NCBI GenBank assembly: GCA_022783515.1
Contig: JALEWR010000125.1
Coordinates: 1 to 36,680 of the forward strand
Reading direction: 5' to 3'
From: Prevotella sp.
Lineage (GTDB): Bacteria > Bacteroidota > Bacteroidia > Bacteroidales > Bacteroidaceae
Length of the DNA: 36,680 nucleotides
Shown: positions 1 through 36,680 of the stretch, in pieces
How positions within the stretch are numbered: the stretch's first letter is position 1
How the letters are laid out: each line of letters begins with the position of its first letter
Translations under genes and position numbers: made by a program
Notes under the pieces: generated by a model
Told to the model about the DNA's origin: nothing
What the model saw: only the letters and a program-made list of their open reading frames with translations
Database searches by the model: none

Positions 1-255
1 TGATATGCAATGGCGTGGGTGGGTGAAAGGAATAACAATGAAATAAATAATAAAAATTATCCTTTTTCTTGACATATTGTGTTTTAGAATGTTATAACTT
101 TGTAAATAAATTGTTATGGTTTGACATGGAGAGGATGTCTGTTGGATATCAGCCCGACTGATAGCAGGCACGTTGGCGGTTAATAAGGCTCACTTTGAAG
201 AAGCGGCAAAAGAACAAATGAATATAATATCAATCACACTAAAACAATATCTATT

Positions 256-1704
256 ATGAGAACATTACTGTTAATGGCTATTGCCCTGTTTACTTACGTC
301 ATTGACGTGCATGGGCAGCTTACCGGTCGTGTGGAACATTCGACCAAGGATGATTATGAAGACGAAAACGTTTTCTCACTCAAAGAGCAAGGTATGCTCA
401 TGGTTTCGTTTCATAAGAAGTCGGAAAATGGGAAAAGATGGGTGAAGTTTGAACTTTTCGACACCGATCTTAAGTTGAAAGGTGTAGACTCTTTGCAGGT
501 GGATAAAGGTATGTATGTCTATACCAGCAAGTATGAAAACAAGAAAAACTATTTGATTTTGCGTGAGAGCGGTGGTGAATTTGCTGTTTTGGTTTACGAC
601 CCTGCCACTCGGAAAATCACTGTAACCGATGGCGAATACACCCGAAAAGGCAGTATGAGAGACATTACCATTGATAAAGACATGGTGGTTTTCAGTTCAA
701 CACAAAAGCGTCTCGACCGCATTGGTATCATTAATTTGAAGACGGGCGAAAGTCGTTTTGCCGATATGCACTTCGAGGGCGTACGCGACCGCAAGGTGTT
801 TATCTTGGAAAATACTGTCATCGACAACATTATTTATACCTTGGTAAAGGTAGACAAGGCGTTGTATCTGGTGAGAATCGACATGCAAGGCAATCAGTTG
901 GGCGAAACCTTATTGGCTGATGGAGAAGAAGCGATGATATTGCAAGCCAGCATCTCAAAGGCAGGTAAAAACTTCTTTGTTACAGGAACCTACACCAAGA
1001 AAAAGAAAGGATTGGCACAAGGCATCTATTTTGCCGAACTGGATAACTGGAAGTTTAAGTATGTCAACTATTACAACTTCCTCGATTTGAGTAACTTTAC
1101 GGAGTATATGAGTGATAAACGCCAGAAGAAAATTGAGCGAAAGAAAGAGAAGGCAGAAGCCAAAGGCAAGGAGCTGTTGCTCAACTATAATATGGCATCG
1201 CACGACATCATTACCGATGGTAAGGACTATTTCTATTTGGGAGAGGCTTATTATCCCACCTATACCACTACTTATGTGGGCAATACAATGACCACTCGTT
1301 TTGACGGATATGCTTATACACATGCAGTGTTGGTGAAATTCGATAAGTCGGGCAAACTCTTATGGGATGTATGTTTCCCTATGAAACCAACGTTCAAGCC
1401 TTTCTATGTGAAACGTTTTGTGTCGTCGGCTATGGAGAGCAACAATGTTCACCTGCTCTATGCCGACAAAAAGACCTTCGTTTCCAAACTCTTTAGTAAT
1501 GCCGATGGAGCAGTTTTGAAAGACCGCAATGTGGAACAAATCGACACCGACAAGGAGAACGAAAAGATTAAACGCCCTAAACCAGCCAACTCGCAACATT
1601 GGTTCGACAACCATTTCTTGGTGTATGGTACGCAGATTGTGAAGAATACCGATACGGGCGATCGCCGAAAGGTGGTGTATGTGAATAAATATACGATTAA
1701 GTAG
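256..1704 (+). CDS. Secreted hypothetical protein, possibly beta-propeller-like
   Basis: 482-aa ORF with N-terminal signal peptide (MRTLLLMAIALFTYVIDVHG); repeated beta-rich segments; no family recognised with certainty. Confidence 0.75.
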   Translation: MRTLLLMAIALFTYVIDVHGQLTGRVEHSTKDDYEDENVFSLKEQGMLMVSFHKKSENGKRWVKFELFDTDLKLKGVDSLQVDKGMYVYTSKYENKKNYLILRESGGEFAVLVYDPATRKITVTDGEYTRKGSMRDITIDKDMVVFSSTQKRLDRIGIINLKTGESRFADMHFEGVRDRKVFILENTVIDNIIYTLVKVDKALYLVRIDMQGNQLGETLLADGEEAMILQASISKAGKNFFVTGTYTKKKKGLAQGIYFAELDNWKFKYVNYYNFLDLSNFTEYMSDKRQKKIERKKEKAEAKGKELLLNYNMASHDIITDGKDYFYLGEAYYPTYTTTYVGNTMTTRFDGYAYTHAVLVKFDKSGKLLWDVCFPMKPTFKPFYVKRFVSSAMESNNVHLLYADKKTFVSKLFSNADGAVLKDRNVEQIDTDKENEKIKRPKPANSQHWFDNHFLVYGTQIVKNTDTGDRRKVVYVNKYTIK

Positions 1705-1725
1705 GATTTAAGACTTTAAGTTTTT

Positions 1726-1859
1726 GAGTTTTTAAGTGGTGAGTTATAAGTTGCAGAGTCGAACTTGTTTTGAACTATGCCATGGCGAAGACGCACTTTG
1801 GAAGGAACGAGAAAAGAACACATAGGTTCGCCCCCAGCAACTCACCAACTTAAAAACTC
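1726..1859. repeat. Long-range inverted repeat built from AGTT words
   Basis: GAGTTTTTAAGTGGTGAGTT (1726-1745) pairs with AACTCACCAACTTAAAAACTC (1839-1859) with one bulge, around a loop of about 93 nt. Confidence 0.9.
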
Positions 1860-1890
1860 TTTCAAAACTCATCAACTAAAGAAAAAAACT

Positions 1891-2430
1891 ATGCAACCAA
1901 CATCATTTAACCAACAGCGTCAAGGAGTGGCAAAGCAGCTCCTTCTCATCTTTTTATTAGCATTGACAAGTACATTAAACTTACAGGCACAGGCCTTTGA
2001 TGGTGATGCCGACCGCAAATATATGGTGGGTTATCATAACATCGGAGGCACATCGGGGGCAGAGTTGCTGTACGATAGAGGTGTATCAGATGATATTTCC
2101 CTCGGAATGAGAACGGTATTTGTTAACAGGGTGGTGAAGTATGACGGCGAAAGAGATAACGAAGCCGGAATGGATTTGGGTGTATTTGCCAACTATCACT
2201 TTATGGACTTACTGAAATTGCCCGATAACCTCGACTTGATTGCAGGTGCAGGCATTAGCTTGTTGGTATTTGATGTTCATGCCGGAATACGCTATAACTT
2301 TAGCGAAGTGGTGGGTGTGTATGCCGAAGCACGTCAGAATATTTTTAGTATCATCAAAGAGAGCGACGATAGAAAACCCCTTTTTCAGAATAAGTCGGGT
2401 TTCTCCATAGGACTCACCTTTAACTTCTGA
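1891..2430 (+). CDS. Outer-membrane beta-barrel-like hypothetical protein
   Basis: The ORF track opens at 1777, but the signal peptide (KQLLLIFLLALTSTLNLQAQA) points to ATG 1891. Amphipathic strands and a terminal aromatic (SGFSIGLTFNF) suggest a small OM barrel. Confidence 0.7.
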   Translation: MQPTSFNQQRQGVAKQLLLIFLLALTSTLNLQAQAFDGDADRKYMVGYHNIGGTSGAELLYDRGVSDDISLGMRTVFVNRVVKYDGERDNEAGMDLGVFANYHFMDLLKLPDNLDLIAGAGISLLVFDVHAGIRYNFSEVVGVYAEARQNIFSIIKESDDRKPLFQNKSGFSIGLTFNF

Positions 2431-2445
2431 TAACCTGTCCCTTGC

Positions 2446-3480
2446 TTATGCGAGGGCAGGTACCAGCCATTTGGCCAGAATATAGCCGCTGGCCATTAGC
2501 CACATCCATAGGATAAAAGCCAAGAGGAAGGGCTTGAATCCCGCCTTTTTGAACTTGTCGATGGAGGTTTCGGCACCGAGGGCGGTCATCGCCATGGTGA
2601 GTAAGAAGGTGTCGAGGGTATTGAGCCATTCAACAACGCAGGCAGGTAATAGCTGCAATGAGTTGAAACCGATGACAACGAGGAAAAGAATGGCAAACCA
2701 AGGTATGGTAATAGAAGTTTTGGAAGAGTCTTGCGGACGCTGTGCCACTTGTTTGGCTGTAATAAAGGTGAGGACAAGTAAGACAGGAACAAGCATCATC
2801 ACACGAATCATTTTAATGATGATGGCACAGTCGGACACCGCCTCTCCCATGGCATTTCCGGCTCCTACAACGTGTGCCACCTCGTGAATGGTACTTCCTG
2901 CGTAAATACCCATCTCGGCTGTTGACAACTGAAAGAAGCCCGCACGATAAAGAATGGGGTAGAGAAACATGGCTAAGGTGCCAAAGATAACCACCGTAGC
3001 CACTGCCACCGCTGTCTTATAAGGTTTGGGCTTGATGGCTCCGTCTACTCCCATCACGGCAGCAGCACCACAAATGGCACTTCCGCAGGCTGTGAGGAGG
3101 GCTATAGAACGGTCCATCTTGAGCAATTTGCCCACGAATACGCCCAGAAAGATAGTGCTGATAACGATGAAAGTGTCGACAACAATGGCAGGAAAGCCTA
3201 CGGCAATGACATCTTGAAAACTGAGTTTGAAGCCGTAGAGGATGATGCCCAACCGCAGAATACGTTTACTGGTGAAAACAATGCCCGGTACCCAGGGTTC
3301 GGGTAAGTGGTTGCGAAGACTGTTGGCATAGAGCATTCCCAAGATAATGCCCACAACCAAGGGACTCAAAGAGAGGGCTTTCACCCAATGGAATTCGCCA
3401 ATATAAAAGGCGGAACAAGCAAATAATGCCATTAACAGAATGCCATTGAGCATACTGCCACGTTCTTCTGTCATTTTCAT
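2446..3480 (-). CDS. YeiH-family (UPF0324) putative sulfate exporter family transporter
   Basis: 344-aa polytopic protein with ALLTACGSAICGAAAVMG and AGSTIHEVAHVVGAG motifs typical of YeiH/UPF0324. Confidence 0.88.
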   Translation of the reverse strand: MKMTEERGSMLNGILLMALFACSAFYIGEFHWVKALSLSPLVVGIILGMLYANSLRNHLPEPWVPGIVFTSKRILRLGIILYGFKLSFQDVIAVGFPAIVVDTFIVISTIFLGVFVGKLLKMDRSIALLTACGSAICGAAAVMGVDGAIKPKPYKTAVAVATVVIFGTLAMFLYPILYRAGFFQLSTAEMGIYAGSTIHEVAHVVGAGNAMGEAVSDCAIIIKMIRVMMLVPVLLVLTFITAKQVAQRPQDSSKTSITIPWFAILFLVVIGFNSLQLLPACVVEWLNTLDTFLLTMAMTALGAETSIDKFKKAGFKPFLLAFILWMWLMASGYILAKWLVPALA

Positions 3481-3553
3481 TTGTTATCGTTTTTATTCAT
3501 CGCCATATGGATTGTTCAACCACCGGCTATTGCATTTATTCGGATTTCGACAG

Positions 3554-3561
3554 CAAAGGTA
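3554..3561 (-). promoter_or_regulatory. Bacteroidetes-type -7 element (TACCTTTG) upstream of the YeiH gene
   Basis: Matches TAnnTTTG on the minus strand in the LysR-YeiH intergenic gap. Confidence 0.45.
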
Positions 3562-3595
3562 AAAAGAAAAACGTGAGATAGAATATATAAAAATG

Positions 3596-4489
3596 CTATG
3601 ACTTATAACCTGAAGTTATGAACTGCTTGAATTGACGAGCCTGTTCAGAGTTTTCGCCTTGTTTTTCCACTAACATTAATCGGCGGTTGATGTCAATTCC
3701 CTCTATCTCTATCAGTCGGAAAATATTGGCGTAGATATCCTTGTTCACCGACCGTATGCTGACAATGCCCAGGCTGTCGGAATGTTCTACATAATGCTTG
3801 ATGCCCTCTGTTGTACCAAAATGCATTTCAATATTGAGGTCGGAGAGGCTGATGCCCTGCTGTTTCAAGGCTTGCTGAATAACGTCTAACGTTCCCGAAC
3901 CAAACTCTCGTATAACAACTGGTGTTGTTTTTAAAGCATCTAAGGTGATGCTCTCTGCTTGTATGAAAGGATGATTGTGGCGTACAATACCCACCAACTC
4001 GTCGTCCATGAAAGGTGTATATTTGAATTGTGGCTGTCGGATACTGCCTTCCACCATGCCTATGTCTATCTTGTCGTGGGCAAGAGCCGCCTCAATCTTT
4101 CTGCTATTGCCACTTAGCATGGTGATGCGGATGTGTGGGAATTGGCGGTGAAAACCTGCGATAAGTTCGGGAACAATGTATTGAGAGATAGTGGTGCTTG
4201 CTCCAATACGCAATTCACCTGACGGGTGTTGAAGCAAAGCATTCATGTCGTTGCTCAGTTTTTGGTAGTCTTTGAGGATTTTATGGGCATGGTCGAGCAT
4301 GAGTCGTCCCGCCTTGGTGAGTTGGATATGACTGCCCAATCGCTCGAAAAGTCGTACGTTGTATTCCTTTTCCAACTCTTGGATGTGCTTGCTGATGGCT
4401 GGTTGGCTGATGAACAGTGCTTGCGATGCTTTGGTAAAGCTCAGATGGGTAGCCACTTGATAAAAAACTTTGAGGCGAATGTCTATCAT
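3596..4489 (-). CDS. LysR-family transcriptional regulator
   Basis: N-terminal HTH (FYQVATHLSFTKASQALFISQPAISKHIQELEKEYNVRLFER) followed by a substrate-binding domain. Confidence 0.93.
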   Translation of the reverse strand: MIDIRLKVFYQVATHLSFTKASQALFISQPAISKHIQELEKEYNVRLFERLGSHIQLTKAGRLMLDHAHKILKDYQKLSNDMNALLQHPSGELRIGASTTISQYIVPELIAGFHRQFPHIRITMLSGNSRKIEAALAHDKIDIGMVEGSIRQPQFKYTPFMDDELVGIVRHNHPFIQAESITLDALKTTPVVIREFGSGTLDVIQQALKQQGISLSDLNIEMHFGTTEGIKHYVEHSDSLGIVSIRSVNKDIYANIFRLIEIEGIDINRRLMLVEKQGENSEQARQFKQFITSGYKS

Positions 4490-4577
4490 ATTGTTATAAC
4501 GAAAAGGCCCGGGGCTTTATTATGGCAGGGAGTTGGTGAGTTGACAAGTTATTTGGCTTTTGAACTCTTTGAATTTT

Positions 4578-4623
4578 GAGCTGATAAGTTTTAGGGTTGA
4601 GAGCTGATAAGTTTTAGGGTTGA
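4578..4623. repeat. Perfect tandem duplication of a 23-bp unit (GAGCTGATAAGTTTTAGGGTTGA x2)
   Basis: Copies at 4578-4600 and 4601-4623 read identically; a partial third unit (TAAGTAG) follows. Confidence 0.95.
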
Positions 4624-4746
4624 TAAGTAGATGATGCACAACGTTGGTCTGTTGCTGATGACGGCACTTCTCTGCATCTTGTTTGTATTGATGTCAACGA
4701 GCCTACTTTTTATATCTTTTCATTCTTTATTCTCGTTTTTCTATTA

Positions 4747-4754
4747 TAACTTTG
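4747..4754 (+). promoter_or_regulatory. Bacteroidetes-type -7 element (TAACTTTG) upstream of purL
   Basis: TAnnTTTG match about 95 nt before purL; no good -33 element seen at the usual spacing. Confidence 0.4.
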
Positions 4755-4849
4755 CATAGAGAATATTGATGGAGCAAGCCATCTATGCTGGACTTCGGAT
4801 CGGCTATCTGATGCAGCAATCAAACAATCACCTCTATATTTAATTGAAC

Positions 4850-7800
4850 ATGATGACGATTCTATTCTTCAAGACACAGAGTGAAACCATTATTGCAACA
4901 GCAGTTGAACAACAACTCGACAGCAATGACGTTGAAAAACTTTCTTGGCTCTATGGCGGTGCTGCACCGATAGAGGCACAAACCTTGGAAGGTTACTATG
5001 TGGGACCGCGTAGAGAAATGATTACCCCTTGGAGTACGAATGCCGTTGAGATAACTCAGAATATGAATCTTGGCGGCATTTTGCGTATAGAAGAGTTTTT
5101 TCCGGTGGAGAGCGAAGATGCTGAATACGACCCCATGCTGCAACGTATGTATAACGGTATTGGGCAAGATGTCTTCACGATTAACCACGAGGCAGAACCT
5201 ATCAAGCGTGTAGATAACCTTGAAGAGTATAATGAGCAGGAGGGATTGGCACTGTCAGCCGACGAGATGGCTTATTTGCATCAAGTGGAAAAGCAGTTGG
5301 GTCGCCCCTTGACCGACTCGGAAATCTTTGGATTTGCTCAAATCAATTCGGAGCATTGCAGGCATAAAATCTTTGGCGGAACATTTGTTATCGATGGCGA
5401 AGAAAAAGAGTCGTCGCTCTTTGCCATGATTAAACGCACCACAGCAGAAAACCCCGGTAAGATACTTTCTGCTTATAAAGACAATGTGGCGTTTGCTGCA
5501 GGACCCATGGTGGAGCAGTTTGCACCTGCAGACCCGTCAACCTCCGATTATTTTCAGGTGAAAGATATAGAGAGTGTTATCTCACTTAAAGCCGAGACAC
5601 ACAACTTTCCCACAACGGTCGAGCCTTTTAATGGAGCTGCGACAGGTACGGGTGGCGAGATTCGCGACCGTATGGGAGGTGGCATCGGCTCATGGCCCAT
5701 CGCGGGAACAGCTGTATATATGACCAGCTATCCTCGTTTGAAAGATGATGAAACGGCAACTTCTGCTGCTTCCTGTGCATGTAATAGGGAGGCCGAAGGC
5801 TGTTGCGGCATGCGTCGTTGGGAAGAGTTGATTCCTGTGAGAGAATGGTTATACCAAACACCCGAGCAAATTTTGATTAAAGCTTCCAATGGAGCGAGCG
5901 ACTTTGGTAATAAGTTTGGTCAACCACTCATCGTGGGTTCGGTACTCACTTTTGAACATCAAGAAACCACCTATATGCCTCCTACAGCTACAACTCCTGC
6001 CACTTCGGCTCCCTTATACGCATATGATAAGGTGATAATGCTGGCCGGTGGTGTGGGTTATGGCACCAAGAGCAACTGCCTGAAGGGAGAACCCCGAAAA
6101 GGAAACAAGGTGGTTGTTGTGGGTGGCGACAACTATCGCATTGGCTTGGGTGGCGGTTCGGTATCGTCGGTAGATACAGGCCGTTATTCCAATGGTATCG
6201 AGTTGAACGCTATTCAACGTGCTAACCCCGAGATGCAAAAACGTGCTTACAATCTGGTGCGTGCCTTGGTGGAAGGCGAAAACAATCCGGTGGTGTCCAT
6301 TCATGATCATGGATCGGCAGGACACCTCAACTGCTTGAGTGAATTGGTGGAAGAATGTGGCGGTGAAATACGCTTAAACGAACTGCCCATTGGTGACAAA
6401 ACCCTTTCGGCAAAAGAGATAATAGCCAACGAGAGTCAAGAACGTATGGGCTTGCTTATCGACGAAGAACATATCGACTATGTGCGTCGTATTGCCGAAC
6501 GCGAACGTGCTCCACTCTATGTGGTGGGAGAAACCACAGGCGATGCTCACTTCTCATTTGTGCAAAACGATGGTGTGAAACCCTTCGATATGGATGTGGC
6601 ACAGATGTTTGGACACTCGCCCAAGACCGTTATGGTGGATAAGACAGTGGAGCGTCATTATGAGGACGTTACCTACGACAAGATAGGACAAGTAGGAGAA
6701 TTACCCGAAGAGGCGAACGGCAAACTCAACGCTCATGTGGAACGTGTGTTGCAGATGGAAGCAGTGGCATGTAAAGACTGGTTGACCAATAAGGTTGACC
6801 GCTCGGTATCGGGTAAGGTGGCACGCCAACAGACACAAGGCGAAATACAATTGCCTTTGTCCGACTGTGGTGTCGTGGCCCTCGATTATCGCGGTAAGGC
6901 GGGTATCGCCACGGCTTTGGGGCATGCTCCGCAAGCAGGATTGGCTTCTCCCGAAGCAGGTTCGGTGCTTTCGGTAGCTGAATCGCTCACTAACTTGGTA
7001 TGGGCTCCTTTGAAAGACGGCTTGAGAAGTGTAAGCTTGTCTGCCAACTGGATGTGGCCCTGTCGTTCGCAAGAGGGCGAAGACGCTCGTTTATATGCCG
7101 CAGTTGAGGCTCTAAGCGAGTTCTGCTGCTCGATAGGAGTGAATGTTCCCACAGGAAAAGACTCGCTCTCGATGACCCAACAATATCCCAATGGCGAGAA
7201 AGTGATTGCTCCCGGTACGGTGATTGTAAGTAGTGGTGGCGAGGTTAGTGATGTGAAGAAAGTCGTTTCGCCTGTGATGGTAAACGATAAGAACTCGTCG
7301 CTCTATTATATCGACTTCTCTTTCGACACGCAACGCTTGGGAGGAAGTGCCTTTGCACAGAGTTTGGGTAAGGTAGGCGACGATGTTCCTACCGTGATTA
7401 ACACCGAATATTTTGTCGATTGCTTTAATGCCGTGCAGGAATTGATTCACCGCGGTTGGGTGATGGCAGGCCATGATATCTCTGCCGGTGGATTGATTAC
7501 CACCTTGTTGGAAATGACTTTCGCCAATAGCGAGGGCGGTATGCATGTCAATTTGCACGATATGGCACACGCCGATATTGTGAAAAACCTCTTTGCCGAA
7601 AACCCCGGGGTGGTTATTCAGGTGCATGATGATTATAAGAACGAGGTTCGCAACTTCCTCGAAGCAGAGGGAGTGGGCTATGCCAAGATTGGTTATCCCA
7701 CACCAACGCAACGCACCATTGTGGTGAAAAAGGGCGACATGAACTATAGTTTTGATATTGAAGCCTTGCGAGATAAATGGTATCGCACTTCTTATCTTTT

Positions 7801-8692
7801 GGATAGAAAGCAGAGTTTCAATGGTATGGCTCAAGAGCGTGTGAAGAATTATAAGCATCAACCCATTCAATGGAAGATGAATGAAAGCTTTGCCGGTCAA
7901 CTCTCTCAATATGGTTTGAATCCCGACCGTCGTCAACCTTCGGGTGTCAAGGCTGCGATTATTCGCGAAAAGGGTACGAATGGCGAACGTGAAATGGCTT
8001 ATTCACTCTATTTGGCGGGCTTCGATGTGAAGGATGTAGCCATGACCGACCTCATCAGTGGTCGCGAAACGCTGGAAGATATCAAGTTGATTGTCTTCTG
8101 TGGTGGTTTCTCTAACTCCGACGTATTGGGTTCGGCTAAAGGTTGGGCAGGTGCTTTTCTCTATAATCCCAAGGCAAAAGAGGCTCTCGATAAGTTTTAT
8201 GCTCGCGAAGATACCTTATCGTTGGGTATCTGCAACGGCTGTCAGTTGATGGTGGAGTTGAATCTTATCAACCCCGAACACGAGCAACGCACCCGCTTGC
8301 ATCATAATACTTCGCATAAGTTTGAAAGTGGTTTTGTGGGCTTGACCATTCCTCAAAACAAGAGCGTGATGTTCGGTTCGCTCTCTAACAGTCAACTCGG
8401 CATCTGGGTTGCTCATGGAGAAGGACGTTTCACCCTGCCCGAAAGCGTCGACAAGTATCATATTGTGGCAAAATATAGCTATGACAACTATCCCGGAAAC
8501 CCCAATGGTTCGGATCATAGTGTTGCCGGAATATGTTCGGCTGATGGTCGTCACTTGGCGATGATGCCCCACTTGGAGCGTGCCATTTTCCCATGGCAGA
8601 ACGCTTATTATCCACGAGAGCGTCGCCAAGACGAGGTGACACCATGGATAGAAGCATTTGTAAATGCTCGTAAGTGGATTGAGAAAAGATAG
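4850..8692 (+). CDS. purL: Phosphoribosylformylglycinamidine synthase (long single-chain PurL)
   Basis: About 1280 aa with FGRAR-AT signatures (SEHCRHKIF, KAETHNFPTTVEPFNGAATGTGGEIRD, HDISAGGL) and a C-terminal glutaminase (SLGICNGCQLM). The track start at 4844 is TTG; ATG at 4850/4853 is likelier. Confidence 0.96.
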   Translation: MMTILFFKTQSETIIATAVEQQLDSNDVEKLSWLYGGAAPIEAQTLEGYYVGPRREMITPWSTNAVEITQNMNLGGILRIEEFFPVESEDAEYDPMLQRMYNGIGQDVFTINHEAEPIKRVDNLEEYNEQEGLALSADEMAYLHQVEKQLGRPLTDSEIFGFAQINSEHCRHKIFGGTFVIDGEEKESSLFAMIKRTTAENPGKILSAYKDNVAFAAGPMVEQFAPADPSTSDYFQVKDIESVISLKAETHNFPTTVEPFNGAATGTGGEIRDRMGGGIGSWPIAGTAVYMTSYPRLKDDETATSAASCACNREAEGCCGMRRWEELIPVREWLYQTPEQILIKASNGASDFGNKFGQPLIVGSVLTFEHQETTYMPPTATTPATSAPLYAYDKVIMLAGGVGYGTKSNCLKGEPRKGNKVVVVGGDNYRIGLGGGSVSSVDTGRYSNGIELNAIQRANPEMQKRAYNLVRALVEGENNPVVSIHDHGSAGHLNCLSELVEECGGEIRLNELPIGDKTLSAKEIIANESQERMGLLIDEEHIDYVRRIAERERAPLYVVGETTGDAHFSFVQNDGVKPFDMDVAQMFGHSPKTVMVDKTVERHYEDVTYDKIGQVGELPEEANGKLNAHVERVLQMEAVACKDWLTNKVDRSVSGKVARQQTQGEIQLPLSDCGVVALDYRGKAGIATALGHAPQAGLASPEAGSVLSVAESLTNLVWAPLKDGLRSVSLSANWMWPCRSQEGEDARLYAAVEALSEFCCSIGVNVPTGKDSLSMTQQYPNGEKVIAPGTVIVSSGGEVSDVKKVVSPVMVNDKNSSLYYIDFSFDTQRLGGSAFAQSLGKVGDDVPTVINTEYFVDCFNAVQELIHRGWVMAGHDISAGGLITTLLEMTFANSEGGMHVNLHDMAHADIVKNLFAENPGVVIQVHDDYKNEVRNFLEAEGVGYAKIGYPTPTQRTIVVKKGDMNYSFDIEALRDKWYRTSYLLDRKQSFNGMAQERVKNYKHQPIQWKMNESFAGQLSQYGLNPDRRQPSGVKAAIIREKGTNGEREMAYSLYLAGFDVKDVAMTDLISGRETLEDIKLIVFCGGFSNSDVLGSAKGWAGAFLYNPKAKEALDKFYAREDTLSLGICNGCQLMVELNLINPEHEQRTRLHHNTSHKFESGFVGLTIPQNKSVMFGSLSNSQLGIWVAHGEGRFTLPESVDKYHIVAKYSYDNYPGNPNGSDHSVAGICSADGRHLAMMPHLERAIFPWQNAYYPRERRQDEVTPWIEAFVNARKWIEKR

Positions 8693-8705
8693 TATCAGCC
8701 TTTAA

Positions 8706-8753
8706 ACTTTATAAGCCTTGTAGGGTATATGTGCCTTATAGGGTTTATAAAGT
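8706..8753. repeat. Inverted repeat between purL and the first chromate transporter gene
   Basis: ACTTTATAAgCCTTgTAGG (left) pairs with CCTTATAGGGtTTATAAAGT (right), with G-U pairs and mismatches; no U tract follows. Confidence 0.6.
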
Positions 8754-8782
8754 CAATCATTATTTTGAGAAAAGAACCCTTC

Positions 8783-9355
8783 ATGCAACACGACTCCCCG
8801 GAAATAAGCAACCTCTATGCCACACTTTTTAAAACTTTCTTTAAGATAGGAGCATTCACCTTGGGTGGTGGATACGCCATGATACCTATCATAGAAGCAG
8901 AGGTGGTAGATAAGAACCAATGGGTGACGAAGGATGATTTTGTGGATATCATTGCGATGTCGCAGAGTTGTCCCGGTGTTTTTGCTGCTAATATGAGCAT
9001 CTTTATTGGCTATAAGTTGAAGAAAATACCCGGAGCCTTATGTGCGTGTTTAGGAACGGTATTGCCATCGTTTGTCATCATACTCTCGATAGCCATGTTT
9101 TTCCGTCAGTTTCAAGACAATAAAGTGGTGGCAGCGATGTTCAACGGCATTCGTCCTGCTGTGGTTGCTCTGATTGCAGCACCCACTTTCAGCTTGGCAA
9201 AGAGTACCAAGATAACGTGGACAAATTGTTGGATTCCCATCGTGAGTGCCTTGTTGATATGGGCATTCCATGTTAATCCCATCTATATTCTTTTGGTGGC
9301 AGGCTTGTGTGGCTATCTGTATGGCACCTTTATTCGCCCCACCGAAGAGGCATAA
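8783..9355 (+). CDS. chrA: Chromate transporter, half-length CHR protein
   Basis: TFFKIGAFTLGGGYAMIPIIEAEVV and SQSCPGVFAANMSIFIGYK motifs; start placed at ATG 8783, since the track start at 8729 lies in the intergenic hairpin. Confidence 0.88.
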   Translation: MQHDSPEISNLYATLFKTFFKIGAFTLGGGYAMIPIIEAEVVDKNQWVTKDDFVDIIAMSQSCPGVFAANMSIFIGYKLKKIPGALCACLGTVLPSFVIILSIAMFFRQFQDNKVVAAMFNGIRPAVVALIAAPTFSLAKSTKITWTNCWIPIVSALLIWAFHVNPIYILLVAGLCGYLYGTFIRPTEEA

Positions 9356-9376
9356 TCATTGATAACGGAGCTGAAT

Positions 9377-9952
9377 ATGATATTTATAGAGTTGTTCTAT
9401 ACCTTTTTTATTATCGGTCTCTTTGGTTTTGGAGGAGGCTATGGCATGTTGTCGCTCATACAAACAGAGATTGTGCGGCATCATCAATGGCTCTCATCTG
9501 CCGAATTTACCAATATTGTTGCCATTTCACAAATGACACCCGGTCCTATCGGTATCAATGCGGCAACCTATTGTGGCTATACTGTGGTGGAGAATGCAGG
9601 TCATGGTATGGGCTTGTCCGTATTGGGTAGCGCTGTGGCAACCTTTGCTTTGGTGTTGCCTTCTTTTATCCTGATGGTATTGATAGCCAAAATGTTTATG
9701 CAGTATATGCAGACACAATTGGTGCAAGATGTCTTCTCCGGCATTCGTCCGGCTGTGGTAGGACTATTGGGAGCAGCCACTTTGCTCTTGCTGACACCGG
9801 AAAATTTCTCGAGTATAGAGGTGAATCCGTGGCGTTTTGGGATTAGTGTGGCTTTGTTTATTGCCACTTTTGTGGGAACGAAGTTTCTTCGTATCAACCC
9901 CATTCGCATGCTTTGCTATACCGCAGTGGCAGGCCTTTTGTTATTGTATTGA
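9377..9952 (+). CDS. chrA: Chromate transporter, second half-length CHR protein
   Basis: FFIIGLFGFGGGYGMLSLIQTEIV and SQMTPGPIGINAATYCGY motifs; the track start at 9359 is TTG, ATG 9377 is likelier. Confidence 0.88.
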   Translation: MIFIELFYTFFIIGLFGFGGGYGMLSLIQTEIVRHHQWLSSAEFTNIVAISQMTPGPIGINAATYCGYTVVENAGHGMGLSVLGSAVATFALVLPSFILMVLIAKMFMQYMQTQLVQDVFSGIRPAVVGLLGAATLLLLTPENFSSIEVNPWRFGISVALFIATFVGTKFLRINPIRMLCYTAVAGLLLLY

Positions 9953-10124
9953 TAATAGTAAAGCCAGGGACTTTGGAGTAACTTAGGTAAACTTGAAGTT
10001 TCTTCAGCATGAAATATAGGGTGGTATAGGAAAAGAAATGAATGGTTGTCTATGCAAAAGTCAGACATCCCGCAGCTCTTCTATTTTTCTCTCCTTTTAA
10101 GAACTTTCTAAAAACAAGTAAAGA

Positions 10125-11444
10125 ATGAATTTTCAAGATTATTTTTTATTAAAGCAAGATAGAGAAGACGAACGTTTGGTGATTGCTAATATCACGCAGG
10201 GCATATCCTTTCGAGGAGCTAATGTGTGGATTTTGATTACCGCAATCTTTATCGCCTCTTTGGGTTTGAATGTCAATTCCACAGCTGTCATTATCGGAGC
10301 CATGTTGGTTTCTCCTTTGATGGGGCCTATCACAGGTATGGGGCTGGCTGTTGGCATCTACGATCTCGACCTCTTTAAACGAGCTTTTAAAAACTTCGTG
10401 GTTGCCACAGTCGTGAGTATTGTTACGGCAACGCTTTATTTTCTTATATCTCCCTATCGGGCCGTGCAATCGGAACTCTTGGCACGCACCGAACCCACTC
10501 TATACGATGTGTTGATTGCCTTTGTGGGAGGAGCGGCCGGAATTATTGCTCTTTGCGTGAAAGATAAAGGCAATGTTATCCCCGGTGTGGCCATTGCTAC
10601 AGCATTGATGCCTCCTTTGTGTACCGCAGGCTTTGGTATCGCTACGGGCAACTTGGCTTATTTTGCCGGTGCTTTCTTCCTTTATTTCATCAATACCGTA
10701 TTTATTGCCTTGGCTACTTTAGTGGGTGTGCGATTGATGAAGTTTAAGACACAGCATTTTATCGACGAACATCGGGCAACGATTGTACATCGTAGCATCA
10801 TTGCCATCGTACTCCTAACGATGATTCCCGCAGGTTTTATGACATGGCGTATCTTGGAACGAAGTTATTTTAGTTCGCAAGTAAACATCTTTATGCGTGA
10901 TAACATGCAGTGGGATAACACGCAGGTCATCACCCACAATGTGGGAGCCGACAGTACATTGAGTGTGGTTGTGGTGGGAAGAGATGTAACACAGCAGGAG
11001 ATAGACGCCGCTCAACAGGCCCTTAATAAGACGAAAGCCCTGAAAGGTTATGAATTACGGGTGTTGCAAGGTACGGAAACCGATAAGATGACTTTCAAAG
11101 ATAACGCCTTTGGAGATGAACTTTTTGTGGGCGATCATGCCCGAAAGCTACTCGAAACCACAGCGGGAGAGAATAAAAAGATGAAAGACGAATTGGCCAC
11201 TTATCAGCAATACGATGTCTTGACACCCAAGGTGGCAAAGGAAATAAAAGCATTTATGCCTATGGTTGAATCGGTGAGTATGGCCCGAATGTTGATTACC
11301 ACCACCGATTCGCTCTCTTCTCAACACCTCGTAACAGCCATCGTACAGACAAAAAGTCCGCTTTCAACCACCGACCAACATCGTTTACGCCAATGGTTGG
11401 AAGCCCGAGTTGAAACCGATAGCCTGCGGCTGATTGTTCAATAG
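10125..11444 (+). CDS. DUF389 domain-containing (TIGR00341-like) membrane protein
   Basis: ASLGLNVNSTAVIIGAMLVSPLMGPITGMGLAVG and GNVIPGVAIATALMPPLCTAGFGIA motifs. Confidence 0.88.
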   Translation: MNFQDYFLLKQDREDERLVIANITQGISFRGANVWILITAIFIASLGLNVNSTAVIIGAMLVSPLMGPITGMGLAVGIYDLDLFKRAFKNFVVATVVSIVTATLYFLISPYRAVQSELLARTEPTLYDVLIAFVGGAAGIIALCVKDKGNVIPGVAIATALMPPLCTAGFGIATGNLAYFAGAFFLYFINTVFIALATLVGVRLMKFKTQHFIDEHRATIVHRSIIAIVLLTMIPAGFMTWRILERSYFSSQVNIFMRDNMQWDNTQVITHNVGADSTLSVVVVGRDVTQQEIDAAQQALNKTKALKGYELRVLQGTETDKMTFKDNAFGDELFVGDHARKLLETTAGENKKMKDELATYQQYDVLTPKVAKEIKAFMPMVESVSMARMLITTTDSLSSQHLVTAIVQTKSPLSTTDQHRLRQWLEARVETDSLRLIVQ

Positions 11445-11532
11445 TAAGTGATTTTTGATGTTAGAGACTCTTCTGTGACTCTCTAAGCATCTGTAAAACG
11501 TACTATTTTTATTGTTTGTTGTTTTTTTTACA

Positions 11533-11568
11533 TAAATTTGTGCAAATAGAATGTTTGAATTAAATTTG
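11533..11568 (+). promoter_or_regulatory. Bacteroidetes-type promoter(s) upstream of the lipoprotein/TonB-receptor cluster
   Basis: TTTG (11537-11540), 20-nt spacer, TAAATTTG (11561-11568). A second TAAATTTG at 11533-11540 overlaps the -33 of the first. Confidence 0.65.
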
Positions 11569-11600
11569 CACTTATTAATCACTTTAAATAAAACAAGACA

Positions 11601-12914
11601 ATGAAACAAATTCAGATTTTGGCTCTTTCGCTGATGGCTTTGGGCTGGACATCATGCTCTTCTAATGATAATGAAGAAAAAGAGCAGCCTAAAGTGGTAC
11701 TGACTACTCCCGAACAGCAGAAAGAAAAATTAGAAAAGGTAACGACTGACTTAGTAAACAAGGTACATGCCAATGATTTTAAGAACGTTCAGGATGTGTT
11801 GGAAGACCTCGATAATGCCAACACCGAAACTGTAGAGACATGGTGGGATGCTATTGTTGATGAGATTCCCAAGCTTACACGGGTAGCTCGTTTTGCCGGA
11901 ACTCCTGAGTATCAAAATTACACAGCCTTGTATCGGGCGTCTAATTTTGTGGGCCATTTCCGATTGGTTGACAAGAAATGGGTAAAAGAAAATGGAACAT
12001 TCAATGACCTTCAGTTCAGTTTTGCCGACCGCAATGGTAAACCCTGTGTGGCTCGCCTCACTACATCGGGCAAGGAAACGGCTGTAAAAGACAAGTACTT
12101 GAACTCTGAAAAAAGTCCTGTCTATTTATGGGATTATGATGCGGCAACCGACACTTATACTAAGCGTTTGTTGGAATCGGGGCGTCGATACGAGAATACT
12201 TGGATGCTGCCGGAGAATGTTGCCCTCACTTTAACACAGGGTGGTACTACCATTATGGATGTAAAGGTTAACACTCAGTTGAGCAGTGGCCAGCTAACCT
12301 CCACAACAAAGGTTGTCGTAAAGACAAATGTGAAGATTAATAATTATGAGATTGACGTTAAGCGTGCATGGGCTGACGTTGCTAAAGGAGCTTCTGCCGA
12401 CGTGAAAGTGATGGTCAATGGCGAAACATTATTAGCCGCTCATGCCGAAGCCGAGGGTTCTTATAATGTTGAGAAAGAAGAGGGTAAGGCTGGAAAGGCA
12501 TCGGTAGTATGCGACATTTTGGGCGAGATGCAGTTGCGACTCTCTACCGACAATTTGCAAGCTTACTCTGAAAAGCTCGACGAGGTGACAACTTCTGACA
12601 AGTATTCTAAGGCAGAGATAGACGCACTTATTGCACAAGCCAACCGCGAAATGTCCATCACACTCCATTATGACAATAACTCTGAGGCGAGTGCTAGGGT
12701 GTATATGAATGCACTTGCCGACGGTGGTTACGAGTGGACAGACGAGAACGGAAAACTCCATGTGGCAAAATACTGGAATTACGAACCTGTCATTGAATTT
12801 GCCGATAAGACTACTTATGCGTTTGAAGATTATTTCACTTCCGCCCGATTCAATACGGTAGTTGATTTAGTGAACGATTTAGTGCGTGATTTTGAGAACG
12901 AATTTAACAAATAA
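11601..12914 (+). CDS. Hypothetical lipoprotein
   Basis: Signal peptide with lipobox-like Cys (MKQIQILALSLMALGWTSCSSND); 437 aa. Confidence 0.8.
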   Translation: MKQIQILALSLMALGWTSCSSNDNEEKEQPKVVLTTPEQQKEKLEKVTTDLVNKVHANDFKNVQDVLEDLDNANTETVETWWDAIVDEIPKLTRVARFAGTPEYQNYTALYRASNFVGHFRLVDKKWVKENGTFNDLQFSFADRNGKPCVARLTTSGKETAVKDKYLNSEKSPVYLWDYDAATDTYTKRLLESGRRYENTWMLPENVALTLTQGGTTIMDVKVNTQLSSGQLTSTTKVVVKTNVKINNYEIDVKRAWADVAKGASADVKVMVNGETLLAAHAEAEGSYNVEKEEGKAGKASVVCDILGEMQLRLSTDNLQAYSEKLDEVTTSDKYSKAEIDALIAQANREMSITLHYDNNSEASARVYMNALADGGYEWTDENGKLHVAKYWNYEPVIEFADKTTYAFEDYFTSARFNTVVDLVNDLVRDFENEFNK

Positions 12915-14925
12915 ATTTCTCCTTTTGGTATGGGCATGGGCAGCGTATGGCGTTGCTCATGCCCATTTTGCTGTCGATACCACCAAGGTTTCAAACCTCA
13001 AAGGCTTAACCGTGGTAGGTCAAAAGGTGCGGTCGCAGTGGCAGGGAGAGGGCGGACAGCTACAGCTCAACCTGCGTCTGATCAGCCCCATGCCCCAGTT
13101 GCTGGGTACCACCGACCCTCTTCGTTATACCCGAATGTTTCCCGGCGTGCAGACAGGCAACGAATATGACGCAGGACTTTATGTGCAGGGGTGCGACAAT
13201 AGTCACAACGACGTGATGCTCAATGATGTGCCGATTTATCACGCCACCCATTTTTTAGGCATCTTTTCCATTTTCAACACTCCTCATTTTTCTACCATGC
13301 TGTTTCAGAAACACGCAGTTTCCGGACAAAACAGTAACCGTCTTGGGGCATATCTCAACATGCTTCACCACGACACATTGGTGCATCGTCTTCATGGCGA
13401 CATATCGGTTGGCCCCATTGCATCGCAGGCCACACTTCGCCTTCCGGCAGGGAAGAATGCTACTCTAACGCTCTCGGGCCGTGCAGCCTACCTTAACTTG
13501 TTTTATAGCAAGTGGCTGCAGGTAGACGAAACACAGATAAAATATGGCTTTTCCGATTATAATCTCACCTGGCTTTGGACGCCTTCTCCTGGCCGAAAAC
13601 TGTGGATAGATGCCTATATGGGCAACGATAATGCCTCTATCGACATTTCAAGCCACACTTATAACGCCACTTTTAAATGGGACAACCATCTATTGGCTTT
13701 GCATTATCTGCATCCTTTGGGTAAGACAACCAGTCTCCGCCACAGCCTTTATTTTACCCGATATCGCAGTCGTCCCTTTATCAATCGCCCCGACTTCTTC
13801 TTCCGTCTGCCTTCACAGATTCAGGATTATGGCTATCGATTGCACCTCGACGCACCCCGATGGAGTGGCGGAGTAGAGGCGGTGCTGCATCATATACAAC
13901 CTCAGAAACCCGATATTACAGGAGGTATCAATATGAGCGGAATGGGCGAGGAACGCTATACGCCGCTCGAACTCTCGGCTTATGCCGACCGGCGTTATCG
14001 GCTCACCTCCCGGCTCCAACTCAATCTCGGCATACGTTCAAGCCTCTTTCTGGTTGATAGGTGTGCTATGGCAAGCGTCGACCCGGGCGTTAATCTTGTC
14101 TACAACGCAAACCGATGGGGGCAGCTCTCCCTATATGCAGGTTGGAAACATCAGTATCTGCACCGAGCAGGATTCACTGCAGCGAGTCTGCCTACCGAGT
14201 TCTGGTTTCCTGCAACACGCCATTATCGTCCGCAACGGGCCTTTAGTCTTAGCACCCAATATGATGTCTATACGCCCAACCGAGGCTATAAGCTCTCGGT
14301 ATCGGCTTATTATAAGCATTTAAATCGGCAAGTGGAGTATGTGGGTACACCCTTGGAAATGATTTCGGGTAATTACCATTTGGAAAATCATCTTTTGCAA
14401 GGTCGTGGACATAATTTTGGCACCAGTCTGATGATAGAAAAACGTCGTGGCAAAATAACCGGTTGGCTGGCATATTCGTGGGGTAGGGCTCTGCGTTCTT
14501 TCTCGGGTATGGATGTGCAAGACATGTACCCGGCAGCCCACGAGCGTCAGCACGAGGTAAACCAAGTGATAGTTTGGCATGTCACGCCACGTTTGCAGCT
14601 GGGCGAAACTTTGGTTTTTGCCACAGGAACGCCCTTTACCGCTCCCACCCATTTCTATTATTTGGGCGGCAATCTTATCGCCGAATTCGGACCTCATCAT
14701 GGCGAACGCCTCAAACCCTATTTGCGAGCGGACCTTTCTCTGCAGTATATGCTCCCCTCCAAGGGTAGGGTGGAACATGGTTTTAACTTCTCCTTATATA
14801 ATATAACTGCTCGAAAGAACGAGCTGCTTCGCACGTTGAAAGTTTCAAAACAAGGCTTTGCCTACCGTCCCATCTCGCTTGCCATGCCTCTTTTACCCTC
14901 CATCAGTTATTTTTATCGTTTTTAG
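12886..14925 (+). CDS. TonB-dependent receptor-like outer-membrane protein
   Basis: Plug-like region (DPLRYTRMFPGVQTGNEYDAGLYVQGCDNSHNDVMLNDVPIYH), barrel strands and terminal aromatic (PSISYFYRF); first 29 nt overlap the preceding CDS. Confidence 0.85.
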   Translation: MILRTNLTNKFLLLVWAWAAYGVAHAHFAVDTTKVSNLKGLTVVGQKVRSQWQGEGGQLQLNLRLISPMPQLLGTTDPLRYTRMFPGVQTGNEYDAGLYVQGCDNSHNDVMLNDVPIYHATHFLGIFSIFNTPHFSTMLFQKHAVSGQNSNRLGAYLNMLHHDTLVHRLHGDISVGPIASQATLRLPAGKNATLTLSGRAAYLNLFYSKWLQVDETQIKYGFSDYNLTWLWTPSPGRKLWIDAYMGNDNASIDISSHTYNATFKWDNHLLALHYLHPLGKTTSLRHSLYFTRYRSRPFINRPDFFFRLPSQIQDYGYRLHLDAPRWSGGVEAVLHHIQPQKPDITGGINMSGMGEERYTPLELSAYADRRYRLTSRLQLNLGIRSSLFLVDRCAMASVDPGVNLVYNANRWGQLSLYAGWKHQYLHRAGFTAASLPTEFWFPATRHYRPQRAFSLSTQYDVYTPNRGYKLSVSAYYKHLNRQVEYVGTPLEMISGNYHLENHLLQGRGHNFGTSLMIEKRRGKITGWLAYSWGRALRSFSGMDVQDMYPAAHERQHEVNQVIVWHVTPRLQLGETLVFATGTPFTAPTHFYYLGGNLIAEFGPHHGERLKPYLRADLSLQYMLPSKGRVEHGFNFSLYNITARKNELLRTLKVSKQGFAYRPISLAMPLLPSISYFYRF

Positions 14926-14926
14926 T

Positions 14927-15763
14927 ATGAAGCAGTTCTACTGTCTTTTGTGTCTGGTCTGTTGTCTTGTGGCATGTTCGCAAGATACTGTTGAATCGCC
15001 TTCTCCACAGTTGGTGGTAGAAGGATGGATAGAAAATGGCGAGTATCCTGTGGTGAAGGTAACAACCAAGGTGCCTGTAAGCGATAGCTATCTGTCGGAA
15101 GATAGTTTGAGCCGCTATGTATTGAAATGGGCAAAGGTTACGATTTCGGATGGCGAACGAGAGGTGGTTCTCACAGGGCGATATACCAAACGCCATTTTC
15201 CTCCTTATGTCTTTTCTACCTACGACATGCAGGGTGAAGAGGGTAGGACTTATACGCTGAAGGTATTGTACGGCCGGTTGTATGCTGAGGCGACAACAAC
15301 CATCCCTCGGGCGGTGTTGTTGGACAGTCTTCGGGTGATAGAACGCAGTTCTCCCAAGGGGACATACGGTGTGAAAGCATATATAGACGACCCTGAAGAT
15401 GAGACGAATTACTATATGTTCATGATGCGGGCCGACCTAAAAAAGGATGAGTTTTATCCTTCTTACTTAGGTTTGGTCAACGATTCCTTGATGACCCATG
15501 AGGGCTTCTTTGTCAACCGTGGACAGAGCAACTTGAAAAAGAAATACACCTCTTATTATTTGCCCAAAGAAACGGTCGATATTAAGTTGTTGCATCTGGA
15601 TCGTCAAGCTTTTAAATTTTGGGAGTCGTATGCCGTCTTAACCGACTATTCGCGAGTGCCAGGCTTGCATACGCAGCATAATATTCGCGGAAATGTGAAA
15701 GGGGCATGGGGCTATTGGTGGGGGTATGGCGTGAGTCGTTATCGCATTACCATGCCTGATTGA
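14927..15763 (+). CDS. DUF4249-family lipoprotein
   Basis: Lipobox (LLCLVCCLVACSQD); LVVEGWIENGEYPVVKVTTKVPVS and the overall layout match DUF4249; start set at ATG 14927, one nt after the receptor stop. Confidence 0.82.
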   Translation: MKQFYCLLCLVCCLVACSQDTVESPSPQLVVEGWIENGEYPVVKVTTKVPVSDSYLSEDSLSRYVLKWAKVTISDGEREVVLTGRYTKRHFPPYVFSTYDMQGEEGRTYTLKVLYGRLYAEATTTIPRAVLLDSLRVIERSSPKGTYGVKAYIDDPEDETNYYMFMMRADLKKDEFYPSYLGLVNDSLMTHEGFFVNRGQSNLKKKYTSYYLPKETVDIKLLHLDRQAFKFWESYAVLTDYSRVPGLHTQHNIRGNVKGAWGYWWGYGVSRYRITMPD

Positions 15764-15779
15764 ACCCGATTTTCTGTTA

Positions 15780-15957
15780 AGTTGACCTTTTAGTAAGTTG
15801 GCGACTTTGACAGATAGACAAGTAAGTTGTCTCCATCAAGGGATTTTGGCGAACAATGTCATTGCTCTTGTTATCGTATTTCACGTTGCTGTTTTAGAAT
15901 ATCAATAGGAAAGGGCTGATTTCCTTGTTCACTTGCCAACTCGTTCACTTGTCAACT
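15780..15957. repeat. Long-range inverted repeat built from AGTT words
   Basis: Left AGTTGAC-N9-AGTTGGC (15780-15802); right GCCAACT-N9-GTCAACT (15935-15957) is its reverse complement with the same spacing. Confidence 0.75.
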
Positions 15958-16146
15958 ATCAGTTCAGATCATACTGAGTCGATGTGAAAATAGGCTGAAT
16001 TGTTGGATAAAATAGGCTGAATTGCCATGCAAGTCAGTCTGAACAGGTGTACAGTATAGTCTGAATTGCCGGTCAAGAGATATTTTAATGTGGAAGCCTT
16101 TTATAGCAATAATAGCCGTAGTCCTTATAAATGATAGTCTTGAATT

Positions 16147-16383
16147 GTGCTTATTGAATTGTCAGGTGCAGGTTCAGGTGCAAATTATCCATGTGCTATG
16201 GCTGTTTCTGCCAAAGGAAAATTGGTCGCCACCGATGTGTCTTCAAGTGTAAGCCAAGCGGCCAGGCAATTGGTTGGCATATATAATGTTAACGGTGTGA
16301 AGCTCGATACGCTTGCCAAAGGTGTAAGTATATTGAAGTTCGCTGATGGAACAACTCGCAAGGTGGTTGTGAATAAAGCATAA
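16147..16383 (+). pseudogene. Orphan C-terminal secretion/sorting-like domain fragment (T9SS-type tail)
   Basis: 78 aa ending IYNVNGVKLDTLAKGVSILKFADGTTRKVVVNKA, resembling Por_Secre_tail-type CTDs; no signal peptide or cargo domain precedes it. Confidence 0.6.
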
Positions 16384-16385
16384 TT

Positions 16386-16417
16386 AAAAAGCCCGGGCAA
16401 CGTTGCCCGAGCTTTTT
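16386..16417. terminator. Bidirectional intrinsic terminator
   Basis: AAAAAGCCCGGGCAACGTTGCCCGAGCTTTTT: near-perfect stem with A/T tracts on both sides, between convergent genes. Confidence 0.92.
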
Positions 16418-16420
16418 AAT

Positions 16421-16987
16421 TTACTTCTTTTGATAACCACACTTGGGGCATTTGCCGTTTTCGTCGAGTGCAATGCCACAGAGAGGACAGCGGTCTTTGC
16501 TGCCTTGTGGTGTGAAGTCGGCACTTGCAGCGTTTACACCACTGGAGAATGTCAGACGCACGATGTTGAGTTTGTCTTTCAACAAATCGTAAACAATCTT
16601 AATCATACCTTCTACTGTCATGGTTTCTTTGGTTACCACCAGTCTGCAATCAGGATAGGCTGTGGCCAATTCGGTTTTGAAAGCCTCGCCCTTCATGGTG
16701 TTTTGCGGATGTCCATTCTTGATGCCTTGCTTCTCATAGACATCGAGGATGGCCGGCAGCAATGGGTCGTCTTGACGAAGAACGAGAGCGTGGTCAAAGT
16801 TCTTCAACACTTCCCAAGCGGTTTTTTGAATTTCGTTGCAGGGGAACACCATGTTGACACCCTCGTTAACGCTGTCTTCCACTTCGATGGTCAACACACC
16901 GGTGTGTCCGTGCAGGTATTGAGCTTCGCCTTGGAAACCATAGAAACGGTGTGCATACTGTAAGTCAAAAGATGTGATACTTCTCAT
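16421..16987 (-). CDS. queD: 6-carboxytetrahydropterin synthase / 6-pyruvoyl-tetrahydropterin synthase family protein with C-terminal zinc ribbon
   Basis: FDLQYAHRFYGFQGEAQYLHGHTGVL, FDHALVLRQDDPL; C-terminal CPLCGIALDENGKCPKCGYQKK. Start set to ATG 16987 because the promoter sits at 17036. Confidence 0.82.
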   Translation of the reverse strand: MRSITSFDLQYAHRFYGFQGEAQYLHGHTGVLTIEVEDSVNEGVNMVFPCNEIQKTAWEVLKNFDHALVLRQDDPLLPAILDVYEKQGIKNGHPQNTMKGEAFKTELATAYPDCRLVVTKETMTVEGMIKIVYDLLKDKLNIVRLTFSSGVNAASADFTPQGSKDRCPLCGIALDENGKCPKCGYQKK

Positions 16988-17035
16988 AATGTTTTTGTTT
17001 TGTAAGTTATACATGTTAATTGTTTTTTTCTGATG

Positions 17036-17068
17036 CAAAGTTATCGCTGCCCGACAAACTATACAAAA
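17036..17068 (-). promoter_or_regulatory. Bacteroidetes-type promoter for the queD-like gene
   Basis: Minus strand: TTTTG-N20-TAACTTTG. Confidence 0.6.
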
Positions 17069-17162
17069 GGAAATGTCTATTCCACTATTGATTTTGTCTA
17101 TCGCAACCGTTTTGCTCTTGCAACGAATCATTAACAGAGAGCGTATCACTCCTTTGTTTGTC

Positions 17163-18929
17163 TTAATTGAGCATGAAATTCATTTCTGCCTCTTCGTCTT
17201 TGAAAATAAAGTGTGCCAGTTGGTTGATGTTCATGCGAAGAGCCTCGGGGTTGGGTTCGTCTGTTTGTCTTACCTTTCCCCGTGCCATCACATAATAAGC
17301 ATTGTTGATGGGTAAATCGTTGTCGTCTTCCACTCTGATGACGCAGCTTTCTGAAGGATGGGCAGCAGCATAGAGTCTTAACGCCTCGTAAGCATTGATG
17401 ATGCGAATCATGCCTTGCAGAGGTTGCTCGTGTAGCGAACAGTCTTCGCCTGCCAATTGGATGTCTTCCTGTATGATGTCCCATCCGTTGCGGTCGTGCA
17501 ACACAATGCAGTTTTTGCTACGTTGCAGTTGGTCGAACGCCTCGAATGTCATCTTTTCGGCTCCTTCGGCAATCTTCTTTACCTTTATTTCCCGGGCATA
17601 TCCGCATCGTTCATACCAGTTATAGAGCCATTCTTCCGCAGGAATGAGTAGGGCGAAAGCCATATTTTTATAGTACATGTTAATATGAGCTTGCTGCATC
17701 AGGTTGTCGCCGATGCCCTGTTCGCGATAGTCGGGATGGGTGCTTACACCACTGACATAACCCACCGGCACCTCTTTTTGATGATAAAGCAAGGTATAAG
17801 GCAAGGTTTGCAGAGCCGCCACAACCTTCTTTTCGAGCTGACACACCACGTTGTAGTCGTGTTGGAACACCTTGTTGAAGTAGAGGTTGATAAAGGGTTC
17901 GGTGTCTTTGAATACCAGCTTCCACAACTCTCGTGTTTCTTGTTTGATTCTATCGTGATCTTCAAAAGCCTCCAACGGGTTTTTCTCCATGAGCGTACTC
18001 TTTTCCAACAATATGTCGGGGTAGTAGGATAGCTTGGCTTTTCTCAATCCTTCGCTACCCATATCCTCCTCGCGGTTGATGTAAAAGTATTGCTCGGGCA
18101 GGTGTTTCACAAACTCTTGATTGATGATGGTAAATGCCCCCTCATATTCTGTGTTGGCTTTTTCCACGCAAACGTCGAAGGTTGACCGGTTGATGGGGCA
18201 ACCATAGGTAAATGCCACCAGTTCGTTATCCACCCAGATGGTTCCTCCCACGAGCCCCAGCTCCTCCCATCGGTTGAAGGCTCTCGTCATCGATCGCATC
18301 TCAGGCGTGAGCGATTCGTCGGGAGTGTCTTGGTTGTTATCATCTTTCGACACCCTACGCCATGTACGTTCCAGTTCCAGACACTGCGGAATCATCTCCC
18401 GGGTGAGTGGCTTGTATTGGTATTGGGGATAAAGATTTTTGAACTTGTTGATATGGTTACGCTTGCTTTGGAGTTTCTTTCCCGAAAGGTTGATGAGCTT
18501 TTCGCGAGTATATAGGTAGTCGGCTGCATCTCTGTTTGTTTCCACCGTGAATTCGTCGGGAAAGTTTTCTTCTATCAGGTCGAGCATAAAATTGCACACA
18601 CCTTTCATCATAAAGGGGCTTCCCATTGCTATTGCGTCCTCTCGAATGGCTCTAAAGGCTTCTACCGAACACTCTTTGCAGGGTACCACCTTGTAGGTTC
18701 CATCTTCTTGCGGTTGAGGCTTGGGAATGGGCATCATATATGCCAATCTTCCGTTAAAGAGAAAACGGAAAACGAGATAATCGTTAACGATGGCATATTG
18801 TGTATTATATAAGAATTTCCAACTAATGAGATTGGCAAACGAGAGGTCGCAATTTTGGCGTTCACCCCATAAGGTGTAACTTTGTATTAACTCTCTGTCT
18901 GCTGTTCTGAGGTTCTTGAATTTTATCAT
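17163..18929 (-). CDS. DUF2156 (phosphatidylglycerol lysyltransferase C-terminal-like) domain fused to an Eis-like GNAT acetyltransferase
   Basis: 588 aa: N-terminal half DUF2156-like (TLWGERQNCDLSFANLISWKF, SKRNHINKFKNLYPQYQYKPLT, FTIINQEFVKHLP...INREEDMGSEGLRKAKLSYYP); C-terminal half GNAT (VGYVSGVSTHPDYREQGIGDNLMQQA) plus an SCP2-like tail. Confidence 0.82.
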   Translation of the reverse strand: MIKFKNLRTADRELIQSYTLWGERQNCDLSFANLISWKFLYNTQYAIVNDYLVFRFLFNGRLAYMMPIPKPQPQEDGTYKVVPCKECSVEAFRAIREDAIAMGSPFMMKGVCNFMLDLIEENFPDEFTVETNRDAADYLYTREKLINLSGKKLQSKRNHINKFKNLYPQYQYKPLTREMIPQCLELERTWRRVSKDDNNQDTPDESLTPEMRSMTRAFNRWEELGLVGGTIWVDNELVAFTYGCPINRSTFDVCVEKANTEYEGAFTIINQEFVKHLPEQYFYINREEDMGSEGLRKAKLSYYPDILLEKSTLMEKNPLEAFEDHDRIKQETRELWKLVFKDTEPFINLYFNKVFQHDYNVVCQLEKKVVAALQTLPYTLLYHQKEVPVGYVSGVSTHPDYREQGIGDNLMQQAHINMYYKNMAFALLIPAEEWLYNWYERCGYAREIKVKKIAEGAEKMTFEAFDQLQRSKNCIVLHDRNGWDIIQEDIQLAGEDCSLHEQPLQGMIRIINAYEALRLYAAAHPSESCVIRVEDDNDLPINNAYYVMARGKVRQTDEPNPEALRMNINQLAHFIFKDEEAEMNFMLN

Positions 18930-19009
18930 AAAGGGTTATCCACTTGTAGTATATGCAAATTTATTGTTTTTTTGTTTGATAAACAAGGAGCTATATAGTT
19001 TATTTTTTT

Positions 19010-19017
19010 TACTTTTG
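19010..19017 (+). promoter_or_regulatory. Bacteroidetes-type -7 element (TACTTTTG) upstream of pta
   Basis: TAnnTTTG match about 70 nt before pta; no good -33 element seen. Confidence 0.35.
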
Positions 19018-19084
19018 CAATGTTGAAGTAGCAAAATGCTAACTTTATTGTTTCTCGTAACAAAAAGAAAGAAAAAATAACATC

Positions 19085-20119
19085 ATGGACTTATTACAAC
19101 AAATAGTTGAACGTGCCAAGAGCGACAAGCAACGCATTGTCTTGCCCGAAGCATCTGAAGAACGTACACTGAGAGCGGCAGATCGCGTGTTGGAAGACGA
19201 TATTGCCGACATCATTTTGATTGGAAACCCTAACGAAGTGCATAAGTTGGCTGAAGCATGGGGCTTGAAAAACATCGGTAAAGCCACCATCATCGATCCG
19301 CAGAACAATCCCAAGAGTGAGGAATATGCCCAACTCTTGACCGAGCTACGCAAGAAGAAGGGCATGACTTTGGATCAAGCTCGCGAGTTGGTAAAGAACA
19401 ACTTGTATCTCGGTTGTATGATTATTAAGACAGGCGGTGCCGACGGTCAGATTTCCGGTGCTTTGAGTACCACAGGCGATACCTTGCGTCCTGCCTTGCA
19501 AATCATCAAGTGTGCTCCCGGTATCACTTGTGTGAGCGGTGCCATGTTGCTCATTTGTCCTCATACAAAGTGTGGTGAGAATGGTGTTATTGTGATGGGC
19601 GACGTTGCTGTTACACCTGTTCCCGATGCCCATCAGTTGGCACAGATAGCCGTTTGTACGGCCGATACAGCTCGCAGTGTGGCCGGATTTGCCGATCCGC
19701 GTGTAGCTATGCTCAGCTTCTCTACCAAGGGTAGTGCTCAGCACGAAACAGTTGACAAGGTGGTTGAAGCCACTAAGTTGGCTAAGGCGATGGCTCCCAC
19801 ATTGAAGTTGGACGGTGAATTGCAAGCCGATGCAGCCCTTGTGCCTTCTATCGGACAAAAGAAAGCTCCGGGAAGTGCCATTGCCGGTAATGCCAATGTC
19901 TTGATTGTACCCAACTTGGAAGTAGGAAACATTGGTTACAAGTTGGCTCAACGCTTGGGCAACGCCATTGCCGTCGGCCCTATCTTGCAGGGTATTGCAC
20001 GCCCGGTTAACGATTTGAGTCGTGGCTGTACCGTCGACGAGATATATTATATGGTGGCAATCACCGCGTGTCAGGCACAAGATGCCAAACGTAAAAGCGA
20101 AGAAGAAAAACAGGAATAA
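19085..20119 (+). CDS. pta: Phosphate acetyltransferase
   Basis: RIVLPEASEERTLRAADRVLEDDIADIILIGNP, GAMLLICPHTKCGENGVIVMGDVAVTPVP, PILQGIARPVNDLSRGCTVDEIYYMVAITA. Confidence 0.96.
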   Translation: MDLLQQIVERAKSDKQRIVLPEASEERTLRAADRVLEDDIADIILIGNPNEVHKLAEAWGLKNIGKATIIDPQNNPKSEEYAQLLTELRKKKGMTLDQARELVKNNLYLGCMIIKTGGADGQISGALSTTGDTLRPALQIIKCAPGITCVSGAMLLICPHTKCGENGVIVMGDVAVTPVPDAHQLAQIAVCTADTARSVAGFADPRVAMLSFSTKGSAQHETVDKVVEATKLAKAMAPTLKLDGELQADAALVPSIGQKKAPGSAIAGNANVLIVPNLEVGNIGYKLAQRLGNAIAVGPILQGIARPVNDLSRGCTVDEIYYMVAITACQAQDAKRKSEEEKQE

Positions 20120-20133
20120 CAAGTAGACAGAAA

Positions 20134-20176
20134 GTGAGTCAATAGATAGTTCTCTGCCTATTGACTCACCTTTTTT
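20134..20176 (+). terminator. Intrinsic terminator or attenuator between pta and ackA
   Basis: GTGAGTCAATAG (20134-20145) pairs perfectly with CTATTGACTCAC (20158-20169), followed by a T run. Confidence 0.85.
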
Positions 20177-20207
20177 ATATATACATCAAAAATAAGTTTT
20201 TTCAATC

Positions 20208-21410
20208 ATGAAGATATTGGTATTGAATTGTGGAAGTTCGTCAATCAAGTACAAACTCTACAATATGGAAAATAAAGCAGTGTTGGCTGCCGGTGGAGTG
20301 GAACGCATAGGTTTGGACGAGGCTTTTATCAAAATCAGCTTGCCTAATGGGGAGAAAAAGAAGATTATGCATGACATGCCCGACCACAAGGAAGGGGTTA
20401 ACTTCGTGTTCCAATGCTTGCTCAATGATGAGTTTGGAGCCATTAAAGACTTGTCTGAAATTGACGCTGTGGGTCATCGTGTGGTGCAAGGTGGCGACAA
20501 ATTCTCTGACAGTGTTATTGTTGATGCAAGTGTAGAACAAGGAATAGAGGACCTTTGCGATTTGGCTCCTGTACACAACGCAGGCCACTTGCGTGGTATT
20601 CGTGCCGTTAACGCCTTGATGCCCGATACGCCTCAGGTAACGGTCTTCGACAATGCCTTCCACAGCACCATGCCCGCTCATGCTTATCTTTATGCAGTGC
20701 CTTACGAATTGTACGAAAAATATCACGTTCGCCGTTATGGCTTCCACGGCACCAGTCATCGTTATGTATCGCAGCGTGTATGCGACTATCTGGGCAAAGA
20801 CATCAAAACACAACGCATCATCACCTGTCATATAGGCAATGGAGCTAGCGTTTCTGCCATCAAGTTCGGTAAGTGTGTCGACACTTCTATGGGGCTCACT
20901 CCGCTGGAGGGTGTGATGATGGGTTCGCGTAGCGGTGATATCGACCCTTCTGCTGTTACTTTCCTTATGGATAAGTTGGGAAAGAAGCCACAAGAGATGG
21001 CAGATTTTTTGAACAAAGAGAGTGGTGTGTTGGGTATTACAGGCATTTCGAGCGATATGCGTGAAATAGAACAGGCTGCAGCCGAGGGCAACGAACGTGC
21101 TCAACTGGCGTTGGATATGTACAATTATCGCATCAAAAAGTATATCGGAGCCTACGCAGCTGCTATGGGTGGTGTAGATATCATCGTATGGACAGCAGGC
21201 GTTGGCGAAAACCAGACAGGCACTCGCCTGGATGCTTGCAGCGGCCTTGAGTTCTTGGGCATCAAAATCGACGCCGAGGCCAATAAGGTGCGTGGCGAAG
21301 AAGCCATTATTTCTACCCCTGATTCTAAGGTTACGGTATGTGTCATTCCTACTGATGAAGAGTTGGTTATTGCGAGCGATACCGAGCGTTTGGTAAAGGA
21401 GTTGAAGTAA
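20208..21410 (+). CDS. ackA: Acetate kinase
   Basis: MKILVLNCGSSSIKYKLYNM, GHRVVQGGDKF, FHSTMPAHAYLYAVP, GASVSAIKFGKCVDTSMGLTPLEGVMMGSRSGDIDP. Confidence 0.97.
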   Translation: MKILVLNCGSSSIKYKLYNMENKAVLAAGGVERIGLDEAFIKISLPNGEKKKIMHDMPDHKEGVNFVFQCLLNDEFGAIKDLSEIDAVGHRVVQGGDKFSDSVIVDASVEQGIEDLCDLAPVHNAGHLRGIRAVNALMPDTPQVTVFDNAFHSTMPAHAYLYAVPYELYEKYHVRRYGFHGTSHRYVSQRVCDYLGKDIKTQRIITCHIGNGASVSAIKFGKCVDTSMGLTPLEGVMMGSRSGDIDPSAVTFLMDKLGKKPQEMADFLNKESGVLGITGISSDMREIEQAAAEGNERAQLALDMYNYRIKKYIGAYAAAMGGVDIIVWTAGVGENQTGTRLDACSGLEFLGIKIDAEANKVRGEEAIISTPDSKVTVCVIPTDEELVIASDTERLVKELK

Positions 21411-21439
21411 GGGATAACATAATAGAGTATGAAAGGGGA

Positions 21440-21470
21440 GAGTATGTTGAGTCACATGCTCTCCTTTTGT
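21440..21470 (+). terminator. Intrinsic terminator downstream of ackA
   Basis: AAAGGGGAGAGTATGT...ACATGCTCTCCTTTTG hairpin followed by T-rich sequence. Confidence 0.8.
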
Positions 21471-21768
21471 TTGTCACAACTTATCTCCTACTTGTAGAAA
21501 CAGCGGAGCCGATCGAACATACTTAGAAGTGGCTTGTTGGCATTTTCCTCACCTAAATGTTGCAGGATTGAAAAATTGTGAATGCCAATCGTCAATAATA
21601 CAAAACATTTAATTAAATTTGTCTGTTAGTAAATAGCAGCTGAATATTATTGTCATTTATTGCTTCTCAAATATAAATGTACGATATATTTTTATGCTTT
21701 ATTTTACAACAAGTGTTTGATAAGACAATGGGCAGAATCAAGCTTGCTTGAACTATGCCGGGCAAAAC

Positions 21769-21825
21769 GAGTTGGTGAGCTTGCGGCGAGTTGGTGAGCT
21801 TATGGCGAGTTGATGAGTTTGCGAT
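21769..21825. repeat. Tandem array of three 19-bp units upstream of the DUF4132 cassette
   Basis: GAGTTGGTGAGCTTGCGGC / GAGTTGGTGAGCTTATGGC / GAGTTGATGAGTTTGCGAT at 21769-21787, 21788-21806 and 21807-21825, contiguous. Confidence 0.92.
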
Positions 21826-21912
21826 GATAGTCATAAACGCACTTTTTGAGAAACGAAAAAGAGCGGTTGATAGTATTTCTTGTCTCGGAGAGAAGTAATT
21901 ATTTGTATATAT

Positions 21913-22350
21913 ATGATGGATATTCAAGCAGAAATAAAGCAGATAGGGAAGAAACATTCCACTATAGCACCCCAAACCATTCGGCTCAATACACAGGAGC
22001 AGGAATTGTCATTACGCGACCTCATCTTGCTCGTTGTGGAACAGCAAGTGGGGCAATTCAACGGCAAAACGAGGAATGAAGATGAGGACGGAACGGCGAA
22101 AACACCTGCCGCAGATTATCTTTCGTTGCTAAGCACCACAGGGAAAGTGGGATTTGGAGGAGTGTATAATCACACACAAGCCGACTTGAAACAAGCTCAA
22201 GACAATGCCTTGCAGGCTTTTGAAGATGGCTTGTATGCTGTGTTTTGCAACGACGAACCCTTGGAGAGTTTAAGCGACAGCGTATCGCTCGTACCCACTC
22301 CCCGCTTCACATTCGTACGACTTACATTTCTTACAGGAACTTTATGGTAA
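21913..22350 (+). CDS. Small protein partner of the DUF4132 protein
   Basis: About 145 aa; LSLRDLILLVVEQQVGQF and DNALQAFEDGLYAVFCNDEPLESL...RFTFVRLTFLTG; ATG at 21913; 90 bp upstream of the DUF4132 gene on the same strand. Confidence 0.75.
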   Translation: MMDIQAEIKQIGKKHSTIAPQTIRLNTQEQELSLRDLILLVVEQQVGQFNGKTRNEDEDGTAKTPAADYLSLLSTTGKVGFGGVYNHTQADLKQAQDNALQAFEDGLYAVFCNDEPLESLSDSVSLVPTPRFTFVRLTFLTGTLW

Positions 22351-22439
22351 GTGGCAACAACGAAAACGCATCAAATATTTCCTGCAATTTTCATACAACT
22401 CCTAAAAAACATTTCCATTAACTTAACAAAACAAAATAT

Positions 22440-25400
22440 ATGGACAATCCGGCATTAAACCAGTATGTTTCTTTTGAAAACGCTACTCATTCACTTTCAT
22501 CCCGTATTCTGCAACGTATTAAGCAGTCTGACCTCTCTTCTCAGGCAAAAAACTTGGGTAAAGCCTTGTTCTCGGAATATAAGACACCCTATGGATATGA
22601 ATCGGACATCATTGAAGTTGATAACGACAAGTTCAAAGCCATCGCCCCTCTTTTCATGGATATCGATTGGAACGATGCCAAGCATTTCGAACTTCTCACC
22701 TTTCTTTATGGCGAAACCTATGCTCCTTATATGGTGAAGGCGTGGGCAGAGTTTCCCCATCTGATGTATCAACGTGATTATGAACGCCGTTCGTTCAGGG
22801 CACCTCATTCAAAAAATATTATCCTTGCCAATCAATTAGTTTTTCTAATGTTTGCCGCCGGACATTGGTACAGCCTTGATTATGAAGATAAACGCCGTTT
22901 CTTGTTGCCACCTGCCGAAGCCATGCGATATGGCAATAACTTGCATAATAAGAGTTTTGTCTTGCCCGTTGCCAAGATGATAGACGACGGACAGACCGAC
23001 CTGCTGCAATTGGCAGAAAACATTATATACGGCAAAGACGAGGTTGGCAAGGTGTCAGACTTTCTCATTCGTGTGCTGTTGGCATCCCAAAAGCCGGAAT
23101 GTTGGCAGTTGGTGGGACAACTCCTCACCTCGGCACAACGCCAAGAAGGCTTGCGACAAACCATCATGGAGTCGGTAGACGAGTATTCCTGCAAGGAAGC
23201 ATTCCGCTATATCATCGACTTGGTGGTGAGAGAAAAGCTCACTCGTTTTTCTTCCGTGGTGCGGGCGATTGACGTATGGATGGGTATGGGCTTCGAGGCT
23301 GATAAGGAAAGCACCGTTCGCCGCATCTTCACGATGACAAGCGAATGGCTGGTAGACGAACAGGGAGCGTATAAAGTCCTGCAAGAAATGACCGATGAGA
23401 GCGACAATCTTGTGCTTTACACCGCCCTATGGGTTATCTCCATGACCGATGTGATGCTGGTTTTGGATTACATAGAGGCGATGCTGAAAATGAAAAGCAA
23501 GCAAAAGCAATGCTTGGCATTATACTTTGCGAGAGAAACAAAGATGACTGTTGTCATTGATACTGCTTGTAGAATAGCCCTTGAGCAGCCCTCACTCGAA
23601 GTACTTTCATTCGTTATTGGGATGTTGCGAAGCACTCTTGAATACGAAAAACCTGCAGACAGAGGAAATGAACAGCTGTTTGATAAGATGTTGAACATTG
23701 CCAATGGCATCGAAGTGAAGCAAAAAGATTTTGAGGGATTGGTGTTTGGTTGGACCAACAGTTGCTTTAAAAAAGAAAATTTGCTGCATGTGACCTACCT
23801 GGTGGCTGGTGATAACGAGACAAACATCACAAAAATACTCGACCGATTCGACGAACTTTCTTCTGATTTGCGTTGGCAAATCGTGAGAAACTTATACGGC
23901 GATTGGTCAGCATACGCTTACAACGACAGTGCCATGCGTCTTGAGACCGACGGAATGCCTCCAATCAAGCCTTTGCAGCGTTCGTTTGCCTTCCGTCTTA
24001 TCAACGATAGGGGTGTTTCGCAGCAAGCCACGGGCTTCAAGGTGCTGCAAAACTGCACACTCACCGATGAAGAGGTCTTCGGTATGGAGTCGCTCTATAC
24101 GCGTAAGGGGCAGGATTTCCGCCGTGAATTGAGCAAATTGATGTTGCAGCAAGACGACAAACGTCTGAAGACAGTTATTGAACATCTGTTGGAATCGGGC
24201 AATGTTGATCAGCGGGCGGGCGGACTCGACTTGCTGGCTACCTTGCATAACGCCAAACGAATGACCGGTTTCATGGAGCAAAAGGTAGCGGAATACAGGG
24301 CAAGACCCAAGCTGTCGAAAAATGAAACGGTGTTGCTCGACCGCATTTCCACTGTCGAAGGTACGACAGCCGAGGTGCTTTCTGCCGAAAACGGATATGG
24401 TGTGTACAACCCCAAGAACACGACACCGTGGTCGCTCCCAACGATTGACGAAGCTGGAATATATGCCCAACGCACCACTTCCGGCAAGAACACGGGATTG
24501 ATAGGTAAGATGAAAACGGCTTTGGGCATTCATTCGCCCAATTATGGATTGTCCAAATCGATAGAAGACATCAAGAAAGAAATCGACAGATTAGTTATAC
24601 TCTACAACGAAAACAAAAACTATGAATATGAATGTGAGGAGTATGACGGACGCAAAACAATGGTTTTGCTGGGCAACACCTTCGGTTATAAGGTAAGACA
24701 GCATAAACAGCTCACACCCCAAGAACGTTTTGAGGCCTTCCCCTTGTACGAAGTGTGGGAAGAATGGTATCAGTCGACAGGGTTGGATGCCTGCGACCTC
24801 TTCATTCTGACGCTCTTAGATGAAATGGACCATAATACTTTTAAGAAATATCTTCAGCAATACGTCCTCCCCAACGATGAGTTGTATCCCAAGATGGGCA
24901 GTTATCGCTGGAATAATCCGATAAGAATCATTATGAAGGCTTTGGCAGATTATCATGTATTTGAAGACAAGACCAACTTCCTCATTGATTTGTCGTGCGA
25001 CATTTATCGGAATCTGCCTCAAGACATCATCTACTATAAGGATAATGAAAGATATTATTATAATGGTGTGCAACGCACCTCCGGTTGGCAGGATAATGTG
25101 TTAATGACAACTTTTATAAAGAGAATAGATGAGGAAAAGATAACGGAGGAGCAGGCTTGGAAACTCTGGAACATCTACCGGTTCATTCAGTTTACCGGCC
25201 ATGAGGATGTGGCAAAACACCATTTTCCGCCACTTGAGATTGCCGCCATATGCTATCAGGCAGGACGCATCACCCAAGACGAAATGACAGAGGTGTTGTT
25301 GGTGGTTGACAATCTGAGAGATGCGACCAACAGAAAACGATATGAGCATTATTATCGCAATTGGGTTTTCGAGCGTTTTTCTTTCATCCGCGACTTTATC

Positions 25401-27536
25401 CACACTTTGCAGGAGAGCTTCTTGCCCATAGAAATGCAACGGGGCGACCTCAACACCCCCGTAACCCGATTTGTTTCAGCTTTCCAGAGCATCTATGGTG
25501 CCAAGTATGTGGTGCAAATGCTGGTGGCATTGGGCAAAAAATCGTTCTACAAAGGTTACTTTTGGTATGGTGCGAATGAAGAGATGAGCAAACAGAAACT
25601 GTTTTCACATCTTATCAAAAATTCGTATCCGGCGGAAGACGATACGCAAGAAGTGTTTGACAATTTAGTGAAACAACATAAGAAAGAGCTTACCGAGCAA
25701 CGCCTCATCGAGCTGGCTGTCTATGCACCTCAATGGCAATCGTTTGTGAGTGCATATTTAGGATGGAAAGGTTTGGACAGTGGCATTTGGTGGATGCATG
25801 CCCATACGAAGACCGCGGAATACCAGGCACGCTCGGCTGAGTTTGAGAGTGAGGTGGCACGTTATTCAAGTCTTGACCTCGAAGACTTCAAAGTGGGTGC
25901 GGTGGATAAAGTGTGGTTCGACGAGGCTTTCAAAACATTAGGAGCGAAAAAGTGGGAAATGCTATACGATGCTGCCAAATACATAGCCGAAGGCAATGGA
26001 CACCGACGGGCAAAAATCTACTCGGACACACTCACCGGCGTTTATTCGCTTAAAGAAGTCTTGGAAAAGGTGAGAGAAAAACGCGACCAAGAGTTTTTGC
26101 GGGTATATGGATTGGTGCCACTCAATAAGAAAAATCCGAAAAAAGATCTCTTGGAACGCTACGAAGAATTGGTAAGGTTTAGAAAAGAGAGCCGCCAGTT
26201 CGGACAGATGCGACAGGCAAGCGAAGGCACGGCTTGCGATGTGGCAATGGACAATCTGGCACGCAACGCCGGCTATGCCGACCCGCAACGCCTTACATGG
26301 GCAATGGAGACCGAACAGGTGAAAGCCATCTTTGCACAGGCAACCCAGGTGGAGATTGGCGAGGTGAGCCTCAAGCTCTATGTGGAAGAAAGCGGAAAGG
26401 CGGAAATAAGTATAGAAAAAGGTGGCAAAACGCTGAAAGCCGTGCCTGCCAACCTGAAGAAGAATGAGCATGTGTTGGAATTGACAGCCCACAGAAAGGT
26501 GCTTCGAGAGCAGCTGTCGCGGTCGCGTAAGGGATTGGAGGCTGCCATGATGCGTGGTGACCGATTTACTTTCGAGGAATTGAAGACGCTTTTCGAACAT
26601 CCCGTTATTTCTAAGTTGCTGCAAAAATTGGTGTTTATCAGCGATACCGGAGCCAATGGTTTTTATTCAGAAAACGGGTTGCAAGATGCCAATGGGCAAC
26701 ACACGCCGCTCACTTCTGACGACAACATTCGCATAGCCCACTGCTACGATCTGCACCAAGCAGGTGTATGGGCGGATTATCAACGTTTGAGTTTCGATCA
26801 AGAGTTGGTACAACCTTTCAAACAAATATTCCGTGAGTTGTACGTTCCCACTGCCGACGAGTTGCAAGAAGCTGCTGTTTCGCGTCGCTACGCAGGGCAT
26901 CAGGTGCAACCCAAGCAAACGCTCGCCCTGCTGAAGGGCAGAGGCTGGAAGGTGGATTACGAGGAAGGCTTGCAGAAAGTGTATCACAAGCAAGGTTTTC
27001 AGGTGAAACTCTATGCCATGGCAGATTGGTTTTCGCCCTCGGATGTGGAGGCTCCCACGCTTGAAACCATCGAGTTTCACAGCTTGAAAGACTTTACCAA
27101 TATTCCCTTTACCGATATCGACCCACTCATCTTCTCGGAAGTGATGCGGGATATTGACCTCGTGGTGAGCGTGGCATACGTTGGCGGTGTAGATCCGGAG
27201 GCGAGCCAGTCGACCGTGGAGATGCGGGCTGCCATTCTCACCCAAACCTTACGTCTGTTCAAACTTGCCAATGTGGAAATCAGCAAGCATCATGCCCATA
27301 TCAAAGGCACGATGGGCGAATACTCGGTGCATCTGGGCAGTGGCGTGGTTCATCAGGTGGCACAGGGTCATCTGTCCATCATCCCGGTACATTCCCAACA
27401 TCGCGGCCGCCTCTTCCTTCCCTTTGTCGACGACGATCCCAAGACGGCAGAAATCATGTCGAAGGTGCTGTTGCTGGCAAAAGACAAGGACATCAAAGAC
27501 CCAACGGTGTTACAACAGATACGCCCCACATCGTAA
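22440..27536 (+). CDS. DUF4132 domain-containing giant protein (MolR/YehI-like)
   Basis: 1698 aa; C-terminal FTDIDPLIFSEVMRDIDLVVSVAYVGGVDPEASQSTVEMRAAIL and HIKGTMGEYSVHLGSGVVHQ match the DUF4132 C-terminal pattern; the N-terminal part looks helical-repeat-like. Confidence 0.87.
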   Translation: MDNPALNQYVSFENATHSLSSRILQRIKQSDLSSQAKNLGKALFSEYKTPYGYESDIIEVDNDKFKAIAPLFMDIDWNDAKHFELLTFLYGETYAPYMVKAWAEFPHLMYQRDYERRSFRAPHSKNIILANQLVFLMFAAGHWYSLDYEDKRRFLLPPAEAMRYGNNLHNKSFVLPVAKMIDDGQTDLLQLAENIIYGKDEVGKVSDFLIRVLLASQKPECWQLVGQLLTSAQRQEGLRQTIMESVDEYSCKEAFRYIIDLVVREKLTRFSSVVRAIDVWMGMGFEADKESTVRRIFTMTSEWLVDEQGAYKVLQEMTDESDNLVLYTALWVISMTDVMLVLDYIEAMLKMKSKQKQCLALYFARETKMTVVIDTACRIALEQPSLEVLSFVIGMLRSTLEYEKPADRGNEQLFDKMLNIANGIEVKQKDFEGLVFGWTNSCFKKENLLHVTYLVAGDNETNITKILDRFDELSSDLRWQIVRNLYGDWSAYAYNDSAMRLETDGMPPIKPLQRSFAFRLINDRGVSQQATGFKVLQNCTLTDEEVFGMESLYTRKGQDFRRELSKLMLQQDDKRLKTVIEHLLESGNVDQRAGGLDLLATLHNAKRMTGFMEQKVAEYRARPKLSKNETVLLDRISTVEGTTAEVLSAENGYGVYNPKNTTPWSLPTIDEAGIYAQRTTSGKNTGLIGKMKTALGIHSPNYGLSKSIEDIKKEIDRLVILYNENKNYEYECEEYDGRKTMVLLGNTFGYKVRQHKQLTPQERFEAFPLYEVWEEWYQSTGLDACDLFILTLLDEMDHNTFKKYLQQYVLPNDELYPKMGSYRWNNPIRIIMKALADYHVFEDKTNFLIDLSCDIYRNLPQDIIYYKDNERYYYNGVQRTSGWQDNVLMTTFIKRIDEEKITEEQAWKLWNIYRFIQFTGHEDVAKHHFPPLEIAAICYQAGRITQDEMTEVLLVVDNLRDATNRKRYEHYYRNWVFERFSFIRDFIHTLQESFLPIEMQRGDLNTPVTRFVSAFQSIYGAKYVVQMLVALGKKSFYKGYFWYGANEEMSKQKLFSHLIKNSYPAEDDTQEVFDNLVKQHKKELTEQRLIELAVYAPQWQSFVSAYLGWKGLDSGIWWMHAHTKTAEYQARSAEFESEVARYSSLDLEDFKVGAVDKVWFDEAFKTLGAKKWEMLYDAAKYIAEGNGHRRAKIYSDTLTGVYSLKEVLEKVREKRDQEFLRVYGLVPLNKKNPKKDLLERYEELVRFRKESRQFGQMRQASEGTACDVAMDNLARNAGYADPQRLTWAMETEQVKAIFAQATQVEIGEVSLKLYVEESGKAEISIEKGGKTLKAVPANLKKNEHVLELTAHRKVLREQLSRSRKGLEAAMMRGDRFTFEELKTLFEHPVISKLLQKLVFISDTGANGFYSENGLQDANGQHTPLTSDDNIRIAHCYDLHQAGVWADYQRLSFDQELVQPFKQIFRELYVPTADELQEAAVSRRYAGHQVQPKQTLALLKGRGWKVDYEEGLQKVYHKQGFQVKLYAMADWFSPSDVEAPTLETIEFHSLKDFTNIPFTDIDPLIFSEVMRDIDLVVSVAYVGGVDPEASQSTVEMRAAILTQTLRLFKLANVEISKHHAHIKGTMGEYSVHLGSGVVHQVAQGHLSIIPVHSQHRGRLFLPFVDDDPKTAEIMSKVLLLAKDKDIKDPTVLQQIRPTS

Positions 27537-27596
27537 AGGGCTGTCAGACAATTCATTGTTACGCATAAAATCCGCAGATAGTAAAAGGCGATATAT

Positions 27597-27636
27597 ACTT
27601 ACGGCCGGTTTGGAGAGTTCCGAATCGGCCGTAAGT
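27597..27636. repeat. GC-rich hairpin downstream of the DUF4132 gene
   Basis: ACTTACGGCCG (27597-27607) perfectly complementary to CGGCCGTAAGT (27626-27636); no clear U tract. Confidence 0.8.
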
Positions 27637-27886
27637 GTTGATAGGCAGATAGCGTGAGCTTGAAAAATGTGGAATACCGCAAACCGGTATTGTCCTGAAA
27701 AAGTGTGTAAGTTTTCACCTTGAGGTATGTTCGTAATTGTGGCTTTACCATTATAATTGGTGCTGGCGTTGGCTCCAAGGGGCATAATCACGCAGTTAGC
27801 CATTGCAATGCAATAGTGTCCTAAATAATTTTCTAAAAAAGTGAAGGAAGTAGTTTTCACTAAGGAAAAAAGTCTTACCTTAATGT

Positions 27887-28240
27887 TTACCCCAAACCAA
27901 ACCTTCCTTCATGACAAAGATAACACTTTTTGCTCAAGTAATTCCAATGTATGATGAGGGCAGCACCCAAGCATAGCAGATGCAGGGGATAGAGCTTGAG
28001 GAATCGGCTCGTGAGAAACTTTCTGTGCGAATAGCTGCCCTCTTCTATTTGCCGGCCACGGCTGTGGGCAGTGATAAAGCCACTGAGAATGAAGAAAAAA
28101 GCCACACCGCAATCGCCTCCGGCATCAAGAGGAGGGATACCGGCAAAGCTATAATGAGAGAGAAAAATGAGTAGCAGAAAGAGAAAACGAAGCGATTGTA
28201 GGGCGGTGAAGTGCATGGCGTTGAGGATTGGGAGGGCCAA
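27887..28240 (-). pseudogene. Truncated acyltransferase-3 (OafA/YrhL-like) N-terminal remnant
   Basis: LQSLRFLFLLLIFLSHYSFAG...GGDCGVAFFFILSGFITAHSRGR...HRKFLTSRFLKLYPLHLLCL is the start of an acyltransferase-3 protein, but the frame ends after about 117 aa, while the family is normally several times longer. Confidence 0.8.
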
Positions 28241-28255
28241 TGGCGGTTGAGGTTT

Positions 28256-29017
28256 TTAAGGTTGTGTTTCTCCTTCCACATATTGTTCCATGAAAAGGTG
28301 TTCTCCGTCCCACACAGCGTAGGTAAACTGCCACACCCAATCGCCAAGAATCAGCATGCGGGTTTTGTGCGATAGCATGAGATCGAGTTCGATGTGTCGG
28401 TGTCCGTAAAGAAAGAAATCTATGTCGGTATGTTCTTTCATATAAGCCTTGGTGTATTGAACGAGATACTCGTTATGCTCACCCAAATAGGGTGTTTCTT
28501 TTCCATCGGCTCTTTTTAGACGGCTGTGTTTGGCCCAGTTCAAACCGAATGCCATGCTCCATCTGGGATGAAGGGTGTTGAGCAACCATTGGCATAACGG
28601 ACTGTGGAACATCTTTCGCATCAGGCGATACTTGCGGTCGGGGTCGCCCAATCCATCGCCATGGGCCAGATAAAAAACCTTTCCCATGATTTCGGTGGTG
28701 AGTGGCTTTTTGTGAACAATCATTCCACACTCTTTTTCCAAGTAGCCGTATGTCCACAAGTCGTGATTTCCTGTAAAGAAATGCACTTCTACGCCCATAT
28801 CTGTCAATTCGGAAATTTTGCCCAAGAAGCGTGTATATCCTTTCGGAACAACGTATTTGAACTCGTTCCAAAAGTCGAACATGTCGCCTAAGAGATAGAT
28901 GGCATCGGCCTTGTCTTTGATGCTGTCGAGAAAACGCACCAGGCGACGCTCGTGGGTACGTCCATGCTCAATGGCTAATGAACCAAGATGTGCGTCGGAA
29001 AGAAAATATACGTTCAT
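28256..29017 (-). CDS. lpxH: UDP-2,3-diacylglucosamine diphosphatase (LpxH-like)
   Basis: YFLSDAHLGS, LLGDMFDFWNEF, FFTGNHDLWTYGYLEKECGM, FYLAHGDGLG, FLYGHRHIELDL metallophosphoesterase motifs. Confidence 0.88.
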   Translation of the reverse strand: MNVYFLSDAHLGSLAIEHGRTHERRLVRFLDSIKDKADAIYLLGDMFDFWNEFKYVVPKGYTRFLGKISELTDMGVEVHFFTGNHDLWTYGYLEKECGMIVHKKPLTTEIMGKVFYLAHGDGLGDPDRKYRLMRKMFHSPLCQWLLNTLHPRWSMAFGLNWAKHSRLKRADGKETPYLGEHNEYLVQYTKAYMKEHTDIDFFLYGHRHIELDLMLSHKTRMLILGDWVWQFTYAVWDGEHLFMEQYVEGETQP

Positions 29018-29044
29018 AAGTTATAATTCACAATGGATTATCCA

Positions 29045-29365
29045 TTATTCAAAACCTAATTCAACGCGTGCCTCTTCGCTCATCATACTTTGATCCCATG
29101 CGGGTTCAAACACAATTTCGATGTTGGCACTCTGTACACCTGAGATGGCTTCTACCTTGGTGCGAACATCTTCGAGGATGAAGTCGGCAGCCGGACAAGC
29201 AGGAGCGGTGAAGGTCATGTCGATATGTAGCGTGCCATCTTCCTGCAAATCAATCTTATAAATCAATCCCAAGTCGTATATATTCACCGGAATTTCGGGG
29301 TCGTAAACGGTTTTCAATGCTTCCACTATACGACCTTCTATCTGTAATTTTTCTTCTTGTGTCAT
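29045..29365 (-). CDS. MIP18/SufT-like (DUF59) iron-sulfur assembly protein
   Basis: ALKTVYDPEIPVNIYDLGLIYKI...MTFTAPACPAADFILEDV. Confidence 0.9.
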   Translation of the reverse strand: MTQEEKLQIEGRIVEALKTVYDPEIPVNIYDLGLIYKIDLQEDGTLHIDMTFTAPACPAADFILEDVRTKVEAISGVQSANIEIVFEPAWDQSMMSEEARVELGFE

Positions 29366-29388
29366 CTTTTAAAATATTTAGTTGATGA

Positions 29389-29396
29389 CAAAGATA
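29389..29396 (-). promoter_or_regulatory. Bacteroidetes-type -7 element (TATCTTTG) upstream of the DUF59 gene
   Basis: Minus-strand TAnnTTTG match about 25 nt before the start codon. Confidence 0.4.
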
Positions 29397-29470
29397 ATAA
29401 AAAAGAAATAAAACTCACCCACTTATCAAGCCATTTCCTTTCTCTTCTATTTCGGGGATATCAGGTAACA

Positions 29471-30148
29471 TCAAAGTCTTCCTTCCTCCCTATAGCTATA
29501 ATAACTCCCATCGGTGATGATAACGTGGTCGAGGAAATAGATTCTCATGGTTTCGCAAGCTTTTTGAAGACGCTCTGTAATGGCGTCGTCTTGCTTGCTG
29601 GGGCGGAGGTTATTGCTGGGATGGTTGTGGCAAAAGACCAGGATGGTGGCATTATGGAGTAGGGCTTCTTTGAGGATGAGGCGTATATCTACTGCTGTTT
29701 CGCTTATTCCGCCATGCGAAAGGCGTTCGGCTTTGATGAGCTTATAACTTTGATTGAGTAGCAAGACCCATGCTTCTTCCACGTCTAAGTCTTGCATGTG
29801 TGAGTGCATATAATTGTATATGGCTGTTGCCGAACCCAAATCTTTGCGTTTTTCTATTTGTTCTCGTTGTCTTCTCTTACCCAGTTCGCAGGCGGCAAGG
29901 ATGGTTACGGCTTTGGCTTCACCTATTCCATGATAGGCCTCTAATTCGCGTTGGGTTTTCTTCCCCAAGGTGTTGAGATTGTTTTTGCAGTCGGCCAAGA
30001 TGCGTTTCATAAGGTCGACGGCAGTTTCTTCTGGTGTTCCCGAGCCGATAAGAATGGCCAACAGCTCGGCATTGGTGAGGTTTTCGGCTCCCAGTCGCTG
30101 CAGTTTTTCGCGTGGGCGGTCTTCTTCTGCCCATTGATTGATTTTCAT
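29471..30148 (-). CDS. radC: RadC family (JAB/MPN domain) protein
   Basis: RPREKLQRLGAENLTNAELLAILIGSGT...LVFCHNHPSNNLRPSKQDDAITERL...FLDHVIITDGSYYSYREEG. Confidence 0.94.
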   Translation of the reverse strand: MKINQWAEEDRPREKLQRLGAENLTNAELLAILIGSGTPEETAVDLMKRILADCKNNLNTLGKKTQRELEAYHGIGEAKAVTILAACELGKRRQREQIEKRKDLGSATAIYNYMHSHMQDLDVEEAWVLLLNQSYKLIKAERLSHGGISETAVDIRLILKEALLHNATILVFCHNHPSNNLRPSKQDDAITERLQKACETMRIYFLDHVIITDGSYYSYREEGRL

Positions 30149-30199
30149 GATGGACTTGTCTTGGTGAGGGGATTGAAAGGTAGGAGGTGAAGAGGAAAG

Positions 30200-31246
30200 C
30201 TACTTATAGAAATTCTTTTCAAAAGCAGTGAACTCGTCTTTGCCTTTTACGCAGCGTTTCCACCATGCTTCGATAAATCCGAAGCCATAGCCCATGAGCT
30301 GTGTGAAGGCGGCAATAATACTCAAAAAGCCAATTTTGACACTTTTGAATAGCCAAGCCGACTCGCAAAAGATGGCGAAAGCATAGAGTAGAAGGGGTAG
30401 GAGAGAGAGAATCAATAGTCCGCAACCTATGTTTTGCAGAAGAGTTGATGTGGCAAAGAGGTGTAAGAGGATGCCCACGGTCATACAGACAAGCAGGAAG
30501 AGGACGCCCACCGTAAAAATCATAGGTAGCAGATGCACCGGTTTGAGCGATTCGGGGTATTTCTTATAGAGGTTGATGCGTGCGATACCGCTGTTATAAA
30601 CCTGCCGGAAAAACTTGCGAAAGTCGGTTCTACGCTTATGCCACACCCATGCTTCGGGGAACAAACGGCAGGCTAATCCCGCCTTAAAGATACGGATAGA
30701 AAAGTCGATATCTTCGCCAAAACGCATCTTGGAAAAGCCTTTTAATTGCTGATATACCTCCTTTTTGATACCCATATTAAAGGAACGAGGATAAAACTTA
30801 TCCATCTTTTTCTTACCACCGCGTATGCCTCCTGTGGTGAAAAACGCCGTCATAGAATAAGAGATGGCTTTTTGGATGGGGGTGAACGATGGATGAGCCG
30901 CATCTGGACCACCAAAAGCGTCGGCCGGTTGACGCTTTAACTCTTGGTCGACAGCCACAAGATAATCGTCAGGAAGCACCACATCACTGTCTAAGATAAT
31001 GACATAATCGCCCTTGGCACGCTCCACTCCGTAGTTACGGCTTTGTCCCGGTCCCGAGTTCTCCTTATAATAATAATGTATGGCGAGTTGATTTTTATAG
31101 CGTTCGCATACCATTTGTGAGGATAGCGTTGAGCCATCTTCCACGATAATCACTTCAAAGTCTTTCTGCTTTTGTTGAGTGAGGCTGTTCAAAAGCTCGT
31201 CCACTTCGTCGGGACGATTAAAAACGGGGATGACAAAGCTGTACAT
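30200..31246 (-). CDS. Family 2 glycosyltransferase (membrane-associated)
   Basis: MYSFVIPVFNRPDEVDELLNSL...VIIVEDGS...YVIILDSDVVLPDDYL, with C-terminal TM segments. Confidence 0.92.
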   Translation of the reverse strand: MYSFVIPVFNRPDEVDELLNSLTQQKQKDFEVIIVEDGSTLSSQMVCERYKNQLAIHYYYKENSGPGQSRNYGVERAKGDYVIILDSDVVLPDDYLVAVDQELKRQPADAFGGPDAAHPSFTPIQKAISYSMTAFFTTGGIRGGKKKMDKFYPRSFNMGIKKEVYQQLKGFSKMRFGEDIDFSIRIFKAGLACRLFPEAWVWHKRRTDFRKFFRQVYNSGIARINLYKKYPESLKPVHLLPMIFTVGVLFLLVCMTVGILLHLFATSTLLQNIGCGLLILSLLPLLLYAFAIFCESAWLFKSVKIGFLSIIAAFTQLMGYGFGFIEAWWKRCVKGKDEFTAFEKNFYK

Positions 31247-31436
31247 GGGCGGTAGAAGAATTGTGGTTTTTGGGGGAAACAGGAATGGGCTTTAAAAGCA
31301 AAAAGAATGAGAAGAAAATAGGTTACATGATATTGTTATCCTAACTTTCTTGTCATTCTTTTTTATTGCTATCGTCTTGCATGCCTATTGGGCATATAAG
31401 GATGGTCGATAGCCCTTCGTTTATATCCGTATATGG

Positions 31437-32003
31437 TTATTCTTTCACACGTTGGAGGTAAGAACCGTCGCGAGTATCCACTTGGATCAGTTCGCCTTCA
31501 TTGATAAACAAGGGTACACGCACTTCAACCCCTGTTTCCAATGTTGCGGGTTTGGTGGTATTGGTTGCAGTATCGCCCTTGATTCCAGGTTCGCTGTGTG
31601 TGATGCGAAGTACGGTTTTTACAGGCATTTCTGCCAAGAGTACAGTGCCGTCGCTTGTGTCAGTAACCACTTCAACCACGTCTCCTTCTTTCATGAAAGC
31701 AGCACCTGTAACCGATTCTTTGGGCAAAGGAATTTGCTCGAAAGTTTCTTGGTTCATGAAGATACAGCCCGTGGTGTCTTCGTAGAGATACTGATAGGGA
31801 CGGCGTTCTACGCGTACATCCTCCAATTTGAAACCTACCTGGAATGTGCGGTCGAGTACACGACCATCCGAAACGTTTTTCAACTTAGTGATCATAACGG
31901 TGTTTCCCTTACCCGGTTTTCTGTGTTGAAAGTCGATACAGGTCCAGATTTTACCGTCTAAGCGAATACATGTTCCGATTTTGATGTCTTGTGAATTAAT
32001 CAT
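31437..32003 (-). CDS. efp: Elongation factor P
   Basis: DIKIGTCIRLDGKIWTCIDFQHRKPGKGNTVMITKLKNVSDGRVLDRTFQVGFKLEDVRVERRPYQYLYED. Confidence 0.96.
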   Translation of the reverse strand: MINSQDIKIGTCIRLDGKIWTCIDFQHRKPGKGNTVMITKLKNVSDGRVLDRTFQVGFKLEDVRVERRPYQYLYEDTTGCIFMNQETFEQIPLPKESVTGAAFMKEGDVVEVVTDTSDGTVLLAEMPVKTVLRITHSEPGIKGDTATNTTKPATLETGVEVRVPLFINEGELIQVDTRDGSYLQRVKE

Positions 32004-32154
32004 TTTGTATTTCTTGTTTTAATATGTTTTTATTTTCTATTATAAACAGGGACTTGTTATTGCAAAGTTACGATAAATTTGCTAAAACAAAAGCATGTTT
32101 TCTGAAAAATACATCAGTGGGGTGGGCATAGGGCTTGTTGGGATATCTCATAAC

Positions 32155-32195
32155 ACGAGGGAAGCAATGAAACGGTGTTCCATTGCTTCCCTCGT
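32155..32195. terminator. Hairpin downstream of rpmH, probable terminator or processing site
   Basis: Perfect 15-bp inverted repeat ACGAGGGAAGCAATG (32155-32169) / CATTGCTTCCCTCGT (32181-32195); no canonical U tract. Confidence 0.6.
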
Positions 32196-32231
32196 ATTGA
32201 AAGCCCCTGTAAGACCAAGGCTTTGCACAGC

Positions 32232-32387
32232 TTACTTTCCGTGATGTTCGTCAGAAACAGTAAGTTTTTTGCGACCGCGTGCACGGCGAGCTGCCAAAAC
32301 GCGACGACCATTCTTTGTTGCCATTCTTTCACGGAAGCCGTGCTTGTTCACTCTTCTTCTGTTGTGAGGCTGAAATGTTCTTTTCAT
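32232..32387 (-). CDS. rpmH: 50S ribosomal protein L34
   Basis: Absent from the ORF track; manual minus-strand translation gives [51 protein letters not shown] (51 aa). Confidence 0.97.
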
Positions 32388-32431
32388 TGCTTTATCTTGT
32401 TTTTATTTATTGTAATCCACACTTTGGGGTG

Positions 32432-32462
32432 CAAAGATACGCCTTTTTTCTTAAATAACCAA
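32432..32462 (-). promoter_or_regulatory. Bacteroidetes-type promoter for rpmH
   Basis: Minus strand: TTG-N20-TATCTTTG. Confidence 0.65.
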
Positions 32463-32539
32463 GATTTGCATTAAATTAATTGGCGGAATAGTGAAAAGTA
32501 TGGTGTAACTTGGATGGAAATTTGCTTCAATTCGATTGG

Positions 32540-33511
32540 CTATGCCTGATGGATAGCAGCTTGTTGGCTATTGGAAGTGTCTTCTGTAAGTTTTTTCTTG
32601 TTTTTTACACTCTTCGTTCGCTTGGCTTTGAACTTATCGAAGCCTAATCCATATACACCGATTACAGCACTTTGCGATACAAAGGCATTGGGGTCAATGC
32701 TTTCGATGGTTTGAAAAATCTTTCTCGACTCGTTTTGGCGAGCTAAGACAAAGAGCATCTTCACATCTCTGCCCGAATAAAAACCGTTGCCACTGATGGT
32801 GGTACAGCCACGAAGCACTTTTTCGTTGATGGCCCGACCAATCTCTTCGTATTTTTCGGAGATAATGAAAAATTGTACCGATTGACGCATCATGTTAACC
32901 ACTTTGTCAACACAGATGGACGAAACAAACAATACGACATAACCATACAGCACCTGTTCCCAGTCTTGCAACACCACATAGCATGACGAAACCACCATAA
33001 TATCGACTAACATAATGACCTTGCCGAGTGATATGTCATGGTATTTATTGACCATGGCGGCAATGACATCAGTTCCGCCCGTACTGCCTTGGTATGACAA
33101 ACATAGTCCGACAGACACACCCAAGCATCCGCCGCCTAAGATGGCTGCCATAAAAGGTTGGTCGTTGAGTAGGGTCGAGGCGGCATACCATGTCTGTATC
33201 GTATCGGCAAAGAGCGAGAAGACCGTAGCAGAGTAGATGGTCTTGAGGCAAAATCGCCATCCTAAGATGCGTAAGGCAAAGCCTAAGAGGATGATGTTGG
33301 TGCCGATAAACGATGCTGAAACAGGAATTTTAAATCCCCACCATAAGATGGATGAGAAACCTGCCAAGCCTCCTAAGGGGATGTGATTGGGTAAGAGAAA
33401 GAGCGCCCAACCGCCACCACCGATGAACATGGCGAGCGTCAAGATGAGCAGGTCACGCACAAAAGTGTGTTTTTGTGGCTTTTTCATTGCTTGAGTTGTC
33501 TTTTCTGTCAT
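32540..33511 (-). CDS. YitT family (DUF2179) membrane protein
   Basis: GGGGWALFLLPNHIPLGGLAGFSSIL, YQGSTGGTDVIAAMVNKY; C-terminal cytosolic DUF2179-like domain. Confidence 0.9.
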   Translation of the reverse strand: MTEKTTQAMKKPQKHTFVRDLLILTLAMFIGGGGWALFLLPNHIPLGGLAGFSSILWWGFKIPVSASFIGTNIILLGFALRILGWRFCLKTIYSATVFSLFADTIQTWYAASTLLNDQPFMAAILGGGCLGVSVGLCLSYQGSTGGTDVIAAMVNKYHDISLGKVIMLVDIMVVSSCYVVLQDWEQVLYGYVVLFVSSICVDKVVNMMRQSVQFFIISEKYEEIGRAINEKVLRGCTTISGNGFYSGRDVKMLFVLARQNESRKIFQTIESIDPNAFVSQSAVIGVYGLGFDKFKAKRTKSVKNKKKLTEDTSNSQQAAIHQA

Positions 33512-33551
33512 ATTTGTTTGTGCTTGTTGTGGTATTTATTTCACATGGTTG

Positions 33552-33559
33552 CAAAGATA
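33552..33559 (-). promoter_or_regulatory. Bacteroidetes-type -7 element (TATCTTTG) upstream of the YitT-family gene
   Basis: Minus-strand TAnnTTTG match about 40 nt before the start codon. Confidence 0.4.
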
Positions 33560-33816
33560 AATAAAAATATAGTTAAGAGCTACAAACTATTTCTTGTTTT
33601 TTCTTGTCAAATGTAGGAAAAATTAAAGCTGCGGTATGTGCAATTGCCCTTCCAACCTTCCCGAAGGAGGGAGAGAAGCCAAGGAGAGACGGCCTTGTTA
33701 CCATTCCTTCATCTAAAAATACTTCAACAGGCTTCCTTTCATTCTTTGAATGGGAAGAGGAGGTTTCACCTAATCATCCGTCACTGGCATTTCGCACTTA
33801 AAACTCCCCAACTCAT

Positions 33817-34665
33817 TTACCTTGACTCTTTTCTTTTGCCTGCTCTGAATTGGAGAGGCGAGATGCCGGTATAGTTTTTAAAATAACGTCCGAATGCTGA
33901 TTGATCGGGGAAATTGAGGCGGTCGGAAATCTCTTTGATGCTCAAGTTACTGTCTTGGAGATATTGTTGGGCTCTTAATATTGTTACTTCCTCTATCCAT
34001 TGGATGGCATTTTTGCCCGATAGTGCCTTGATGATTGATGTGAAATAACCCGGGGTGAGCTGCTGCAACTGAGCATAGAATGCTACCGAACGTTGCGACG
34101 CATAATGCTGGAGTAGTGAGGCAAGGAAGCGGTCGAACAATAGCTGGTCGCGTTTTTGCTGTGTTGCAGTAATGGGCTTGGAGTCGTAGTAGAGGTCTAC
34201 CACCTCATACACCAAGGTCTCGGTGAGCGTTCTCACTAGTGAAAGGATGATAGGCTCTGTGTCGTCTGTTATCCTTGCTGTATAGAAAGCAACTTTTTCT
34301 TGGTATTGCAAAAGCGTTTTCTGAAAGCGTTTTTCTTGTTCATCGCTAATGATGGTACAAGGATTCTGTCGCATTTGCAGGCGATTTTTAAAGGGAAGGT
34401 GTGGCATTGCCCCATTGAGCGAGTCGATACCTTCTATCAATGTTACACCTTTAAAGTCGCTGCTGTGCTGATGTATCACCATGTCGGCAAAGGGCATGAA
34501 GATACACAAACTGTTGCGGGCAATGGAAAACTGCTTGTTACCCATGCTTACTTGTGCCGTTCCCTCCATGCAAAGGAAAGCCCCATAGATATCTTTGACG
34601 TTGAAAGGGCTGTCGGCATCAATCGTCTTGGCTTTGATTGTATTCAATATATAATTGTCCATCAT
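33817..34665 (-). CDS. AraC-family transcriptional regulator
   Basis: C-terminal HTH: LRAQQYLQDSNLSIKEISDRLNFPDQSAFGRYFKNYTGISPLQFRAGKR. Confidence 0.93.
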   Translation of the reverse strand: MMDNYILNTIKAKTIDADSPFNVKDIYGAFLCMEGTAQVSMGNKQFSIARNSLCIFMPFADMVIHQHSSDFKGVTLIEGIDSLNGAMPHLPFKNRLQMRQNPCTIISDEQEKRFQKTLLQYQEKVAFYTARITDDTEPIILSLVRTLTETLVYEVVDLYYDSKPITATQQKRDQLLFDRFLASLLQHYASQRSVAFYAQLQQLTPGYFTSIIKALSGKNAIQWIEEVTILRAQQYLQDSNLSIKEISDRLNFPDQSAFGRYFKNYTGISPLQFRAGKRKESR

Positions 34666-35034
34666 TCGTGTGGATTAGCATGTGAGTTGGAAAAAGTGTT
34701 GTTTAGGTGCGGATATTGCTACGAATAGAGAAGAAATAGATGTTGGTCGATTTTTCATTTTATTGCCGTTGAATAAGTGGGCTTTTCTGACCGTTTTCTT
34801 ACTTTGAGTGTAGATTTTGCACATTTTTCATCTGCTTTTTTACTCCATCTCAACGAGTTTTTTGCAAATTTAGTATAATTTTTTCTTATTGCATGTATGC
34901 TCTTTGTGCTTTATACTTGGTTTTTCTTCTTTTTTTTGTTTTTGCATTTGTCTTTTTACTCTTCCCCTGTTGATTCTACGCTCTTTGCCGGTGAAAAAAA
35001 ATGGTGTTCATGGGTAATAACAATATTTTTTATA

Positions 35035-35042
35035 TACCTTTG
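35035..35042 (+). promoter_or_regulatory. Bacteroidetes-type -7 element (TACCTTTG) upstream of the DUF3467 gene
   Basis: TAnnTTTG about 50 nt before the ATG. Confidence 0.45.
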
Positions 35043-35088
35043 TGAGCGTGAAGATGATATAATTTTTTCAACCTAACATATTAAATTT

Positions 35089-35406
35089 ATGGAAAATAAC
35101 AACAATCCACAAGCAGAACAAAACAGCATTGAGTTAAGACCGGAAGTAGCCATGGGTATTTATTCAAACTTGGCTTTGATATCTCATTCACCTACCGATT
35201 TCGTTCTCGATTTCTTGCAGATGCTTCCCGGAATGCCTCGCCCCACAGTTGCAAGTCGCATCATCCTTGCACCCGAACACGCAAAGCGTTTGTTGCAAGC
35301 ATTGAACGAGAATATATATAAATATGAACAAGAGTTTGGCAAGATAGAAATGCCCGAAGGTCCTCGCACCATCGCTCCTTTTAATACAGGTAGTGGCGAG
35401 GCGTAA
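35089..35406 (+). CDS. DUF3467 domain-containing protein
   Basis: IELRPEVAMGIYSNLALISHSPTDFVLDFLQMLPGMPRPTVASRIILAPEHAKRLLQALNENI. Confidence 0.92.
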   Translation: MENNNNPQAEQNSIELRPEVAMGIYSNLALISHSPTDFVLDFLQMLPGMPRPTVASRIILAPEHAKRLLQALNENIYKYEQEFGKIEMPEGPRTIAPFNTGSGEA

Positions 35407-35425
35407 ATGAAAGAAAAGAGATAAG

Positions 35426-35462
35426 AGTGGGGGATAAGACGACGTCTTGTCTCCCACTTTTG
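35426..35462 (+). terminator. Intrinsic terminator downstream of the DUF3467 gene
   Basis: AGTGGGGGATAAGACG / CGTCTTGTCTCCCACT (G-U pairs) followed by TTTTG. Confidence 0.8.
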
Positions 35463-35518
35463 TGATTCATAGGATGTGTTGAGCAATATGGAATATTTCC
35501 ATGGAATGCTTATCTTTT

Positions 35519-35557
35519 ACGTCAGTTTGGGTTTATTCCGAACTGACGTGATTTTTT
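35519..35557 (+). terminator. Second terminator-like hairpin
   Basis: ACGTCAGTTTGG / CCGAACTGACGT followed by GATTTTTT. Confidence 0.75.
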
Positions 35558-35573
35558 AAGTTTTACGTTTTTA

Positions 35574-35663
35574 AGTTAATGAGTTTTTGTTTTATGCTGT
35601 GTGTGTCGTTGCTTAAAATCTCGATCAATCGTTGCGAACCACGAACTTAAAAACTCATTAACT
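35574..35663. repeat. Long-range inverted repeat built from AGTT words
   Basis: AGTTAATGAGTTTTT (35574-35588) is exactly complementary to AAAAACTCATTAACT (35649-35663); a second AACTC...ATTAACTC copy follows. Confidence 0.9.
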
Positions 35664-35678
35664 CAAAGACTCATTAAC

Positions 35679-36290
35679 TCACCACCCCATCATGTCATGA
35701 ATAGTCTCGTATCGCAATAATACAGAAGATGCAAGAAAGATTGGTTTGTCGCATTTTATTTTTCCTGTATCATCTATCGTGATGTTCTGTCGTGTTACTT
35801 CAAATCTGCGATCATACAGGCCATCTGCTATATCATTATAATAGACAACCGACAAACTATAAGGATGGGCAATTCCTTGAACAAGAGTATAGCCTTCATC
35901 GCTAGTTTCTTTTAACAGCAAATAATCTACGAGCGTTCCCGAAGGCGTAAACACAGCAATGAGGAATCTATAGTAGGGATATCCGATGCCCTTGGGAATA
36001 TCGCAAGACACTGTGGAGTGCAATATCACCCACTTGTCTGTTACCACCTTGCGACCAAAAGAAAAATAAACGGAATCGCCACAAAGCTGCTTTGGCTTTA
36101 TAAAAGAATATATTTTTGGCAAATAACGCATCACCGAATCGCGGTTATCGCTAAACAAAAAGTCGTCATTACTAATAACGTTTTTCTGCACAAGTGGTAC
36201 GTCTGAAATGTGTTCCCACTCACTTTTCTGTGCTTGTGCAATGCCTACGATAAATGCTAAACATGCAATGATTATGATTCTTGTTTTCAT
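35679..36290 (-). CDS. Secreted hypothetical protein, tandem paralogue 1
   Basis: 203 aa with signal peptide (MKTRIIIIACLAFIVGIAQA). Confidence 0.75.
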   Translation of the reverse strand: MKTRIIIIACLAFIVGIAQAQKSEWEHISDVPLVQKNVISNDDFLFSDNRDSVMRYLPKIYSFIKPKQLCGDSVYFSFGRKVVTDKWVILHSTVSCDIPKGIGYPYYRFLIAVFTPSGTLVDYLLLKETSDEGYTLVQGIAHPYSLSVVYYNDIADGLYDRRFEVTRQNITIDDTGKIKCDKPIFLASSVLLRYETIHDMMGW

Positions 36291-36388
36291 CGTCTTTATT
36301 CTTTATTACGTCTAACCAAAGTAATTTAAATTTACCTGTCATCTTATCTTTTATTGCCTTGCGTCTTTTTGTGTGTCGTTATAGTAAT

Positions 36389-36680
36389 TTACCAGTCTAG
36401 CATATCACGCATAACACTATATGGGATATGTACAGAGGAAGCCACAGTGGATGGTTTGTCGCATTTTATTTTTCCTGTATCATCTATTGTGATGTGCTGT
36501 CGTGTTACTTCATATCTGTTATCAAACATGCCATCTGCCATTTCATTATAATAGACAACCGACAAACTATAAGGTTGGGCAATTCCTTGAACAAGAGGAT
36601 AACCTTCATCGCTATATTCTTTTAACAGCAAATAATCTACGAGCGTTCCCGAGGGCGTAAACACAGCAATGAGGAATCTC
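36389..36680 (-). CDS. Secreted hypothetical protein, tandem paralogue 2 (incomplete at window edge)
   Basis: Frame stays open to the window edge (RFLIAVFTPSGTLVDYLLLKE...), closely matching paralogue 1. Confidence 0.75.
   Translation of the reverse strand, partial: RFLIAVFTPSGTLVDYLLLKEYSDEGYPLVQGIAQPYSLSVVYYNEMADGMFDNRYEVTRQHITIDDTGKIKCDKPSTVASSVHIPYSVMRDMLDW

Follow-up and report, generated by a model that had tools for sequence, protein, structure and literature searches.

A small, predicted ubiquitin-like protein is encoded beside DUF4132 giant proteins in 11 bacterial phyla

The closest described relative of the locus reported here is the DR_A0165/DR_A0166 operon of Deinococcus radiodurans, which resembles it in gene order and in pairing a small protein with a DUF5724-DUF4132-DUF7737 giant, but in which the small protein ends in Gly-Gly rather than G-T-L-W. 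Expression, induction and a deletion phenotype are documented for the D. radiodurans pair (PMC8533742, PMC9650054); the former deals with how the operon is regulated and the giant induced, the latter with the small protein. MoaD (MOCS2A) with MoaE offers a structural parallel, since there too a β-grasp small subunit with a C-terminal tail has a dedicated larger partner; however, our small protein is ~60 residues longer than MoaD, with an inserted helical region and no sequence match to it, and a MoaE domain is absent from the giant, as is MoaE itself from several host genomes. In the Escherichia coli locus yehF-yehH(molR)-yehI-yehK-yehL-yehM-yehP-yehQ, from which molR is listed as LexA-regulated (PMC11039860), YehI likewise carries a DUF4132 domain, but it has no DUF5724 or DUF7737 match, no ubiquitin-like gene is found at that locus, and its MoxR AAA (yehL), VWA (yehP) and SWIM (yehQ) neighbours are absent as recurrent partners here. 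Small β-grasp proteins also occur in the conserved bacterial operons described by Iyer et al. 2006 (PMC1779556), but those are centred on E1, E2 or JAB genes, none of which recurs at our pair, and a text search of that paper finds no MolR, YehI, HEAT or giant-protein context.

The window, the whole 36,680-nucleotide stretch of Prevotella sp. DNA that was analysed, contains a two-gene locus on the forward strand with the following features.

21916 to 22350, + strand: gene for the small, predicted ubiquitin-like (β-grasp) partner protein, 144 aa (reading frame, AF2, Foldseek, homologues beside giants in 11 phyla).
22336 to 22347, + strand: C-terminal tail Gly-Thr-Leu-Trp of the small protein, at the position of the terminal Gly-Gly in other phyla (alignments, tail census).
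22440 to 27536, + strand: gene for the giant, DUF5724 + DUF4132 + DUF7737 (reading frame of 1698 aa, Pfam).
22665 to 26306, + strand: DUF5724 region of the giant (Pfam, aa 76-1289), its C-terminal part predicted to be an α-helical solenoid.
26424 to 26948, + strand: DUF4132 domain (Pfam, aa 1329-1503; conservation), holding the invariant QPFKQ.FRE.Y segment.
27177 to 27179, + strand: codon 1580 of the giant, Tyr in the window copy, where 99% of the 79 giants aligned have His.
27216 to 27521, + strand: DUF7737 domain (Pfam, aa 1593-1694).

The small-gene frame is open over 21880-22350, with neighbouring ATGs at 21913 and 21916, and homologues favour the latter, giving 144 residues; the alternative start at 21913 would add a single Met. 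A first-pass annotation of the window had described a ~145-aa frame ~90 bp ahead of a 1698-aa DUF4132 frame, between ackA and an lpxH block and without visible AAA or VWA partners. All of this holds: the giant starts 89 bp downstream of the small gene, pta/ackA lie upstream of the pair and an LpxH-like phosphoesterase downstream, no AAA or VWA gene is found near the pair in the window or recurs across loci, and Pfam confirms DUF4132, together with DUF5724 and DUF7737, which had not been named. The small frame is not a chance one, as established by homologues beside other giants, by a dN/dS of ~0.13 (0.051/0.381; two same-genus copies) and by mass-spectrometric detection of the Deinococcus orthologue, reported in PMC9650054.

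We fetched 80 homologous giants from named genomes spanning 11 phyla. In 72 of them the small gene, in the same orientation, lies no more than ~600 bases away on either side; the other eight are truncated or begin at a contig edge, so that the small gene accompanies 72/72 testable giants across the 11 phyla. The Actinobacterial relatives that the first-pass annotation had suggested do exist (L050, L069, L113). Among genomes of the family, the small gene is present in 5 of 121, precisely the five with a giant or giant remnant, and it adjoins all 11 intact DUF4132 genes in 397 Bacteroidota genomes (the small gene of G343 being detected once a broader profile was used), including those for short DUF4132 proteins (~855-890 aa) that lack DUF5724. 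Against an obligate pairing, a few DUF4132 genes have no adjoining small gene, those of Acetobacter (L055), a second Nonomuraea copy (L059) and Chondrinema (L053), and at least two of these carry DUF7737. The linkage is kept where gene order is flipped (L103, L108, L114, L116, L037), and the small gene and giant overlap by 4 bases, stop over start, in L074, L087 and L136. No third gene recurs across phyla: 31 loci gave 110 neighbour proteins, among which no family occurs more than four times. Nor are the two intact proteins seen fused, all small-gene frames being <245 aa. The genes are also co-inherited: distances between small proteins correlate with those between giants at 0.915 in a mirror-tree comparison (best of 1000 permutations, 0.158), and both genes of the window are closer to Flavobacteriales/Chitinophagales copies than to the same-genus copy, and therefore moved together horizontally. 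These results bear out the earlier suggestion of a minimal conserved unit.

Linkage as such might merely reflect co-regulation in an operon of convenience whose small gene encodes a stress regulator that acts elsewhere, e.g., via thioredoxin, as PMC9650054 proposes. That paper lends this some support, in that DR_A0165 pulls down Trx1 and deletion of DR_A0165 leads to higher H2O2 resistance; however, the linkage outlasts order inversion, loss of DUF5724, horizontal transfer and divergence across 11 phyla, no other neighbour, thioredoxin included, recurs, and even the degenerating copies in G042 and G424 keep giant remnants beside the small gene. We regard this explanation as improbable. No more can be said for a toxin-antitoxin or anti-phage pair with the giant as effector and the small protein as inhibitor or sensor, to which we give only slight credence: a two-gene layout, occasional translational coupling, patchy occurrence in about 2-4% of genomes and horizontal transfer as a unit would all suit it, but a search of PADLOC-DB returns one insignificant match (E 0.042) and thus no membership of a known anti-phage system, searched viral contigs contain no relative of the pair, no defence gene recurs nearby, and D. 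radiodurans tolerates deletion of the small gene with little effect on growth and no change in DR_A0166 expression (PMC9650054). The functional guess of the first-pass annotation thus survives for stress, on the D. radiodurans literature (PMC8533742, PMC9650054); conflict gains no support, and the evidence neither favours nor rules out protein quality control.

An AF2 model of the small protein (pLDDT 84.9) places its elements in β-grasp order (E2-10, E21-25, H34-58, H92-104, E108-112, E115-117, E123-125, E131-136), and Foldseek ranks MOCS2A/MoaD first (probability 0.98, E 0.016), ahead of Urm1, ubiquitin, SUMO and further proteins, mostly β-grasp. Because that E-value is only 0.016, the assignment leans on the agreement among hits and on topology, not on any single significant hit, and the protein is best described as a predicted, structurally unsolved ubiquitin-like β-grasp protein of the MoaD/Urm1/ubiquitin type; a MoaD-like structure for DR_A0165 was reported independently (PMC9650054). 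Sequence likeness to known ubiquitin, MoaD or ThiS families is not found by Pfam or PDB sequence matches: Pfam gives no family for the window copy and none consistently for 60 members, NCBIfam, PADLOC and PHROGs give no match or no consistent match, and a PDB sequence search yields no β-grasp chain, only one insignificant match to an MbtH-like protein. The first-pass annotation had recognised the sequence pattern of the small protein but missed both its ubiquitin-like nature and its diglycine-type tail.

That tail varies among members. We find that it is exactly Gly-Gly, following the ubiquitin-like last strand, in 26 of 72 members, all non-Bacteroidota, G-x-x-[W/V] in 28, Gly-Ala in nine, and extended by 1-2 hydrophobic residues in five; Gly-Gly or Gly-Ala ends account for most non-Bacteroidota members and the window's clade has G-x-[LIYF]-W, so that the window copy, ending in G-T-L-W, lacks an exposed C-terminal Gly-Gly. 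The Gly-Gly ends and the MoaD, Urm1, ubiquitin and SUMO neighbours in Foldseek invite the proposal that a borrowed E1 (MoeB/ThiF) activates the tail for attachment to proteins or thiocarboxylation, the giant serving as the ligase or the acceptor. We consider this unlikely: the tails other than Gly-Gly speak against it, no E1, E2 or JAB gene recurs beside the pair, and the genome of the window, like those of the same genus, encodes a single ThiF-fold protein and no MoaE. A ThiF-fold protein is present in 13 of 14 genomes, the one without being G318, and because this complete genome carries the pair with neither MoaE nor a detectable E1, sulphur carriage or conjugation is unlikely to be the general function. 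Still harder to credit is a molybdenum-cofactor accessory role, after the MolR name, the MoaD-like fold and the molybdopterin role that annotation suggests for DUF4132 (PMC8533742). We find no MoaE in the window genome (a draft) or in six further genomes that carry the pair or a remnant, namely G056 and G092 (same genus), G112, G042, G318 and G455; of the 14 genomes, 11 gave positive controls. The partner expected of a MoaD-type protein is thus missing from the window genome; moreover, no moa gene recurs beside the pair, and moeA and moeB did not change with the D. radiodurans operon (PMC8533742).

Within the giant, Pfam matches DUF5724 (E 2e-293), DUF4132 (E 1.5e-48) and DUF7737 (E 5.7e-37), and the PF13569 score of 165.6 bits against a curated cut-off of 27 places it in the DUF4132 family. 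An AF2 model of residues 1000-1698 is mainly helical to about residue 1300, and the DUF5724 family model is cross-matched by unrelated HEAT-repeat proteins; the C-terminal part of this region is accordingly only predicted to be an α-helical solenoid. Weak DUF5724 matches in G368, G271, G420, G499 and G341 appear to be cross-hits; the two scanned, in G368 and G420, are HEAT-repeat/cytochrome proteins without DUF4132. The C-terminal 699 residues have no convincing fold relatives, matching no solved fold. Invariant residues of the giant include H1434, Q1458, R1465, E1466, R1570, D1571, D1585 and E1587. The Tyr at 1580 of the window copy falls in the motif VSVAH.GGVDPE.

DR_A0165 (SEP068184)/DR_A0166 are direct orthologues of the window pair, an identity confirmed by the exact published operator (PMC8533742), which we find in L049, the D. 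radiodurans locus, 82 bp ahead of the small gene. The operon is DdrO-repressed and DNA-damage-induced (PMC8533742). The small protein had been reported as Deinococcus-only and without an operator; homologues in 11 phyla and the operator in L049 contradict both statements, and the Deinococcus-specific claim is hereby corrected. Outside Deinococcus, the regions preceding the small gene in further phyla show one SOS-box pattern of Cyanobacterial and one of Gram-positive type, about chance by our estimate, and DNA-damage control therefore cannot be generalised beyond Deinococcus.

We favour, with a probability of roughly 60%, an obligate two-subunit complex that acts in the stress response with the small-protein tail in a DUF4132/DUF7737 pocket; the physical complex, the docking and the biochemical output are all inferred. 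Direct evidence for the complex is lacking, and the co-immunoprecipitation/mass spectrometry of DR_A0165 names Trx1, Rsr and others but, in the passages of PMC9650054 consulted, not DR_A0166. The two-gene operon would yield an obligate pair, a β-grasp small protein with a projecting tail and a giant whose putative α-solenoid scaffold ends in a highly conserved DUF4132-DUF7737 module. The β-grasp body would sit on the giant in a stable complex, and the tail, be it Gly-Gly, Gly-Ala or G-x-[LIYF]-W, would enter the conserved pocket as the MoaD tail enters MoaE; the pocket itself is a guess from sequence conservation, in a C-terminal region without a solved-fold match. The complex would then serve the stress response, in Deinococcus through DNA-damage induction via DdrO and modulated oxidative resistance.

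More tentatively, and short of an even chance, the pair may represent a widespread, unnamed bacterial DNA-damage/oxidative-stress machine, built from a ubiquitin-like subunit and a solenoid DUF4132 giant, with Gly-Gly as a chemical or docking end in place of which the Bacteroidota/Bacillota lineage would have a hydrophobic anchor. In its range from Gly-Gly to G-x-[LIYF]-W, the tail offers a natural experiment on the need for diglycine chemistry. DUF4132 proteins, E. coli MolR/YehI included, have no established function, and the tightly linked ubiquitin-like partner, present in at least 11 phyla, is a concrete handle, telling what to co-express and crystallise and which residues to mutate. It also ties a D. 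radiodurans radiation-response operon, approached from its two ends by two groups that left these unconnected, to a general bacterial system which, if our reading is correct, would put the ubiquitin fold to a new use in bacteria, one with no dedicated E1, E2 or protease partners.

We find both the small ORF and the giant DUF4132 ORF of the first-pass annotation on the same strand, flanked by housekeeping genes as it had described, with pta and ackA on the 5' side and, on the 3' side, an LpxH-like phosphoesterase, an iron-sulphur assembly-type protein and RadC on the opposite strand.

Features of the pair in the window
21916-22350, + strand: small gene, ATG to stop, 144 aa (145 aa from the adjacent ATG at 21913)
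22440-27536, + strand: giant gene, 1698 aa, 89 bp 3' of the small gene
giant aa 76-1289: DUF5724 (Pfam)
giant aa 1329-1503: DUF4132 (Pfam)
giant aa 1593-1694: DUF7737 (Pfam)

The window small protein has no match in Pfam or NCBIfam. Giant residue 1580 (window 27177-27179) is Tyr in place of the His found in 99% of 79 aligned giants (motif VSVAH.GGVDPE), and activity may be altered. Elsewhere in the window, a 404-aa frame antisense to ackA (20241-21455, - strand) is most likely just a side effect of coding on the other strand, and the chromate transporter at 8729-9952 is in the usual split form, as two neighbouring single-domain genes of 208 and 197 aa.

A giant-alignment scan of 85,462 species genomes yielded 80 giants, which are the best of 554 and so do not sample DUF4132 proteins at random. 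By record titles these 80 belong to Cyanobacteria, Chloroflexota, Verrucomicrobiota, Acidobacteriota, Planctomycetota, Actinomycetota, Armatimonadota, Deinococcota, Pseudomonadota, Bacillota and Bacteroidota. Searching every frame of these loci with a profile places a same-strand small gene at 72 of the giants, bearing out the proposal that the small ORF is conserved beside DUF4132 genes elsewhere, Actinobacteria included; the other eight giants (loci L094, L097, L107, L117, L118, L122, L123 and L140) are either truncated or begin at the edge of a contig. Most gaps are small, ranging between a 4-base stop/start overlap and ~190 bases, with wider ones in L062 and L081; the small gene lies 3' of the giant in L103, L108, L114, L116 and Bacteroidota genome G318, where one ORF intervenes. 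Plasmid records carry the pair in Deinococcus; in Chondrinema, Novosphingobium and Nonomuraea they have the small gene beside DUF4132 proteins of the short kind.

Within Bacteroidota, DUF5724 is matched in 5 of 121 same-family genomes, and the small protein occurs in those same five; across 397 genomes of the phylum the small gene accompanies 7/7 strong giants. A DUF4132 search gives 11 intact genes in 10 genomes, all 11 adjoined by the small gene under a broader profile, without which the distant G343 would not be counted. Genomes G192 (two copies) and G455 have it beside short DUF4132 proteins (855-862 aa) with DUF7737 and without DUF5724. We regard small gene and giant as, almost certainly, an obligate conserved unit. 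Decaying copies were seen in G042, one of the five same-family genomes, where an internal deletion joins the small-gene start in frame to a giant remnant (L045 10700-12168), indicating former adjacency, and in G424, where a DUF7737 remnant has decayed next to a small gene that is still intact (L033 9489-10493).

Flanking-gene clustering reveals no further gene widely recurrent across phyla, and of the 110 immediate neighbours at 31 loci, four at most share any one Pfam family (25 commonest families listed), so that the suggested lack of AAA/VWA partners stands for recurrent neighbours, single such genes not being excluded. The E. coli yeh genes are a separate DUF4132 context: YehI has DUF4132 but no match to DUF5724 or DUF7737, and, in contrast to the pair with its lack of a recurrent third gene, yehI is accompanied by WGR, MoxR AAA, VWA and SWIM genes, with no ubiquitin-like gene nearby.

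DUF4132 genes outside the pair
L152 8475-22945: E. coli yehF (WGR), yehH (molR, pseudogene), yehI (DUF4132), yehL (MoxR AAA), yehP (VWA), yehQ (SWIM)
L055 4789-7587: Acetobacter plasmid, no adjoining small gene
L059 6102-9407: second Nonomuraea copy, no adjoining small gene
L053 5392-7806: Chondrinema plasmid, no adjoining small gene

The ubiquitin-like partner thus tends to accompany DUF7737-bearing proteins, with the Acetobacter and Nonomuraea genes, neither with a neighbouring small gene, as exceptions; Nonomuraea and Chondrinema have a small gene at another locus.

Small-protein and giant tree distances correlate at 0.915 over 70 pairs, where 1000 label permutations gave 0.158 at best; the correlation is partly a product of relatedness alone. 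The window giant shares 46% identity with Flavobacteriales copies and 28% with a same-genus copy, and clusters with the former (support 1.0); the small protein has the same identity pattern. Since both proteins are nearer Flavobacteriales than same-genus copies, the pair appears, on sequence evidence, to have been transferred horizontally as one unit; its GC content does not stand out.

An AlphaFold2 model of the small protein (60 homologues, mean pLDDT 84.9) has the element order of a beta-grasp. Foldseek against the PDB ranks human MOCS2A (MoaD) first (probability 0.98, E 0.016), followed mostly by beta-grasp proteins, among them Urm1, ubiquitin, SUMO and ISG15. No match reaches E 0.001, and the predicted beta-grasp fold, which we consider highly probable, is carried by hit-list agreement, topology and tail. 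No sequence family is consistently matched by the 60 members, and a PDB sequence search finds no beta-grasp chain; an independent report likens the D. radiodurans orthologue to MoaD-family structures, including 5MPO and SAMP1 (PMC9650054). The last strand and tail resemble ubiquitin (e.g., RLVPLVGG, RLTALAGG). Tails of the 72 members end in Gly-Gly (26), Gly-Ala (9), Gly-Met (1), Gly-Gly plus 1-2 hydrophobic residues (5), G-x-x-[W/V] (28) or otherwise (3). On the giant tree, Gly-Gly/Gly-Ala and hydrophobic tails form two separate groups, the latter Bacteroidota, Bacillota and Parabeggiatoa; a cyanobacterial GGW tail (L136) falls in the former, and small proteins beside short DUF4132 proteins retain Gly-Gly even in Bacteroidota.

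From obligate linkage and co-inheritance we infer that small protein and giant form a physical complex (probability roughly 0.75). The giant's DUF4132/DUF7737 module is extremely conserved, and by analogy with MoaD-MoaE the tail may dock there, at about even odds. The giant's C-terminal 699 residues are confidently predicted (pLDDT 87.4) to form a helical region and then a mixed domain, a fold matching no solved structure. E1-dependent conjugation or sulphur carriage, needing a ThiF-fold E1, cannot be general, because complete genome G318 has an intact pair (G-A-Y-W tail) and neither a detectable ThiF-fold nor a MoaE protein, and because the window genome (draft, 87% complete) and those of the same genus contain one ThiF-fold protein but lack MoaE; it remains possible, if unlikely, in the Gly-Gly clade.

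The pair meets experiment in Deinococcus. The 20-base DRA0165 operator (RDRM, DdrO; PMC8533742) recurs at 5032-5051 of D. radiodurans locus L049 with zero mismatches, 82 bp before the start codon, identifying this pair as DR_A0165/DR_A0166. ChIP-seq, RNA-seq and motif place that operon under DdrO, and DRA0166 protein is induced by mitomycin C in an IrrE-dependent manner (PMC8533742). According to PMC9650054, DR_A0165 protein is detected and increased by gamma rays and H2O2, its deletion raises H2O2 resistance, and Trx1 is pulled down with it. That study also describes DR_A0165 as Deinococcus-only and without an operator; the former is contradicted by the small gene at 72 of the 80 giants, in 11 phyla, and the latter by the exact site in L049. 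DNA-damage control of the pair in phyla beyond Deinococcus is not shown. A ubiquitin-like partner of DUF4132 across 11 phyla would surprise a specialist, and the role of the pair becomes directly testable in D. radiodurans.
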